A stretch of 64,000 nucleotides of DNA from Alphaproteobacteria bacterium PA4 (lineage in GTDB: Bacteria; Pseudomonadota; Alphaproteobacteria; Sphingomonadales; Sphingomonadaceae): contig NKIQ01000018.1 of the NCBI GenBank assembly GCA_002256005.1, forward strand, positions 1 through 64,000, given 5' to 3'. The first letter of the stretch is position 1. Each line of letters begins with the position of its first letter. The notes under the pieces were generated by a model. It saw only the letters and a list, made by a program, of their open reading frames with translations, did not search any database and was not told the origin of the DNA. Made by a program: the position numbers and the translations under genes. Positions 1 to 64,000 of the stretch are shown here, piece after piece.

Positions 1-347
1 GGGCGCATGCGGGCGTGGCGGACCGGCGGCGGCTGTGGGAGCGCGCGCTGGCGGACGGCGCCGCGCTCGACCCGCTGCGGGCGCTGGCCGACCCGGAGGC
101 CGCCGTGGCCGCGGCGATTGCCGGCGGCTCGGCGGCGGTGACGGAAACGGTGACGATAAGGGTGGCGAGCGCCGATCCGGGGGAACTGACGCTCAATCAG
201 CTGGCGCAGCTCGGCCGTTGCGACGCGCTGCTGGTCGAGGGCGATGTGCCGGCGGCGGTGGTTGACCGCGCCCGGCGCGACGCGGTGCGGCTCACGGTGC
301 TGCCGGATGTGCCGGTCGAAGGGCTGACGGTGGTGCTGACCGTCTGA
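1..347 (+). CDS. Siroheme synthase-like protein, C-terminal part (5' end outside window)
   Basis: The frame is open to the window edge, so the true start and the NAD-binding precorrin-2 dehydrogenase part lie outside. The remaining ~115 residues look like the dimerisation segment of CysG-type siroheme synthases (RRRLWERALADG) followed by a shortened remnant of the uroporphyrinogen methyltransferase domain: DPGELTLNQLAQL and ARRDAVRL resemble the start of that domain, then the protein stops. Such proteins oxidise precorrin-2 and insert iron to make siroheme for sulfite and nitrite reductases in the cytoplasm. The gene converges on the HNH gene. The family call rests on motif resemblance only. 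Confidence 0.6.
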   Translation, partial: AHAGVADRRRLWERALADGAALDPLRALADPEAAVAAAIAGGSAAVTETVTIRVASADPGELTLNQLAQLGRCDALLVEGDVPAAVVDRARRDAVRLTVLPDVPVEGLTVVLTV

Positions 348-533
348 GCGGTGCGGCCTGTCCTACAGCGGCCACATCGGCTATGGTCAGGCCAACCGTT
401 CTTTCTCATCGCCGACGCAAGATCATCACGCCCGATCAAGCACTTGCTGTTCGGATGGCAATCGTTCGGACAAGGGTCCGATCTGTCAACTTTGTCAATT
501 TATAAAGAAAAAGTAAACGTCAGCGTCGATGGT

Positions 534-1100
534 TCAGGCCAGCAATTCGGTGTCCCAATAGAGATAATCCCGCCAGGTCGAATGCAGGTAATGCGGCGGG
601 AAGGCGCGGCCATTGTCCTGCAGATGGTGGGTGCTCGGCTGGAACGGCCGCTGGTAGAGCGCCATATGCGCCTCCGCCGGCGTGCGCCCGCCCTTTTTCA
701 GGTTGCACGGCGCGCAGGCGGTGGTGACATTTTCCCAGGTGGTGCGGCCGCCATAGGCGCGTGGCACGACATGGTCGAAGGTCAGATCGTGCCCGGCGCC
801 GCAATATTGGCACTGGAAGCGGTCGCGCAGGAACAGGTTGAACCGCGTGAAGGCCGGGTGGCTGGCGGGGCGGACATATTGGCGGAGCGCGATGACGCTG
901 GGGATGCGCATCTCAAAGCGCGGCGAATGGATGACGCGGTCATATTCGGCGATGATATCGACGCGTTCCAGGAACGCCGCCTTGATCGCCGTCTGCCAGG
1001 GCCACAGCGACAGCGGATAATAGGACAGCGGCGTGTAATCGGCGTTGAGAACGAGCGCCGGGCACGCCTCGGGCGGGGACAGAATGTCGGGATGATACAT
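534..1100 (-). CDS. HNH endonuclease family protein
   Basis: This 188-residue protein has a classical HNH module in its second half: CQYC (residues 97-100), FDHVVPRAYGG with the catalytic DH (109-110), and CAPCNLKKG (C129, C132), so the four-cysteine structural zinc site and the metal-binding histidine are present. The N-terminal ~95 residues (from MYHPDILSPPEACPALVLN) form a conserved alphaproteobacterial domain that I cannot assign to a function. The frame opens further upstream, but the ATG at 1100 is preceded by GGGGAG at 11 bases and begins the conserved part. It is a single gene, convergent with its left neighbour and divergent from gluQ. A housekeeping nuclease is more likely than a restriction enzyme, since no methylase is nearby. 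Confidence 0.85.
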   Translation of the reverse strand: MYHPDILSPPEACPALVLNADYTPLSYYPLSLWPWQTAIKAAFLERVDIIAEYDRVIHSPRFEMRIPSVIALRQYVRPASHPAFTRFNLFLRDRFQCQYCGAGHDLTFDHVVPRAYGGRTTWENVTTACAPCNLKKGGRTPAEAHMALYQRPFQPSTHHLQDNGRAFPPHYLHSTWRDYLYWDTELLA

Positions 1101-1313
1101 GCGCGCGCCTGCTCCCCTCGCTCGGAGCTGGCCGTCCGCAACCACTGGCCCTGTCGCACACGATGCTTTCGCATCCAAGGCCGCTTGCGGCGGCCAATCC
1201 GTGGTTTCGAGACTGATACAACAGTTTGTATGTCAGGCAAATGACAATACCCGATTTCGTTGTGGATAACGGGGATATTTCCAATTCGCGGCGTCGCCGC
1301 TAATTTGCCGACC

Positions 1314-2156
1314 ATGGCGGTCGTCACGCGCTTTGCCCCATCCCCCACCGGCCGGCTGCACCGCGGCCATGCCCTGTCAGCGCTGATCGGCTGGTCGCTG
1401 GCGCGGGCGGCGGGCGGGCAGTTCCGCCTGCGCGTCGAGGATATCGACAGCGGCCGCTGTCGGCCGGAATACACCGCCGGCATCCTCGAGGATCTCAACT
1501 GGCTGGGGCTGGACTGGGATGGTCCCGAACTGCTGCAAGCCAGCCGCCGCGCCGCGCATGACGAAGCGCTCGCCCGCCTGCAGGCGCTGGGTGTCGTCTA
1601 TCGCTGCGCCTGCACCCGCGCCGACATCGCCGCCGCCGCCAGTGCGCCGCATGGCCGCGATGGCCCGATCTATCCCGGCACCTGCCGCGGGCGTGACGAT
1701 GTCATGGGCGGCGCCTGGCGGCTCGATGTCGCCGCCGCGCACGCGCTGACAGGTCGACTGACGTGGCAGGATGCGATGACGGGCCCGCAGCCCGCTGACG
1801 CCCTTCCCGGCGGCGATATCGTCATCGCCCGGCGCGACATCGGCCCGGCCTATCATCTGGCCGTGGTCGTCGACGATGATTTCCAGGGCGTCACCGATGT
1901 GGTGCGCGGCGCCGATCTGGCGGCGGCGACGCCGGTGCAGCGGCTGTTACAGGCGCTGCTCGGCCTGCCGGCGCAGCGCTATCACCACCATCCGCTGCTG
2001 CTGGGGCCGGACGGCAAGCGGCTGGCGAAGCGCGATCAGGCCGAAACGCTGGCCAGCCTGCGCGTGGCCGGGGTTGCGCCTTCGGCCCTGCTCGCCGAAC
2101 TGCGACAGCATGCGACGCCATGGCCGATTGGCGCGCCGCACGTTGCAGGCCAGTAA
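1314..2156 (+). CDS. gluQ: Glutamyl-Q tRNA(Asp) synthetase
   Basis: The protein (280 residues) is a shortened glutamyl-tRNA synthetase catalytic domain without an anticodon-binding domain. This is the hallmark of GluQ-RS, which attaches glutamate to queuosine in the wobble position of tRNA-Asp. Visible motifs are FAPSPTG with the HIGH-equivalent HRGH (16-19), a CAC...Y...C pattern that fits the family zinc site (RCACTRADI, then YPGTCRG), and KRLAKRDQ near residue 235 as the KMSKS equivalent. The ATG at 1314 gives the usual MxxVTRFAPSPTG N-terminus; an upstream start would add 18 unrelated residues. A full-length GluRS gene lies at 36470, so this is the paralogue. Confidence 0.9.
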   Translation: MAVVTRFAPSPTGRLHRGHALSALIGWSLARAAGGQFRLRVEDIDSGRCRPEYTAGILEDLNWLGLDWDGPELLQASRRAAHDEALARLQALGVVYRCACTRADIAAAASAPHGRDGPIYPGTCRGRDDVMGGAWRLDVAAAHALTGRLTWQDAMTGPQPADALPGGDIVIARRDIGPAYHLAVVVDDDFQGVTDVVRGADLAAATPVQRLLQALLGLPAQRYHHHPLLLGPDGKRLAKRDQAETLASLRVAGVAPSALLAELRQHATPWPIGAPHVAGQ

Positions 2157-2225
2157 TGACCGGCACGGTGCGCGCGGGTCCCTCCCGTCCGACAGTCACC
2201 GGGCAGCGGTGGCAAGGGTTTTTCG

Positions 2226-2426
2226 ATGCAGGCAATGCTCATCGTCTTCATGATTCTCGCGGCGCTGGCGACGCTGGGGGTGCTGGCGCGCGGCATCATC
2301 ATCATGGCGCGCGGCCGCGACATCGGCGGCCAGCAGTCGAACCGCATGATGAGCTATCGTGTCGCCTTTCAAGCGCTTGCGATTATCTTCATCGTCATCC
2401 TGTTCCTGATCAACCGCCAGGGCTAA
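2226..2426 (+). CDS. Twin-transmembrane protein, HIG1-like
   Basis: A 66-residue protein with two hydrophobic helices (about residues 2-25 and 45-63) joined by a basic loop, GRDIGGQQSNRMMSYRV. The loop and the two-helix layout match the HIG1 domain / twin transmembrane proteins of alphaproteobacteria, relatives of mitochondrial respiratory-chain assembly factors. AAGGG lies 7 bases before the ATG. It sits 33 bases before the cobalamin adenosyltransferase gene, an arrangement I recall from other alphaproteobacteria. Location is inner membrane; the molecular role is inferred from the family only. Confidence 0.8.
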   Translation: MQAMLIVFMILAALATLGVLARGIIIMARGRDIGGQQSNRMMSYRVAFQALAIIFIVILFLINRQG

Positions 2427-2459
2427 GGAGCCGCCTGAAATCCGCAAAGGACGCAGGCG

Positions 2460-3014
2460 ATGGTCAAGCTCAACAAGATCTATACCCGCACCGGCGACGA
2501 TGGCACCACCGGGCTGGTCGATGGCTCGCGCCGGTCCAAGGCCGATCCACGCCTGCAGGTCGTCGGCAGCGTCGATGAACTGAATGCCGCCATCGGGCTG
2601 GCTCGGCTGCATGCCACCCCGGCGACGGCCCAGACGCTGGGCCGCATCCAGAATGATCTGTTCGATCTGGGCGCCGATCTGGCGACGCCGGAAGCCATCG
2701 ACGGCGCATTGCGCATCGTACCGGCGCAGGTCGACTGGCTGGAACAGGCCATCGATGCGGCCAACGCCGGCCTTGCACCGCTGACCAGCTTCATCCTGCC
2801 GGCCGGCACCGCGGCGGCGACTGCGCTGCATCTGGCGCGCACCATTGCCCGCCGCGCCGAGCGGGACGGTGTGGCGGCAGTGGCCGCCGGCGAGGTGCTG
2901 GGCAGCGCCGCGATGCAATATTTGAACCGATTGTCGGATTATCTGTTTGTCGTTGCCAGGGTGGAAAACGCTGCCACCGGCGATGTGCTGTGGGTGCCGG
3001 GCGCCAATCGCTGA
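2460..3014 (+). CDS. Cob(I)alamin adenosyltransferase, PduO/MMAB type
   Basis: This 184-residue protein starts VKLNKIYTRTGDDGTTGL, the ATP-binding N-terminus of PduO-type corrinoid adenosyltransferases. It continues with the conserved helical bundle (VGSVDELNAAIGLAR, IQNDLFDLGADLA, RTIARRAER, YLNRLSDYLFV). It transfers the adenosyl group from ATP to cob(I)alamin to make coenzyme B12, for example for methylmalonyl-CoA mutase. Length and residues are normal for the family. An AAAGG sequence precedes the ATG. The next gene, egtB, begins 24 bases downstream. No cobalamin riboswitch is visible in front of it. Confidence 0.92.
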   Translation: MVKLNKIYTRTGDDGTTGLVDGSRRSKADPRLQVVGSVDELNAAIGLARLHATPATAQTLGRIQNDLFDLGADLATPEAIDGALRIVPAQVDWLEQAIDAANAGLAPLTSFILPAGTAAATALHLARTIARRAERDGVAAVAAGEVLGSAAMQYLNRLSDYLFVVARVENAATGDVLWVPGANR

Positions 3015-3038
3015 ATTCGCCAGCGGGAGACCGACGCT

Positions 3039-4274
3039 ATGACGATCGTGACCGACACCCGTACCCAGCCGCTGCACGCCCGGCTGCAGGCTGTGCGCGC
3101 GCTCAGCGTCGCGCTGGTGGCGCCGCTGTCCGATGCCGATGCCAGCGCGCAATCCATGCCCGATGCCTCGCCGGCGAAATGGCATCTGGCGCACACCAGC
3201 TGGTTCTTCGAAACCTTCCTGCTCGCCGGCCGCCCCGGCTATCGCCTGTTCGACGAGCGCTTCGGCTATCTGTTCAACAGCTATTATGAAGCCGTCGGGC
3301 CGCGACTGGCGCGGCACCGGCGCGGCCTGATCACCCGGCCGGGGCTGGAGGATGTGCTGGCCTATCGCGCCCATGTCGATGCGGCGCTCGACCGCCACTG
3401 GCCGGATTTCGATGGCGACGCGCTGGCGCTGGCCGAACTGGGGCTGAACCATGAACAGCAGCATCAGGAGCTGCTGCTGACCGACATCCTCGACCTGTTC
3501 GCCGCCAATCCGATCGAACCGGCGCTGTTTCCGGCGCAGGCGACCCCGGCCATGGCAGGCCCCGACCGCTGGACGCGGCATGAGGGCGGCATCAGGCGCA
3601 TCGGCCATGCCGGCGCCGGGTTTGCCTTTGATTGCGAAGGGCCGGCGCATGACGTGCTGATCCGGCCGTTCGCGCTCGCCGATCGGCTGGTCAGCAATGG
3701 CGATTGGGCGGCGTTCATCGCTGCCGGCGGCTATGACAATCCGGCGCTGTGGCTGTCGGATGGCTGGGCCTGGCGGCAGCGCGAGGGCGTGGCGGCGCCG
3801 CTGCACTGGCAGCAGGGCGACGGCGGCTGGACCAGCTTCGGCCTCGCCGGGCGGCGCCCGCTCGATCCGCACGCACCGGTAACGCACATCAGTTTCTACG
3901 AGGCGGATGCCTTTGCCGGCTGGGCCGGCGCGCGCCTGCCGACCGAGGCGGAATGGGAGGTCGCGGCCACCGGCGCTGACGCCAGCGCCGGCAACCAGCT
4001 CGATCGCGCCGGGCCGGTGGCGCCCGTCGGCACGGCGTCGCTGTTCGGCGATTGCTGGCAATGGACCGCTTCGGCCTTCCTGCCCTATCCGGGTTTCCGC
4101 CCCGCCGCAGGCGCGGTCGGCGAATACAATGGCAAGTTCATGAGCGGCCAGATGGTGCTGAAGGGCGCCAGCTGCGCCACGCCGCGCGGCAGCTCGCGCG
4201 CCACGGTGCGCAATTTCTTCACCCCCCAGCAACGCTGGCAGTTCACCGGCCTGCGGCTGGCCAAGGATCTGTGA
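3039..4274 (+). CDS. egtB: Ergothioneine biosynthesis protein EgtB (iron-dependent sulfoxide synthase)
   Basis: EgtB joins trimethylhistidine (hercynine) to a thiol donor using non-heme iron and oxygen. The 411-residue protein has the two expected domains: an N-terminal DinB-like bundle carrying candidate iron ligands in WHLAHTSWFFE (H49, H52) and NHEQQHQELL (H138, H142), and a C-terminal formylglycine-generating-enzyme fold from about residue 170, ending in RNFFTPQQRWQFTGLRLA. The gene is followed after 2 bases by egtD, so the two are surely co-transcribed. No egtC, egtA or egtE is nearby, so the thiol donor (cysteine or gamma-glutamylcysteine) cannot be told from context. Confidence 0.93.
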   Translation: MTIVTDTRTQPLHARLQAVRALSVALVAPLSDADASAQSMPDASPAKWHLAHTSWFFETFLLAGRPGYRLFDERFGYLFNSYYEAVGPRLARHRRGLITRPGLEDVLAYRAHVDAALDRHWPDFDGDALALAELGLNHEQQHQELLLTDILDLFAANPIEPALFPAQATPAMAGPDRWTRHEGGIRRIGHAGAGFAFDCEGPAHDVLIRPFALADRLVSNGDWAAFIAAGGYDNPALWLSDGWAWRQREGVAAPLHWQQGDGGWTSFGLAGRRPLDPHAPVTHISFYEADAFAGWAGARLPTEAEWEVAATGADASAGNQLDRAGPVAPVGTASLFGDCWQWTASAFLPYPGFRPAAGAVGEYNGKFMSGQMVLKGASCATPRGSSRATVRNFFTPQQRWQFTGLRLAKDL

Positions 4275-4276
4275 CC

Positions 4277-5254
4277 ATGGCGCACCCGATGCTTGTTGCC
4301 GATGTCAGCGGCGATTTCGCCAGCGCCGTGCGCGCCGGCCTCGCCCAGGCGCAAAAGGTCATTCCGGCCCGTTTCTTCTATGATCGCGCCGGATCGGAGC
4401 TGTTCGAGGACATCACCCGCCTGGCCGAATATTATCCCACCCGCACCGAAATCGGCCTGCTCACCGCCCATGCCGCGGCGCTGGCCGCCGCTGTCGGCCC
4501 CGGCCGGGCCGTGATCGAATTCGGCTCCGGCTCCTCGGCCAAGACGCCGCTGCTGCTCGGCGCGATCCGGCCCGGCGCCTATGTGCCCGTCGATATCTCG
4601 GCGGCCTTTCTCGCTGAATCGGCGGCGGCATTGGGCGCGCGCTTTCCCGGCCTGCCGGTGCTGCCGGTGGCCGCGGATTTCACCCAGGACTTCCGCGTGC
4701 CGGCGGCGATCATGGGCATGCAGCGGCTGGGCTTCTTCCCCGGCTCGACACTCGGCAATCTGGCGCCGGTGGCGGCGGTCGACCTGTTGCGCCGCTTTGC
4801 CAGCGTGCTCGGCGCCGGCAGCGCGCTCATCATCGGGCTGGACCTGGCGCCGGGGCCGGGCAAGAGCGTTGCGGAGCTGGAAGCCGCCTATGACGATGCG
4901 GCCGGCGTGACCGCGGCCTTCAATCTCAACCTGCTCCACCGCATCAATCGCGAGCTGGGCGGCGACATCGAAACCGATGCCTTTGCCCATCGTGCGCTAT
5001 GGAACCCCGACCTAGGCCGCATCGAGATGCACCTGGTGGCGCGCCGCGCACTGGTGTTCAGCGCCGCCGGTCGCCAGTTCGCCATGGCCGCCGGCGAGAC
5101 CATCCACACCGAGAACAGCTACAAGTGGATGCTCGCCGAGGCCCGCATGCTGGCCATGGCCAGCGGCTGGGCGCCAGTGAACAGCTGGACCGACGCCGAC
5201 GGACGCTTCAGCCTCAACCTCTGGCAGCGCGACGATGCCCGCATGCAGCCGTGA
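4277..5254 (+). CDS. egtD: L-histidine N(alpha)-methyltransferase EgtD
   Basis: EgtD trimethylates histidine with S-adenosylmethionine to give hercynine, the substrate of EgtB. The 325-residue protein shows the family N-terminus (KVIPARFFYDRAGSELFE, residues 27-44), the SAM-binding loop VIEFGSGSSAKT (79-90), FFPGSTLGN, and the C-terminal ENSYKW segment. The ATG at 4277 lies 2 bases after the egtB stop; the same frame is open further upstream inside egtB, but those residues are not family-like. Length is normal (about 320). Together with egtB it is enough for the core ergothioneine route apart from the final lyase. Confidence 0.93.
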   Translation: MAHPMLVADVSGDFASAVRAGLAQAQKVIPARFFYDRAGSELFEDITRLAEYYPTRTEIGLLTAHAAALAAAVGPGRAVIEFGSGSSAKTPLLLGAIRPGAYVPVDISAAFLAESAAALGARFPGLPVLPVAADFTQDFRVPAAIMGMQRLGFFPGSTLGNLAPVAAVDLLRRFASVLGAGSALIIGLDLAPGPGKSVAELEAAYDDAAGVTAAFNLNLLHRINRELGGDIETDAFAHRALWNPDLGRIEMHLVARRALVFSAAGRQFAMAAGETIHTENSYKWMLAEARMLAMASGWAPVNSWTDADGRFSLNLWQRDDARMQP

Positions 5255-5341
5255 CGACCTGCCCCAATCCACAAGGTTGACTGGCGCGCGGCCCTGCGCC
5301 AAGCACGCAACCGAACCGAACAGCCTTGGGAAGTGCCAACC

Positions 5342-6091
5342 ATGAAGGTCCTCGTGCCCGTGAAGCGGGTCGTCGATTACAACGTCAAGGTCCGCGTCAA
5401 ATCCGACCAGACCGGCGTCGAACTCGCCAATGTCAAGATGAGCATGAACCCCTTTGACGAGATCGCCGTCGAAGAGGCGATCCGCCTGAAGGAAAAGGGC
5501 GTCGCCACGGAAATCGTCGTCGTATCGATTGGCGTTACCCAGTCGACCGAAACGCTGCGCACCGCGCTGGCCATGGGCGCCGACCGCGGCATCCTGGTCA
5601 CCACCGATGTGACGACCGAATCGCTGGCCGTGGCCAAGCTGCTCGCGGCGATTGCCAAGGAAGAGGCGCCCGGCCTCATCATCCTCGGCAAGCAGGCCAT
5701 CGATGACGATGCCAACCAGACCGGCCAGATGCTGGCGGCGCTGCTCGGCTGGCCGCAGGGCACCTTCGCTTCGAAGGTGACGGTCGTCGGCGACCGCGTC
5801 CATGTCGAACGCGAAGTCGATGGCGGTTCCGAAACCGTCGATCTGAAGATGCCGGCGATCGTCACCACCGATCTGCGCCTCAACGAACCGCGCTACGCCT
5901 CGCTGCCCAACATCATGAAGGCCAAGTCGAAGCCGATCGCGCAGAAGACGCCGGCCGATTATGGCGTCGATGTCACGCCGCGCCTGACGATCACCAAGGT
6001 CGTCGAGCCCGCCAAGCGCTCCGCCGGGATCAAGGTGAAGAGCGTCGATGAACTGGTTGAAAAGCTGAAAGTCCTGGGAGCCGTCGCATGA
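5342..6091 (+). CDS. etfB: Electron transfer flavoprotein subunit beta
   Basis: The 249-residue protein begins [20 protein letters not shown] and carries the ETF-beta signature region ([38 protein letters not shown]). With the alpha subunit it forms the soluble FAD/AMP heterodimer that carries electrons from acyl-CoA dehydrogenases to ETF-ubiquinone oxidoreductase. A GGGAAG sequence lies about 8 bases before this ATG; an ATG 9 bases upstream in the same frame is less well placed. The stop overlaps the etfA start (ATGA), so the subunits are translationally coupled. Confidence 0.96.
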
Positions 6092-7020
6092 GCACGCTCG
6101 TTCTTGCCGAACATGACAATGTGGAACTGAAGGACGCGACGCTCGCCGCCGTCACCGCCGCCGGCCAATTGGGCGGCGACGTGCATGTGCTGGTCGCCGG
6201 CAAGGGCGCCCTGGCCGTTGCCGATGCGGCTGCCAAGATCGCCGGCGTCGCCAAGGTGCTGCTCGCCGACGATGCCGCGTTCGAACATCAGCTCGCCGAA
6301 AATGTCGCGCCGCTGATCGTCGGGCTGATGGCCGGTTATGATGCGCTGGTCGCCCCGGCGACGACGCGCGGCAAGAATGTCACGCCGCGCGTGGCGGCTG
6401 CCCTCGATGTCGCGCAGATCTCGGAAATCCTGTCGGTCGAAGGCCCGGCGACCTTCACCCGGCCGATCTATGCCGGCAATGCCATCGCCACCGTCACGTC
6501 GAGCGATGCCAAGAAGGTCATCACCGTGCGCGGCACCGCCTTTGCCAAGGCCGCGACCAGCGGCGGCAGCGCGACGATCGAAAGCGTCGGCGGCGGCAGC
6601 GATGCCGGCCTGTCGGTGTTCGCCGGGGCCGAGCTGACCAAGTCGGCTCGCCCGGAACTGACCGCGGCCAAGATCATCGTGTCGGGCGGCCGGGCGCTGG
6701 GCTCGTCGGAGAAGTTCCACGAATTCATCGATCCGCTCGCCGACAAGCTGGGCGCCGCCGTCGGTGCCAGCCGCGCCGCCGTCGATGCAGGCTATGCGCC
6801 GAACGATTATCAGGTCGGCCAGACCGGCAAGATCGTCGCGCCGGAGCTCTATGTCGCCGTCGGCATTTCGGGTGCCATCCAGCATCTGGCGGGGATGAAG
6901 GATTCCAAGATCATCGTCGCCATCAACAAGGACGAGGAAGCCCCGATCTTCCAGGTCGCCGATGTCGGCCTGGTCGGCGATCTGTTCGCCATCGTCCCGG
7001 AACTGACCGGCAAGCTGTAA
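6088..7020 (+). CDS. etfA: Electron transfer flavoprotein subunit alpha
   Basis: A 310-residue ETF alpha subunit. Its C-terminal FAD-binding domain is clear: the SRAAVDAG motif, [14 protein letters not shown], and [12 protein letters not shown] followed by [10 protein letters not shown]. It overlaps etfB by 4 bases and is the last gene of the pair, since a strong intrinsic terminator follows at 7044. Thiolase and 3-hydroxyacyl-CoA dehydrogenase genes elsewhere in the window fit an organism that oxidises acyl-CoA, but they are not linked to this operon. Confidence 0.96.
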
Positions 7021-7043
7021 GGGCAACACCCAGCGAATTGAGG

Positions 7044-7076
7044 GCGGCCGGGGCAGACGTCCCGGCCGCTTTTTTT
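7044..7076 (+). terminator. Rho-independent terminator of etfBA
   Basis: Perfect 9-bp GC stem (GCGGCCGGG / CCCGGCCGC) with an 8-base loop, followed by seven T. It begins 24 bases after the etfA stop and separates etfBA from the rsh gene. Confidence 0.92.
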
Positions 7077-7135
7077 CGTGGCCGCCTGTGCCAAAGCCGG
7101 TTGCGCATCCCAACCTCGCGCCGCACTATCGCAAA

Positions 7136-9238
7136 ATGTTGCGCCAGTATGAACTTGTCGAACGGGTCAAGGCCTATGACCCCGATGCGGACGAAGACCT
7201 GCTGAACCGCGCCTATGTGTTTTCGATGAAGGCGCATGGCAGCCAGTTGCGCGCCAGTGGCGACCCCTATTTCAGCCATCCCATCGAAGTCGCCGGCATA
7301 TTGACCGACCTGAAACTCGATGACGAAACCATCGCCACTGGCATCCTGCACGACACCATCGAGGATACGGTGGCGACGCAGGAACAGATCGACCGCCTGT
7401 TCGGCAAGAGCGTCGGCCGGCTGGTCGATGGCGTCACCAAGCTGTCGAAGATCGAGGCGCAGAGCGAGAACGAGCGCCAGGCCGAAAACCTGCGCAAGTT
7501 CCTGCTGGCGATGTCGACCGATATCCGCGTGCTGCTCGTCAAGCTCGCCGACCGGCTGCACAACATGCGGACGCTGCATTTCATCAAGTCGGAGGACAAG
7601 CGCCGCCGCATAGCCCGCGAGACGATGGACATCTATGCGCCGCTGGCCGAGCGCATCGGCATGTACGGCTTCATGGACGAATTGCAGGAACTGGCGTTTC
7701 GCCAGCTGGAGCCGGACGCCCATGCGACGATCACCGCCCGGCTGGAAAAGCTGCGCACCATCGGCGGCGATACGGTGGCGCGCATCGCATCAGGCCTGAA
7801 GCTGGTGCTGGCGCAAAAGGGCATCGAGGCCGATGTCACCGGCCGTGAAAAGCGCCCCTATTCGATCTGGCGCAAGATGCAGGGCCGCAGCATCAGCTTC
7901 GAGGCGCTGGCCGATGTCATGGCGTTCCGCATCATCGTCGATGACGAGGCGGAATGTTACCGGGCGCTCGGCGTGGTCCATGGCCGCTGGCCGATGGTGC
8001 CGGGCCGGTTCAAGGACTTCCTCTCGACGCCAAAGCGCAACGGCTACAAATCCATCCACACCACGGTGCTGCACAGCGAGAACAGCCGCATCGAGGTGCA
8101 GATCCGCACCCGGCGCATGCACGAGGAATCGGAATTCGGGCTCGCCGCGCACTGGGCCTACAAGCAGGGCGGCGAGGGCGCCGAAGCGCGCGAGGCCTAT
8201 CCCTGGCTGGAGGACCTGCTGGAGGTGCTGCACGACGCGGCGACGCCGGAAGAACTGCTCGAAAACGCCCGGCTGGCGATGTTCCAGGACCAGGTCTTCG
8301 TCTTCACGCCGAAGGGCGCGCTCTACCAGCTGCCGCGCGATTCGACCCCCATCGACTTCGCCTATGCCGTGCATTCCGAACTGGGGGACACCTGCGTCGG
8401 TGCCAAGGTCAATGGCCGGGTGGTGCCGCTGCGCACGCGGCTGGTCAACGGCGACCAGGTCGAGATCCTGCGCCAGAAGCACAAGGCGCCCGACCCGGCC
8501 TGGGAAGGCTTTGTGGTCAGCGCCAAGGCGCGCGCCGCGGTGCGCCGCCATGTCCGGCAAAAGGCCTTGCAGGAAGCCCAGACGATGGGACGCAAACTGC
8601 TCGAATCACTGGCCATGCAGCTGAAGGTCACGCTCGGTGACGAATTGCTCGGCCCGGCGCTGGGGCGGCTGAAGCTGGCGGATCGCGCCGCGCTGGAGCT
8701 GGCGATGGCGCGCAACCAGCTGACCGATGCGCAGGTTTCGGAAGCGCTGGTGCCCGGCTCCACGGCGGGCCGCAAGCCGAAGCGGACGCGCGGCAAGCCG
8801 GGGCCGGCGGCGGTCAGCATCCATGGCCTTACCGCCGGCGTCGCCTTCGAACTCGGCGCCTGCCATCCGATTCCGGGCGATCGCATCGTCGGCATCCGCC
8901 ACCCCGGCCAGCCGATCGTCGTCCACACCATCGATTGCGCCAGCCTGGCCGAAGAAACCGGGGAATGGCTGGAAGTCAGCTGGGGCCAGGAAACCGACGG
9001 CGCCACGGCGCGACTGGCGGTGGTCGTCCACAACCAGCCCGGCGCGCTCGCCTCGCTGGCCGCCACCATCGCCGGGCACAATGCCAATATCGTCAACCTG
9101 GCGCTGAAGCATCGTGACCGCGAATTCCACACCGATGTCATCGATATCGAAGTGGAGGATGCGAAGCACCTGCTGACCATCATCGCGGCGCTGCGCCAGG
9201 TGAAGGCAGTGGTGTCGGTGGAGCGCATGCGCGGCTGA
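7136..9238 (+). CDS. Bifunctional (p)ppGpp synthetase/hydrolase (Rsh, RelA/SpoT family)
   Basis: The 700-residue protein has the full long-RSH layout. There is an HD hydrolase domain with HDTIEDT (72-78), a synthetase domain with RFKD near residue 291 (the form seen in bifunctional enzymes; dedicated RelA has EFDD) and [14 protein letters not shown] domain ([22 protein letters not shown]) and a C-terminal ACT domain follow. Both activities should be intact, so it controls the stringent response by making and degrading (p)ppGpp. The start is uncertain: [11 protein letters not shown] at 7136 is the usual N-terminus, while a GTG at 7088 would add 16 residues and sits just after the etfA terminator. 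pyrE, pdxJ, acpS and lepB follow, a common alphaproteobacterial order. Confidence 0.95.
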
Positions 9239-9298
9239 TGCCGCAGCCGTGACGTTGCGGCGCTGGCAAAGCGGCCGCACAGCCGCTAACCAGCGGAC

Positions 9299-9880
9299 AT
9301 GACCGACGAACAGATCCTCGCCGAATTCCGCGCCGCCGAAGCCTTGCTGGAGGGGCATTTCATCCTGTCCTCCGGCCTGCGCAGTTCGCGCTACCTGCAA
9401 TGCGCGCGGGTGCTGATGGACCCGGCGCGCGCCGCCCGGCTGGCCGAAGCGCTGGCGGCCAAGATCCCCGATGATATAAAGGCCGCGGTCGATGTCGTCA
9501 TCGCCCCGGCGATGGGCGGCCTCATCTGCGGCCATGAACTGGCGCGGGCGCTGGGCAAACTCTCGATGTTCGTCGAACGCCCGACCGGCACGTTCGAGCT
9601 GCGCCGCGGCTTCCGGCTGGAGGCGGGCCAGAAGGTGCTGCTGATGGAAGATGTGGTGACGACCGGGCTGTCGTCGCGGGAGGCCATCGCCGCAGTGAAC
9701 GCCGCCGGCGGCACCGTCATCCACGCCGCCTCACTCGTCGACCGCTCGAACGGCAGTGCCGATCTCGGCGTGCCGTTCACGCCGCTCATCCGGCTCGCCG
9801 TGCCGAGCTACAGCGCTGACGCGCTGCCGCCCGAGCTTGCCGCCATCCCGGCGGTCAAACCGGGCAGCCGCGCGGCATGA
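9299..9880 (+). CDS. pyrE: Orotate phosphoribosyltransferase
   Basis: The 193-residue enzyme converts orotate and PRPP to OMP in pyrimidine synthesis. The PRPP-binding motif [18 protein letters not shown] is complete, and the N-terminal [21 protein letters not shown] and the [11 protein letters not shown] segment are typical of the proteobacterial PyrE type. It lies 60 bases after rsh and its stop overlaps pdxJ by 4 bases. Confidence 0.95.
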
Positions 9881-10611
9881 GCCATCACCTCCGCCTCGGC
9901 GTCAACATCGATCATGTCGCCACCATCCGCAACGCGCGCGGCGGGCTGCACCCCGATCCGGTACGCGCGGCGCTGCTGGCGGCCGAGGCCGGCGCCGATG
10001 GCATCACCGCGCATCTGCGCGAGGATCGCCGCCATATCACCGATGCCGATCTCGACGCGCTGATCGGCAGCATCAGCCTGCCCTTGAACCTTGAAATGGC
10101 GGCGACCGATGAAATGCTCGGCATCGCGCTGAAGCATCGGCCGCACGCCGCCTGCATCGTGCCGGAACGCCGTGCCGAGCGCACCACCGAAGGCGGGCTC
10201 GATGCCGCCGGCCAGCACAACACGCTGGCCCCGATCATTGCGCGCCTGCAGGACGCCGGCATCCGCGTCAGCCTGTTCATCGCGCCCGACCTGCACCAGC
10301 TGGAGGCGGCGGCGAAGCTGGGCGCGCCGGTCGTCGAGCTGCACACCGGCCCCTACAGCCATGCACTGGCCGATGCCGATGTGGCGGCGGAACTGGCGCG
10401 CCTGCACCGGGCCGCCGAACATGGGGCTTCGCTCGGCCTCGAAATGCACGCCGGCCATGGCCTGACCTTCGACAATGTCGGGCCGATCGCCGCCATGCCG
10501 CAGCTCGCCGAACTCAACATCGGGCATTTCCTGATCGGTGAAGCCGTGTTCACCGGCCTTGGCCCGGCCATCGCCCGGATGCGCGCCGCCATGGACGCGG
10601 CGCGCGCGTGA
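9877..10611 (+). CDS. pdxJ: Pyridoxine 5'-phosphate synthase
   Basis: PdxJ condenses 3-amino-2-oxopropyl phosphate with deoxyxylulose 5-phosphate to give pyridoxine 5'-phosphate. The protein (244 residues) starts [19 protein letters not shown], followed by [25 protein letters not shown] and [13 protein letters not shown], all hallmark segments of this TIM-barrel enzyme. ATGA overlap with pyrE and GTGA overlap with acpS place it in the middle of a tight operon. Confidence 0.96.
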
Positions 10612-11030
10612 ACATCCCCGCCGGCGTCTTCGTGCTCGGGCTCGGCTCCGACCTGTGCAATATCGATCGGATCGAAAACAGCATCGCCCGCTTCGGCGAT
10701 CGTTTCCTCAACCGGGTGTTCACCGACACCGAGCGCGCCAAGGCCGACCGCCGCCAGCTCACCCGCGCCGGCACCTATGCCAAGCGCTTTGCCGCCAAGG
10801 AGGCCTGTTCCAAGGCGCTCGGCACAGGCTTTCGCAAGGGTGTGTTCATGAAGGATATGGGAGTGGTCAACCTGCCCTCCGGCGCGCCGACCCTGGCGCT
10901 CACCGGCGGGGCCGCGGCAAGACTGGCGGAAATCACCCCGCCGGGCTATGAGGCGATCGTCCATCTGACGATGACCGACGACCACCCTTGGGCGCAGGCC
11001 ATCGTGCTTATCACAGCGAGTCCCCTATGA
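10608..11030 (+). CDS. acpS: Holo-[acyl-carrier-protein] synthase
   Basis: AcpS transfers phosphopantetheine from CoA to acyl carrier protein. The 140-residue product has both conserved blocks: [14 protein letters not shown] with the metal-binding aspartate, and [17 protein letters not shown]. The start is a GTG that overlaps the pdxJ stop; its stop in turn overlaps the lepB ATG. The pdxJ-acpS-lepB order is conserved in alphaproteobacteria. Confidence 0.95.
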
Positions 11031-11854
11031 GCGAAGCAGCGGCGGTGAAGAAGCCGACCAATTGGGCGAGCGAGGCCTGGCAGCTGTTCCTGCTGGTGCT
11101 TGCCGTGCTCGGCGTGCACTCGCTGGTCGCCAAGCCCTTCTACATCCCCTCCGGCTCGATGCTGCCCAGCCTGTTGATCGGGGACCGGCTGATCGTGTCG
11201 AAATATCCCTATGGCTATTCCTATCTGTCGCCGTCGCTGAACGTGCTGCCGGAAATGCCGGGCCGTATCCTCGGCCGCCTGCCCGAACGCGGCGATATCG
11301 CCGTCATCAAGAGCCCGCGCGACAAATCGGATTACATCAAGCGCGTCATCGGCCTGCCCGGCGATACCGTGCAGATGAAGGACGGCCAGCTGTGGCTGAA
11401 CGGTGCACCGGTATCGAAGGTGCGGGTGGCGGATACCGTCATTCCCGTCTCGCCGAACAGCGATTGCAACTCGCCGGTCGATGCCCAGTATCGCACCACC
11501 GATGCCGCCGGCGTCGCCGTTTGCAAGCTGCCGACCTATCGCGAGACGCTGCCTTCGGGGAAATCCTATCTGACGCTCGACCTGCAGCAGACGCCGCAGG
11601 ACAATACCGAGCCGATGATCGTGCCGGAAGGCACCGTCTTCCTGATGGGTGACAATCGCGACAACAGCGAGGACAGCCGCTTCGATCCGATGCTTGGCGG
11701 CCTCGGCATGCTGCCCATCGAGAACCTTGTCGGCCGCGCCGAATTCACCACCTTCTCGCTGGACGGCTCCACCGACGTCAACCCGGTAACCTGGGTCACC
11801 GCGCTGCGGTCCGGCCGCTACTTCATCGGCCTGAACAAGCAGACAGCGGACTGA
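11027..11854 (+). CDS. lepB: Signal peptidase I
   Basis: LepB removes signal peptides from exported proteins at the outer face of the inner membrane. The 275-residue protein has one N-terminal membrane anchor (about residues 16-34), the catalytic serine in [11 protein letters not shown] (S44), the catalytic lysine in [11 protein letters not shown], and the C-terminal box [12 protein letters not shown] chose the ATG at 11027 because it overlaps the acpS stop and gives a short cytoplasmic tail; the frame extends 13 codons upstream. In many relatives rnc and era follow; here panC follows on the other strand. Confidence 0.95.
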
Positions 11855-11881
11855 ATCCGCAGCTGCGGTCGTTTGCAGGCA

Positions 11882-12730
11882 TCACACCGCCAGATTGTCG
11901 ATCAGCCGCGTCGTGCCCATCACGGCCGCTGCCATGATGCGGGCGCCGGGGGTCACGGCGCGCAGCGGGGTCAGCCGCTCGCCATCGACCAGTTCGCAAT
12001 AATCGATGCGGGCAAAGCCGGCGGCGGCGATGCGGCGTTCGGCAGTGGCCAGTGCCGGGCCGACATCACCGCCGGCGATCAGCGCCTCGCGGGCGCGCAT
12101 CAGCGCCTGGGGCAGAGCCCCCGCCCGCCGGCGTTCGTCGGCGCTCAGGTAAAGATTGCGCGAGGACAGCGCGAGGCCATCGTTATCGCGCACGATCGGG
12201 CAGCCGAGGATTTCGGTGCCGAGATCGAGGTCCTCGGCCATGCGGCGGACGATGGCGAGCTGCTGCCAGTCCTTTTCACCGAACACCGCGACATCGGCGC
12301 GGGCGGCGGCGAGCAGTTTCGAAACGACCGTGGCGACCCCGTCGAAATGGCCGGGTCGCGCGGCGCCGCAGAGCAGATCGGGCAGCGCCGCGACGCGGAC
12401 ATAGCTGGCAAAGCCCGGCGGATACATGGTGGCGACGCTGGGGGCATAGAGCAGCGAGCAGCCGGCGGCGACCAGCTTGGCAGCATCGCCGGCCTCGTCA
12501 CGCGGATAGCGGTCGAGATCCTCGGTCGGGCCGAACTGCTTGGGATTGACGAAGATCGAGGCGGCAACGCGGTCGGCGTGCTGCAACCCCAGCGTCACCA
12601 GCGCCAGATGCCCGGCATGCAGCGCGCCCATCGTCGGCACAAAGGCGACGCGATGGCCCTCGCGCTTCCAGGCCTCCATCGCCGCCGTGAACGCCGCGGG
12701 CGTCCGCACGATTGCAATCTTGTCCTGCAA
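11882..12730 (-). CDS. panC: Pantothenate synthetase
   Basis: PanC joins pantoate and beta-alanine using ATP. The protein shows VAFVPTMGALHAGHL (HIGH-type ATP site), SIFVNPKQFGPTEDLDRYPR, VFGEKDWQQLAIVRRM and LALSSRNLYLS, giving a complete enzyme of about 282 residues. The start is not ATG: a TTG at 12730 has AAAGG six bases upstream and is preferred, while a GTG at 12751 would add seven residues without a ribosome site. The gene converges on lepB and is divergent from mipZ, with 91 bases between. No panB is in the window. Confidence 0.93.
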   Translation of the reverse strand: MQDKIAIVRTPAAFTAAMEAWKREGHRVAFVPTMGALHAGHLALVTLGLQHADRVAASIFVNPKQFGPTEDLDRYPRDEAGDAAKLVAAGCSLLYAPSVATMYPPGFASYVRVAALPDLLCGAARPGHFDGVATVVSKLLAAARADVAVFGEKDWQQLAIVRRMAEDLDLGTEILGCPIVRDNDGLALSSRNLYLSADERRRAGALPQALMRAREALIAGGDVGPALATAERRIAAAGFARIDYCELVDGERLTPLRAVTPGARIMAAAVMGTTRLIDNLAV

Positions 12731-12821
12731 TGTCTGCCTTTCGATTGACACGTGCCGGCGCCTGTGTGCGAAACCGGCACGGATGGCAAGGCTTTGGAGC
12801 CATGGGACGGAACGGGGACCG

Positions 12822-13616
12822 ATGACGACGAAAACCGCGCACATCATCGTGCTGGGCAATGAAAAGGGCGGCTCCGGCAAATCGACGACCGCCGTCCATA
12901 TCGGCGTGGCGCTGGTCCATGCCGGCTTTCGTGTTGCCATGCTCGATCTCGATTCGCGCCAGCGCACCGTGGCGCGCTATCTCGAAAACCGCACGGCCTT
13001 CGCGAGCAAGCGCGGTCTGGCGCTGCCCAGCCCAGACTGCGCCGTGATCGCCGACGGAGCGGAGGCGCTGACCGAGCTCGACACGCGGCTGGCGCAGGCG
13101 GCGGCGCTGGATTTCATCGTCATCGACACGCCCGGCCGCGATTCGGAACTGGCGCGCGCCGCGCTCGCCCGCGCCGACACCATCATCACGCCGATCAACG
13201 ACAGTTTCGTCGATTTCGATCTGATCGGCCAGGTCGATCCCGAAACCTTCGCGGTCGCCCGGCCAAGCTTTTATGCCGAACTGATCTGGAACGCCCGCCG
13301 CGCCCGCGCCCGCGATGGCGGTGTCAGTCCCGATTGGGTGGTGCTGCGCAACCGTCTCGCCTCGCTGGAGGCGCGCAACCGGAAGCGCGTCGGCGCGGCG
13401 CTCGAGGCGCTGTCGGGCCGCGTCGGCTTCCGCGTCGTCGGCGGCCTGTCGGAACGCGTCATCTTCCGCGAATTCTTCCCGCGCGGGCTAACCCTGCTCG
13501 ATCGCGATGCGCTCGATGATTTCAGCCTCAGCCATGTCGGCGCCCGCGCCGAGCTGCGCGCCCTCATCGCCGCGCTGAAACTGCCCGGCTGGGATGCCGG
13601 CAAGCTCGCCGCCTGA
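12822..13616 (+). CDS. mipZ: Division plane positioning ATPase MipZ (ParA family)
   Basis: The 264-residue P-loop ATPase begins with the deviant Walker A GNEKGGSGKSTTA (12-24) and continues VAMLDLDSRQRTVARYLENR, closely resembling Caulobacter MipZ rather than chromosomal ParA. MipZ forms a bipolar gradient with ParB and blocks FtsZ assembly away from mid-cell. A GGGGA precedes the ATG by about five bases. The frame is open upstream through the panC antisense region, which is not part of the gene. It overlaps the following J-domain gene (TGATG). Confidence 0.88.
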   Translation: MTTKTAHIIVLGNEKGGSGKSTTAVHIGVALVHAGFRVAMLDLDSRQRTVARYLENRTAFASKRGLALPSPDCAVIADGAEALTELDTRLAQAAALDFIVIDTPGRDSELARAALARADTIITPINDSFVDFDLIGQVDPETFAVARPSFYAELIWNARRARARDGGVSPDWVVLRNRLASLEARNRKRVGAALEALSGRVGFRVVGGLSERVIFREFFPRGLTLLDRDALDDFSLSHVGARAELRALIAALKLPGWDAGKLAA

Positions 13617-14005
13617 TGGGTCTCGCCCTCGTCATCGCGGCGCTGGTTGGCTGGTGGCTGCACCAGCGCGGCGAACTGCTGCCGCAACTGCGGCTGTGGG
13701 CCGGCGTCGGCGCCGCGCTGATCTTCGGCGCCAAGCTGCTGGAAGGCGGCAAGATCCTGCCGGCGCTGCTCGTCGCCGCCGCCGGCTATGGCTGGTGGCG
13801 GATGCAGGCAGCAAAGCCGGCGCGGCTGGCGGCGGACGAAGCCGCCGCCCTGGCCCTGCTCGGCCTGCCCCGCGGCGCCGATCGCGACGCCATCCAGCTG
13901 GCCTGGCGCAGCCGCATGGCCAGCGCCCATCCGGACGCCGGCGGCAGCGCCGATGCGGTGCAGCGGCTGACCGCGGCGCGCGATCTGCTGCTGGCGCGGC
14001 GGTGA
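13616..14005 (+). CDS. Membrane-anchored J-domain protein
   Basis: A 129-residue protein with hydrophobic helices in the first ~60 residues (about 1-15 and 27-57) and a C-terminal J-domain of roughly 55 residues. It contains LLGLPRGADRDAIQLAWR and the invariant HPD (MASAHPDAGGS), so it should stimulate a DnaK-type chaperone from the inner membrane. The J-domain is at the C-terminus, as in DjlA- or Tim14/Pam18-like proteins. The start overlaps the mipZ stop (TGATG), implying translational coupling to a division regulator. No substrate can be named. Confidence 0.8.
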   Translation: MGLALVIAALVGWWLHQRGELLPQLRLWAGVGAALIFGAKLLEGGKILPALLVAAAGYGWWRMQAAKPARLAADEAAALALLGLPRGADRDAIQLAWRSRMASAHPDAGGSADAVQRLTAARDLLLARR

Positions 14006-14073
14006 TGCCGGGCTGAAAGTGCCGCCGGAGGCTTTCTTTCTGCCGGCAATAACGCGCGACCCCTCCAAGCCGC

Positions 14074-14101
14074 TTGGCAAATAATGCCGCCGCGCTATAC
14101 G
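14074..14101 (+). promoter_or_regulatory. Possible sigma-70-type promoter upstream of the phosphomannomutase gene
   Basis: TTGGCA (14074) and TATACG (14096) are separated by 16 bases in the 163-base gap between the J-domain gene and the mutase gene. It is the best hexamer pair there, but assignment is by eye only. Confidence 0.35.
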
Positions 14102-14168
14102 CAGCCCAGCCTTGGGGAAGGTCGCGCCCGCGTGTTTACAATTTGTTATGCACTGGAGTTGAACACCC

Positions 14169-15548
14169 GTGAGCCATGTCTTCCACCCCACCTCGCTGCG
14201 TGAATATGATATCCGCGGGCTGGTCGGCGACACGCTGACCGCAGCCGATGCGCTGGCCATCGGGCGCAGCTTCGGCACCATCGTGCGGCGGGGCGGCGGC
14301 AAGCGTGTTGCGGTCGGCTATGATGGCCGCACCTCGTCGCCGGGGTTCGAGGCGGCGCTGGTCGAAGGGCTGAACGCCGCCGGCATCGAAGCGGTACGGA
14401 TCGGCGTCGGGCCGACACCGATGCTCTATTATGCGGTCTATGAACTCGGCTGCGATGGCGGCGTGATGATCACCGGCAGCCACAACCCGCCGGCGTACAA
14501 TGGCTTCAAGATGATGCTGGCCGGCCGGCCGTTCTTCGGCAGCGACATTCGCGCGCTGGGCGACATGTCGGCCGCCGGCGATTGGGAATCGGGCAGCGCC
14601 GGCAGCACGCAGGTCGAACTGATGGACCGCTATGTCGACCGGCTGGTACAGGATTTCGACGGCCAGGCCTTCACCATCGCCTGGGATTGCGGCAACGGCG
14701 TCGCCGGCCCGGTGGTCGAGAAACTGGTGAAGAAGCTGCCCGGCACGCATCATGTGCTGTTCCCGGAGGTCGACGGCAATTTCCCCAACCATCATCCCGA
14801 TCCGACCGATGAAAAGAACCTGGTCGATCTGAAGCGTGTCGTCCTTGAAAAGGGCTGCGACTTCGGCCTGGCCTTTGATGGCGATGCCGACCGGCTCGGC
14901 GCCGTCGATGGTCAGGGCCGGGTGATCTGGGGCGACCAGCTGCTCGGCATTCTCGCCGAGCCGGTGTTGAAGGCCGTACCCGGCGGCACCATCATCGCCG
15001 ATGTGAAGGCCAGTCAGGCCCTGTTCGACCGCGTCGCCGCGCTGGGCGGCACGCCGCTGATGTGGAAGACCGGCCACAGCCTGATCAAGGCCAAGATGAA
15101 GGACGTCGATTCGCCGCTTGCCGGCGAAATGTCGGGGCACATCTTCTTCAAGCATCAATGGTATGGCTTCGACGATGGCATCTATGCCGGCGTCCGCCTG
15201 ATCCGCGCCGTGTCGGAATTGGGCGGCAGCCTGACGGCGCTGAAGGACGCCATGCCGGTGATGGTCAACACGCCGGAAATGCGCTTCCAATCGTCGGAAG
15301 AGCGCAAGTTCGTCGTCGTCGAGGAAGTGCTGGCCCGGCTGAAGGCCGCCGGCGCCACCGTCGACGAAACCGATGGCGCCCGCGTCAACACGCCCGACGG
15401 CTGGTGGCTGCTGCGCGCATCGAACACCCAGGACGTGCTGGTGGCCCGCGTCGAGGCGCGCGACCAGGCGGCGCTGGAGCGGTTGCAGGGCGACCTCAAT
15501 GCCGCGCTGGCGGCATCGGGGGTCGCTCCGACGATTGTCGGACATTGA
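14169..15548 (+). CDS. Phosphomannomutase/phosphoglucomutase
   Basis: The 459-residue alpha-D-phosphohexomutase interconverts hexose 1- and 6-phosphates for exopolysaccharide and LPS precursors. The phosphoserine loop is [16 protein letters not shown] (S104), the metal-binding loop FDGDADRLG is near 236-244, the substrate loop GEMSGHIFF follows, and the N-terminus LREYDIRG is typical of the AlgC/PgmG group. The start is GTG with TGGAG about nine bases upstream. In sphingomonads this gene often follows mipZ and a J-domain gene, as it does here. Confidence 0.92.
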
Positions 15549-15642
15549 TCGCAACGGCTTGATCGCAGCCGCCTGCGGCGATTCCGGCGGTTGCAGCGGC
15601 GACCGCGACCCGGCACTCTGTAGCGTGTTGGGGGAGATTTTC

Positions 15643-17196
15643 ATGAAGATGACAGCCGCTCTGGCCTTGGCCTTGCTGGCGACCGCCGCCGCGGCGCAAC
15701 CGGCACAAGGCAGCGCACAGGGCCCGGCCGAAACCGCGACACGGGCGGCGGTGGCGCGCATCGCAGCGCTCAATCCGCGCATCAACGCGGTGCGGGCGGT
15801 CGATCCGACGGCGATCGATCAGGCGCAGACGCTCGACCGGCTGCGCATGGCGCGCGGGCCGCTCTATGGCCTGCCGATCCTCATCAAGGACAATATCGAC
15901 GCCAAAGGGCCGCTGCCGACGACGGCGGGGAGTCTGGCGCTGAAGGACAATGTGACGAACCGCGATGCGCCGCTGGTTGCCGGGCTGCGCCGCGCCGGGG
16001 CGATCATCGTCGGCAAGACCAACCTCAGCGAATGGGCCAACATGCGCGGCGACCGCTCGATTTCGGGCTGGAGCGGCATCGGCGGTCAGGTGCGCAACCC
16101 GCACGCACTCAACCGCACGCCCTGCGGCTCGTCCTCGGGAAGTGGCGCCGCAGTGGCAGCCGGCATGGTCGATGCGGCGATCGGCACCGAAACCGATGGC
16201 TCGATCACCTGCCCGGCGGCGGTCAACGGCATCGTCGGGCTGAAGCCGACTGTCGGCCTCGTCAGTCGCACCCACATCATCCCGATCAGCGCCAGCCAGG
16301 ACACGGCCGGCCCGATGACGAAGGACGTACGCACCGCCGCGCTGCTGCTGACCGCCATCGCCGGCAGCGACCCCGCCGACGCGGCAACCGCCACCGCCGA
16401 TGCGCACCGCGCCGACTATCTCGCGGCGCTCGATCGCCAGGCGCTGAAGGGCGTGCGCATCGGCGTCATGCGCTTCGCCGCGCGCTTTTCGGCGCCGGTG
16501 ACGGTGGTGTTCGAACGCGCGCTGGAGGTGCTGAAGGCGCAAGGGGCCATCCTCGTCGATGTCGAGGCGCCCAAGGATCGCGAACAGATCGGCGCCGCCG
16601 AATATCTGGTGCTGGTGACCGAGCTGAAGGCCGGGCTGAACGCCTATCTCGCCACCACGCCGCCCAATGTGAAGGTGCGCACGCTCGCCGATGCCATTGC
16701 CTTCAACATCGCCAATGGCCCACGCGAACTCGGCCTGTTCGGTCAGCAGGCGTTCACGCTGGCCGAATCGACCAAAGGCCTTGACGACCCCGACTATGTG
16801 AAAGCCCGCGCCCTGTCGCTGCGGCTGGCCGGCAAGGACGGCATCGACGCCATGCTCGCCGCCGGCAATGTCGTGGCGCTGGTGGCGCCGACCGCGGCGC
16901 CGGCCTGGTTCATCGATGCGTCGACCGGCGATCGGGCGTCGGGCGGCGGCGCGGGCACCTTTGCCGCTGTCGCCGGCTACCCGCATCTGACCGTGCCGAT
17001 GGGGACGGTTCAGGGCCTGCCGGTCGGCCTCAGCTTCCTCGGCCCGGCATGGAGCGAAGCGCGGCTGCTCGGCCTCGGCTATGCCTATGAGCAGGCGAGC
17101 AAGGCGATGGTTGCGCCGACGTTCGCCGAATCGGTGGAAACCATGCCGGCGATGGCGCCGCTGCTGGCGCCGTTCAGCGCGCCAGATCGGCGCTGA
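15643..17196 (+). CDS. Secreted amidase (amidase signature family)
   Basis: The 517-residue protein has a signal peptide (MKMTAALALALLATAAAAQP) and a complete amidase-signature Ser-Ser-Lys triad: K82 in LIKDN, the serine cluster CGSSSGSG (161-168) and the nucleophile S187 in TETDGSITCPA. The enzyme should hydrolyse an amide bond in the periplasm; the substrate is unknown. GGGGGAG lies seven bases before the ATG. The reading frame runs on upstream into the mutase gene, but the signal peptide and ribosome site fix the start. Its last 23 bases overlap the convergent gene at 17174. Confidence 0.88.
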   Translation: MKMTAALALALLATAAAAQPAQGSAQGPAETATRAAVARIAALNPRINAVRAVDPTAIDQAQTLDRLRMARGPLYGLPILIKDNIDAKGPLPTTAGSLALKDNVTNRDAPLVAGLRRAGAIIVGKTNLSEWANMRGDRSISGWSGIGGQVRNPHALNRTPCGSSSGSGAAVAAGMVDAAIGTETDGSITCPAAVNGIVGLKPTVGLVSRTHIIPISASQDTAGPMTKDVRTAALLLTAIAGSDPADAATATADAHRADYLAALDRQALKGVRIGVMRFAARFSAPVTVVFERALEVLKAQGAILVDVEAPKDREQIGAAEYLVLVTELKAGLNAYLATTPPNVKVRTLADAIAFNIANGPRELGLFGQQAFTLAESTKGLDDPDYVKARALSLRLAGKDGIDAMLAAGNVVALVAPTAAPAWFIDASTGDRASGGGAGTFAAVAGYPHLTVPMGTVQGLPVGLSFLGPAWSEARLLGLGYAYEQASKAMVAPTFAESVETMPAMAPLLAPFSAPDRR

Positions 17197-18097
17197 TCGC
17201 CGCCACGATCTGGCCGCGCTGGCGCTGGCTGCTGCGATTCGGCACGGCGCTGTAGAGGCCGGAGAGGAAGGCCCGGTCCCAACTGGTCATCCCGGCTGCG
17301 GGCGATTCGGCGCCGGCGGGTGCGAACAGCGACAGCACGCTGGGCACGGCGGGCGGCACCGGCGGCAGCCGCAGCGGCGCCAGGCTGACCATGCCGACAT
17401 AATCGGCAACACTGTCCAGCGATTTGCCATTGGCTAGGCCGACATCGACGATGACGACGGCGCTGGTGATCCACACGGCGATCGTCGTCTTGATGAGGCT
17501 CGGGTCGCGGCTGTCGAACGACGGCGCATCGCCGGGCAGCACATTGCCCAGCGGCGTCCCACCGCCGGATTGCGCCGAGCTGAGGGCGGCGCTGGCGTTG
17601 ACCCCGCCGGCCACGCCATCGGCGCTGCGCATTTCAAGGGCATGCCAGAACCGCACCGGTAGCGGCTCCCGCAACAGGCGGTCGCGCTCGGCGCCGGTCA
17701 GGCGGCTGATCTGCTTGGGTTTGCGGCGGGCGATGACGCCGGCAGTCACCGCGGCATCCTCGCTGAACACGACTTGCAGATTGGGCCGACAGCCCGGCTT
17801 GCCCCATTGGGCGCCGGCGTCACCGGCGATGGCGGCGAGGCGCGCAGCGACGCGGGCGCCGGCGGCATCGGTGATGCCCGACAGTTTCAGGCAGACGGGT
17901 TCGTGCCAGCGCGCGAACTGGTCATAGGCCGGGGTGGCGAGCACGGCCCGCACATAGCCCGACGCGCGGGCTTCGACCTCGGCCTTCGTCAGGCGTTCGC
18001 CGGTGACGGTAACGAGCGGTGCGGCCGCGTCATCAACAGGGGCTGGCGCGGGCGTGGTGACTTGCAAGGCAAACAGCAGGGCGGGCAGAAATGGCAT
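17174..18097 (-). CDS. Secreted protein of unknown function
   Basis: A 307-residue protein I do not recognise. The start at 18097 has GGAG five bases upstream and gives a signal peptide (MPFLPALLFALQVTTPAPAP). The next part contains VTVTGERLTKAEVEARASGYVRAV, which looks like a repeat-free periplasmic domain, and two cysteines (in EPVCLKL and KPGCRPN) that could pair. A hydrophobic stretch occurs near TTIAVWITSAVVIVDVGLA. It is transcribed away from rpsF and its 3' end overlaps the amidase gene by 23 bases. Confidence 0.65.
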   Translation of the reverse strand: MPFLPALLFALQVTTPAPAPVDDAAAPLVTVTGERLTKAEVEARASGYVRAVLATPAYDQFARWHEPVCLKLSGITDAAGARVAARLAAIAGDAGAQWGKPGCRPNLQVVFSEDAAVTAGVIARRKPKQISRLTGAERDRLLREPLPVRFWHALEMRSADGVAGGVNASAALSSAQSGGGTPLGNVLPGDAPSFDSRDPSLIKTTIAVWITSAVVIVDVGLANGKSLDSVADYVGMVSLAPLRLPPVPPAVPSVLSLFAPAGAESPAAGMTSWDRAFLSGLYSAVPNRSSQRQRGQIVAAISADLAR

Positions 18098-18244
18098 GAA
18101 CGCTCCATTCCGAAAACACACAACCGGCGCTATCGCCCCTGCGCGACCGTACCGTCCCGGACCATAACCCCGGTGTTCCTGCTTGCCAATTGCCGGCGCG
18201 CTTGCATCCCGCGCCTTTTTCGCCCATAGGCCCCGTCTCGATTT

Positions 18245-18266
18245 CGCCGGGGTTTGCGCCCCGGCG
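18245..18266 (+). promoter_or_regulatory. Hairpin in the rpsF operon leader
   Basis: Perfect 8-bp inverted repeat (CGCCGGGG / CCCCGGCG) with a 6-base loop, about 70 bases before rpsF in a 241-base gap. It could be part of an S6:S18-binding autoregulatory leader, a type known for rpsF operons. It could also be a weak attenuator. Nothing here distinguishes these. Confidence 0.35.
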
Positions 18267-18338
18267 CTTTCGTTTGGACGCAAGCCGGAGGGGTGTCGCA
18301 TGGGGCGGCATCAGCGATCGGCACAGGAGTGAACACAC

Positions 18339-18782
18339 ATGCCATTGTATGAGCATGTCTTTCTCGCGCGACAGGATCTGGCCACTGCCCAGGTCGAAGC
18401 GATGACAGAGACATTTTCCAAGATCATCGCCGACGGCAAGGGCGCCGTGGCTTCCCATGAGTATTGGGGCCTGCGCAGCCTCGCGTATCGCATCGCCAAG
18501 AATCGCAAGGCGCATTATGTGATGCTCAACATCGACGCCCCGGCGCCGGCCGTGGCCGAGCTGGAGCGCCAGGTAGCGCTGAATGAAGACATCATCCGCT
18601 ACATGACCGTCCGCATCGAAGCGCTGCCGACCGAAGCATCGGCCATGATGAAGCGCGGCGAGCGCGAGCGTGAACGCGGCGACCGTGATGGCGCGCCCCG
18701 TGGCGACCGCCCGGATCGTGGCGACCGTGGTGATCGCGCTCCGCGCGGTGACCGTCCCGACCGCGCCCCGCGCGCGTTCTGA
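18339..18782 (+). CDS. rpsF: 30S ribosomal protein S6 with arginine/aspartate/glycine-rich tail
   Basis: S6 binds with S18 to the central domain of 16S rRNA. Residues 1-95 are a normal S6 fold (MPLYEHVFLARQDL, YWGLRSLAYRIAKNRKAHYV, LNEDIIRYMTVRIE). From about residue 107 the protein ends in a low-complexity tail of RGD, PRGDR and PDR repeats, giving 147 residues instead of about 95-130. AGGAG lies seven bases before the ATG. It is the first gene of rpsF-rpsR-rplI. Basic-acidic S6 tails are known in alphaproteobacteria and vary in length. Confidence 0.95.
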   Translation: MPLYEHVFLARQDLATAQVEAMTETFSKIIADGKGAVASHEYWGLRSLAYRIAKNRKAHYVMLNIDAPAPAVAELERQVALNEDIIRYMTVRIEALPTEASAMMKRGERERERGDRDGAPRGDRPDRGDRGDRAPRGDRPDRAPRAF

Positions 18783-18797
18783 TCGAAAGGATAGATC

Positions 18798-19022
18798 ATG
18801 GGTCGTCCCTTTTTCCGCCGCCGCAAGAGCTGCCCCTTCTCGGGCGCCAATGCCCCCGTCATCGATTACAAGGACGTGCGCCTGCTGCAGGGCTTTGTCT
18901 CCGAACGGGGCAAGATCGTGCCGTCGCGCATCACCGCCGTGTCCGGCAAGAAGCAGCGCGAACTGGCACAGGCCATCAAGCGCGCCCGCCATCTGGGCCT
19001 GCTGCCCTACCTCGTGAAGTAA
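18798..19022 (+). CDS. rpsR: 30S ribosomal protein S18
   Basis: A 74-residue S18 ([15 protein letters not shown] at the N-terminus, [20 protein letters not shown], then ARHLGLLPY). It pairs with S6 in the 30S platform. The gene is 15 bases after rpsF with GAAAGG before the ATG, and 12 bases before rplI. Length and sequence are typical of alphaproteobacteria. Confidence 0.97.
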
Positions 19023-19034
19023 GGAGCGCAGCTC

Positions 19035-19631
19035 GTGGAAATCATTCTGCTCGAACGCGTCGAAAAGCTCGGCATGATTGGCGACATCGTCAATGTGAAG
19101 CCCGGCTTTGCCCGCAACTTCCTGCTGCCGCGCGGCAAGGCGCTGCGCGCTTCGGAAGCCAACAAGAAGAAGTTCGAGGCCGATCGCGCCCGCATCGAGG
19201 CTGAAAATGCCAAGCGCCGCGACATCGCCCGGTCGGAAGCCAAGGATGTGGACGGCGCCAGCGTCACCATGATCCGCCAGGCTTCGCAGACCGGCCAGCT
19301 TTACGGTTCGGTCGCTGCCCGCGACCTCGCCGAAGTGCTGGTGGCTGGTGGCCACAAGGTCTCGAAGAACCAGATCGTCCTCGACAAGCCGATCAAGACG
19401 CTCGGCATCCATGACGTCAAGGTCGCGCTGCACCCGGAAGTGGTGGTGATGGTCAAGGTCAACATCGCCCGCTCGCCGGAAGAAGCCGAACTGCAGGCCA
19501 AGGGTGTGGACGTCACCGCCGACATGTTCGAGCGGGACGAAGCCGGCTTCACCGAAGCCTTCGACCCGGCTGCCGAACCCGGCACCCTGCCGGTCGACGA
19601 CGCCCCGGCCGCGGACGCCGCCGAAGCCTGA
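19035..19631 (+). CDS. rplI: 50S ribosomal protein L9
   Basis: L9 spans the side of the 50S subunit near the L1 stalk. The N-terminal domain ([28 protein letters not shown]) and the long connecting helix ([20 protein letters not shown]) are clear, and the C-terminal domain follows. The start is GTG with AAGGAG about eight bases upstream. At 198 residues it is longer than the ~150 of E. coli because of an acidic, alanine-rich C-terminal tail that is common in the group. A terminator follows directly. Confidence 0.96.
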
Positions 19632-19653
19632 GCCTTCAGGCAACGCCAACAGG

Positions 19654-19691
19654 AAGGGCCGCGCTGCACAAGCAGCGCGGCCCTTTTTTTT
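19654..19691 (+). terminator. Rho-independent terminator of rpsF-rpsR-rplI
   Basis: Perfect 14-bp stem (AAGGGCCGCGCTGC / GCAGCGCGGCCCTT) with ACAA tetraloop, running into eight T. It starts 23 bases after the rplI stop. Confidence 0.95.
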
Positions 19692-19812
19692 ACCGCCCCC
19701 CGCCGGGGGGAGGTCGAGAGACGGCGCAGCCGGCCCGGAAGAGGGTCGGCGCAGCACTCCTTCCCTCACAGAAGCGCTTGACCCCCGCGCAGCAACGCGC
19801 CACTCCCGCGCG

Positions 19813-20100
19813 ATGACTGACGCACCCGAAACCGCCCCCGAATCTGCCCCGGAAACCCCGGCGATCACCGACACGCCGCCCGATCGGCTGTCCGCCCAGC
19901 CCGGCAATGCGCATTATGACGCCGCCATTCTGGAACGCGGCGTCGGCATCGTCTTCAACGGTGTCGAGCGCACCAATGTCGATGAATATTGCGTCTCGGA
20001 AGGCTGGGTGAAGGTCGCCGCCGGCAACAGCCGCGACCGTTATGGCCGGCCGCTGACCATCAAGGTCAAGGGTACGGTAGAGCCCTACTTCAAGAGCTGA
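19813..20100 (+). CDS. DUF3297 family protein
   Basis: A 95-residue conserved protein of unknown function. After a threonine/proline/alanine-rich leader of about 23 residues it shows the family core: PDRLSAQPGNAHYDAAILERG, then IVFNGVERTNVDEYCVSEGW and a C-terminal KVKGTVEPYFKS. The start at 19813 is the first ATG after the terminator and repeat region; the frame runs upstream but those codons cover the L9 terminator. It stands alone between rplI and the toxin-antitoxin pair. Confidence 0.8.
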   Translation: MTDAPETAPESAPETPAITDTPPDRLSAQPGNAHYDAAILERGVGIVFNGVERTNVDEYCVSEGWVKVAAGNSRDRYGRPLTIKVKGTVEPYFKS

Positions 20101-20170
20101 GCAGGCCCTGCTTGTAGCGCCGGGCACTGCGCCCTATGTTGGTACCTGTCGCGATTGAAGGGTGCCTCTC

Positions 20171-20416
20171 ATGACCTATCATGCCAAGCTGGTGGCAGGC
20201 GGCAAGGTCGCCGTACCCGCGGCCTTGCGTCGTGAACTGGGTCTCAACACCGGTGATACGCTGGTTTTCACAGCGGAGGGTGATTCGATCCGGGTGCGTT
20301 CCTATGCGACCGTGATCCGCGACGTGCAGCGCCAGTTCCGCCACTATGTTCCGGCCGGCACCCCCGTTGTCGATGAATTCATTGCCGAGCGCCGGGCCGA
20401 AGCCGCGCGTGAGTGA
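20171..20416 (+). CDS. AbrB/MazE-type antitoxin
   Basis: The 81-residue protein carries a SpoVT-AbrB swapped-hairpin DNA-binding domain at the N-terminus (YHAKLVAGGKVAVPAALRRELGLNTGDTLVF) and a C-terminal tail expected to wrap the toxin. GAAGGG lies eight bases before the ATG. It overlaps the PIN-domain gene by 8 bases, the usual antitoxin-first VapBC layout. Such pairs bind their own promoter as a complex. Confidence 0.85.
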   Translation: MTYHAKLVAGGKVAVPAALRRELGLNTGDTLVFTAEGDSIRVRSYATVIRDVQRQFRHYVPAGTPVVDEFIAERRAEAARE

Positions 20417-20792
20417 TCTGGTCCTTGATGCCTCGGCATTGCTGGCGCTGTTCAACGATGAAACCGGGGCCGATGTCGTTGCCGCGCAATGCCACGGCGC
20501 CGCGATATCCGCGGTGAACTGGACGGAGGTGGTGACACGTCTGATCGATCTGGCCATTCCACCCGATATCGCCGCCGGCATGCTTGCCCAGCTGGAAATC
20601 GATGTCATCGACTTCGATCACGAACTGGCCAGCGATGCGGTTCGCCTGCGCGACGCGACGCGCAAGGCCGGCCTGTCACTGGGTGATCGCGCCTGTCTCG
20701 CGCTCGCCATGCGGATGCAGGCAGTGGTGCTGACGGCCGACCGTCCCTGGGCGACTCTGGCGCTGCCGGTCGACATCCGGTTGATTCGCTAG
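20409..20792 (+). CDS. PIN-domain toxin (VapC-type RNase)
   Basis: A 127-residue PIN-domain protein. The acidic metal-binding residues are in place: DASALLALF near the N-terminus, NWTEVV, LSLGDRACLALA and LTADRPWA. It is a predicted sequence-specific RNase neutralised by the upstream antitoxin. The start is GTG, overlapping the last codons of the antitoxin gene; no in-frame ATG gives the DASALL segment. The stop is 2 bases before rarA, so rarA may be read from the toxin-antitoxin transcript. Confidence 0.85.
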   Translation: MSDLVLDASALLALFNDETGADVVAAQCHGAAISAVNWTEVVTRLIDLAIPPDIAAGMLAQLEIDVIDFDHELASDAVRLRDATRKAGLSLGDRACLALAMRMQAVVLTADRPWATLALPVDIRLIR

Positions 20793-20794
20793 TC

Positions 20795-22123
20795 ATGGTC
20801 GATCTGTTCGGTTCCGCGTCCGCCGCCCCGCCGGCCACCAACCCGCCGCTTGCCGAACGCCTGCGCCCGCGTGCGCTCGCCGATGTCGTCGGCCAGGCGC
20901 ATCTGACCGGGCCGGAAGGCGCCATCGGCCGCATGGTCGCCGCCGGCAGCCTGTCCAGCCTCATCCTCTGGGGCCCGCCGGGTACCGGCAAGACCAGCAT
21001 TGCCCGGCTGCTTGCCGAAGCGGTGGGGCTGCGCTTCGTGGGCATTTCGGCGGTGTTTTCCGGCGTGGCCGAGCTGAAGAAGCTGTTTGCCGAGGCGCGC
21101 GACGCGGCGCGCGGCGATCTCGCCCATCCCGGCCAGAAGACCTTGCTGTTCGTCGATGAAATCCATCGCTTCAACCGCGCCCAGCAGGACGGGTTTCTGG
21201 GTGTCGTCGAGGATGGCACCGTCACGCTCGTCGGCGCCACCACCGAAAACCCCAGCTTCGAGCTCAACGCCGCCATCCTCAGCCGCGCCCAGGTGCTGAT
21301 CGTGCGGCGGCTGGAGGAGGCGGCGCTGGCCGAGCTGCTGGATCGCGCCGAAGCCAGCGAGGGCCGGCCGCTGCCGCTGACCGCCGATGCCCGCGCCGCG
21401 CTGATCGCGTCGGCCGATGGCGATGGCCGTTTCCTGCTCAACCAGGTCGAATCGCTGTTCGCGGTGAACCTTGCCGAACCGCTCGATCCGACGGCGCTGG
21501 CGGCGCTGCTGCATCGGCGAATGCCGGTCTATGACAAGGATCGCGAGGGGCATTACGGGCTGATCTCGGCGCTGCACAAGGCGCTGCGCGGCTCCGATCC
21601 CGATGCGGCGCTCTATTATCTCGAACGCATGCTGACGGCGGGGGAGGAGCCGCTCTACCTGCTGCGCCGGCTGGTGCGCTTTGCCAGCGAGGATATCGGG
21701 CTGGCGGATTCGAACGCGCTGGCGGTGACGCTGGCGGCCAAGGACGCCTATGACTTTCTGGGCAGCCCGGAAGGCGAGCTCGCCATCGTCCACGCCTGCC
21801 TCTATCTCGCCACCGCGCCCAAATCCAACGCCGCCTATGTCGCAGAGAAGGCCGCGAAAACTTCGGCCATTGCCACCGGTTCGCTGTCACCGCCGGCGCA
21901 CATCCTCAACGCGCCGACGCGGCTTATGCAGCAGCTCGGCTATGGCAAGGGCTATGCCTATGACCATGATGCCGAGGATGGCTTTTCCGGCGCGGATTAC
22001 TGGCCGGAGGGGATGGGCGCCGAGCGCTTCTACGTCCCCAGCCCGCGCGGGACCGAGGCGCGCATCGGCGAACGGCTGGCAGAATGGGCGCGGCGGCGGG
22101 CGGCAAAGCGGGGCGGCGGATGA
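20795..22123 (+). CDS. rarA: Replication-associated recombination protein A (RarA/MgsA AAA+ ATPase)
   Basis: RarA is a clamp-loader-like AAA+ ATPase that acts at stalled replication forks. The 442-residue protein has MVDLFG at the start, a short PLAERLRPRALADVVGQ lead, Walker A GPPGTGKT (60-67), Walker B LFVDEIHRF, sensor 1 GATTENPSFE, and the C-terminal tetramerisation part with YYLERMLTAGEEPLYLLRRL. Everything needed for ATPase function is present. Its TGA overlaps the next ATG by 4 bases. Confidence 0.95.
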   Translation: MVDLFGSASAAPPATNPPLAERLRPRALADVVGQAHLTGPEGAIGRMVAAGSLSSLILWGPPGTGKTSIARLLAEAVGLRFVGISAVFSGVAELKKLFAEARDAARGDLAHPGQKTLLFVDEIHRFNRAQQDGFLGVVEDGTVTLVGATTENPSFELNAAILSRAQVLIVRRLEEAALAELLDRAEASEGRPLPLTADARAALIASADGDGRFLLNQVESLFAVNLAEPLDPTALAALLHRRMPVYDKDREGHYGLISALHKALRGSDPDAALYYLERMLTAGEEPLYLLRRLVRFASEDIGLADSNALAVTLAAKDAYDFLGSPEGELAIVHACLYLATAPKSNAAYVAEKAAKTSAIATGSLSPPAHILNAPTRLMQQLGYGKGYAYDHDAEDGFSGADYWPEGMGAERFYVPSPRGTEARIGERLAEWARRRAAKRGGG

Positions 22124-22461
22124 CCTGGGAGGAGATCAGCGCGCTGGCGCTGGCCCTGCCGGGCGCGACACCGGGCACCAGCTATGGCCGAGATGCGGTG
22201 CTGGTGCGCGGCAAGATGTTCGTCGCTTGTGGCGGTGCGGACGATCATTGCGTGCTGCGCGCCACGCTCGACGAGATCGACGTGCTGATCGCCACCGACC
22301 CGGACTGTTTCTATCAGACGCCGCATTATGTCGGCTGGCCGGCGGTGCTGGTGCGCTATGCCAGCGCCGATCCGGGCCGCATCGCCGTGCTGCTGGAGCG
22401 CGCCTGGGCCGGGCGCGCGTCGAGGGTGCAGCTGGCGGCGCGGCAGCGCGAGCGCGAATGA
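22120..22461 (+). CDS. MmcQ/YjbR family DNA-binding-like protein
   Basis: A 113-residue protein with the YjbR layout: MTWEEISALALALPGATPGTSYG at the start, KMFVACGG, then DPDCFYQTPHYVGWPAVLVRY. The fold resembles a double-stranded-DNA-binding domain but the function is unknown. It overlaps rarA by 4 bases, and a palindromic repeat begins right at its stop codon. Confidence 0.82.
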   Translation: MTWEEISALALALPGATPGTSYGRDAVLVRGKMFVACGGADDHCVLRATLDEIDVLIATDPDCFYQTPHYVGWPAVLVRYASADPGRIAVLLERAWAGRASRVQLAARQRERE

Positions 22462-22572
22462 CTCCCCTCCCGTTTGCGGAAGGAGCCGGGGGTGGGGAGT
22501 CCCGCGCCTCCAGGACGGATTTGGCGGTGAGCGACTCGCCCACCCCCAGCCCCTCCCGCAAGCGGGAGGAGA
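22462..22572. repeat. Palindromic intergenic repeat: two ~40-bp arms in inverted orientation
   Basis: The left arm (about 22462-22501) and right arm (about 22532-22572) match as imperfect inverted repeats at roughly 34 of 40 positions with one indel. Each arm itself contains a small palindrome of the type CTCCCG-nTTG-CGGGAG followed by a GGGGGTGGG tract. A 30-base unique spacer separates them. This is a REP/BIME-like element. Its right arm overlaps the N-terminus of the following gene. Confidence 0.85.
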
Positions 22573-23387
22573 GATCGTTCACCCGTTTCATCGGCATCGA
22601 CTGGTCGGGCGCCGTCGGCAGTCGGCATCCATCGGTGCAGGTGGCCGTCTGCGAGGCGGGCAGCGATGCACCCCATCTGATTCTGCCGCCAGCGGGCGTA
22701 TGGTCGCGCTGCGCGGTGCTCGATTGGCTCGACAGCCTGTCGGGCGAAGTCCTCGTCGGCATGGACGCCGGCTTTGGTTTTGCTGCCGTGCCGCCGTTCA
22801 CCAGCCCGGCGCGCGATCTCTGGGCCGAGATCGATGCGGTGGCCGCGGCCGATGCCGATCTCGGCGGCCACAGCTTCATCGCGCATCGCCGCGACAGCTT
22901 CTGGCTCGGTGCTGCCGACGGTCCGCGTCATCTGCGCGCGCATCTGCGCGTTACCGAACAGGTCTATGCGGCGTCGAGGCTGGGCGTGCCGACCTCGAAT
23001 TTCGTGCTGCTCGGCGCCTCCCAGGTCGGCAAGGCGACGCTATCAGCCATGCGCCTGCTGCACCGCCTGCAATGGCCGGTGTGGCCGTTCGATCCGCTGC
23101 CCGCGCAGGGCCCGGTCATCCTCGAAATCTATGCCCAGGCCTTCGCGCGGCTCGGCGGCGTGCGCGGGAAAGTGCGCAATCGCGCCGCGCTCGATGGCGT
23201 GCTGGCGGCGCACGGCAGCATCGCCATGCCGCCGGGCTTTCCCGAGCGTTTCCCTGATCATGTCGGTGATGCGCTGGTCACCGCCGCCGGCCTGCGCGCC
23301 ATTGCCCACCAGCCGCACTGGTGGCAGCCGGCGGCGCTGACCCCGGCGCTGGCGATCACCGAAGGCTGGACTTTCGGCGTGGTCTGA
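22527..23387 (+). CDS. DUF429-like protein, predicted RNase H-type fold
   Basis: A protein of about 286 residues whose core starts RFIGIDWSGAVGSRHPSVQV, then VLVGMDAGFGFAAVP, an ILEIYAQAFARLGG segment and GDALVTAAGLRAIA. Acidic residues after beta-strands suggest a DUF429-like RNase H fold; I am not certain of the family. There is no ATG before the core. The best start is the GTG at 22527, which places residues 2-16 (SDSPTPSPSRKREER) in the right arm of the palindromic repeat. A TTG at 22521 is an alternative. It lies between YjbR and DUF3291 genes. Confidence 0.65.
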   Translation: MSDSPTPSPSRKREERSFTRFIGIDWSGAVGSRHPSVQVAVCEAGSDAPHLILPPAGVWSRCAVLDWLDSLSGEVLVGMDAGFGFAAVPPFTSPARDLWAEIDAVAAADADLGGHSFIAHRRDSFWLGAADGPRHLRAHLRVTEQVYAASRLGVPTSNFVLLGASQVGKATLSAMRLLHRLQWPVWPFDPLPAQGPVILEIYAQAFARLGGVRGKVRNRAALDGVLAAHGSIAMPPGFPERFPDHVGDALVTAAGLRAIAHQPHWWQPAALTPALAITEGWTFGVV

Positions 23388-23408
23388 ATCCCGATAACGT
23401 CGCAGATC

Positions 23409-23876
23409 ATGGTCCATATCGCCCATCTCAACATCGCCCGCATGATCGATGACGCCGACAGCGTCACCATGGCGCCGTTCATGGCGCAGCTTGCCACCAT
23501 CAACGCCATTGCCGATGCCTATCCCGGCTTTGTCTGGCGCCTGCAGGACGAGGCCGGCGATGCCACCGCCATCCAGCCGACCGCCGACGCGCGCCTGCTC
23601 ATCAACCTGTCGGTGTGGGAAAGCGTCGATACGCTGGCCGCCTTCACCTATCGCACCGGCCATGCCGGGGTGATGGCGCAAAAGGGCCAATGGTTTGAAC
23701 CGCACAGGAACGCCCAGGTCGTGCTCTGGCCGGTGGCGCCCGGTCATATCCCGACCATCGACGAGGCGTTCGCCCGCCTGTGGCACTATGATCGCTATGG
23801 CCCGACGCGCCATGCCTTCGGCTTTCGCGACCGCGCACTGGTCGCCGATTTGGAGAAAGTCGCCGCATCGGGCTAA
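23409..23876 (+). CDS. DUF3291 family protein
   Basis: A 155-residue protein matching the DUF3291 pattern: an N-terminal HIAHLNIARM strand, MAQLATINAIADAYPGFVWRL, LSVWESVDTLAAFTYRTGHAGVM, then GQWFEPH and HVPTIDEA-like IPTIDEAFARLWHYDRYGPTRHAF. The fold is probably a dimeric alpha/beta barrel like antibiotic-synthesis monooxygenases. Function unknown. It follows the DUF429-like gene by 21 bases and precedes crcB by 9. Confidence 0.82.
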   Translation: MVHIAHLNIARMIDDADSVTMAPFMAQLATINAIADAYPGFVWRLQDEAGDATAIQPTADARLLINLSVWESVDTLAAFTYRTGHAGVMAQKGQWFEPHRNAQVVLWPVAPGHIPTIDEAFARLWHYDRYGPTRHAFGFRDRALVADLEKVAASG

Positions 23877-23885
23877 AGAGCGGCG

Positions 23886-24275
23886 ATGCCCGCGCTATCG
23901 ACCATTCCGCCGATCCTGCTTGTCGCTTTTGGCGGTAGCGTCGGGGCCGTGCTGCGCTATCTCGTCGGGCAATGGACCTTGGCCAATTTCGGTCCGGGCT
24001 TTCCGTTCGGCACCTGGGCCGTCAACATCGCCGGTGGCCTCGCCATGGGGCTGCTCGTCGGCTGGCTGGCGCAGCGCGATGCCGATGGCGAGGCGCTGCG
24101 CCTGCTGCTCGGCGTCGGCGTGCTCGGCGGCTTCACCACCTTTTCGGCGTTCAGCCTGGAAGTCTTCACCATGATTGTTCGCGGCGACACCGGCCTCGCT
24201 GGCGCCTATGCCCTTTCCTCCGTCGCCGGCGCTGTGCTCGCCGTGATGACCGGCGTCTGGCTGGCGCGCGCCTGA
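23886..24275 (+). CDS. crcB: Fluoride efflux channel CrcB
   Basis: The 129-residue membrane protein has four hydrophobic helices and the Fluc hallmarks GGSVGAVLRYLV, GTWAVNIAGG and GGFTTFSAFSLE. Two copies form a dual-topology dimer that lets fluoride leak out of the cytoplasm. The 9-base gap in front leaves no room for a fluoride riboswitch. The stop overlaps the ATG of the pseudouridine synthase gene (TGATG). Confidence 0.94.
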   Translation: MPALSTIPPILLVAFGGSVGAVLRYLVGQWTLANFGPGFPFGTWAVNIAGGLAMGLLVGWLAQRDADGEALRLLLGVGVLGGFTTFSAFSLEVFTMIVRGDTGLAGAYALSSVAGAVLAVMTGVWLARA

Positions 24276-25345
24276 TGCCCACCATCACCATCGCCGATGA
24301 TGACGACGGCATCCGGCTCGATCGCTGGTTCCACCGCCATGCGCCGGATACCAGCTTCAACATCGTTTCGCGCTGGGCGCGCACCGGTGCCATCCGGCTC
24401 GACGGCGCCAAGGCGGCGCCGGGCGACCGTATCGCCGCCGGCCAGACGCTGCTGTATCCCGACAACCTCCCCGAACCGTCCGCCGCCACCCGCGCCCGGG
24501 CCGAGGTCGAATATCGCGAGCCGCTCAGCGATGCGCAGATCGAATATATCCGCGGCATGATCATCCATAAGGATGCCCATGCCATCGTCATCAACAAGCC
24601 GCCGGGCCTCGCCACCCAGGGCGGCACTGGCGTCACCACCCATGTCGATGGCCTGCTCGATGCCTTGCAGTTCGACGCGGCGACCCGCCCGCGCCTCGTC
24701 CATCGGCTCGACAAGGACACGTCGGGCGTGCTGCTGCTCGCCCGCACGGCGCGGGCCGCTGCCTTTTATTCCAAGGCCTTTGCCGGCCGCGATGCTCGCA
24801 AGACATATTGGGCGCTGACCATCGGCGTGCCCAAGATTGCGGCCGGCGAGATCGATGCGCCGCTGTCGAAACAGCCCGGCACCGGCGGCGAGAAGATGCA
24901 TGTCGATACCGAAGGCGGCCTGAAGTCGAAGACTCGCTACCGTGTGCTCGATCGCGCCGCCGATCGCGCCGCCTGGGTGGAATTCCAGCCGCTGACTGGC
25001 CGCACCCACCAGATCCGCGTGCATGCCGCCGCCATCGGCCATGCCATCGTCGGTGACGGCAAATATGGCGGCAAGGACGCGTTCCTGACCGGCGGCATCA
25101 GCCGCAAGCTGCACCTGCACGCCCGTCGCCTGGTCATCGACAGCCCGGACGGCGGCCGCATCGACATAAGCGCCGATCCGCCCGGCCATATCGCCGAAAG
25201 CTTCAACCTGCTCGGCTTCGATCCTGACAAGGGTGTGCCGCTGGTCGAAAGCCCACGCAGCGCGACGCCCAAGCCGAAATCGCGCCGGCTGTCATCGGCG
25301 ACGAGCGGGAACCGGCGTGGGGAGCGGCGCTCGCGCGGGTCGTGA
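24275..25345 (+). CDS. RluC/RluD-family 23S rRNA pseudouridine synthase
   Basis: The 356-residue protein combines an N-terminal S4 RNA-binding domain (IRLDRWFHRHAPDTSFN) with the RluA-type catalytic domain: IVINKPPGLATQGG, the catalytic aspartate in HRLDKDTSGVLLLAR and LTGRTHQIRVHAA. It isomerises specific uridines, probably in 23S rRNA helix 35 or 90; RluC-type is my preferred reading. The C-terminus carries a ~40-residue basic tail rich in S, R and K. Coupled to crcB by TGATG. Confidence 0.9.
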   Translation: MPTITIADDDDGIRLDRWFHRHAPDTSFNIVSRWARTGAIRLDGAKAAPGDRIAAGQTLLYPDNLPEPSAATRARAEVEYREPLSDAQIEYIRGMIIHKDAHAIVINKPPGLATQGGTGVTTHVDGLLDALQFDAATRPRLVHRLDKDTSGVLLLARTARAAAFYSKAFAGRDARKTYWALTIGVPKIAAGEIDAPLSKQPGTGGEKMHVDTEGGLKSKTRYRVLDRAADRAAWVEFQPLTGRTHQIRVHAAAIGHAIVGDGKYGGKDAFLTGGISRKLHLHARRLVIDSPDGGRIDISADPPGHIAESFNLLGFDPDKGVPLVESPRSATPKPKSRRLSSATSGNRRGERRSRGS

Positions 25346-25440
25346 TCGCGCCGCCCGGCTGGCGATTCTGCCGGGCTGGCGCGGCAACCGGCGGCAGTGC
25401 ATGATGGCGAATCGAACCACGCCGTGATCGAGGAGCCCCG

Positions 25441-25884
25441 ATGGCCCGCGCCGATTTCCGATTTTCCTTCCCGCACCGGGTGCGCTTTGCCGAGGTCGAC
25501 GCCCAGGCGGTGGTGTTCAATCCGCGCTACCTCGAATATTTCGATATCGGCCTTGTCGAATATTGGCGGGCGGCCGGGCTCTATTCCGGCCCCGGTCTCG
25601 CCGGCGGGCCGGAGGCGCATGTGGTGAAGGCCGTCGTCGAATATCGCGCGCCGATCCTGCTCGATGAACTGGTCGCCATCTGCGTGCGTTGCAGCCGTAT
25701 CGGCACCACGTCGATGACCGTGCAGTTCGAGATCCATGGCGAAAGCGGCGAGGACCTGCGCGCCACCGGGGAAGAGGTGCATGTCGTCGTCGCCGAGGCG
25801 CGGGGCCGGCCGGCGCCGGTACCGGCCGATGTCATCGCCAAGTTCGAGGCCTATGAAGGCCGCAATCTGAGGATTCCCGCATGA
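25441..25884 (+). CDS. Acyl-CoA thioesterase, hot-dog fold (4HBT/YbgC-like)
   Basis: A 147-residue single hot-dog domain. The segment RVRFAEVDAQAVVFNPRYLEYFD places the catalytic aspartate (EVDAQ) and the following helix exactly as in 4-hydroxybenzoyl-CoA and YbgC-type thioesterases. It should hydrolyse a small or aromatic acyl-CoA; the substrate is unknown. GGAG lies before the ATG. ATGA overlap with the VOC gene suggests an operon of thioesterase with glyoxalases. Confidence 0.85.
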   Translation: MARADFRFSFPHRVRFAEVDAQAVVFNPRYLEYFDIGLVEYWRAAGLYSGPGLAGGPEAHVVKAVVEYRAPILLDELVAICVRCSRIGTTSMTVQFEIHGESGEDLRATGEEVHVVVAEARGRPAPVPADVIAKFEAYEGRNLRIPA

Positions 25885-26297
25885 AATATCTGCACACCAT
25901 GATCCGCGTGTCCGACGTGACGGAAACGCTGAAATTCTTCGACCTGCTGGGGCTGAAGGAGCTGCGCCGCTTCGACAATGACGCCGGCCGCTTCACGCTG
26001 ATCTTCCTCGCGGCGCCGGGCGACGAGAGCGCCCAGGTCGAGCTGACCCACAATTGGGACGAGAGCGGCTATACCGGCGGCCGCAATTTCGGCCATCTCG
26101 CCTATGCCGTCGACGATATCCACGCCGCCTGCCAGCGGCTGATGGATGGCGGCGTCACCATCAACCGGCCGCCGCGCGATGGCCGCATGGCGTTCGTGCG
26201 CTCGCCCGATGGTATTTCGGTGGAGCTGTTGCAGGCCGGCCCGGCGCTGACGCCGGCCGAGCCCTGGGTTTCGATGCCCAACACCGGAGCCTGGTGA
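25881..26297 (+). CDS. gloA: Lactoylglutathione lyase (glyoxalase I, VOC family)
   Basis: The 138-residue protein shows the glyoxalase I pattern MKYLHTMIRVSDVTETLKFF...LGL, with the metal ligands recognisable as H5, E in QVELTHNW, H in FGHLAYAVDDI and E in ISVELLQ. It converts the methylglyoxal-glutathione adduct to lactoylglutathione. The next gene encodes glyoxalase II and overlaps it (TGATG), which strengthens the assignment over other VOC proteins. Confidence 0.88.
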   Translation: MKYLHTMIRVSDVTETLKFFDLLGLKELRRFDNDAGRFTLIFLAAPGDESAQVELTHNWDESGYTGGRNFGHLAYAVDDIHAACQRLMDGGVTINRPPRDGRMAFVRSPDGISVELLQAGPALTPAEPWVSMPNTGAW

Positions 26298-27025
26298 TGC
26301 TGGAGGTCGTCCGCATCCCGGTGCTGAGCGACAATTATGTCTGGCTGGCGCATGATGCCGCCAGTGGCGAGACGGCGGTGATCGATCCCGCCGTGGCGGA
26401 GCCGGTGCTGGCGGCGGCAGAGGCGCGTGGCTGGCGCATCGGCCAGATCCTCAACACGCATTGGCACCCCGATCATGTCGGCGGCAATCTGGCGATTGTT
26501 GCTGCCACCGGCGCGAAGGTCACCGGCCCGGCGGGGGAGGCGGCACGGATTCCCGGCCTCGATCGGTCGGTGGATGATGGCGATACGGTCGCCATCGGGG
26601 CGAACATCGGCCGGGTGCTGAATGTCGCCGGCCATACCGCCGGGCACATCGCCTATGCGTTCGATGATGCCGGCGTGCTGTTCCCCGGCGATACGCTGTT
26701 TGCGCTCGGCTGTGGCCGGCTGTTCGAAGGCACGCCGGACCAGATGCACGACGCGCTTGCCCGGCTGATGGCGCTGCCCGATGCGACGCAGGTCTATTGC
26801 GCCCATGAATATACCCAATCGAACGCGCGCTTCGCGGTGACAGTGGAGCCGGACAATGCCGACCTGCTGGCGCGCGTCATTGCCATCGATGTGGCGCGGG
26901 CGGCGGGGCAGGCGACCGTGCCCTTCACCATCGGCGAGGAACGTGCCACCAATCCGTTCGTGCGCGCCGGCAGCGTCGCGGAATTCGCCCGCCGCCGCGC
27001 CGCCAAGGACAATTTCCGGGGCTGA
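26297..27025 (+). CDS. gloB: Hydroxyacylglutathione hydrolase (glyoxalase II)
   Basis: A 242-residue metallo-beta-lactamase-fold enzyme with the binuclear metal motif NTHWHPDHVGGN, AGHTAGHI, FPGDTLFALGCGRLFEGT and YCAHEYTQSN. The C-terminal HAGH domain ends ERATNPFVR...KDNFRG. It hydrolyses lactoylglutathione to lactate and glutathione. Coupled by TGATG to gloA, giving a complete methylglyoxal detoxification pair. Confidence 0.95.
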   Translation: MLEVVRIPVLSDNYVWLAHDAASGETAVIDPAVAEPVLAAAEARGWRIGQILNTHWHPDHVGGNLAIVAATGAKVTGPAGEAARIPGLDRSVDDGDTVAIGANIGRVLNVAGHTAGHIAYAFDDAGVLFPGDTLFALGCGRLFEGTPDQMHDALARLMALPDATQVYCAHEYTQSNARFAVTVEPDNADLLARVIAIDVARAAGQATVPFTIGEERATNPFVRAGSVAEFARRRAAKDNFRG

Positions 27026-27033
27026 AAGGGAGA

Positions 27034-27423
27034 ATGACGATGCTGCGCCAAATCCTGCCACCGCTGATCCTGCTGCTGCTGCTCGCCGCTCCGGCGCTGG
27101 CTGCCGAGCCGCCGCCCGCCACGTCTCCGACGGCAACGCCTGCCGCAACCAGTGTCTGTCTCGACAATCGCGACATCCGCAGCAAGGTGGTTTCGGCCGA
27201 AAACGGCTATTACGCCCGCACCAGCAAGGGCTGGTGGCGCAACACCGGCGCGGCCTGCCCGGCCTATGGCGACAATCGCGTGCTGATCACGCGCAGCAAC
27301 ATCAACCGGCAGTGCCGCGGCGACATGGTCGAGGTCTACGACAATTTCAGCCGCATCAGCTATGGCAGCTGCGTGCTGGGCAGCTGGGAACGCATCGCAG
27401 GCGATCCGCCCAAGGCGAAGTGA
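27034..27423 (+). CDS. Small secreted cysteine-containing protein (DUF6491-like)
   Basis: A 129-residue protein with a signal peptide ending at PALAAEPP, a Pro/Thr/Ala linker, and a compact C-terminal domain of about 85 residues with four cysteines (in SVCLDNRDIRS, AACPAYGDN, NRQCRGDMV and YGSCVLGSW). The CxxxRDIRS, RxNINRxCxGD and SCxLGxWE pattern resembles DUF6491 proteins, a weak assignment. It lies 8 bases after gloB and before a terminator. Periplasmic location is likely. Confidence 0.7.
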   Translation: MTMLRQILPPLILLLLLAAPALAAEPPPATSPTATPAATSVCLDNRDIRSKVVSAENGYYARTSKGWWRNTGAACPAYGDNRVLITRSNINRQCRGDMVEVYDNFSRISYGSCVLGSWERIAGDPPKAK

Positions 27424-27439
27424 CACACCCCCTACAATG

Positions 27440-27467
27440 AAAAAACCCCGGACCTTGCGGTCCGGGG
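27440..27467. terminator. Bidirectional intrinsic terminator between the DUF6491-like and FYDLN genes
   Basis: Perfect 9-bp stem (CCCCGGACC / GGTCCGGGG) with a 4-base loop. Six A precede it on the plus strand, so it has a clean T6 tract when read from the minus strand (FYDLN gene). On the plus strand it is followed only by CCTTTC. Confidence 0.85.
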
Positions 27468-27501
27468 CCTTTCGATCGCCGACGACCGCAGCCGCGGTGG
27501 C

Positions 27502-27822
27502 TCAGCCTTCCTCGTCCTCGTCATTGGTGACGACGGTGCCCAGATCATCGTCATCGCCCAGATCGACATCGGGCGCTTCGGCGTCTTCGGCGGCATCCAG
27601 GTCGATATCCTCGTCGACACCGCCCACCACTTCATCGCCATCGGCAGCCGTTGCCGGCTTGGCCTGTTCGAACGGCGTCGTCTGCTTCGACTTCAGAATC
27701 GGTTCCGGCACCCAGGCATAGCCGCAGGCGATGCAGGTGACCGGCTCGTCCTTCGTCAGATCGTAAAAACGGGTGTTGCACTTCGGGCAGGCACGCTTGG
27801 TGCCCCATTCAGCCTTGACCAC
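27502..27822 (-). CDS. FYDLN acid domain protein (TIGR02300 type)
   Basis: A 106-residue alphaproteobacterial protein with a zinc-ribbon-like head (KRACPKCNTRFYDL, then CIACGYAW: two CxxC pairs) and a long acidic tail of aspartate and glutamate after about residue 60. The function is unknown. The start is the GTG at 27822, with GGAG six bases upstream, giving the family N-terminus VKAEWGTKR. It is divergent from aroA with 95 bases between and ends at a strong terminator. Confidence 0.9.
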   Translation of the reverse strand: MVKAEWGTKRACPKCNTRFYDLTKDEPVTCIACGYAWVPEPILKSKQTTPFEQAKPATAADGDEVVGGVDEDIDLDAAEDAEAPDVDLGDDDDLGTVVTNDEDEEG

Positions 27823-27917
27823 AGGATTCTCCGTAACCGGGGTTGCGGGCAGCGGCACCGCTTCCGGAAAGGCGGGCGCATTGCCACAGGCCGCGCCCGC
27901 TGTCAAAGCGACAGGCC

Positions 27918-29261
27918 ATGGACGCCGTCGATTCCTCAGCACCTCAGCCGCTCACGCTCGCCACCACCGGCCCGTTATCGGGCCGGGTGACGGTGCCGGG
28001 CGACAAATCGATCAGCCACCGCTCGCTGATGCTGGGCGCGCTGGCGGTCGGCGAAACCGTCATCACTGGCCTGCTGGAGGGCGAGGATGTGCTGGCCACC
28101 GCCGCCGCCATGCGGGCGATGGGCGCGATCATCGAACGCCGCGAGGCGCGCTGGCACGTCCATGGTGTCGGCGTCGGCGGGCTGTTGCAGCCGGGCCAGG
28201 CGCTCGACATGGGCAATTCCGGCACCTCCACCCGCCTGCTGATGGGCCTCATCGCCAGCCACCCGATCACCGCGACCTTTGTGGGCGATGCCTCGCTGTC
28301 GAAGCGGCCGATGGGGCGGGTGATCGATCCGCTGTCGCTGATGGGCGCCAGCTTCACCGCCAGCCCTGGCGGGCGCCTGCCCTTGACCATGCAGGGCCGC
28401 TGCCCGGCGGTGCCGCTGCGCTACACGCTGCCGGTCGCTTCGGCGCAGGTGAAGTCCGCGGTGCTGCTCGCCGGGCTGAACACGCCGGGGCAGACGGTGG
28501 TGGTGGAGCCGGTGGCGACGCGCGACCATAGCGAGCGCATGCTGCAGGGCTTCGGCGCGGCGCTGAACGTGGAGCAGGCGCCCGAAGGCCGCATCATCAC
28601 GCTGATGGGGGAGGCGGAGCTGCGCCCGCAGACCATCACCGTGCCGGGCGATCCGTCCTCGGCGGCCTTCCCCATGGTCGCGGCGCTGATCGTGCCGGGG
28701 TCGGACATCATGATCGAAAATGTCGGCATGAACCCGACGCGCGCCGGGCTGGTGACGGTGTTGCAGGCGATGGGCGGCGACATCACGGTCATGAACCCCC
28801 GCAGCGTCGGTGGCGAGCCGGTTGCCGACCTGCGCGTCCGCCATTCGGTGCTGACCGGCATCGACCTGCCCGGTGACGATGCCGCGGCGATGATCGACGA
28901 ATATCCGGTGCTGTTCGTCGCCGCCGCCTGTGCCCAGGGCAGCAGCCAGCTGCGCGGGCTGGAGGAATTGCGCGTCAAGGAATCGGATCGCATCGCGGTG
29001 ATGGCGGCCGGGCTGGCAGCCTGCGGCGTGCCCTGCAAGGAACTGGCGGACGGCATCACCATTACAGGCAGCGGCGGTGATCCACTGCCCGGCGGCGCCA
29101 CCATCGCCGCCCATCTCGATCACCGCATCGCGATGAGCTTTGCCGTGCTCGGCCTCAATGCCCGGGCCCCGGTGACCATCGACGATTCGCGCCCGATCGC
29201 GACGAGCTTCCCGACATTTGTGGCAATGATGCAGGCGCTGGGGGCGGAGTCGCAAGCGTAG
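27918..29261 (+). CDS. aroA: 3-phosphoshikimate 1-carboxyvinyltransferase (EPSP synthase)
   Basis: AroA transfers the enolpyruvyl group of PEP to shikimate 3-phosphate in aromatic amino acid synthesis. The 447-residue protein has [14 protein letters not shown] (K30), [24 protein letters not shown] and [11 protein letters not shown]. The sequence is of the class II type common in alphaproteobacteria, but GNSGTS retains glycine where the CP4 enzyme has alanine. The ATG at 27918 gives the usual short N-terminus. It is transcribed divergently from the FYDLN gene and converges on wecB. Confidence 0.95.
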
Positions 29262-29269
29262 GGGCGGCG

Positions 29270-30424
29270 TTACTCCGCCGCCGCTTGGACGCGCCCGTAC
29301 CGCGCCCGCAGCACTGCAACGATCCGCCGGGCGGCATCGCCGGCGCCATAGGGCAGCGCCGCCTCTGACATCTGCGCCCGGGCGCCGGCATCGCCGAGCA
29401 AGTCCGACACCGCAGCCAGGATCGCCGTCGTATCGGTGCCGATCAGCCGGGCGTTGCCGCTGGCGATGCCTTCGCAGCGTTCGGTGACGTCGCGCAGCAC
29501 CAGCACCGGCGTGCCCAGCGCCGGCGCTTCCTCCTGCACCCCGCCCGAATCGGTCAGCACCAGCGTCGCGCGTTGCAGCAGCCACAGGAACGCCGAGTAG
29601 CCGAGCGGCGGCAGCAGATGCACGCCGGCCCGGCCGCCCAGAATGGCTTTGGCCGGCCCGGCGACCGCGGGGTGCGGGTGTACCGGCAGTACGATTTCGG
29701 CGTCCTCGGCCAACACCGCCAGCGCCGCCAGCACCGAATCGAGCCGGGCGCCATGATTCTCGCGGCGATGCACCGTCGCGAGCAATAGCGGCCGCCGCAG
29801 ATCGATACCGGCAAAGCGCTGCCGGAGTGCCGCCTGCTGGCCCGCATCGCCGGCCAGCTGGGCGGCCGCCAGATGCAGCGCATCGATGCCGGTGTTGCCG
29901 GTGACATGAATGCAGTGCCGGGACACCCCCTCACGGCGCAGCGCGGCGGCAGCGGCAAGAGTGGGGGCGAAATGCAGGTCGGCAAGCTGCGCGATGGCGC
30001 GGCGGTGCATCTCTTCCGGAAACGGTTCGCCATGGCCGGTGCGCAGCCCTGCCTCGACATGCACCAGCGGGCAGCGCGCATAGACGGCGGCCTGGGCGCC
30101 GGCAAAGGCGCTGGCGGTGTCGCCCTGCACGATGACGGTCGCGGGCCGATACCGGTTGATCTGCTGGGTGAGGGCGGGCAGCATGGCCGCCACGGCACCA
30201 GCCGGTGACTGGCCCCGCCGCATGATTGCAAGATCAGCATCAGCGCCCAGGCCGAAGCTGCCCAGCGCGTCATGGAACAGTTCGCGGTGCTGCCCGGTCG
30301 CGACAAGTCGCGTTGCGCAGCCCTGCGCCTGCAGTGCAAGTATAACCGGAGCGAGTTTTACGGCTTCGGGGCGCGTTCCGGCCACGAAGAGGTAAACCTC
30401 TTCCGGCGGAGCCTCCATCGCCAT
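29270..30424 (-). CDS. wecB: UDP-N-acetylglucosamine 2-epimerase (non-hydrolysing)
   Basis: The 384-residue GT-B-fold enzyme interconverts UDP-GlcNAc and UDP-ManNAc for surface polysaccharide. Motifs are FVAGTRPEAVKLAPV, VQGDTASAFAGA, HVEAGLRTGHGEPFPEE, TVHRRENHG, LPVHPHPAV and LTDSGGVQEEAPALG. All catalytic segments are intact. No other polysaccharide gene is adjacent, which is unusual for wecB. The first ATG (30424) and a second two codons later are both possible; neither has a clear ribosome site. Confidence 0.92.
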   Translation of the reverse strand: MAMEAPPEEVYLFVAGTRPEAVKLAPVILALQAQGCATRLVATGQHRELFHDALGSFGLGADADLAIMRRGQSPAGAVAAMLPALTQQINRYRPATVIVQGDTASAFAGAQAAVYARCPLVHVEAGLRTGHGEPFPEEMHRRAIAQLADLHFAPTLAAAAALRREGVSRHCIHVTGNTGIDALHLAAAQLAGDAGQQAALRQRFAGIDLRRPLLLATVHRRENHGARLDSVLAALAVLAEDAEIVLPVHPHPAVAGPAKAILGGRAGVHLLPPLGYSAFLWLLQRATLVLTDSGGVQEEAPALGTPVLVLRDVTERCEGIASGNARLIGTDTTAILAAVSDLLGDAGARAQMSEAALPYGAGDAARRIVAVLRARYGRVQAAAE

Positions 30425-30578
30425 GTCACAACGCTAGGATGTTTCCAAACCGGCGGCAATAGGCAAAAAACTATCGCCGAATTGGTGGTATCTTATTGAC
30501 TTTTTCAGCACCGCCCGATCGCTCGGCGCTGCGCCACACGGCTTGTTCCCCGCCCCGCTCCCGGCTTATGGCAGCCCG

Positions 30579-31250
30579 GTGACACATACCGCCCCACCCT
30601 TCTCGCTCGTCATCGCCGTCGATGGTCCCGCCGCCAGTGGCAAGGGCACCATCGCCCGGGCGCTGGCCCGCCGCTATGGTCTGCCGCACCTCGACACTGG
30701 CAAGCTCTATCGCGCCACCGGCCTTGCGGTGCGGCTGGCGGGCCAGGACCCGCAGGATGCCGCAGCGGCGGCGCAGGCGGCGCAGACGCTGGATGCCGCG
30801 CTGCTCGACGATCCCGACCTGATGAGCAGCGACAATGCCCAGGCCGCCTCGATCGTGTCGGCGCATCCGGCGGTGCGCGCGGCATTGCTGGCCGTGCAGC
30901 GCGCCTTTGCCCAGCAGCCGGGCGGTGCCGTGCTCGATGGCCGCGACATCGGCACGGTGATCGCACCAGCCGCCCCGGCGAAACTGTTCGTCACCGCATC
31001 GCCGCTCGTGCGCGCCCGGCGCCGCCATGCCGAATTGTTGAAGAGCGGCGATAGCCGCGACCTGATGACGGTGCTGGCCGATATCGAGGCGCGCGATGCC
31101 CGTGATTCCGGCCGCGCCGACGCCCCCCTGCGCCAGGCCGATGACGCCGCCTTGCTCGATACCAGCGATTTGGCTATAGACGCCGCCGTCCAGCGAGCCA
31201 TTGCGCTTGTCGAACAGGCCATTTCGCCGGGCGGCCAGCAACAGGTCTGA
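30579..31250 (+). CDS. cmk: Cytidylate kinase
   Basis: Cmk phosphorylates CMP and dCMP. The protein has the P-loop [19 protein letters not shown] at its N-terminus, [27 protein letters not shown] and RRHAELL. I chose the GTG at 30579, which leaves ten residues before the P-loop strand (223 in all); a TTG at 30543 is the only longer option and neither has a ribosome site. The cmk-rpsA-ihfB order is widely conserved in proteobacteria. Confidence 0.93.
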
Positions 31251-31424
31251 AAGCTTTTGGGGTGATAATCGCCCCGTGCTTGCAGTCTTTCTGGCGCGAA
31301 AGGAGCGGCCGGCATGGTGCCACCGCGACGACGAGGAACAGCCGGCAATGGTGCGGGCTGAGAGATTTCATGCCGGGGCAGCAATCCCGCATGCCGGTCT
31401 CATGACGAAAGTTGAACTGAATTT

Positions 31425-33158
31425 ATGGCAAGTGCCGCACAGCCGACGCGCGACGATTTCGCAGCAATGCTCGAATCCTCGCTCGGAAAGAACCAGAGCT
31501 TTGAAGGACGGGTCGTCAAGGGCATCGTCACCGGCATCGAGAATGATCTCGCCGTGATCGATGTGGGCCTGAAGTCGGAAGGCCGCATCCCCTTGCGCGA
31601 ATTCGCCGGGCTCGACGGCAAGCATGGCCTGTCGGTCGGCGACGAAGTCGAAGTCTATGTCGATCGCGTCGAGAACGCCAATGGCGAAGCGATGCTCAGC
31701 CGTGACCGCGCCCGCCGCGAAGCCAGCTGGGATGCCCTGGAAACCCAGTACGCCGCTGGCGAGCGCGTCGAAGGTGTCATCTTCGGTCGTGTGAAGGGTG
31801 GCTTCACCGTCGACCTCAACGGCGCCGTCGCCTTCCTGCCCGGTTCGCAGGTCGATATCCGCCCGGTGCGCGATGTCACCCCGCTGATGAACCTGCCGCA
31901 GCCGTTCCAGATTTTGAAGATGGACCGCAAGCGCGGCAACATCGTCGTCTCGCGCCGTTCGATCCTCGAGGAATCGCGCGCCGAACAGCGTTCGGGCCTG
32001 ATCCTGTCGCTCGCCGAAGGGCAGATCGTCGATGGCACCGTCAAGAACATCACCGATTATGGTGCGTTCGTCGACCTGGGCGGCATCGATGGCCTGCTGC
32101 ATGTCACCGACATGAGCTACAAGCGCGTCAACCATCCGTCGGAAGTGCTCAACATCGGTGACGTGCTGCGCGTGCAGATCGTCCGCATCAACCGCGACAC
32201 CCAGCGCATCTCGCTGGGCATGAAGCAGCTGGAAGCCGATCCCTGGACGACCGCCGCCACCAAATATGCCGTCGACACGCGCCACACCGGCCGCGTCACC
32301 AACATCACCGAATATGGCGCCTTCGTGGAACTGGAAGCCGGCATCGAAGGCCTGGTGCACGTTTCGGAAATGTCGTGGGTCAAGAAGAACGTCCACCCCG
32401 GCAAGATCGTTTCGACCAGCCAGGAAGTCGAAGTCATCGTCCTTGAAGTCGATGAAGAAAAGCGCCGCATCTCGCTCGGCCTCAAGCAGGCCCAGCGCAA
32501 TCCGTGGGAAGTCTTCGCCGAAACCCATCCGGTCGGCACCAAGGTCGAAGGCGAAGTCAAGAACGCCACCGAATTCGGCCTGTTCATCGGTCTCGATGGC
32601 GAAGTCGACGGCATGGTCCACATGTCGGATATCGCCTGGGGCCTGACCGGCGAACAGGCGCTGTCGCGTCACCACAAGGGTGAGCGCGTCGAAGCCGTGG
32701 TGCTGGAAGTCGATGTCGAGAAGGAGCGCATCTCGCTCGGCATCAAGCAGCTCGACGAAAGCCAGGGTCCGCGCGTCATTGCCAGCACCGAAGGCGCCGG
32801 CGCCGCCGACAGCCTGAAGAAGAACGACATCATCACCGCGACCGTGGTTGTGGCGCGCGATGGTGGCATCGACGTGCAGGTCGGCGACGATGGCCCGGTG
32901 GTGTTCATCAAGCGTGGCGACCTCAGCCGCGATCGCGACGAACAGAAGGCCGAGCGCTTCCAGCCCGGCCAGAAGGTCGATGCGATGATCATCGGCTTCG
33001 AAAAGGGTCGCAAGCCGATGCTGAGCATCAAGGCCATGCAGATCAGCGAAGAAAAGGCCGCCGTGGCGCAGTATGGCACCTCCGATTCGGGTGCGACGCT
33101 GGGCAACATCCTCGGTGCCGCCTTCAACAAGGCCAAGGAAGACGCCGACAAGGCATAA
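31425..33158 (+). CDS. rpsA: 30S ribosomal protein S1
   Basis: The 577-residue protein contains six S1 (OB-fold) repeats, seen as recurring VKGIVTGIENDLAVIDVG, VKNITDYGAFVDLGG, VTNITEYGAFVELEAG and VKNATEFGLFIGLDG segments, each followed by a VSEMSW- or TDMSY-like stretch. It binds mRNA and helps initiation on leaders with weak ribosome sites. The ATG has no Shine-Dalgarno sequence, as is typical for rpsA, which is autoregulated by S1 in other bacteria. The 174-base leader holds short repeats. Confidence 0.97.
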   Translation: MASAAQPTRDDFAAMLESSLGKNQSFEGRVVKGIVTGIENDLAVIDVGLKSEGRIPLREFAGLDGKHGLSVGDEVEVYVDRVENANGEAMLSRDRARREASWDALETQYAAGERVEGVIFGRVKGGFTVDLNGAVAFLPGSQVDIRPVRDVTPLMNLPQPFQILKMDRKRGNIVVSRRSILEESRAEQRSGLILSLAEGQIVDGTVKNITDYGAFVDLGGIDGLLHVTDMSYKRVNHPSEVLNIGDVLRVQIVRINRDTQRISLGMKQLEADPWTTAATKYAVDTRHTGRVTNITEYGAFVELEAGIEGLVHVSEMSWVKKNVHPGKIVSTSQEVEVIVLEVDEEKRRISLGLKQAQRNPWEVFAETHPVGTKVEGEVKNATEFGLFIGLDGEVDGMVHMSDIAWGLTGEQALSRHHKGERVEAVVLEVDVEKERISLGIKQLDESQGPRVIASTEGAGAADSLKKNDIITATVVVARDGGIDVQVGDDGPVVFIKRGDLSRDRDEQKAERFQPGQKVDAMIIGFEKGRKPMLSIKAMQISEEKAAVAQYGTSDSGATLGNILGAAFNKAKEDADKA

Positions 33159-33216
33159 CGCCGTGGCGTGATTTCGGGCTATTCGGCCGCGCCGGCCGGA
33201 CTGCCAGGACAAGCGG

Positions 33217-33254
33217 ATGGGGTGTCGCCGACCGGCGGCACCCCATTTGCGTTT
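33217..33254 (+). terminator. Probable terminator after rpsA
   Basis: A 13-bp stem with one T-G wobble (ATGGGGTGTCGCC / GGCGGCACCCCAT) and a GACC loop, about 58 bases after the rpsA stop, followed by a weak T-rich stretch (TTGCGTTT). Confidence 0.65.
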
Positions 33255-33387
33255 CGGGCCGGCTTTATTGCGATTGCATTACCGATTGCTTTCGAGACGA
33301 CTTGACCGCTTGTCGCAGTCGGTTACAGTTTTGATGGTTCGTCGACGATCCGGCGGGATGGTCGCCAGGCGAAACGGGGTGAGACAT

Positions 33388-33669
33388 ATGATCAGGTCAG
33401 AACTGGTAAGCGAGGTCGCAGCCGCCAATCCGCACCTGACGGTGCGCGATGTCGAAGCGCTGGTAACGACGATCTTCGATTCGATCACCGCGGCGCTGGC
33501 CTCCGGCCGACGTGTCGAGCTGCGCGGCTTCGGTGCCTTTTCGACCCGCGACCGCGAGGCGCGCACCGGCCGCAACCCGCGCACCGGCACGGCGGTGAAG
33601 GTCGATGCCAAGCGCGTGCCGTTCTTCAAGCCCGGCAAGGAATTGCGCGAGCGGCTGAACGTCGGCTGA
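33388..33669 (+). CDS. ihfB: Integration host factor subunit beta
   Basis: A 93-residue HU/IHF protein: [37 protein letters not shown], and the DNA-minor-groove arm [13 protein letters not shown] ending in [14 protein letters not shown]. It bends DNA together with the alpha subunit. The ATG at 33388 follows GGGGTGA; the frame runs upstream but covers the rpsA terminator. The cmk-rpsA-ihfB order supports ihfB over hup. Confidence 0.94.
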
Positions 33670-33769
33670 GGTACGGCAGCGACCGACCTGCGGCTTGACC
33701 AACAGCGGCGACCGGCTATGCACCGGCGCCATGCGACGCACCCGCCCCGCGGATTGCGGCGCCCAGATT

Positions 33770-33857
33770 GCGGACGTGGCGAAACCGGTAGACGCAGCAG
33801 ACTTAAAATCTGCTTCCCCCTGTGGGAGTGCGGGTTCGAGTCCCGCCGTCCGCACCA
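33770..33857 (+). tRNA. tRNA-Leu (anticodon UAA)
   Basis: 88 bases including an encoded CCA. The acceptor stem GCGGACG pairs with CGTCCGC, the anticodon stem GCAGA / TCTGC holds the loop CTTAAAA with anticodon TAA at positions 34-36, a long variable arm (class II tRNA) follows, and the T arm contains GGTTCGAGTCCC. It reads UUA and UUG leucine codons. The preceding 100 bases after ihfB show nothing clear. Confidence 0.96.
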
Positions 33858-34039
33858 TATTTCCGTCGACAGGGAACCGGGCGGCACCGCACAGATTTTA
33901 CAATTGGCGTCGTTACCGTCATCATCGGGCGGCGTTCCGGGCTTGGTCAGGCTGTCATTGTCACAGCCTGTCGATGTTGTGATGGACCCGCCCGGCGTTT
34001 CCCTGCTATGCAGGTCGCTGTTGTTACAAGGTCAAGCGC
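33858..34039. other. Gene-free stretch after tRNA-Leu with an 8-bp dyad
   Basis: The interval from ihfB to the Tim44 gene (33670-34039) holds only the tRNA. Downstream of it CAGGCTGT (33948) is repeated inverted as ACAGCCTG (33963) around a 7-base centre. It could be an operator for the Tim44-mltA-smr group or a weak hairpin; no T tract follows. Confidence 0.4.
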
Positions 34040-34693
34040 ATGTCTGACGGGAGTTCGTGGATCGAGATCGTGCTGCTGGCGATGCTGGCCGCCTTCATCG
34101 GCCTGCGTCTTGTCAGTGTGCTCGGCAAGCGCACCGGCCATGAACGGCCGGTGGGCGACAGCTTCCGCCCCGGTGCGCCCGAAGTCACCGCTGCACCGGC
34201 GCCGCGCGGCACGCTGCCCGCCTCGCGTGGTGACGTGGCGATCCCGGCCGGCACCGATTCAACGCTGGGCCCGGCGCTGCAGGCCGTGGCCGATGCCGAT
34301 GGCGATTTCCATCCGGCGCGCTTCGTCGAGGGCGCGTCTGCCGCTTACCGCTTGATTCTGGAGGCGTTCTGGGCCGCCGATGTGCGCGCGCTCGATGGCC
34401 TGACCGCCGATGACGTGCAGGACAATTTCGCCACTGCCATCGCCGATCGCGATGGCGTGCGCCTCGACAATCGCCTGCTCGGCATCGACAGTGCCGCCAT
34501 CACCGATGCCGAAATGGTCGGCCAGATGGCGGAAGTGACGGTGCGTTTCAACGCCCGCGTCAGCATCGCCGGCGCTGCCACGACGACTGTCGATGTCTGG
34601 ACGTTCAGCCGCCATGTCGGCAGTCGCGATCCCAATTGGCTGCTGATTGCCACCGACGACGACACGCCGGGCGACGGCGACCTGACCGCCTGA
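34040..34693 (+). CDS. Tim44/TimA family protein
   Basis: A 217-residue protein with one N-terminal membrane helix (IEIVLLAMLAAFIGLRLV), a Pro/Ala linker and a C-terminal Tim44-like domain from about residue 90. The domain shows FVEGASAAYRLILEAFWAADVRALDGL, and later VTVRFNARVSIAGAATTTVDVWTFSRHV. Bacterial relatives (TimA) are inner-membrane-associated; the mitochondrial homologue recruits Hsp70 to the import channel. It is followed after 17 bases by mltA. Confidence 0.88.
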   Translation: MSDGSSWIEIVLLAMLAAFIGLRLVSVLGKRTGHERPVGDSFRPGAPEVTAAPAPRGTLPASRGDVAIPAGTDSTLGPALQAVADADGDFHPARFVEGASAAYRLILEAFWAADVRALDGLTADDVQDNFATAIADRDGVRLDNRLLGIDSAAITDAEMVGQMAEVTVRFNARVSIAGAATTTVDVWTFSRHVGSRDPNWLLIATDDDTPGDGDLTA

Positions 34694-34710
34694 GCCGCGA
34701 GCGCCGGGCG

Positions 34711-35901
34711 ATGACCGGTGGCCGCGCGAATCACCTTGTCCTGTTTTGCGCCCTGCTGCTGGCCGCTTGTGCGACGCCGCGCCCTGCCGGCGTGACGCCG
34801 CCACCGCCGGCAGCGCCGCCGCCGCCGACCGCGCCCGTCGCACCGCCACCGCCCGCTCGTGCCATCGATCTCGCCGTGACCCCGGTCGCCTTTGACGTGC
34901 CGCCCAATGCCGAGGCGGCGCGCGCCGCCTTTGCCAGAAGCTGTCGCAGCCTGATGCAGCGCGAGGATCGCAGCGGGCTGACCCAGCCCGGCGACTGGGA
35001 TACCGCCTGTGCCGATGCGAAAACCAACGGCGACGCGGCAGACTTCTTCCGCCGCAACTTCGCCGCCGTCAGCATCGGCGAGGACGGCAAGGGCTTCACC
35101 ACCGGCTATTACGAGCCCGAAATCACCGGATCGCGCCAGCCCGGCCCCGATTATCCGACTCCGCTCTACCGCCGCCCCCCCGACCTCATCGAGGTCGATC
35201 TGGGCCAGTTCGCCAAGGACCTGAAGGGCCGCAAGCTACGCGGCCGCATCGCGGGCAAGGCGCTGGTGCCCTATCCCGATCGTGCCGCGATCATGGCCGG
35301 CGCGCTGGCCGGCAAGGGCCTGGAGCTGGCCTGGGCCGCCGATCCCTACGAGGCGTTCTTCCTCGAAATCCAGGGCAGCGGGCGGCTGCGGCTGGCGGAT
35401 GGCAGCATCATGCGCATCGGTTACGACAGCCAGAACGGCCGCGATTATGTCGCCATCGGCCGGGTGCTGATCGACCGCGGTGACCTGCCCAGGGGCGGCG
35501 CCACCATGGACAGCATCCTCGACTGGCTGCGCAGCCATCCCGTCGAAGCGCCGGCGCTGCTCGCCGCCAATCCCAGCGTCGTCTTTTTCCGCGAACTGAC
35601 CGGCGAAGGGCCGATCGGCGCCATGGGCGTGCCGGTCACCGCCGGCGTGTCGGTGGCCGCCGATCCGGCCTTTCTGCCCCTGGGCGCGCCGCTCGTCGTC
35701 GAAACCCTGCTCGCGGGCCAGCCGCTACTGGCGCTGATGGTGACGCAGGATACCGGCGGCGCCATCAAGGGCGCCAATCGCATCGACCTGTTTCGCGGCG
35801 CCGGCGCCACGGCCCGCGCCGAGGCCGGGTCGCAAGCGGCCGCCGCCCGCATCCGGCTGTTGTTGCCGCGCGCCGCGGTGGCCCGGCTGGCGGCGCGCTG
35901 A
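34711..35901 (+). CDS. mltA: Membrane-bound lytic murein transglycosylase A
   Basis: The 396-residue lipoprotein has a signal peptide with lipobox LLLAAC, a proline-rich linker (PPPPAAPPPPTAP), the MltA barrel domain (FTTGYYEPEITGSR, FFLEIQGSGRLRL) and the C-terminal 3D domain with catalytic aspartates in VTQDTGGAIKGANRIDLF. It cleaves peptidoglycan glycan strands in the periplasm. The ATG at 34711 gives the signal peptide. Tim44-like, mltA and smr genes in this order are a recurring alphaproteobacterial cluster. Confidence 0.94.
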   Translation: MTGGRANHLVLFCALLLAACATPRPAGVTPPPPAAPPPPTAPVAPPPPARAIDLAVTPVAFDVPPNAEAARAAFARSCRSLMQREDRSGLTQPGDWDTACADAKTNGDAADFFRRNFAAVSIGEDGKGFTTGYYEPEITGSRQPGPDYPTPLYRRPPDLIEVDLGQFAKDLKGRKLRGRIAGKALVPYPDRAAIMAGALAGKGLELAWAADPYEAFFLEIQGSGRLRLADGSIMRIGYDSQNGRDYVAIGRVLIDRGDLPRGGATMDSILDWLRSHPVEAPALLAANPSVVFFRELTGEGPIGAMGVPVTAGVSVAADPAFLPLGAPLVVETLLAGQPLLALMVTQDTGGAIKGANRIDLFRGAGATARAEAGSQAAAARIRLLLPRAAVARLAAR

Positions 35902-36419
35902 TGCGCCGGCTGAGCGCGCATGAACAGGCGCTATGGTCGCGGGTGGCGGCGAGCGTGCGGCCGTTGAAGCGCGCGGCGGCACCGCCCCCGGCCGCCCCTG
36001 CGCCACCCGTCGCCGCCCCCCGTGCGCTCCCAAAATCCCCCGAAATCCCCCCGCCACGCCCCCTGATTGCCCCGCGCAACGCCCCCAGCGTCACCGCGAG
36101 AACCCTTGATGGCGGTTGGGATCGCAAGCTGCGTGGCGGTGATATCCGCCCCGATCGCGTCGTCGATCTGCACGGCCATACCCTCGCCGCTGCCCATGCC
36201 GTGCTCGCCGCTGCCCTCGACAATGCCATGGCGGCGGGTGACCGCGTCATCCTCGTCATCACCGGCAAGGGGCGGCCCGACCGGCCCAGCCGCATCCGCC
36301 ATGAACTGGCGCACTGGCTCGACCATGGCAGCCAGCGCAGCCGCATCGCTGCCCTGCGCCCGGCGCACCCGCGCCATGGCGGCGGCGGCGCCTTCTATCT
36401 GATTTTGCGGCGAAACTGA
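35901..36419 (+). CDS. Smr-domain protein
   Basis: A 172-residue protein: a basic and proline/alanine-rich N-terminal half of about 85 residues and a C-terminal Smr domain with VVDLHGHTLAAAHAVL (the DLHG motif) and VILVITGKGRPDRPSRIRHEL (the TGKG motif), ending PRHGGGGAFYLILRR. Smr domains bind or nick nucleic acids, some at collided ribosomes. The ATG overlaps the mltA stop (TGATG). Confidence 0.9.
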   Translation: MRRLSAHEQALWSRVAASVRPLKRAAAPPPAAPAPPVAAPRALPKSPEIPPPRPLIAPRNAPSVTARTLDGGWDRKLRGGDIRPDRVVDLHGHTLAAAHAVLAAALDNAMAAGDRVILVITGKGRPDRPSRIRHELAHWLDHGSQRSRIAALRPAHPRHGGGGAFYLILRRN

Positions 36420-36469
36420 TCGCGGCGGCAAACTCGACACAAGGGGCGGTTTCCGGCAAAGACGCCGCC

Positions 36470-37798
36470 ATGATTGTCACGCGCTTCGCGCCTTCGCCGA
36501 CCGGCCGCATTCATGCCGGCAACATCCGCACCGCCCTGGTCAACTGGTTGCTGGCCCGGCAATCCGGCGGGCGCTTCCTGCTGCGGCTGGACGATACCGA
36601 TCTGGCGCGCTCCACTCCGGCCTTTGCCCAGAGTATCCGCGACGATCTCGCCTGGCTGGGATTGTCCCCCGACGGTGAAGTCCGCCAGTCCGATCGTTTT
36701 GCGCTCTATGAAGCGGCGCTGGCCCGGCTCGCAGCCAGCGGCCGCGCCTATCGCGCCTATGAAAGCCCCGAGGAGCTGGAGCTGCGCCGCAAGGTGCAGC
36801 AGGCGCGCGGCCTGCCGCCGGTCTATGATCGCGCCGCGCTGAAGCTGACCGATGTCGACCATGAGGCGCTGGCCGAAAAGGGCGTGAAGCCGGTGTGGCG
36901 CTTCCGGCTCGACACCGATCGCATCATCCGCTGGCACGATGCGGTGCGCGGCGATTGCCATGCCGATCCGGCCTCGCTGTCCGATCCCGTCGTGCAGCGC
37001 GCCGATGGCAGCTGGCTCTATATGCTGCCGTCGGTCGTCGACGATATCGACCTGGGCGTAACGGCCATCGTGCGTGGCGAGGATCATGTCACCAATTCCG
37101 CCATCCAGATCCAGATGTTCGAGGCGCTGGGCGCGGCGGTGCCGCAGTTCGCGCATCTGGCGCTGCTGACCGGCGCCGATGCCGCCCTGTCGAAGCGCAT
37201 GGGCTCCGAAGGGGTCGCGGCCTGGCAGGCGGCAGGCATCGAGCCGCAGACGATTGCGGCGCTGCTGGCCCGGCTGGGAACCTCGCTGCCGGTGGAGCCG
37301 GTGGCGGCGCTGACCGACCTGCTGCCGGGCTTCGATTTCGCGACCTTCGGCCGGGCGCCGGCGCGCTTCGATCCCGCCGATCTGGTGGCGCTGAACGCCC
37401 GCACCCTGCATCTGCTGCCCCATGCCGCCGTTGCCGATCGCCTGCCGTCCGGCATGACGGAGGCTGGCTGGCTGGCGGTGCGCGGCAATCTGGCGACCCT
37501 GGCCGAGGCAGCGGACTGGCAGGCGGTGATCGACGGGCCGGTCATGGCAACCCCGGCGTCTGAGGATACGGACTTCCTGGTCGAAGCCGCGCACCAGCTG
37601 GCAACGCTCGACTGGGGCGACGACATCTGGGCGCGCTGGATCGGCGTGCTGAAGACGGTGACCGGGCGCAAGGGCCGCGGCCTGTTCCACCCGTTGCGGC
37701 TGGCGCTGACCGGGCGCGACACCGGCCCGGAAATGGCGATGCTGCTGCCGCTGATTGGCCGCGAAGCAGCGCTGGCACGGCTGTCACCGACCCCCTAG
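36470..37798 (+). CDS. gltX: Glutamyl-tRNA synthetase
   Basis: A 442-residue class I synthetase with FAPSPTGRIHAGNIRTAL (the HIGH equivalent is HAGN), GEDHVTNSAIQIQMFEALG and ALSKRMGS near residue 240 as KMSKS, followed by an anticodon-binding domain. It is shorter than the ~470 of E. coli GluRS and has no obvious zinc-binding cysteine cluster, as in the second GluRS type many alphaproteobacteria carry. It may therefore be one of two GluRS enzymes in the genome. It stands between smr and tonB. Confidence 0.93.
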   Translation: MIVTRFAPSPTGRIHAGNIRTALVNWLLARQSGGRFLLRLDDTDLARSTPAFAQSIRDDLAWLGLSPDGEVRQSDRFALYEAALARLAASGRAYRAYESPEELELRRKVQQARGLPPVYDRAALKLTDVDHEALAEKGVKPVWRFRLDTDRIIRWHDAVRGDCHADPASLSDPVVQRADGSWLYMLPSVVDDIDLGVTAIVRGEDHVTNSAIQIQMFEALGAAVPQFAHLALLTGADAALSKRMGSEGVAAWQAAGIEPQTIAALLARLGTSLPVEPVAALTDLLPGFDFATFGRAPARFDPADLVALNARTLHLLPHAAVADRLPSGMTEAGWLAVRGNLATLAEAADWQAVIDGPVMATPASEDTDFLVEAAHQLATLDWGDDIWARWIGVLKTVTGRKGRGLFHPLRLALTGRDTGPEMAMLLPLIGREAALARLSPTP

Positions 37799-37891
37799 CA
37801 ATATCGACAGGCCTATGAGACACTCCGCCTTGCGCCGATAAGAACGGCCAAAGCCGCTGCGGCGCGAAACCCCCTTGGGAGTATCGTGACC

Positions 37892-38518
37892 ATGGCCAAC
37901 ATCACCACACGCCCCACCAGCCTCGCCATCACGCTCGGCCTGCATGCCGGCTTTGCCGCGCTGCTGCTCGCCGGCTGGGCGGTCAGCCAGCCACAGCGCC
38001 TGCCGCCGCAGATCATCACCCACAATATCCCCGCGCCGGTGACCGCAAAGCCGGTGCCGGTCGAACCCAAAGTGCGCGACCAGCAGGTTGCGCTCGATGT
38101 GCCGGCGCCGATCTGGGACGAAGCGCCGCCGCCTGCAAAACCTGCCGAAATCGTCACCGGGCCGACACAGCCCTATGAGCCGCCGGTCGTCTATGAACCG
38201 GTCGTGCGCAAGGCTGAGCCTGGCCCGATCACGCCGGCGCGCATGGACCCGCGCGCCACGGTCCAGCCGGCCTATCCGCCGGCCGCGCGGCGGATGGGGG
38301 AGGAAGGCAGCGTCGTCATCCGCATCCACATCGGCCGTGACGGCCGGGTGATGCGCGCGGAGCTGGCGCAGTCCTCCGGCTCGCCGCGCCTCGACCAGGC
38401 CGCGCTGACGCATGCGCTGGCAGCCTGGCGTTTCCAGCCGGCGCGGCAGGATGGTGTGGCGATCGAATCGGACCGCACGATGACGCTGCGTTTCCGGCTG
38501 GAGGACGCGGGACGGTAG
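37892..38518 (+). CDS. Energy transducer TonB
   Basis: The 208-residue protein has an N-terminal membrane helix (LAITLGLHAGFAALLLAGWAV), a proline-rich periplasmic spacer with EPK, PPAK and PPVVYEPV stretches, and a C-terminal TonB domain (QPAYPPAARRMGEEGSVVIRI, GSPRLDQAALTHALAAWRFQPA). With ExbBD (not in the window) it drives TonB receptors such as the one at 54288. ATG at 37892 lies 10 bases after GGGAG; a GTG six bases upstream is possible. Confidence 0.9.
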   Translation: MANITTRPTSLAITLGLHAGFAALLLAGWAVSQPQRLPPQIITHNIPAPVTAKPVPVEPKVRDQQVALDVPAPIWDEAPPPAKPAEIVTGPTQPYEPPVVYEPVVRKAEPGPITPARMDPRATVQPAYPPAARRMGEEGSVVIRIHIGRDGRVMRAELAQSSGSPRLDQAALTHALAAWRFQPARQDGVAIESDRTMTLRFRLEDAGR

Positions 38519-38591
38519 CGCGCAAAGGGCGGCTGCCTCTGGCATAGCCGCGATCCGCGCCTTATGTTGGCGGTCGCCCCCGGAGTGTCCC

Positions 38592-38993
38592 ATGTCGTTT
38601 CTCAATCCGCCGCAAGCCGAAGTTCGCCGCCGCCGCCTGATGATCGGCGGCGCGTCCTTCCTGATCACCGGCACGGTGGTGGTGATGTTCCTCATCGAAT
38701 CGCGCTATGGCTATTCCAAGCCAGACCCGCGGCTGATCTTTGTGCAGAGTTGGTCGGCCGATCGCACGCGCGCCGATACGCTGGCCGATCGCGCCGCGAC
38801 CAAGGCGGCGCAGGAGGCGAAACTCGCCGAATCGCGCCGCTATATCGCGACGCTGACGGGAAAGAAAAAGGCCGACGCCCAGGGCCAATATGATGAATAT
38901 GTGAAGGGCGGCGGCGCCGACAAGGACATCCCCTATGTCCCCGCCAGGCCGCCGGTGACAGTGGTGCAGGCCGGCGAAGTGCCGGTGCTGTGA
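38592..38993 (+). CDS. Single-pass membrane protein of unknown function
   Basis: A 133-residue protein I do not recognise. One hydrophobic helix (about residues 17-35, RLMIGGASFLITGTVVVMFLI) follows a basic N-terminus, then a soluble part rich in K, A and D with a predicted helix (DRAATKAAQEAKLAESRRYI). The gene ends 7 bases before ribD, so it may share a transcript with the riboflavin genes, although nothing in the protein suggests flavin metabolism. Confidence 0.7.
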   Translation: MSFLNPPQAEVRRRRLMIGGASFLITGTVVVMFLIESRYGYSKPDPRLIFVQSWSADRTRADTLADRAATKAAQEAKLAESRRYIATLTGKKKADAQGQYDEYVKGGGADKDIPYVPARPPVTVVQAGEVPVL

Positions 38994-39000
38994 TACGGGC

Positions 39001-39972
39001 ATGAGCGGGGATGATGCGCGCTGGATGGGCGCGGCGCTGGCGCTGTCTGATCGCGGTGTCGGGCGCACCGGGCTGAATCCGCCGGTCGGCTGTGTGCTCG
39101 TCGCTGATGGCCGCGTCGTCGGGCGCGGCTGGACCCAGCCCGGCGGCCGCCCGCATGCCGAGGCGATGGCGCTGGCGGCGGCCGGTGACAAGGCACGGGG
39201 CGCCACCGCCTATGTGACGCTGGAACCCTGCGCGCATGAAAGCGCGCGCGGCCCGGCCTGTGCCGAAACCCTGGTCGCTGCCGGTATCGCCCGCGTCGTC
39301 GTGGCAGCGACCGATCCCGATCCGCGCACCGATGGCCGCGGCATCGCCCGGCTGCGCGCCGCCGACATCGCCGTGACCAGCGGTGTGCGCGCCGATGAAG
39401 CGCAGACGGTGATGGCCGGCTTCTTCAGCCGGTTGCAGCGCGGCCGGCCGTGCGTGACGCTGAAGCTGGCGGTGTCGCTGGATGGCAGCGTCGCCATGGC
39501 GTCGGGCCAGAGCAAATGGATCACCGGCGAGCGCGCCCGCGCCCATGCCCATCTCGAACGCGCCCGCGCCGATCTGATCATCGTCGGCCGCGGCACGCTC
39601 GATGCCGACAATCCGCGCCTCGATGTGCGGCTGGTGGGCCTCGAAGATCGCTCGCCCGCAATGGCGGTGATGAGCGCTGCCGATGTGGCGGTGCCGGACG
39701 GCCGCCACATCGCCAATCCGGCAGCGCTGGCGGCGCTGACCGACACCAATCTCGTGCTGGCCGAAGGCGGCGCCGGCCTCGCCACCAGCCTCATCGCCGC
39801 CGATCTGGTTGATCGCCTGCTGCTCTATCGCGCGCCGATCCTGATCGGGGGCCGGCCGGCGCTGTCGGCCATCGGCCTCGGCGACCTGGCCAACGCTCAT
39901 GGCCGCTGGCGCGCCGCGCCGATCATCGATCTCGGCCCCGACCGGCTTGAGACCTACCACCGCATCCGATAG
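39001..39972 (+). CDS. ribD: Bifunctional riboflavin deaminase/reductase RibD
   Basis: RibD deaminates the pyrimidine formed by GTP cyclohydrolase II and then reduces it. The 323-residue protein has the deaminase zinc site HAE (52-54) with PCAH (C77) and C87, and a C-terminal reductase domain (VTLKLAVSLDGSVAMASGQSKWIT, LIIVGRGTLDADNPRL, LVLAEGGAGLATSL). It is slightly shorter than the typical ~360 residues because the reductase part is compact. ribE follows after 10 bases. Confidence 0.95.
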   Translation: MSGDDARWMGAALALSDRGVGRTGLNPPVGCVLVADGRVVGRGWTQPGGRPHAEAMALAAAGDKARGATAYVTLEPCAHESARGPACAETLVAAGIARVVVAATDPDPRTDGRGIARLRAADIAVTSGVRADEAQTVMAGFFSRLQRGRPCVTLKLAVSLDGSVAMASGQSKWITGERARAHAHLERARADLIIVGRGTLDADNPRLDVRLVGLEDRSPAMAVMSAADVAVPDGRHIANPAALAALTDTNLVLAEGGAGLATSLIAADLVDRLLLYRAPILIGGRPALSAIGLGDLANAHGRWRAAPIIDLGPDRLETYHRIR

Positions 39973-39982
39973 GGCAGTCCCC

Positions 39983-40585
39983 ATGTTTACCGGCATCATC
40001 ACCGACATCGGCCATATCAAGCGGGTGGAGCCGCGCGGCGACCTGCGCATCGTCATCGCCACCGGCTATGACACGGCCGGCCTGGCGCTGGGCGCGTCGG
40101 TCGCCTGTTCCGGTGTCTGCCTGACCGTCGTTGCCAAGGCGCCGGGCGAATTCAGCGTCGATGTCTCGGGCGAAACGCAAAGCCGCACCGCCGCCGGGCA
40201 ATGGACCGCCGGTCGTCGCCTCAACCTCGAACGCGCGCTGAAGGTCGGCGACGAACTCGGCGGCCATATCGTCACCGGCCATGTCGATGCCGTCGGCCGC
40301 ATCGAAAGCGTCGAGCCGGTCGGCGATTCGACCCGCATTACTATCCAGGTACCGCGCGACATCGCGCCGTTCGTCGCTCCCAAGGGCTCGATCTGCCTCG
40401 ACGGCGTGTCGCTGACGGTCAACACGGTGACCGACACCGATGACGGCGCGCGCTTCACCATCAACATCATCCCGCACACGGCGAGCTGGACGACGTTCGA
40501 CACCGCAAAGCCCGGCGACGAGATCAACATCGAGATCGACGTGCTGGCGCGCTATCTGGCGCGGATGAAGCAGGCACTCGCCTGA
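39983..40585 (+). CDS. ribE: Riboflavin synthase alpha chain
   Basis: The 200-residue protein has two lumazine-binding repeats: MFTGIITDIGHI...SVACSGVCLTV and GGHIVTGHVDAVGRI...GSICLDGVSLTVN. It dismutates two molecules of dimethylribityllumazine to riboflavin. The ATG at 39983 starts the canonical MFTGII; longer forms are not family-like. It is followed by 59 bases holding two palindromes and then ribB. Confidence 0.96.
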   Translation: MFTGIITDIGHIKRVEPRGDLRIVIATGYDTAGLALGASVACSGVCLTVVAKAPGEFSVDVSGETQSRTAAGQWTAGRRLNLERALKVGDELGGHIVTGHVDAVGRIESVEPVGDSTRITIQVPRDIAPFVAPKGSICLDGVSLTVNTVTDTDDGARFTINIIPHTASWTTFDTAKPGDEINIEIDVLARYLARMKQALA

Positions 40586-40588
40586 GTC

Positions 40589-40634
40589 TTGACATTCGAA
40601 TGTGAAAGACAGATTGGTTATCACATCATAATGT
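40589..40634 (+). promoter_or_regulatory. Twin dyads ACAT-N4-ATGT with TTGACA hexamer upstream of ribB
   Basis: TTGACA (40589-40594) overlaps the first dyad ACATTCGAATGT (40592-40603). A second dyad, ACATCATAATGT, flanked as TC..GA, lies at 40623-40634. The centres are 31 bp apart, close to three helical turns. CATAAT within the second dyad could serve as a -10 but not with this TTGACA (32 bases away). The arrangement looks like an operator pair for a dimeric repressor controlling an internal ribB promoter. Confidence 0.6.
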
Positions 40635-40644
40635 GAGACTGCCG

Positions 40645-41943
40645 ATGACCATCAGCATCACCGACCGCCTGCGCGCCCTGGTTGCCGACGGCAGCGAGAC
40701 CAAATCCGGCATTGCCCGCGCCGCCGGGCTGCATGCCAATTCGCTGCGCAATCTTGACGATGCCGACTGGAACCCGACCAGCGACACGCTGAAGAAGCTG
40801 GAGGCCTGGCTGCGCGATCGCGCCACCGGCCCGGCGCTGGCCAGCGTGCAGGAGATCATCAACGAGGCCAAGAACGGCCGCATGTTCATCCTCGTTGATG
40901 ACGAAGACCGCGAGAATGAGGGCGACCTGGTCATCCCCGCCCAGATGGCAACGCCCGACGCCATCAACTTCATGGCCCGCCACGGCCGCGGCCTCATCTG
41001 CCTGACGCTGGCATCGGACCGGGTGCGGGCGCTCGGCCTGCCGCTGATGGCGCAGCACAACGGCACCCGCCACGCCACCGCCTTCACCGTGTCGATCGAG
41101 GCGCGCGAGGGCGTCACGACGGGCATTTCGGCCGCCGACCGCGCCCGCACCATCGCCGTCGCCGTCGATGCGTCCAAGGGCCCGGAGCATATCGTCTCCC
41201 CCGGCCATGTCTTCCCACTCGTCGCCCGCGATGGTGGCGTGCTGGTCCGCGCCGGGCATACCGAGGCGTCGGTCGATGTCGCGCGGCTGGCCGGGCTCAA
41301 CCCCTCCGGCGTCATCTGCGAGATCATGAACGACGATGGCGAGATGATGCGCCTGCCGGAACTGATCGTCTTTGCCCGTCAGCATGGCCTGAAAATCGGC
41401 ACCATCCAGGATCTGATCGCCTATCGCCATGCCCATGACCGGCTGGTCAAGCTGATCGCCGAAACCGAGATTGACAGCTGGCACGGCGGCCGCTGGCAGG
41501 CCAAGACCTATGCCAACACCGCCGAATATGGCGAGCATATGGTGCTGCAGAAGGGCAAGGTCGAACCCGGCAAGCCGACGCTCGTCCGCGTCCACACCCA
41601 GTCGATGTTCAGCGACCTGTTCCACGAGGCCAATGACCGCGCCGGGCAATTGACCCGCGCCATGGACGTGATCGGCGCGGAAGGCGCCGGCGTCATCGTC
41701 ATCATCCGCGATTCCTCGCCCACCGCCATCTCGACGCAGATGAAGGCCAAGGGCGAAGGCCAACCGTTCCAGCTGCGCGATTATGGCATCGGCGCCCAGA
41801 TCCTCAGCGACCTCGGCGTGTCCGACATGATCCTGCTGACCAACCAGCACAGGAACATCATCGGCATCCAGGGCTATGGCCTGAATGTCGTCGGCGAACG
41901 CGCCATCCCGCCGCATCCTGCCATGCGCGCCGAGGCCGCCTGA
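40645..41943 (+). CDS. ribB: HTH-fused 3,4-dihydroxy-2-butanone 4-phosphate synthase with degenerate GTP cyclohydrolase II domain
   Basis: The 432-residue protein has three parts. Residues 1-58 resemble a lambda-repressor-like helix-turn-helix (GSETKSGIARAAGLHANSL, then NPTSDTLKKLEAWL). Residues ~66-265 are a complete DHBP synthase (FILVDDEDRENEGDL with acidic metal ligands at 85-94, ARHGRGLICLTL, HTEASVD). The last ~165 residues follow the RibA fold but lack the zinc cysteines: where GTP cyclohydrolase II has C...C.C, this reads HTQSMFSDLFHEAND. The protein therefore should make only DHBP (RibBX type). ATG at 40645 is preferred over a GTG four codons upstream. Two dyads lie just upstream. 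Confidence 0.93.
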   Translation: MTISITDRLRALVADGSETKSGIARAAGLHANSLRNLDDADWNPTSDTLKKLEAWLRDRATGPALASVQEIINEAKNGRMFILVDDEDRENEGDLVIPAQMATPDAINFMARHGRGLICLTLASDRVRALGLPLMAQHNGTRHATAFTVSIEAREGVTTGISAADRARTIAVAVDASKGPEHIVSPGHVFPLVARDGGVLVRAGHTEASVDVARLAGLNPSGVICEIMNDDGEMMRLPELIVFARQHGLKIGTIQDLIAYRHAHDRLVKLIAETEIDSWHGGRWQAKTYANTAEYGEHMVLQKGKVEPGKPTLVRVHTQSMFSDLFHEANDRAGQLTRAMDVIGAEGAGVIVIIRDSSPTAISTQMKAKGEGQPFQLRDYGIGAQILSDLGVSDMILLTNQHRNIIGIQGYGLNVVGERAIPPHPAMRAEAA

Positions 41944-41947
41944 GGCC

Positions 41948-42481
41948 ATGGCGCTGCGCAGCGGCGTGGACGAGGCCGCGACCCCGAAATATGCCCATGT
42001 CGAACGCGAACGACGCTGGCTGGTCGCGTTGGACCGACTGCCGACGCTGACCGGGCAGCGGCATGTGCTGATCGAGGATCGCTATATCGACAATACGGCC
42101 TTGCGCCTGCGCCGCATGACGGACAGCACAAGCAACGCCGTGGCGTTGAAGCTGACCAAGAAATATGCGCATGCCGACACCCGCGCCCGACCGATCGTCA
42201 CCGCCTATCTGGACGCGAACGAATATGCCGTGTTTACCGCACTGCCCGCCCACGCTCTCGTCAAGCGCCGCTTTCCCATTGCCGATGGCGGCGTGACCTT
42301 CAGTGTCGACCAGTTCCTCGGCCCGCTCGCCGGCCTGATCCTGGCCGAACGCGAGGCCGTTGACGCCGACAGCCTTATCGCGCTGCCGACGCCCGTCTGG
42401 GCCTTGCGTGAGGTTACAGACGACCCCCAATTTGCCGGTGGTACCCTTGCCACACACGGCCTTCCGGAGACCCTGCCATGA
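41948..42481 (+). CDS. CYTH-domain protein (triphosphate tunnel-like)
   Basis: A 177-residue protein with the CYTH signature [10 protein letters not shown] (an ExExR/K strand), followed by [13 protein letters not shown] and [10 protein letters not shown] and ending in [11 protein letters not shown], the alternating charged strands of a triphosphate tunnel. Relatives hydrolyse tripolyphosphate or nucleoside triphosphates. It starts 4 bases after ribB and overlaps ribH by 4 bases, so it is firmly inside the riboflavin operon. Its role there is unknown. Confidence 0.82.
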
Positions 42482-42897
42482 CGCACATCCTCATCGTCGA
42501 AGCGCGCTTTTACACCCATATCGCCGACATGGCGCTCGACGGCGTCAAGGCCGCGCTCGCCGCCGCCGGTGCCACCCATGACATCATCACCGTGCCGGGC
42601 GCGCTGGAAGTGCCGGCGGCCATCGCCTTTGCCGATGCCTCCGGCGCCTATGACGGCTATGTCGCGCTCGGCTGCGTCATCCGCGGCGAAACCTATCATT
42701 TCGAGGTTGTCGCCGGCGAAAGCGCTCGCGCCATCATGGCGCTGACCCTCGACGGCCTTGCCATCGGCAACGGCATCCTGACCGTCGAGAATGAAGCCCA
42801 GGCCCTCGCTCGCGCCGACCGCGCGCAAAAGGACAAGGGCGGTGAAGCAGCAAAGGCGGCGCTGGCGATGGTGGCACTGAAGGCGAAATTCGCTTGA
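42478..42897 (+). CDS. ribH: 6,7-dimethyl-8-ribityllumazine synthase
   Basis: RibH condenses DHBP with the ribitylamino-uracil to give the riboflavin synthase substrate. The 139-residue protein shows [15 protein letters not shown], the [14 protein letters not shown] loop and [18 protein letters not shown] with the catalytic histidine. It overlaps the CYTH gene (ATGA) and ends the operon; the next gene points the other way. Confidence 0.95.
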
Positions 42898-42924
42898 AGC
42901 GCCAATGAAGGGTGATCTCGATCT

Positions 42925-44313
42925 TCAGAAGAACGTCAGCAGCGCCGCCGAAGTGTAGAACGTCGTCTTGCCCGGCGGCGCGTTGGGGGCGTCACGCAAC
43001 AGGCCATGGCGCAGGAACAACACGGCATTGAATTCGGCGCGCAGCACGCCCGGCACCAGCCAGTGGCGCATCCGGCTGTCGAGTTCATAGCCGGCAAAGC
43101 GGCCGCTGGCGCCGCTTGGGTCGCGCACACCGGAGGTGGAGAAGCTGTCGGTAGCGCTTTCCGCCCAGAGCGCGCGGGCAGTGACAAAGCCTTCGTCGCG
43201 TTTGGATGGCGCGATTTCGAGACGCAGCGCCGGCGCCAGCATGTTGGCGCGGCCAATGGCGCCGAGGATGGAACCGGGCGAGAAATCCGCCCGCCGCATG
43301 CCGAACAGCGTATCGAAACGGGTGTAGCGGCCACCGGGACGATCGCCGCTGACCGCATCGAATTCCAGCGACAGGCGCGGGTGCCAGCCGCCGGCCCAGC
43401 GATAGCCGCTGTCGGCATGGAGGAACCAGGCCGACACCGATTGCAGCACCGCGCCGGGCAGGATGGTGGCGCGAACCTCGCCACGCTGCCATGCCGCCTC
43501 CACCTCCAGGTCGAAATGGCCATCGCGGGGGCCGCGCAGCAGATGCAGGTCAAGCGTGGTCAGATTGCGGTCCCGGCTGGGGTGGCCGGGCGAATCCTGT
43601 TCCTGCAGGCGCAGCGCGGTGACGTCGACACTGGTGTGCGGCAGCAGTTCGCGGGCTTCCAGATAAGCGCCCCACAATTGCAGATCGAACGATTCGCGAT
43701 CGAGGCCGAAGCGGCCATGGCGGATCGAGTCGCGATCATCCGGCAGGCGCTGCTGCGGCAGCACATAGAGCAATGTCGCGGCCAGGCCGGGTCGCGCCAC
43801 GTCGAAGCGCACGCCGGTATAGCCCGCGGTGGTGTTGCGATAATCATCGGCAGCGATCAGCCGGCGCGAACCGATGTTGAGCATCATCCGCCCGGCCTGC
43901 ACCGATACGCTGCTGCCCTTGCCGAGCAATGCCCCGAGGTCGGCATGGACGAAGGCCTGCACTGGCTCCAGCACATTGACCTCGCCACTGCCAGCGGCGC
44001 TGTTCCCGCTGACTGTCCAGGCGCGGCTGTCCCAGATCTCGCCGACGAATCGGAGCGGGCCCTGGCCCAGCTCGGCCATCAGCGTGGTGCGGACCATCAG
44101 CAGGTCCTCGTTGCGCTTGAAACCGGGGCGGATGCCGTTGTCGAGGAACTCGACCCGCGTGCGCTGGGTGCCGGACAGGTGCAGGTCGATGGGATTGCCG
44201 ATCGCCTGTTGCAGCGCGCCGGTGCGCGGCAGTCCGGGCACGCCCTGCGCCTGCGCCGGCGCGGCAGGGGCGAGAGCGGGGAGGAGGGCCAGAAGGACGA
44301 GCGGGCGCAGCAC
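42925..44313 (-). CDS. Outer-membrane porin of the alginate-export type
   Basis: A ~462-residue beta-barrel protein. After a signal peptide (LRPLVLLALLPALAPAAPAQA) come the family features: LHLSGTQRTRVEFLDNGIRPGF, LLMVRTTLMAELGQGPLRFVGE, QAGRMMLNIGSRRLIAADD and many alternating strands, ending in FF. It probably allows diffusion of a solute across the outer membrane; the substrate is unknown. The start is uncertain: GTG at 44313 gives the cleanest signal peptide, and TTG codons lie just upstream. It is divergent from the dehydrogenase gene. Confidence 0.78.
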   Translation of the reverse strand: MLRPLVLLALLPALAPAAPAQAQGVPGLPRTGALQQAIGNPIDLHLSGTQRTRVEFLDNGIRPGFKRNEDLLMVRTTLMAELGQGPLRFVGEIWDSRAWTVSGNSAAGSGEVNVLEPVQAFVHADLGALLGKGSSVSVQAGRMMLNIGSRRLIAADDYRNTTAGYTGVRFDVARPGLAATLLYVLPQQRLPDDRDSIRHGRFGLDRESFDLQLWGAYLEARELLPHTSVDVTALRLQEQDSPGHPSRDRNLTTLDLHLLRGPRDGHFDLEVEAAWQRGEVRATILPGAVLQSVSAWFLHADSGYRWAGGWHPRLSLEFDAVSGDRPGGRYTRFDTLFGMRRADFSPGSILGAIGRANMLAPALRLEIAPSKRDEGFVTARALWAESATDSFSTSGVRDPSGASGRFAGYELDSRMRHWLVPGVLRAEFNAVLFLRHGLLRDAPNAPPGKTTFYTSAALLTFF

Positions 44314-44415
44314 CAGCGCAGCGATGCCGGGGATTCGGCACCATCGCAATCGCAATCGGCTTGCCGCGACCGTGCCAGCGGCTAAAGCAGGCGCGCAAGC
44401 GCAAGCGGAGAGACG

Positions 44416-45282
44416 ATGATGCAGACAATCGGGGTGATCGGCGCGGGGCTGATGGGCAATGGCATCGCGCATGTGGCGGCGCTGGCCGGCTATGACGTGA
44501 TCCTGTCGGATGTCGAACGGGCGCGTGCCGAAGCGGCCAAGGCGACGATCGCCAAGAACCTTGGCCGGTCCGTGACAAAAGACGTCATCACCCAGGCGGC
44601 CGCCGATGCGGCGCTGGCCCGCATCACGCTGACAACCGACAGTGCCGCCTTTTCCGATGCCGATCTGGTCATCGAGGCGGCGACCGAAAATGAAGCGGTG
44701 AAGGCGCAGATCTTCGCCGGCCTGGCGTTGAAGCCGGACGCGCTGCTCGCCACCAACACCTCGTCGATCTCGATCACCCGGCTTGCCGCCGCCACCGACC
44801 GGCCCGACCGTTTCACCGGCCTGCACTTCTTCAACCCTGTGCCGCTGATGACCCTTGTCGAGATCATCCCCGGCCTTGCGACCTCCGCCGCCACCAAGGC
44901 CGCCATGCACGCCTTTGCCGGCCGCATCGGCAAGACCGCCATCGAAGCCGCCGACAGCCCGGCCTTCATCGTCAATCGCATCCTCTGCCCGATGCTCAAC
45001 GAAGCGATTTTCGCGTTGGGCGACGGTGTCGGCTCGGTCATCGACATCGACACCGGGCTGAAGCTTGGCGCCAACCATCCGATGGGGCCGCTGACGCTCG
45101 CCGATTTCGTCGGACTCGACACGCTGCTCAGCATCATGCGCGTCATGCAGGAGGCGACAGGCGACCCGAAATACCGCCCGGCGCCGCTGCTGGTCAAATA
45201 TGTCGAGGCCGGCTGGTACGGGAAAAAGTCGGGACGCGGTTTCTACGACTATTCAGGGCCGGAGCCGGTACCGACGCGATAG
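44416..45282 (+). CDS. 3-hydroxybutyryl-CoA dehydrogenase
   Basis: The 288-residue NAD-dependent enzyme begins IGVIGAGLMGNGIAHVAALAGYDV (Rossmann GxGxxG) and contains LVIEAATENEAVKAQIF, ANTSSISITRLA, FTGLHFFNPVPLMTLVEII (catalytic histidine) and SPAFIVNRILCPMLNEAI. It oxidises 3-hydroxyacyl-CoA in fatty-acid or PHB-related metabolism. GGAG precedes the ATG pair at 44416/44419. It is not linked to other beta-oxidation genes here. Confidence 0.94.
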   Translation: MMQTIGVIGAGLMGNGIAHVAALAGYDVILSDVERARAEAAKATIAKNLGRSVTKDVITQAAADAALARITLTTDSAAFSDADLVIEAATENEAVKAQIFAGLALKPDALLATNTSSISITRLAAATDRPDRFTGLHFFNPVPLMTLVEIIPGLATSAATKAAMHAFAGRIGKTAIEAADSPAFIVNRILCPMLNEAIFALGDGVGSVIDIDTGLKLGANHPMGPLTLADFVGLDTLLSIMRVMQEATGDPKYRPAPLLVKYVEAGWYGKKSGRGFYDYSGPEPVPTR

Positions 45283-45362
45283 AGTTGAATGCCGCCGACA
45301 CGCTTTGGTATCGACAATATCATCGGACTCGTCAGCGGACGTTCGAAAGGCTGCAAGACTGA

Positions 45363-45719
45363 CTATGGCGTGTCGAGCGCGCAGCCATATTCGGGGTCGA
45401 AGCGCGCGGTGCGGCGGCTGAGCAGCGGCACGGAGGCGGTGATGCTGCGCTTCTCGGGGTCTTCGGTCACCGTGATGGATTCCATACCGGGTTCGAAATC
45501 GGTCTTGCACGAGGCCATGTCGCGATTGCCGACATAGCGGCACGAACAGACGACGTGCGCGGCATAGCCGGTGCCAACGGCGATCTGCTTACCGAAACTG
45601 CTGTATTTGAGGCCGAGGAAGCCGCCGGCGAGCAAGCAGAACAACAGTGGCAGCCAGAACCACCAGCGCTGGAAAATGCCATTGCCAGCGGCGGGTGCCG
45701 TTGCCGTGCTTGCGTTCAT
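45363..45719 (-). CDS. Membrane-anchored cysteine-containing protein of unknown function
   Basis: A 118-residue protein with a membrane helix (about residues 17-39, IFQRWWFWLPLLFCLLAGGF) and a periplasmic part holding cysteines in HVVCSCRYVGNRDMASC and YGCALDTP. The segment VGTGYAAHVVCSCRYVGNRD resembles the region that precedes the catalytic domain in some sphingomonad serine hydrolases. Here it is a separate gene, divergent from a serine hydrolase with 48 bases between. That resemblance is from memory and weak. Confidence 0.68.
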   Translation of the reverse strand: MNASTATAPAAGNGIFQRWWFWLPLLFCLLAGGFLGLKYSSFGKQIAVGTGYAAHVVCSCRYVGNRDMASCKTDFEPGMESITVTEDPEKRSITASVPLLSRRTARFDPEYGCALDTP

Positions 45720-45767
45720 GTGGCGCCCCCTTCTACGTTATGGCCAACAAGGGGAAGACGAAACGCC

Positions 45768-46877
45768 ATGGCGATGTCGCACGCAAGCGGTTTCTGGGCC
45801 GGCCTCGCCATGATGGCGCTGGTCGCGGCACCGGTGCGCGCCATCACGATCGCCGTTCCGCCACCCGGGGTCATCACGCCGGCTGCCAAGGCCGCAGCCG
45901 ATGCGCTGTTCACTGATCCGCGCACGGCCGAAACCCGCGCGGTCGTCGTGCTGCTCGATGGCAAGCCGGTTTATGAACGCTATGCGCCCGGCTATGGTCC
46001 CGGAAACCGCTTCATCTCCTGGTCGATGGCCAAATCTCTGACCTCGACGATCATCGGCGCGCTGGTCGCCGACGGTCGGCTGGAGCTGGACAGCCCCGCG
46101 CCGGTGCCGGCCTGGCGGGTCACACCGGGCGACCCGCGCGCCGCCATCACGCTGCGGCAGCTGCTGCACATGTCATCGGGGCTGAAGCATATCGAGGCGG
46201 AACCGGTCGAGCTGGCCGATACCAACCGCGCGCTGTTTTCGGACAAGAGCGGGGATATCGTCGCCCATGCCGTCGCAGCCCCGCTGGAATCGAAACCCGG
46301 CACCCGCTTTCAGTATTCGACGCTGACGACGCATATCCTCGACGATATCGCCGTGCGCACGCTGGCGCCGGCGGCGAAGACACCCGCACAGCGCCGGGCC
46401 GCCATGCGCCGTTTCCTCCTCGATCGCATTGCCGGCCCGGCCGGCATGGCGTCGCTGCTCTGCGAATATGATCCGGCCGGGACGTTGCTTGGCGGCTCGC
46501 TCTGCCATGCCTCGGCGCGGGACTGGGCGAGCTTTGGCCAGATGTATCTCGATGGCGGCAAGGTGGCGGGACGGCAGGTGGTGGCGGCGGACTGGGTGAA
46601 ATTCGTGCGTACGCCGGCACCGACCAATCCTGGCTATGGCGGGCAATTCTGGCTGAATCGGCCTGGCTATGTCGGCAAAGACACGGCGCTGTTTGCCGAT
46701 CAGGGACCGGTCGATGCCTATGCCGCGGTTGGCCATCTCGGCCAATATGTCATCGTCGTGCCGTCGAAGCGGCTGGTCGTCGTGCGGCTCGGCAAGACTC
46801 AAGACGATGTGCTGAAGCCGGTGAAGGTCGCGCTCGGCCGGCTGGTCAACAGCATTCCCGCGGTGGCCGTGCCATGA
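45768..46877 (+). CDS. Secreted serine hydrolase, beta-lactamase/DD-peptidase (class C) fold
   Basis: The 369-residue protein has a signal peptide (MAMSHASGFWAGLAMMALVAAPVRA) and the penicillin-binding motifs: SMAK (86-89) as SxxK, YST near 181 as the YxN equivalent, and GHLG near 323 in place of KTG. It probably hydrolyses an ester or amide in the periplasm; beta-lactamase activity cannot be inferred. GGGGA lies 12 bases before the chosen ATG, and a second ATG two codons on is also possible. Its stop overlaps the UPF0262 gene. Confidence 0.87.
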   Translation: MAMSHASGFWAGLAMMALVAAPVRAITIAVPPPGVITPAAKAAADALFTDPRTAETRAVVVLLDGKPVYERYAPGYGPGNRFISWSMAKSLTSTIIGALVADGRLELDSPAPVPAWRVTPGDPRAAITLRQLLHMSSGLKHIEAEPVELADTNRALFSDKSGDIVAHAVAAPLESKPGTRFQYSTLTTHILDDIAVRTLAPAAKTPAQRRAAMRRFLLDRIAGPAGMASLLCEYDPAGTLLGGSLCHASARDWASFGQMYLDGGKVAGRQVVAADWVKFVRTPAPTNPGYGGQFWLNRPGYVGKDTALFADQGPVDAYAAVGHLGQYVIVVPSKRLVVVRLGKTQDDVLKPVKVALGRLVNSIPAVAVP

Positions 46878-47359
46878 CCGACAGCTATCGCCTGATCGAC
46901 ATCAAGCTCGACGAGCATACAATTCTGTGGCGCAACGCCGATATCGAGCAGGAGCGCCGCGTCGCCATCTTCGACCTGCTGGAAGGCAATGTCTTCAAGC
47001 CGCTCGAGTCGGTCGCCGCCGGTCATCATGGCCCCTACAAGCTGCTGCTGGCGGTGGAAGAAGGCCGGCTGAACGTCGCTGTCAGCGCCGCCGACGATGC
47101 GCCGCTCGAAAACTTCGTGCTGCCGCTGGCACCGTTCCGCCGCACGGTGCGCGACTATTTCGCCATTTGCGACAGCTACTACCAGGCCATCCGCCAGTCG
47201 ACGCCGCAGCAGATCGAAACCATCGACATGGCCCGCCGCGCCATCCACAACGACGCCGCCGAAGCGCTGAAGGAACGGCTGGAGTCACGAGTCGAGGTCG
47301 ATTTCGACACCGCCCGGCGGCTGTTCACGCTGATTTGCGTGCTCCATATCCGAGGCTGA
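46874..47359 (+). CDS. UPF0262 family protein
   Basis: The 161-residue protein matches UPF0262, an alphaproteobacterial family of unknown function: LIDIKLDEHTILWRNADIEQE, then ERRVAIFDLLEGNVF, PLAPFRRTVRDYFAICDSYY and MARRAIHNDAAEALKERL. ATGA overlap with the serine hydrolase gene. Its last 35 bases overlap the convergent gene at 47325. Confidence 0.88.
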   Translation: MTDSYRLIDIKLDEHTILWRNADIEQERRVAIFDLLEGNVFKPLESVAAGHHGPYKLLLAVEEGRLNVAVSAADDAPLENFVLPLAPFRRTVRDYFAICDSYYQAIRQSTPQQIETIDMARRAIHNDAAEALKERLESRVEVDFDTARRLFTLICVLHIRG

Positions 47360-47735
47360 AGTTCCCGGCCGGGAACAGCCAGTCGACGACATCCTCGGCG
47401 TCCATTTCCGAACCGAGCCGGATGGTGATCTCGCCGGCACCAGGCGCGCCGCGCACCTTCCCCGGAAAGCGCTCCATGGCATCACCGGCAAGACCGGGAT
47501 TTTCGGCCAGTGCCGGGCGACAGAGTGACAGCATCAGCGCATCGCCGGCGAGTTCGACGGTGAGGAATTGCAGGCCGGCATCATTGCGTATCACCAGTTC
47601 GCGTACCTGCTGGCGTGCCTCGCAGCGCAGGCCGGCGCGTTCGCTGGCCAGCAGCAGCACCAGATAGGCCCGACGCAGGCTGCGGCCGGCGCAATGATCG
47701 AGAATGGTCAGATGGGCTTCGGCTTGGCTATACAT
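47325..47735 (-). CDS. Conserved-looking protein of unknown function
   Basis: A 136-residue protein I do not recognise. The ATG at 47735 has GGAG six bases upstream, good evidence of a real gene. It starts MYSQAEAHLTILDHCAGRSLRRAY-like with an amphipathic helix, followed by ERAGLRCEARQQVRELVIRND and a GAGEITIRLGSEMDAEDVVDWLF segment. It is probably cytoplasmic, with no signal peptide. It overlaps the UPF0262 gene tail-to-tail and is divergent from dcd. Confidence 0.65.
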   Translation of the reverse strand: MYSQAEAHLTILDHCAGRSLRRAYLVLLLASERAGLRCEARQQVRELVIRNDAGLQFLTVELAGDALMLSLCRPALAENPGLAGDAMERFPGKVRGAPGAGEITIRLGSEMDAEDVVDWLFPAGNFSLGYGARKSA

Positions 47736-47818
47736 AAGCGACTCCACAACGCGTCTGTGCTTATCGCACGGAGCAGCGCTGCGGATTGATAAATAATTCA
47801 TTAAACAAAGGCCATCCC

Positions 47819-48373
47819 ATGTCCGTCCAATCCGATCGCTGGATCCGCGAGCAGGCGCTCGCCAGCGGCATGATCGAACCCTTCATGGATCGCCAGCACC
47901 GCGAAGGCGTGATCAGCTATGGCCTGTCGAGCTATGGCTATGACGCACGGGTATCGGATGAATTCAAGGTGTTCACCAACGTCGATTCGGTGACGGTGGA
48001 CCCGAAGGATTTCCACCCGGCCAGCTTTGTCGACAGGAAGACCGACTGCTGCATCATCCCGCCCAACAGCTTCGCGCTGGCGCGTACCGTCGAATACTTC
48101 CGCATCCCCAAGGATGTGCTGGTCATCTGCCTGGGCAAATCGACCTATGCGCGCTGCGGCATCATCGTCAACGTGACGCCACTGGAGCCGGGCTGGGAAG
48201 GCCATGTCACGCTGGAATTTTCCAACACCACGCCATTGCCGGCCAAGATCTACGCCCATGAAGGCGCCTGCCAGTTCCTGTTCCTGAAGGGCAACGAGCC
48301 CTGCGAGGTCACCTATGCCGACCGCGCCGGCAAATATATGGGGCAGAGGGGCGTGACGCTGCCGCGACTGTGA
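47819..48373 (+). CDS. dcd: dCTP deaminase
   Basis: Dcd converts dCTP to dUTP. The 184-residue protein has [40 protein letters not shown] and the catalytic glutamate in GHVTLEFSN (E133), with the C-terminal [18 protein letters not shown] lies before this ATG; the frame opens 11 codons upstream in an AT-rich promoter-like stretch. GTGA overlap with rarD. Confidence 0.96.
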
Positions 48374-49239
48374 CGCCCGAAACCCGCACCGGCCTGATCG
48401 CCGGGCTGGGCGCCTATCTGATGTGGGGCCTGTTGCCGCTCTATCTGAAGCTGCTTAGCGGCATTCCGGCCGCCGACGTGCTCGCCAATCGCATTCTCTG
48501 GTCGCTGCTGCTGATCGGCGCGATCATGCTGGCAACCGGCGGGCTGCCCCGCCTGCGGGCTGTCATGGCCACGCCGCGTCTGCTGCTGTTGCTGCTGGCC
48601 AGCGCGATGCTGATCGCCATCAACTGGCTGATCTATACCTGGGCGATCCTCAACGGCCATGTCCTTGACACCAGCCTAGGCTATTTCATCAATCCGCTGA
48701 TCAGCATCGTCTTCGGCGTCGTGCTGCTCGGCGAACGGCTGGCACCGGTGCAATGGCTGGCGGTGGCGCTGGCCGGCCTCGGCGTCGCCATCATCGCCAT
48801 TGCCAATGGCGCGCTGCCGCTGATCAGCCTGGGGGTGGCGCTGTCGTTCGCGCTTTATGGCCTGGTACGCAAATATGCCGCCGTCGATGCCGTCACCGGC
48901 CTGCTGGTGGAGACGGTCATCCTCGCGCCCATCGCGCTCGCCTGGCTGCTGACCCGGCCGGAGGGCCTGCTCGGCCGCCCGCTGGCGACCGAGGCGCTGC
49001 TGATTGCCGGCGGGGCGCTGACAGCGGTGCCGCTGCTGCTGTTCGGCGTCGCCACCCGCTGGCTGAAACTGTCGACCATCGGCCTGATGCAGTACATCGC
49101 GCCGACCATGGTGTTCCTGCTGGCGGTGTTCCTGTTCGGGGAGGTGCTGACAACGGCGCGGCTGCTCGCCTTCGGCTGCATCTGGACCGGGCTGGCCCTC
49201 TATACCCGATCGGTGCTGCAGGCCGGTCGCCGCGCCTGA
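48370..49239 (+). CDS. rarD: EamA-family transporter RarD
   Basis: The 289-residue membrane protein has about ten hydrophobic helices and the RarD N-terminus [22 protein letters not shown] with [27 protein letters not shown], typical of RarD in the drug/metabolite transporter superfamily. The substrate is not established. The GTG start overlaps the dcd stop. murA follows after 41 bases. Confidence 0.9.
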
Positions 49240-49280
49240 ATGGCGCTGGCAAGGATGGTTGCGGCGCGCTAACACAGGCC

Positions 49281-50561
<1,281 letters not shown>

Positions 50562-50569
50562 GCGACGCC

Positions 50570-50974
50570 ATGCGCGACGAGCGCCTCACCCTCCTCGGCC
50601 AGTCGCCCGGCGATCTGCCGGCGATCTCCGCTCTGCTGCAGGATGCCACACTGCGCGCGCCCGATCTGGGTTTCGACCGCCGCGCCCGCCGCCTGGCGCT
50701 GATCGTCAATCGCTATCGCTGGGAAGCCGGCGGCGGCAGCCGGGTGCGCTGCGCGCTGCGCCTGGAAACCGTGCTCGCCGTGCAGCGCCTGGCCTGGCCC
50801 CGCGACCCCGAAGCAGTGCTGAACCTGCTGGCATTGACGCAAGAGGGTGACCAGATACGCCTTGATTTCGCTGGCGGTGCGGCCCTGCGAGCGCAGGTCG
50901 AAGTCGTCGAGGTGGTGCTGGAGGATCTGGCGGCGCCCTGGGCGACAGCGCGGCGGCCGACGCACGAGGCTTGA
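50570..50974 (+). CDS. DUF2948 family protein
   Basis: A 134-residue alphaproteobacterial protein of unknown function: LTLLGQSPGDLPAISALLQDATLRA, FDRRARRLALIVNRYRWE and VEVVEVVLEDLAAPWAT are the family landmarks. It commonly follows murA, as here. The ATG at 50570 is chosen; a TTG overlapping the murA stop (50558) would add four residues. No clear ribosome site, so translational coupling to murA is likely. Confidence 0.82.
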   Translation: MRDERLTLLGQSPGDLPAISALLQDATLRAPDLGFDRRARRLALIVNRYRWEAGGGSRVRCALRLETVLAVQRLAWPRDPEAVLNLLALTQEGDQIRLDFAGGAALRAQVEVVEVVLEDLAAPWATARRPTHEA

Positions 50975-51006
50975 ACGGGGCTTCGCCTGGCAGCCGTACT
51001 TCGGCC

Positions 51007-51981
51007 CTATAGCCAGCCCCGCCAGCGGAAGAACAGATAGGGCAGGATCGCCGAGGCGATCATCAGGCCAAGCGCCCAGGGATAGCCGAAGTGCCAGTGC
51101 AGTTCGGGCAGCAGGTCGAAATTCATGCCATAGATGCCGGCGATCAGCGTCGGCGGCATGAAGATGATGGCGCTGACCGAAAAGATCTTCAGCACGGCAT
51201 TCTGTTCGATGGAGATGAGGCCGAGCGCGGCATCGAGCAGGAAATTGATGTTGGTGCCCATATAGGTGGCATGGTCGCTGAGCGAGGCGAGGTCGCGGGT
51301 CAGCGATTTGATGTGCGCGCCGATATTGGCGGATTTCGGCGCGGCGAAGGCGAGGAAGCCCAGCGCCCGCGACAGGCTGAGCGCCGATTCCCGCGCCTTT
51401 GACAGGGCATCCTGTGCCGAACCCAGCCGCACCAGCAGCGATTGCAGCGCCAGGTTGGAAATGCGCTGCTGGTTGTTGGTGCGCACCCGGCGAAACGCCT
51501 GGCGCGAGATGGTGTCGACATCCTTGCCGATATGCTCGATGCCGTCGGCCAGCCGGTCGACCACCGCATCGAGCAGGCTGACCAGCGCCATCGCCGGCGA
51601 TTCGCACAGGCTGGACTGCCGCTCGACATGGCCGGCGAAGCGATCGAACGACATCACATCGGTGTAGCGCACGGTGATCAGATGGCGGCTTGTAAGGATG
51701 AAGCTGACCGAATGGGTTTCGGCATTCTCGCGCATGATGCCGGTGGCGACGGTTGCGGTCAGGTAGATCGCGTCATTTTCCTCGTACAGCCGGCTCGACG
51801 TCTCGATCTCGTCCATGTCTTCAAGGCTGGGGACACTGACGCCGGCCAGTCGTTCGATGAACAATTCCTCCTCGCGCGTCGGGCTAATCATGTCGATCCA
51901 CACCGCACCGGCGGGCAAGGCGGTGCCGGCGCTGATCTCGGTCTGCACCATGTCGCTTCCGGGGGTGAACACACGCAGCAT
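51007..51981 (-). CDS. CorA-like divalent cation transporter
   Basis: A 324-residue CorA-family protein: a cytoplasmic funnel domain (AVWIDMISPTREEELFIERL), a long helix region (LLDAVVDRLADGIEHIGKDVD), then two C-terminal membrane helices with the signature YGMNF (284-288) and a following acidic loop. It transports magnesium, cobalt or nickel; the exact ion is not predictable. The ATG at 51981 has GGAG six bases upstream; the longer frame adds five residues. Confidence 0.92.
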   Translation of the reverse strand: MLRVFTPGSDMVQTEISAGTALPAGAVWIDMISPTREEELFIERLAGVSVPSLEDMDEIETSSRLYEENDAIYLTATVATGIMRENAETHSVSFILTSRHLITVRYTDVMSFDRFAGHVERQSSLCESPAMALVSLLDAVVDRLADGIEHIGKDVDTISRQAFRRVRTNNQQRISNLALQSLLVRLGSAQDALSKARESALSLSRALGFLAFAAPKSANIGAHIKSLTRDLASLSDHATYMGTNINFLLDAALGLISIEQNAVLKIFSVSAIIFMPPTLIAGIYGMNFDLLPELHWHFGYPWALGLMIASAILPYLFFRWRGWL

Positions 51982-52171
51982 CGGGCACTCCAGCAAGGCC
52001 TGTCTTCCGATGCCATAGCGACAGGTCGGCCGAAAGCGAAAGCCGGCAGCGGCAATGTGTCAAAGCTTGCGCATATTTATTTGCAGATGCGGTTACGAAA
52101 GGGCGGGAGGCTTGTAACCTCGCGCCGGACGTTCCCGTATAGGCAGGCAGGAACAGCAGGGGACAGGCGCG

Positions 52172-53041
52172 ATGGCGACTATGGACGCAACAGCAGAAAC
52201 GGCGCCGCCGCCGGCAAAACCCTATCTGTTTCACCGTCATGCGCTGGCGGTGCGGGTGACGCACTGGGTCAACGCGCTGGCCATTTTCCTGCTGATCATG
52301 ACCGGGCTCAACATCTTCAACGCCCATCCCATGCTCTATTGGGGGGAATATGGCGCCAATCCCGATGTGGCGCGGCAATGGCTGCAGATCGGTGCCGATA
52401 CCAATGCCGCCGGCCAGGATTTCGGTTTCCTGCGCATCGGTTCGCTGACCGTGGAGACCACCGGTGTGCTCGGCCTGTCCACCGGCAGCAATGGCGCGCC
52501 ATCGTACATCGGCTATCCATCCTGGGCGACCTTCCCCAGCTATCGCGACCTGGCGACGGCGCGGACCTTCCACTTCTTCTTCGCCTGGGTGCTGATCATC
52601 AATGGCTGGCTCTACCTCGCCTTCAGCCTGGCCAGCGGCCATCTGAAGAAGGATCTGCTACCGAAGCTGAAGGAACTCAGTATCGGCAATATCGTCCATG
52701 ACATCGTCCAGCACGCCAGGCTGAAATTTCCCAAGGGGGAAGAGGCCAAGCGGTATCATATCCTCCAGAAGCTGGCCTATGGCGGCGTCGTGCTGGTGCT
52801 CATCCCCGGCGTCATCCTCACCGGCCTCACCATGTCGCCGGGCACCAACGCCGCCTGGCCCTGGCTGGTCGAATTGTTCGGCGGCCGCCCCTCGGCACGC
52901 TCGCTCCACTTCGTGTTCGCCAACCTCATCATCCTATTCATCATCGTCCATCTGCTGATGGTGGTGCTCGCCGGCCCGATCAACGAAATCCGTTCGATGA
53001 TCACCGGCAAGTTCCGCGTCGACCCGGAGACTGCCGCATGA
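52172..53041 (+). CDS. Cytochrome b561-type membrane protein (b/b6 domain)
   Basis: A 289-residue protein with four membrane helices and heme-ligand candidates in FHRHALAVRVTHWVNALA, ARTFHFFFAW, KRYHILQKLAYG and RSLHFVFANLIILFIIVHLL. This matches the Ni,Fe-hydrogenase/formate dehydrogenase type b-cytochromes (PF01292). It overlaps the molybdopterin gene by 4 bases and would pass electrons between that enzyme and the quinone pool. It also has a ~60-residue periplasmic insertion after the first helix. Confidence 0.88.
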   Translation: MATMDATAETAPPPAKPYLFHRHALAVRVTHWVNALAIFLLIMTGLNIFNAHPMLYWGEYGANPDVARQWLQIGADTNAAGQDFGFLRIGSLTVETTGVLGLSTGSNGAPSYIGYPSWATFPSYRDLATARTFHFFFAWVLIINGWLYLAFSLASGHLKKDLLPKLKELSIGNIVHDIVQHARLKFPKGEEAKRYHILQKLAYGGVVLVLIPGVILTGLTMSPGTNAAWPWLVELFGGRPSARSLHFVFANLIILFIIVHLLMVVLAGPINEIRSMITGKFRVDPETAA

Positions 53042-53835
53042 GCGCGCTGCTGAAACCCCTCTCCCGCCGCGGCCTCATCGGCTTCGGCGCCACCGCCGGC
53101 GCAGGCCTGCTGCTGTCAGGCTGCGACGGCCTCGCCAGCAACGACAAGCTCTCGAAGATCGTCAAATCCGGCGAGGCGGCGACCCAGCGCTGGCAGCGGC
53201 TGATCGGCCGCGATGGCCTGGCCAAGGAGTTCGACGTCAGCCAATTATCACCGGATTTCAAGGTCAACGGCACGCATGAGCCGGTGGAAGCCGAGTATCA
53301 GGCGCACAAGGCGGAGAATTTCGCCAATTGGAAGCTGGCGATCACCGGCCTCGTCAACAATCCGATGACATTGAGCCTCGATCAGATCCGCCGCATGCCG
53401 GCGCGCACCCAGATCACCCGCCATGACTGCGTGGAGGGCTGGAGCGCCATCGGTCAATGGACCGGCCCGCAGCTCGGCCTGTTGCTGAAGGCCGCCAACA
53501 TGAAGACCAACGCCCGCTATGTGGTGTTCAAATGCGCCGACAATTACGGCGGCGAAGCCTCCAAGGGCGGCGCGCAATCGACCTCGCTTTACTATGAAAG
53601 CATTGACCTGGTCGATGCCTTCCACCCCCAGACCATCCTCGCCCACAGCATGAACGGCGGCCCGCTCAGCGTCGGCCATGGCGCCCCGGTGCGGCTGCGC
53701 GTCGAACGCCAATTGGGCTACAAACAGGCCAAATATGTCATGGGCCTGGATGTGGTGTCGTCGCTCGACGGCTATGGCAGCGGCAAGGGCGGCTATTGGG
53801 AAGACCGCGGGTATGAATGGTATGCGGGGATTTAG
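53038..53835 (+). CDS. Molybdopterin-dependent oxidoreductase (sulfite oxidase/YedY fold), probable Tat lipoprotein
   Basis: The 265-residue protein has a twin-arginine motif (LSRRGLIGFG, RR at 10-11) running into a lipobox LLLSGC (C29), then a sulfite-oxidase-type Mo domain. The molybdenum-binding cysteine is C131 in RHDCVEGWSAIGQWTG, and YYESIDLVDAFHPQTILAHSMNG follows. It should be exported folded, anchored in a membrane by lipid, and work with the upstream cytochrome b. The substrate is unknown: sulfite, methionine sulfoxide and others are possible. Confidence 0.88.
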   Translation: MSALLKPLSRRGLIGFGATAGAGLLLSGCDGLASNDKLSKIVKSGEAATQRWQRLIGRDGLAKEFDVSQLSPDFKVNGTHEPVEAEYQAHKAENFANWKLAITGLVNNPMTLSLDQIRRMPARTQITRHDCVEGWSAIGQWTGPQLGLLLKAANMKTNARYVVFKCADNYGGEASKGGAQSTSLYYESIDLVDAFHPQTILAHSMNGGPLSVGHGAPVRLRVERQLGYKQAKYVMGLDVVSSLDGYGSGKGGYWEDRGYEWYAGI

Positions 53836-53879
53836 GGGGCTGTAGGCGGAGGGGCAGGTCGCGCCCCACTTTCGGACAT

Positions 53880-54209
53880 TCAGGCAACGGAATCGAGCAC
53901 CTTAATGATCGTGCCCACCGCCACCAATTTACCGCCCTCCTGGATGCGCCACTGCCGACCGACGTTGAGTTCGGGCTTCACAGCCGGATAAATCCAAAGG
54001 GTCATTTGAGTTTGGATGGTCTCGCCGGGCGCGACTTGCTGGCCCTCCGGTAATTCGATGAAGCCCATGCACATCTCCCGATCATCCGGGCCGAAAAAGT
54101 TGTGGTTGGGCCTATAGCTAGTACCGCCGAATAGCGGCGAACTCCGACCGCCCCCTTCCGCCGAGAGAAATCGGATGCTTGCTTCCACTCGGACCTGATC
54201 ATCTGTCAT
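53880..54209 (-). CDS. Stand-alone EF-Tu domain III-like protein
   Basis: A 109-residue protein that follows the C-terminal beta-barrel of elongation factor Tu: VEASIRFLSAEGGGRSSPLF, YRPNHNFF, a GFIELPEGQQVAPGETIQ loop, and WRIQEGGKLVAVGTIIKVL match the [34 protein letters not shown] and IREGGRTVGAGVV segments of EF-Tu. No GTPase domain is present. Base composition looks more AT-rich than neighbours. The ATG at 54209 has no ribosome site. Function unknown. Confidence 0.72.
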   Translation of the reverse strand: MTDDQVRVEASIRFLSAEGGGRSSPLFGGTSYRPNHNFFGPDDREMCMGFIELPEGQQVAPGETIQTQMTLWIYPAVKPELNVGRQWRIQEGGKLVAVGTIIKVLDSVA

Positions 54210-54287
54210 TCGAGAATTTTGGCCGGGGATTGCGCCGCACGCAAGGTCCGCTTCCCACCAAAAGCCGTCATCCACTTGGCCCAGCCC

Positions 54288-56378
54288 CTACCCCTCCCAG
54301 CGCAGCCCCAGCCACAAGGTCCGCGGCTGCGCCCGGTCGATGATGCCGTCCGCCGACACTCCCGACACGACCAGCGTATCGGTCAAGTTCTCCACCCGCG
54401 CCTCCAGTGACACACCGCGCCACAGCTTCAGCCGCGCGCTGGCATCCAGCGTCGTTGCCGGCGCGATGCGGCGCAGATTCTGGTCGTCGTCGAACTGCGC
54501 GCCGACATGGCGGAGCGTCACCGACGCGCCCAGCCGTGGCCCGGTCCAGCCGAGCGTGCCGGACGCGCTGAACTGCGGGCTGGCAGCGGGGCGCAGGCCG
54601 GAAAGCGCCGCGGCGGCGCCCGAGGCGCGCACCACCGGATCGGCCCAGGCCAGCGATGCCTGGGCGCTGACCTGGCCGATCTCCAGCCCGGCATCGGCCT
54701 CCACACCATGCACCACCACGCGGTCGAGGTTCAGCCGCTGGCGAAAGGCGCCGCCGGCGGCGACGAAGCCGACCTGCGGAAACGTCCCCGGCCCGCGCCC
54801 CAGCGTGACATTGGCGATGGCGCCGTCGAGGCTGTTGGCAAAGGCGGTGACGCTCAATCGCGCGGTCGGCAGTGGCCGCCAGTCGAAGCCGGCTTCCACC
54901 CCCTTGGCGCGTTCCAGATCGAGCGCCGGGTTGGCGGCGGTGGCATCGGCGCCCACACGGAACGGCCGGTAGAGTTCATTCGGCGTCGGCAGGCGAAAGC
55001 CGGTGTAAGCGGCACCGCGCAGCGCCAGCGCCGGGGCGACGGTGTACACCAATCCGCCGCGCGCCGTGCCGCGCCAGCCGTCGCGCTGCGGCGTCGCGAT
55101 CGCCAGCGTCGCGCCGCCGGTATCGCTGTCGAACTCGTTGAGCGCGCCGGCGGCGATCACCCAGCGGTCGGCGCGCAGCCCGGCGGTCAGCGTCAGCGCG
55201 TCGTTCAGCGTCCAGCTGTCCTCGGCATAGGCACCGACGGTCGATGTCGCACCGCCGGCGACGCGCAGCCGCGTGTAGCGGCCGGCGACGAGGCGGAAGC
55301 GTTCATGGCTGGTGCCGTCGCCGCGCCGGGCATCGACGCCGAGTTCGAGCGTGTGGCCACCGCCCACCGGCGGACGCAGCGCCAGCTTGCCACCCACGCC
55401 CGTTGCCGGGGTGCGATACTGGTCGAGCGTCGGCGTCGCGCTGGCGCGATTGGCGGCGACGCTGGCAAAGCGGGCGGTGAAGTCGCGGACCTGGACATAG
55501 GCCAGCGCCTCCACCCCCCAATCGCCGCGCTTGATGAAACGCGCGCTGGCATCGGCGCCGCGCGTCGTCGAGCCGACCAGCTCCAGCCCGCGCACCCGCA
55601 CATCGTCAAAGGCGCGGCCGGCGACCTGCACCTCGCTGTCGTCCCCCACCGGCACCACGGCGCGCAGCGAGGCGCCCCAGGAGCGATAGCGCGCCGGAAT
55701 GTCGATCGACCCGGCCTGATTCGCCGGCAGCAGTCCATAGCCATCGCCGCGATCATAGCGCGCCGAAGCGGTGACGAAGCCGCCGCCCAACCGCGCCGTG
55801 AGGCCGCCGCTCGCTGTCCAGCTGTCGCGCGAGCCGCCGGCCAGCGCCAGCGTATAGGGCGCCAGCACCGATGGCCCGCCGCTGTCGAGCAGCAGCGTCC
55901 CCGCCACCGCGCCGGCGCCGAACGCCCCCGCTCCGCCGCCGCGCACGACACGGACGCTGGCAAGTTGCGCCGGATCGATGGCGCTCCACGGGATATAGCC
56001 GGCAAAGGGATCGGCGATCGGCACGCCATCCAGCAGCACCAGCGCCCGCGACGCGGCATTGCCGCCCAGCGCGCGCAGCGTCACCCCCTGCGAGGTGGGA
56101 TTGGCGCTGCGGCTGTCGGTACGGCGAAAGGCGGCAAGGCCGGCGACGTCCTTCAGCGCATCCTCGATGCGGCCGCTTGCAGTGGCGGCCAGCCGGGCAT
56201 GATCGATGGTGATGGTCGAATAGGCGGCGGCCCCGGCGGCGCGCGGCAGCGCGGTGCCGGTGACGATGATTTCGGCGGCAGGTGGGGGGCTGGGCAAATC
56301 CATGTGGGTTGCATGGCCCGGCAAGGGCGGGTGGCGCAAGCCTGCGAAACGAAGCAGCGCAGCGACGGACCAAGTCAC
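54288..56378 (-). CDS. TonB-dependent receptor
   Basis: A ~696-residue outer-membrane receptor. The plug domain is clear (EIIVTGTALPRAAG near the N-terminus, then LALRALGGNAASRALVLLDG-like VTLRALGG, VLLDGVPIADPFAGYIPWSAID and VRVVRGGGAGAFG), followed by a 22-strand-type barrel ending FWLGLRWEG-like TLWLGLRWEG. The ligand is unknown. The start is doubtful: GTG at 56378 gives VTWSVAALLRFAGLRHPPL, a poor signal peptide, and the next ATG leaves none. An N-terminal frameshift or unrecognised start is possible. Confidence 0.85.
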   Translation of the reverse strand: MTWSVAALLRFAGLRHPPLPGHATHMDLPSPPPAAEIIVTGTALPRAAGAAAYSTITIDHARLAATASGRIEDALKDVAGLAAFRRTDSRSANPTSQGVTLRALGGNAASRALVLLDGVPIADPFAGYIPWSAIDPAQLASVRVVRGGGAGAFGAGAVAGTLLLDSGGPSVLAPYTLALAGGSRDSWTASGGLTARLGGGFVTASARYDRGDGYGLLPANQAGSIDIPARYRSWGASLRAVVPVGDDSEVQVAGRAFDDVRVRGLELVGSTTRGADASARFIKRGDWGVEALAYVQVRDFTARFASVAANRASATPTLDQYRTPATGVGGKLALRPPVGGGHTLELGVDARRGDGTSHERFRLVAGRYTRLRVAGGATSTVGAYAEDSWTLNDALTLTAGLRADRWVIAAGALNEFDSDTGGATLAIATPQRDGWRGTARGGLVYTVAPALALRGAAYTGFRLPTPNELYRPFRVGADATAANPALDLERAKGVEAGFDWRPLPTARLSVTAFANSLDGAIANVTLGRGPGTFPQVGFVAAGGAFRQRLNLDRVVVHGVEADAGLEIGQVSAQASLAWADPVVRASGAAAALSGLRPAASPQFSASGTLGWTGPRLGASVTLRHVGAQFDDDQNLRRIAPATTLDASARLKLWRGVSLEARVENLTDTLVVSGVSADGIIDRAQPRTLWLGLRWEG

Positions 56379-56429
56379 TGGCGGTCAGGCGTCCGCTCGG
56401 CTACCAGCGGCGGGCAAAGTAACGCGTGG

Positions 56430-56756
56430 ATGATGATGACCGGCTGGGCCTATCTTGGCGTCGCGATCGTGCTGGAGATTCTGGCGACGACCTGCCTGAA
56501 ACTGTCGGATGGCCTGGCGCGCTGGGCCTGGGCAGTGGCTTCGATCGGGCTGTATGCGCTGTGTTTCCTGGCGCTCGCGCCGGCGCTGAAATCCATACCG
56601 GTGGGCGTTGCCTATGCCATCTGGTCGGGCGTCGGCATCATCGCCATTTCCATCATCGGCGTGCTGTGGTTCGACCAGCGCCTGTCGACCGTGCAGATCG
56701 GCTATATGGCCTTGCTCATCATCGGCGCCATCGGCCTGCGCGCCTCATCAACCTGA
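56430..56756 (+). CDS. Small multidrug resistance (SMR) family transporter, EmrE-like
   Basis: A 108-residue, four-helix membrane protein. Helix 1 contains the essential glutamate (YLGVAIVLEILATTCLKLSDG) and the loop IPVGVAYAIWSGVGI is nearly that of EmrE. It functions as a dimer, exchanging protons for cationic drugs or small amines. Three consecutive ATG codons (56430, 56433, 56436) could start it. It is divergent from the TonB receptor and 9 bases before the thiolase gene. Confidence 0.9.
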   Translation: MMMTGWAYLGVAIVLEILATTCLKLSDGLARWAWAVASIGLYALCFLALAPALKSIPVGVAYAIWSGVGIIAISIIGVLWFDQRLSTVQIGYMALLIIGAIGLRASST

Positions 56757-56768
56757 AGGAGTGGCATG

Positions 56769-57941
56769 ATGCCTGAAGCGGTTATCGTCAGCACGGCGCG
56801 CACGCCGATCGGCCGCGCCTACAAGGGCGCGCTCAACGACACCGAAGGCGCAGTGCTCGCCGCCCATGTCATCCGCGCCGCGCTGACCCGCGCCGGGGTG
56901 GAGGGCGGCGAGGTCGAGGATGTGCTGCTCGGCAGCGCGCATCCGGAGGGTGCCACCGGCAACAATGTCGCGCGGGTGGCGGCCATGGCGGCGGGGCTGC
57001 CGGTCAGCGTTTCGGGCACCACCATCGATCGCAAATGCGCCTCCGGCCTGCAGACCATCGCCTTCGCCGCCCAGCGGCTGCGCGCCGGGGAGGAGGGCAT
57101 CTATGTCGCCGGTGGCCTTGATTCAGTGTCGCTGGTGCTGCCGCACAAGAACCTGACGCGCTACCGCTCCGACGGCATCGCCGAAACCATGCCGGCACTC
57201 TATTGGCCGATGATCGAAACGGCCGACCATGTCGCGACGAAATATGGCGTCAGCCGCGAGGCGCAGGACGCCTACAGCCTCGAAAGCCAGCGCCGCACCG
57301 CCGCCGGCCAGGCCGCCGGCCGCTTCGATGCCGAGATCGTGCCGATCGCTGCGGTGAAGCGGGTGACCGCCAAGGACGGCAGCGAAAGCCGCGAAGCGGT
57401 GACGCTGACGAAGGACGAGGGCAACCGCCCCGATACCGAACTGGCCGGCCTCGCCGCGCTGAAGACGGTGCGCGAGGGCGGCTTCATCACCGCCGGCAAT
57501 GCCAGCCAATTGTCGGACGGTGCCAGCGTCTGTGTGGTGATGTCGGATGGCGAGGCGGCGCGGCGCGGGCTGACGCCGCTGGGCGTGTTCCGCGGCTTTG
57601 CGGTTGCGGGCTGCGGTCCTGAGGAAATGGGTATCGGCCCGGTGTTCGCGGTGCCCAAGCTGTTGGCGCGGCACGGACTGACCGTGGACGATATCGACCT
57701 GTGGGAATTGAACGAGGCGTTCGCCGTGCAGGTGCTCTATTGCCGCGACGTGCTGGGCATCGATCCCGCGAAGATCAACGTCGATGGTGGCGCCATTTCG
57801 ATCGGCCACCCGTTCGGGATGTCGGGGTCCCGGCTAACCGGTCATGCGCTGATCGAGGGGCGGCGGCGCGGCGCGAAGCGGGTGGTGGTGACGATGTGTG
57901 TCGGCGGCGGCATGGGCGCGGCGGCACTGTTCGAACTGTAA
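56769..57941 (+). CDS. Acetyl-CoA C-acyltransferase (thiolase)
   Basis: A 390-residue thiolase with the acyl-enzyme cysteine C90 in [44 protein letters not shown] (H347) and [15 protein letters not shown] (C377). It cleaves 3-ketoacyl-CoA or condenses acetyl-CoA. AAGGAG is 7 bases before the ATG at 56769 and 4 before the one at 56766, favouring the former. It is probably co-transcribed with the SMR gene only by proximity. Confidence 0.95.
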
Positions 57942-57947
57942 GGCGAA

Positions 57948-57975
57948 GGGGCCGCACGATCGGCAGTGCGGCCCC
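57948..57975. terminator. Hairpin between convergent thiolase and CTERM genes
   Basis: Perfect 10-bp stem (GGGGCCGCAC / GTGCGGCCCC) with an 8-base loop, six bases after the thiolase stop. No T tract on either strand, so intrinsic termination is uncertain. Confidence 0.5.
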
Positions 57976-58007
57976 CGTTCGCAAGCAGATGTTGTCAGTC
58001 GATCCGA

Positions 58008-58643
58008 TCAGGCAGCGACGGCACGCTGGCGGCGGCGCGCCGCCATGCCAACAAGGGCGAAGCCCGATAGCAGCATTGCCCAGCTCGCCGGCTCGGGTAC
58101 GCTGGTAACGGTCATCGTGCCGGCACCATATTGCGCAATGGCGACATCGACCAAGTTCGCCAGCTGACCGTTTACACCGCTGTAGCGGCTCCCCGTGGCG
58201 GTCAGCTTGCCACCAAAGCTGTTGAAGTTGATGGAGCCAGGCAGCACGGCAAAGGCGGCGTTGTAGATCTTGTCGGTGCCATTGAAGCCCCAGGCGCCAA
58301 GCTGATAGCTACCCGTGGAAAGGATGACCGGCGTGATCGACTTGAGGAGGTAAGCCGTACCGCCCGGGTTGGCCGTGCCATTGAAATTGACAACCGGCGA
58401 AACGATCGTGCCGGCCGCATTGAAAATGGCCACGGAAATGTTGGTCGTGATGCCATTTTTGCCGCTGTCGAAGGCACCGAGACTGGTCACCTTGACCGGC
58501 GCATTGACGGTAAAGTCGAGCCCGAGCGTGCCCGTCCAGATTTGATTGCCTGGCGTCGTGGCCGGCGTGTCGTAAACAACAGTCGCGGCATTGCCTGCGA
58601 CCGAGACCGCCAACGCGGCGGAAAAAAGTGCAGCCTTCAGCAT
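58008..58643 (-). CDS. PEPxxWA-CTERM sorting domain-containing protein
   Basis: A 211-residue secreted protein: a signal peptide (LKAALFSAALAVSVAGNA), a beta-rich body with many N, G, T and S residues, and the C-terminal sorting tag VPEPASWAMLLSGFALVGMAARRRQ, that is PEPASWA, a hydrophobic helix and an arginine cluster. This is the sphingomonad variant recognised by an exosortase. The protein is expected to be processed and released to the surface or matrix. No exosortase gene is in the window. Confidence 0.9.
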   Translation of the reverse strand: MLKAALFSAALAVSVAGNAATVVYDTPATTPGNQIWTGTLGLDFTVNAPVKVTSLGAFDSGKNGITTNISVAIFNAAGTIVSPVVNFNGTANPGGTAYLLKSITPVILSTGSYQLGAWGFNGTDKIYNAAFAVLPGSINFNSFGGKLTATGSRYSGVNGQLANLVDVAIAQYGAGTMTVTSVPEPASWAMLLSGFALVGMAARRRQRAVAA

Positions 58644-58872
58644 CAGAACCCCCCTTTTGACGATATCGCGCTATCAGCGTTATCACGACATAAATCGCCA
58701 TCTGCTCTGCCGCAGTCAATATGAAAGTAGAAGATTTCCGCGAAGAAGCGGCATTTTTCGGAGTCTGGAATCAGCCGATGCTGATGCGAGGCCATCGGAC
58801 TGCATTTTCGGCACATCGAGGGCAGCCGCGTCACCGGGGTGACGACGCGGCGCAATGGCAAAGGCGCTGCCC

Positions 58873-59451
58873 CTATTTCGCGTCGCGCAGCAGCGCCGTT
58901 TCGGCGAGGTGCTCGGCGATGAACCAGACCTGCGGTTCGTTGGTGCGGATGATGTTGCTGACCAGCATGTCGTTGGTACCGTCGTCACCGGCTTCGTCGG
59001 CGGCTTCGGCGCCGTCATGGGCCTGGCGCAGGATGATTTCATGGGCTTCGAGCAGGCGCGCCAGCTGGCTCGGTACATCCTCGCGGCCCTTGGGCGGGCA
59101 CGGGATCTTCGTCATCTCGGCGACGTCGGGGGCCATGGCGATGCTGATGCCGCCCAGCGCCATGATGCGCTCGGCGATCAGGTCGACGAGTTCGGCCTGC
59201 GCTTCGTAATGGGTGTCGAGCAGCAGGTGCAGCTGGTAGAAGGTGACGCCCGACATCTGCCAGTGATGCTTCTTGTACAGATCACGCAGCGTCATCGTGT
59301 CGGCGAGCAGCTGGTTGAGGATGGTAACGCTCTGCTTGCGGGCATTGTCGGCCAGCGCGATCGGCAGCGTCTTCAGCGTCCCGAACGACTGGATTTCACG
59401 ATAGGTGATATCGAACTGCGGCTGTGCCTGGTCGACGGATTTGCGGGCCAT
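58873..59451 (-). CDS. dps: Dps-family DNA-binding ferritin
   Basis: The 192-residue protein fits Dps/starvation ferritins: LADTMTLRDLYKKHHWQMSGVTF and LHLLLDTHYEAQAELVDLIAERI hold the inter-subunit ferroxidase residues, and the basic N-terminus may bind DNA. It stores iron with peroxide and protects DNA. It is a little longer than the usual ~165 owing to N- and C-terminal extensions. AGGAAC precedes the ATG. The 229-base gap towards the CTERM gene shows no further gene. Confidence 0.92.
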   Translation of the reverse strand: MARKSVDQAQPQFDITYREIQSFGTLKTLPIALADNARKQSVTILNQLLADTMTLRDLYKKHHWQMSGVTFYQLHLLLDTHYEAQAELVDLIAERIMALGGISIAMAPDVAEMTKIPCPPKGREDVPSQLARLLEAHEIILRQAHDGAEAADEAGDDGTNDMLVSNIIRTNEPQVWFIAEHLAETALLRDAK

Positions 59452-59606
59452 GGGGGGTTCCTGTGCTGACAGCGCCGGGGTGCGGCGTCGGCATGGCTAA
59501 CCCGGTGCGGCGGGGAAGGTTCCGCGGGTGGTGGTGAGGCAGAGGGCCGCGGCAAAGCCGCGCCCAGCCTGCCCCGGGGCTTGATCCGCAGTCAGACGAG
59601 TTGAGG

Positions 59607-59634
59607 GATCTAGCGCGAATCCGCGCTTAGATCT
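59607..59634. other. Hairpin spanning the kup stop codon
   Basis: On the minus strand GATCTAAGCGCG pairs with CGCGCTAGATC around GATT, with one bulged base; the TAA stop of kup is inside the stem. There is no T tract. It may protect the 3' end or weakly terminate. The rest of the 175-base gap to dps holds only a GC-rich hairpin-like stretch. Confidence 0.35.
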
Positions 59635-61528
59635 CCACTTGGCTGCCCAGCTCCACCACCCGGTTCGTCGGCAGCTTGAAAAAGTCCATCGCGCTTTCGG
59701 CGTTGCGCATCATCCAGCTGAACAGATGCTCGCGCCACAGCGCCATGCCGGGCCGGTCGCTGGCCAGCAGCGTCTGCCGCGACAGGAAGAAGCTGGTTTC
59801 CATCATCTTCAGCTTCGGCCCGCAATTCTCGACCTTCTTCAGCACCGCCGGAATGTCGATTTCCTGCATGAAGCCATAGCGGATGAAGATGCGGTAGAAG
59901 TTCGACCCCAGATTGACGACGCCGATGCGATCCTCGTCGGACACGAACGGCACCTCGTCGATGACCACGGTCAGGATCATGATGCGGTCGTGCAGCACCT
60001 TGTTGTGCTTGAGGTTATGCAGCAGTGCCGGCGGCACGCCGGTCGGCGCCGTCGTCATGAACACCGCGGTGCCGGCAACGCGGGTGGCGGCGGTGGCGGC
60101 GGACTTGATGAACACTTCCATCGGCATGGCGCTTTCGCGCAGCCGTTCCTGCATCAGCTTGCGCCCACGCGCCCAGGTGGTGAGGAAGGTGAAGGCGATG
60201 GCGCCGACCAGCAGCGGGAACCAGCCGCCGTCGACGATCTTGGTGAGATTGGACGCAAAATAGGCGGTATCGATGGTCAGGAAGACAGTGGCCGAAGCAA
60301 TGACCAGCCAGCGGTTCCACTTCCATACCGTCAGTTCCAGCATGACCATCATCAGCGTCGTGATCAGCATGGTGCCCGTCACCGCGATGCCATAGGCGGA
60401 CGCCAGATTGGACGAGGACTGGAAGCCGAGGACCAGCAGGATGACAAAGGCCATCAGCGTCCAGTTGATGATGGGGATGTAGATCTGCCCGGCCGCCGCC
60501 GCCGACGTGTGGTTGATCTTCATGCGCGGCAGCAACCCCAGCTGCACCGCCTGTTGGGTAACGGAAAAGGCGCCCGAGATAACGGCCTGGCTGGCAATGA
60601 CGGTTGCCATCGTCGCCAGAAACACGAGCGGCAGCCGCACGGCTTCCGGCACCATCAGGAAAAACGGGTTGGCGATCGCCGCCGGATTGCCGAGCAACAG
60701 CGCCGATTGGCCGAAATAGTTGAGCAGCAGCGCCGGCATGACGAAATACAGCCAGGAAATCTGGATGGGCTTGCGGCCGAAATGGCCCATATCGGCATAG
60801 AGCGCTTCGGCGCCTGTCACCGACAGCACCACCGATCCCAGCGCCAGAAACGCCAGCTTGGGATCATGCGCCAGGAAGCTCCACGCCCAATAGGGATTGA
60901 TCGCCTGCAGTACATCGGGGCGATGCAGGATCTGCAGCACGCCCATCACCGAAATGACGACGAAATAAACGAGCATGATCGGCGCGAACAGCGCCCCGAC
61001 CCTGGCCGATCCGCGCGCTTGCAGCAGGAACAGGCCGATGAGAATGCCGATCGATCCCGGCAGCACGAAGCTCGCCAGGCGCGAATCCACCACCGTCAGG
61101 CCCTCGACGGCCGATAGCACCGAGACCGCCGGCGTGATGATGGCATCGCCGAAAAACAGGCCGGTGGCGAGCACGCCCAGCAGGGTCAGATAGCGGGCGC
61201 GTTCCGTGCCGGGCGAGAGCCGCGAGATGAGCGCCAGAAGGGCGAGGCTGCCGCCCTCGCCGCGATTGTCGGCACGCAGGATGAGCAGCACATATTTGAC
61301 CGTGACGATCAACGTCATCGTCCAGAACACCAGGCTCATGATGCCGAAGATGTGGAGCTGATCGACAACCAGCTTGTGATGGCCGGTGAAGCTCTCCTTC
61401 AGCGCATAGAGCGGGCTGGTGCCGATATCGCCGAACACCACGCCGATGGCCCCGACGGCAAGTCGCGTCGTGCCCTGAGGTGCATGGTGATGAGCCGTGG
61501 CAGTCGTCGCAGTCGAGTCGCTCGACAT
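59627..61528 (-). CDS. kup: Low-affinity potassium transporter Kup
   Basis: The 633-residue protein has about 12 membrane helices beginning with [24 protein letters not shown], the Kup signature, and [18 protein letters not shown]-terminal cytoplasmic domain of about 170 residues follows. It takes up potassium with protons. The ATG at 61528 is chosen because MSSDSTATT.. leads straight into the conserved part; the frame runs further upstream into the DUF2306 gene. No clear ribosome site. Confidence 0.95.
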
Positions 61529-61619
61529 GGTCTGATGAGTCCCGTTGGGAAGCGGCGGGCGCGTTAGCACGGCGCCAACCTTGCCGCAATGCAACATCGC
61601 GGCACGGCACGAAACATTC

Positions 61620-62144
61620 TCAACCGAACAGCCAGCTGCCGAGCATGCGTTCGAACGGAAAGGTGAAGAAGCCGGCGATGAGCAGGGCACCGATGACAAC
61701 GCCGCGGATGCCGCGTTCGTGCGCGTTTCGGTCATGGCGACGTGCGGCCAGCACCGTGCGCGGCACCTGGATGAGCACGATGACCGACAGGATGTGGATC
61801 AACGAGAAGTCGCCGGTGAACACGCCCCAGCCCCGCGGTGCGCCGGTGGCAAAGGCGAGGCTGGTCGCCGCTGTCACCAGCATCGCGCTGGCCCAGACAG
61901 AACCAAGCTGCCGGTGACGGCCATCACCCTTGCGGCGCATCAGCAGCAGCGGTGTCAGCACCGTGGCGGTCAGAATGCTGACAAGATGCAGCCAGACGAG
62001 CGGCGGCACCAGTCCCCATTGCGGCCGACCCCGCGCGATCGCCAGCAGCGCCGCCAGCGCCAGCAGTGCGGTCAGGATCGCAAGCAGCCCATTGGGAATC
62101 AGACGCTGGGCCGCACCACCCTGTTGCTTCGCGTTGCTCGCCAT
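61620..62144 (-). CDS. DUF2306-like membrane protein
   Basis: A 174-residue protein with four or five membrane helices. [31 protein letters not shown] and [31 protein letters not shown] have the histidine/arginine pattern of DUF2306 proteins. The role is unknown. Several ATGs precede the conserved part; the one at 62144 has GGGGGG eight bases upstream. It is read in the same direction as kup with 91 bases between. Confidence 0.75.
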
Positions 62145-62366
62145 GCCCATCACCCCCCGGATCATCACGACCATAGGCGCAGCCGTGCCGGCGTCACCTG
62201 CCAAAACGACAGCAGGTGACGCCATCTCGAAGAGCCGCTAACATTTGCACAGGCTGGCCACGCCAGACAGCGACAAGTGCCAGGGTCGATAACGCCTTGA
62301 TCCGAACCAATGGTGATCGCGGCGCGTTACCGGTGCAGGGGCTTGGCTGAGGCAAGGAACTTCGAG

Positions 62367-62657
62367 ATGTTGCGCAACCTGATCACGGCCACTGCCGCCG
62401 ATATGCTGGCCCGCCGGCTGGGCGGTCCGGCCGCCGGCCGCGTCGGCGCCGTTGTCGGGCTTGCCCTGCCCTTCATCGCCCGGCGCGCCGGGCCGGCCGG
62501 CATGATCGGCGCTGCCGTCGGCGCCTGGGCGGTCGGCAAGCTGCTGCAATCGGAAGCCGCTAAACGCGACACTAACGCGACGCCTGAATCGGGGCCTAAA
62601 TCGGGGTCTGAACCGGGCCCCCCGTCGGGGATCAAGCCATCAGCGGACGCTGGTTGA
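62367..62657 (+). CDS. Small hydrophobic protein of unknown function
   Basis: A 96-residue protein with a glycine/alanine-rich hydrophobic core (about residues 20-60, GRVGAVVGLALPFIARRAG, MIGAAVGAWAVGKLL) and a polar tail rich in S, P and G. AAGGAA is 7 bases before the ATG. No family is recognised. It faces the ABM gene and overlaps it by 26 bases at the 3' ends. The 222-base gap before it holds no other gene. Confidence 0.6.
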   Translation: MLRNLITATAADMLARRLGGPAAGRVGAVVGLALPFIARRAGPAGMIGAAVGAWAVGKLLQSEAAKRDTNATPESGPKSGSEPGPPSGIKPSADAG

Positions 62658-62934
62658 CCACGTCAAAGACCTGGGCATCCATTGTCCGCACCGCGCCCAT
62701 GATGGCGGCGTTGAAGGCCGCCATGTGCGGCGTCGCGAAATGCGCCTTCAGCGCCGCTTCATCGGCCCAGCGCTCGACGACCGTGCAGATACCCAGCTCC
62801 CGGCTTTCGATCGCCATCGAATAGCTGAGGCAACCCGATTCCTCCCAGGTCGCCCGCATCATGGCATTCAGCGCCGGTTCCAGCTCCTCCAGCCGCGCCG
62901 GATCGAACTCGGCCCGGGCGATGACGATAATCAT
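62632..62934 (-). CDS. Antibiotic biosynthesis monooxygenase (ABM) family protein, putative quinol monooxygenase
   Basis: A 100-residue dimeric alpha/beta-barrel protein: IIVIARAEFDPARLEELEPAL, EESGCLSYSMAIESRELG, VERWADEAALKAHFATPHMAAF are the standard ABM strands. Members oxidise quinols or act as heme-degrading or antioxidant proteins; the substrate here is unknown. It is 20 bases downstream of grpE and may be read from the heat-shock transcript. Confidence 0.85.
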   Translation of the reverse strand: MIIVIARAEFDPARLEELEPALNAMMRATWEESGCLSYSMAIESRELGICTVVERWADEAALKAHFATPHMAAFNAAIMGAVRTMDAQVFDVVNQRPLMA

Positions 62935-62954
62935 GGGTTTAACCCTTTGATTTA

Positions 62955-63476
62955 TCAGGCTTTTGCCTTGGCGACGCTGACCAGTGCCGGGCGCAGCAGC
63001 CGGTCCTTGATGACATAGCCGGCCTGCAGCTCGTCAACGATATGGCCCGGCTCCAGCGTCTCATGCTCCACCTCCAGCATCGCCTGGTGGCGATTGGGGT
63101 CGAGCCGCTGGCCGGCGGTTTCGACCCGCGAAATGCCGTTGCGGCCAAAGATCGCCAGCAGCTCGCGGCCCGTCGCCTCGATGCCGGCGCGGACATTGTC
63201 GAAGCCTTCCGCCGGCAGGGCGGCCACGGCGCGCTGCAGATTGTCGGCAACGGCGAGCAGGTCGCGGGCAAAGCCGGTCATCGCATAGGCGGCGGTATCG
63301 GCCTTTTCACGCTCCAGCCGGCGGCGGGTGTTCTCGGTTTCGGCGGCGGCGCGCAGCAGCCGGTCCTTCAGATCGGCGATTTCCTGGTCCTTGGCCAGCA
63401 GCGCCTCGGCCAGGTTGATCTCGGGTTCGCCGCCCGCTGCGTCTTGGGTTTCGGGCGCGTCATTCACGTCGGTCAT
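62955..63476 (-). CDS. grpE: Nucleotide exchange factor GrpE
   Basis: GrpE releases ADP from DnaK. The 173-residue protein has an acidic N-terminus, a long coiled-coil (LLAKDQEIADLKDRLLRAAAETENTRRRLEREK), the globular domain with FARDLLAVADNLQRAV, NPNRHQAMLEVE-like DPNRHQAMLEVE and the final GYVIKDRLLRPALVSV. It overlaps hrcA by 4 bases, the conserved hrcA-grpE order. Confidence 0.96.
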   Translation of the reverse strand: MTDVNDAPETQDAAGGEPEINLAEALLAKDQEIADLKDRLLRAAAETENTRRRLEREKADTAAYAMTGFARDLLAVADNLQRAVAALPAEGFDNVRAGIEATGRELLAIFGRNGISRVETAGQRLDPNRHQAMLEVEHETLEPGHIVDELQAGYVIKDRLLRPALVSVAKAKA

Positions 63477-64000
63477 GCTACCAGCCTGCTAAGAGTTCGT
63501 GCGGTGTAGTCCACCATGGGTATTACCCGGGCATAGTTCAACCGGGTCGGCCCGATAACCCCGACGACGCCGACGACGCGGCCGCCCGGCCCGCGATAGG
63601 GCGCGGCGATGACGCTGGAGCCCGACAGCGAGAACAATTGCGATTCGGCGCCGATGAAGATCTTCGTCGCCTCGCCGCTGCGCGCCAGTTCGAGCAGGCG
63701 GACCAGCTCCTCCTTGTCCTCGATATCGTCGAGCAGATGGCGGACGCGATCGAGATCGACGCTCGATTCGACGAGATTGGCCTGGCCGCGCACGATCAGC
63801 ACCGGCCGCGCCGCGCCGTCCGACGACCAGGCGGCCAGCCCGGTTGCCACCGCGCGCGCTGTCATCGCATCGAGCGCGGCCTTGTCGGCGGCCAGTTCCG
63901 CCGACAGGCGATCGGTCGCCGCCGCCAGCGTCAGCCCTGCCAGCCGGCCATTGATGTAATTGGCGGCCGCCTCCAGCGCTGTCGGCGGCACGTCCGCCGG
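63473..64000 (-). CDS. hrcA: Heat-inducible transcription repressor HrcA, C-terminal part
   Basis: The frame is open to the window edge, so the N-terminal winged-helix DNA-binding part is missing. The remaining ~175 residues match HrcA's central and C-terminal domain (ALEAAANYINGRLAGLTL, IFIGAESQLFSLSGSSVIAAPY, GVVGVIGPTRLNYARVIPMVDYTARTL). HrcA binds CIRCE elements to repress heat-shock genes; the CIRCE would lie outside the window. ATGA overlap with grpE. Confidence 0.95.
   Translation of the reverse strand, partial: PADVPPTALEAAANYINGRLAGLTLAAATDRLSAELAADKAALDAMTARAVATGLAAWSSDGAARPVLIVRGQANLVESSVDLDRVRHLLDDIEDKEELVRLLELARSGEATKIFIGAESQLFSLSGSSVIAAPYRGPGGRVVGVVGVIGPTRLNYARVIPMVDYTARTLSRLVA

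Follow-up and report, generated by a model that had tools for sequence, protein, structure and literature searches.

A predicted phage-Cro-type head and its candidate operators on RibBX, a probable self-repressing enzyme of riboflavin synthesis in Sphingomonadaceae

The window analyzed in the current work, a stretch of 64,000 nucleotides from Alphaproteobacteria bacterium PA4 (Sphingomonadaceae), contains a riboflavin gene cluster in which a DHBP synthase carries an additional N-terminal domain of helix-turn-helix (HTH) appearance and is preceded by two inverted repeats. This raises the question of whether the enzyme binds DNA in front of its own gene and, if so, what such binding would accomplish. 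We consider, with a probability of roughly 0.8, that a phage-Cro-type module, composed of the N-terminal head and the operators, makes this RibBX protein a self-repressing ‘trigger enzyme’.

The protein and its gene cluster

The open reading frame (ORF) in question (40645-41943, forward strand, as are all genes of the cluster mentioned below) specifies 432 residues arranged in three domains: a lambda-repressor-like (XRE/Cro) HTH domain (40645..40836; residues 1-64, assigned by family profile and model), a DHBP synthase (RibB) domain (40849..41424; residues 69-260, assigned by Pfam) and a GTP-cyclohydrolase-II-like X domain (41458..41898; residues 272-418) from which the zinc cysteines are gone. 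Upstream are located ribD (39001..39972; Pfam RibD_C and deaminase) and then ribE (39983..40585; riboflavin synthase, Pfam Lum_binding), the latter being directly 5’ of ribBX, from whose start it is separated by 59 bases. Downstream, an ORF of 177 residues (41948..42481), which has no Pfam match at E 0.001 and which by eye we take to be CYTH-like, separates ribBX from ribH (42478..42897; lumazine synthase, Pfam DMRL_synthase).

The DHBP synthase domain is complete, including the acidic motif DDEDRENEGD (residues 85-94), which is invariant across 91 relatives with the exception of E87 (kept in 90% or more). In the X domain, comparison with the genome’s own RibA places S, N and R at positions 320, 330 and 332 instead of the zinc cysteines, while a separate RibA in which these cysteines are intact is encoded by the source genome (G000:C27:15316-15798, E 1.7e-61). 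The first-pass annotation had described a complete DHBP synthase with an N-terminal HTH, followed by a RibA-like domain without zinc cysteines, and both descriptions hold. The combination of RibB, a zinc-less X domain and a separate RibA therefore identifies the window protein as RibBX with an additional head. The HTH-less RibBX relatives are also without these zinc cysteines, so that the dead X domain is, as judged from their sequences, no peculiarity of proteins with the HTH.

Taken alone, the head of the window protein falls below every Pfam cut-off. Its family profile matches DdrO, SinR, CylR2 and HipB (E 0.0013-0.05), which are of the XRE or lambda-repressor-like type; the fold matches are of intermediate quality, and in the model the recognition segment does not form a helix. 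By profile, and more weakly by predicted fold, the head of approximately 60 residues is thus placed among the lambda-repressor-like (XRE) HTHs, which is how the comparison of the first 60 residues with HTH folds, proposed in the first-pass annotation, turned out. An enzyme domain (Pfam) and a predicted DNA-binding domain (family profile) are united in one polypeptide. The recognition-helix region of this head reads G28-L-H-A-N-S-L-R35, of which G28, L29, H30, N32, L34 and R35 are kept in 99 of 99 head-bearing loci.

Candidate operators and their distribution

Two unstranded dyads precede the window gene: a distal candidate operator TGACATTCGAATGTGA (TGACAT-n4-ATGTGA; 40590..40605), agreeing with TCACATnnnnATGTGA at 11/12 positions, and a proximal candidate operator TCACATCATAATGTGA (TCACAT-n4-ATGTGA; 40621..40636), agreeing at 12/12. 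They are spaced by 31 bp, and the proximal one extends from base −24 to base −9 relative to the ATG, with its centre 16.5 bp before this codon. A search of the whole 3.0 Mb genome with TNACATNNNNATGTNA retrieved two sites, both being the window dyads. The hexamer TTGACA at 40589-40594 overlaps the distal operator, an arrangement also present in the genus of the window, and a sigma-70 consensus scan of the window gave no promoter between ribE and ribBX. A leaderless transcript with a TTG −35 element before the proximal operator was considered and set aside: it is suggested by relatives, in which TTG precedes and TA follows the proximal dyad at a distance permitting a very short leader, and the consensus scan of the window gives none.

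Being inverted repeats situated directly before a start codon, the dyads could in principle act as RNA hairpins (an attenuator or translational control) rather than as DNA sites. Their arms, however, are short (6 bp) and AT-rich, no terminator-like site was found, no Rfam family reaches the gathering score at the dyads (the FMN riboswitch RF00050 included), and the dyads occur together with the HTH protein and have counterparts of altered sequence in phages (see below), making such an explanation extremely improbable. Control by an FMN riboswitch was likewise rejected, RF00050 being found neither in the window at gathering score nor in the family genomes (0/119), the latter under strict filters that may miss weak matches, in a search for which 7 of 14 control genomes were positive.

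The operator pattern drawn from the window was then tested in relatives, using a family sample of 119 Sphingomonadaceae genomes which includes the source genome. Among the loci fetched, 88 genomes have an HTH-ribB locus (the RibB frame appears interrupted in two of these, G007 and G114) and 27 have HTH-less RibBX only, the remainder consisting of two genomes with weak, unfetched matches only and two with none; nine second HTH-less copies bring the comparison to 88 versus 36 loci, weaker second matches being excluded. At least 10 of 12 operator positions are present within 150 bp upstream in 87/88 HTH-ribB loci, as opposed to 0/36 HTH-less loci, the single exception (L141) having a best upstream operator of 9/12. 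The first-pass annotation had asked whether dyads occur before ribB in fusion-bearing relatives, and its proposal of a self-regulating enzyme gains strong support from this comparison of sequences. In an extended set, to which species-collection loci were added (the best 80 of 590 candidates, with at least two duplicating family loci), the same upstream score is attained by 98/99 HTH loci and by 0/105 HTH-less loci, and by 6 of 1,980 shuffled upstream regions.

When presence of the head is mapped on a tree of 146 RibB cores, 13 changes are required. Well-supported branches force at least five of these, and all five independent pairs on such branches agree on head and operator (p 0.06 alone). 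Because five pairs alone cannot reach 0.05, the weight of the association comes mostly from conservation of the site through many genera, and not from independent gains or losses. Across 64 aligned proximal sites, which were picked at at least 10/12, conservation amounts to 96-100% at the CACA and TGTG positions, and the n4 spacer is variable. The second operator is less conserved: in 38 of 83 loci the proximal site has a partner of at least 9/12 located 24-40 bp farther upstream; in 13 of 83 no site of at least 9/12 occurs at the usual proximal place, and most of these have one farther upstream.

The distance to ribE also differs between the two forms. In 23/36 HTH-less loci ribE and ribB are separated by −17 to +31 bp (ribE not found in 13/36), whereas in HTH-bearing loci the distance is at least 40 bp in 30/88 and ribE is absent from the upstream region searched (no more than 900 bp and frequently about 600) in 58/88; the head therefore comes with its own upstream region. 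Six family genomes (L201-L206) encode, besides the HTH form, a second and more distant HTH-less RibBX with 51-56% core identity.

When all 119 family genomes were searched for TCACATNNNNATGTGA, 50 sites were retrieved in 48 genomes, 46 of which are located no more than 150 bp before the start of an HTH-ribB gene, and the reversed control gave none. The other four are found in a prophage of genome G017, next to a terminase gene in an element of G101, within an ORF of G104 and, without a clear target, in G103. A wider regulon was rejected on this count, which covers exact sites only.

The same figures bear on the possibility that the dyads are operators of another regulator, for example of CRP/FNR type, the HTH head being a relic or serving some other purpose. 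Binding of the dyads by the head is a prediction from sequence, and the half-sites ATGTGA and TCACAT resemble pieces of CRP sites; their order, on the other hand, is the reverse of that in the CRP consensus. An independent regulator is further opposed by the absence of the operator before all 36 HTH-less ribB genes, by the concentration of 46/50 exact sites at HTH-ribB, by the invariance of the recognition residues over 99 loci and by the prophage relatives described below, so that we regard it as very unlikely.

Prophage relatives of the head

Small standalone relatives of the head were found in two Sphingomonadaceae loci (L209 and L210), where they are divergently oriented from a CI-like repressor with a Peptidase_S24 domain (Pfam). 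Both genes also occur in IMG/VR viral contigs, and a phage integrase gene is present in the surroundings of L209. A third relative is located in phage Pan3 beside a protein which, by eye, is CI-like. This Cro-like gene for 62 residues (L216:3001-3189; Pseudanabaena phage Pan3, ON968454) is missing from the gene table of the record, where Pan3_49 and Pan3_50 are annotated on the other strand. In all three cases the centre of the proximal dyad is 21 bp before the ATG, and in most HTH-ribB loci it is about 20 bp before the start. The L209 element, which is the G017 prophage, contains two RibB-type operator pairs (1873-1919 and 4652-4698), each with 31-bp spacing, one preceding cro and the other being some 2.8 kb away. 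These two pairs recall left and right operators. In G017, the host of this element, the two RibBX copies read have no head.

On these sequences the head shares homology with repressors that occupy the Cro position in prophages and have a similar two-operator layout, a point absent from the first-pass annotation. The window protein is not itself a phage Cro: its gene has no neighbouring divergent CI repressor and is flanked by ribE and by the ribH side of the cluster, whereas such a repressor is found beside the homologues L209 and L210 (Pfam) and, by eye, L216 and L220.

Recognition helices and half-sites, sorted by eye from seven cases, fall into four classes. The helix GLH[AP]N[ST]LR pairs with the half-site ATGTGA (the standalone L209 protein having GLHPNTLR), IH[HR]NTL[LN]G with ATATGC (L210 and phage Pan3), DTTLR with ATGCG (L220, L230 and L257) and SEGILRG with ATTGCG (L231). 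For L257 the half-sites are a by-eye reading, and the score of its Cro dyad is reached in 276 of 300 shuffles. An eighth standalone relative, L229 (helix ITTLRN), has the dyad ATGCACTCAGGTGCAT (ATGCAC-n4-GTGCAT), which is outside all four classes. This joint change of helix and half-site provides the chief reason for assigning recognition of the dyads to the head itself and, together with dyads at the same place before the prophage heads, it speaks against binding by a separate regulator. That the head binds the predicted operators can thus be strongly inferred from these sequence comparisons.

Among viral contigs, the two-operator layout pattern gave no match, no relative of the Pan3 Cro was confirmed, and a search with the L230 Cro returned its own contig only. 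In genome G101, three RibB-type operators (12, 11 and 11 of 12 positions, two of them overlapping) are located before a phage terminase large-subunit gene (L306:11185-11315, G101:C21), and the RibB-borne head is the only head of its class found in that genome.

Among the loci read, all RibB-fused heads are in the Sphingomonadaceae sample or carry a sphingomonad title. Outside this family, no RibB fusion was found among head matches in the genes of the six genomes read (from the order, G406, G414, G432, G449 and G476 of 15; from the class, G392 of 6). A tree of 61 columns gives no resolution of the direction of transfer, with the three nearest Cros falling on the RibB side; the relatives in the wider set are proteins in the position of Cro, which suggests a phage-to-host transfer of the head.

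In another Sphingomonadales family, a Cro-like head of the same kind is N-terminal to CoaBC (Flavoprotein and DFP domains), an enzyme of CoA biosynthesis, in 2 of 29 genomes (L258:211-1683 in G432 and L259:199-1680 in G476). No convincing operator was found before these two genes, the best dyad scores being attained by 104 and by 37 out of 300 shuffles, respectively. One might speculate that Cro-type repressors of temperate phages were recruited repeatedly to serve essential cofactor enzymes as reading heads, namely RibBX in most of the Sphingomonadaceae sampled and CoaBC in the two genomes just mentioned. The enzyme would thereby become a repressor of its own gene that responds to metabolites, in a family for which the search for FMN riboswitches gave no match. 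Since some mobile elements still bear the same operator, HTH-RibBX might in addition act on promoters of phages and thus bias the course of an infection; we consider this extended scenario unlikely.

Proposed mechanism and relation to known systems

The self-repressing enzyme proposed here would operate as follows. RibB is dimeric, and one RibBX dimer would offer two heads to each dyad; two dimers would be placed on the same face of the DNA, 31 bp or about three turns apart, and would block transcription of ribBX and then of the 177-residue ORF and ribH. Through such a block the amount of enzyme would limit its own synthesis. From the distribution and position of the operators we infer that HTH-RibBX represses its own gene, and turning its own production down is the most likely outcome. 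Less firmly, the enzyme or X domain might alter the affinity for DNA together with substrate, product or flavin, thereby providing feedback in a family that yielded no FMN riboswitch; sensing of a flavin or GTP-derived ligand by the dead domain had been put forward in the first-pass annotation.

Lambda Cro works without a ligand, and the head could equally bind its operators as plain autogenous control of enzyme amount, devoid of ligand sensing. The X domain exists with the same losses in proteins without the HTH, and so did not arise for HTH regulation. Residues R315, H317, D324 and R378 of this domain are kept in 86/86 aligned HTH loci, which might be taken to favour ligand sensing, but HTH-less loci keep them almost as well, so that this conservation says nothing on sensing. 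For Shewanella RibBX, on the other hand, the X domain is reported in the accessible part of PMC10012899 to control the activity of RibB in a manner that is not understood, and a ligand-dependent signal is therefore possible. Control of enzyme amount without a ligand is accordingly a serious contender, to which we assign slightly less than even odds.

In the open-licence literature, as represented by titles and abstract beginnings, no description of an HTH-RibB protein was found among the matches listed, and the term ‘helix-turn-helix’ is absent from the review PMC12542839. Nor was a description of sphingomonad control of riboflavin supply found in the portion of the open-licence literature accessible to us. 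The present finding names a probable regulator, its operators and its likely contact residues. If true, a vitamin enzyme bearing a phage-type repressor head would be added to the few trigger enzymes known, and a head of this type together with a matching operator layout would serve a housekeeping enzyme. The prophage relatives are then natural specificity variants connecting recognition-helix residues to half-sites.

With the Cro/CI repressors of temperate phages, the window protein shares a homologous head and a similarly placed proximal dyad (21 bp before the ATG in L209, L210 and Pan3); it differs in that its head is fused to a metabolic enzyme within a rib cluster. Archaeal RbkR is an HTH fused to riboflavin kinase, and hence also to an enzyme of the riboflavin pathway, although the kinase acts at a later step, and the protein is archaeal and has another HTH type. 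The name RbkR appears in the accessible part of PMC10746257. With RibBX of Shewanella, Acinetobacter, Aeromonas and Bradyrhizobium, the window protein has in common RibB, a zinc-less X domain and a separate RibA (PMC10012899, accessible part). The A. baumannii protein (6mnz) is its best PDB match by sequence and ranks second among the entries when the full model is compared by fold. The accessible part of PMC10012899 mentions no N-terminal HTH, whereas the window protein possesses a head of 60 residues and candidate operators. Finally, the trigger enzymes BirA, NadR and PutA likewise combine an enzyme with a DNA-binding domain (predicted in our case) directed at genes of their own pathway, as described in the accessible parts of PMC8249747 and PMC5343134; the window protein differs from them in being another enzyme, of another pathway, with a Cro-type head.
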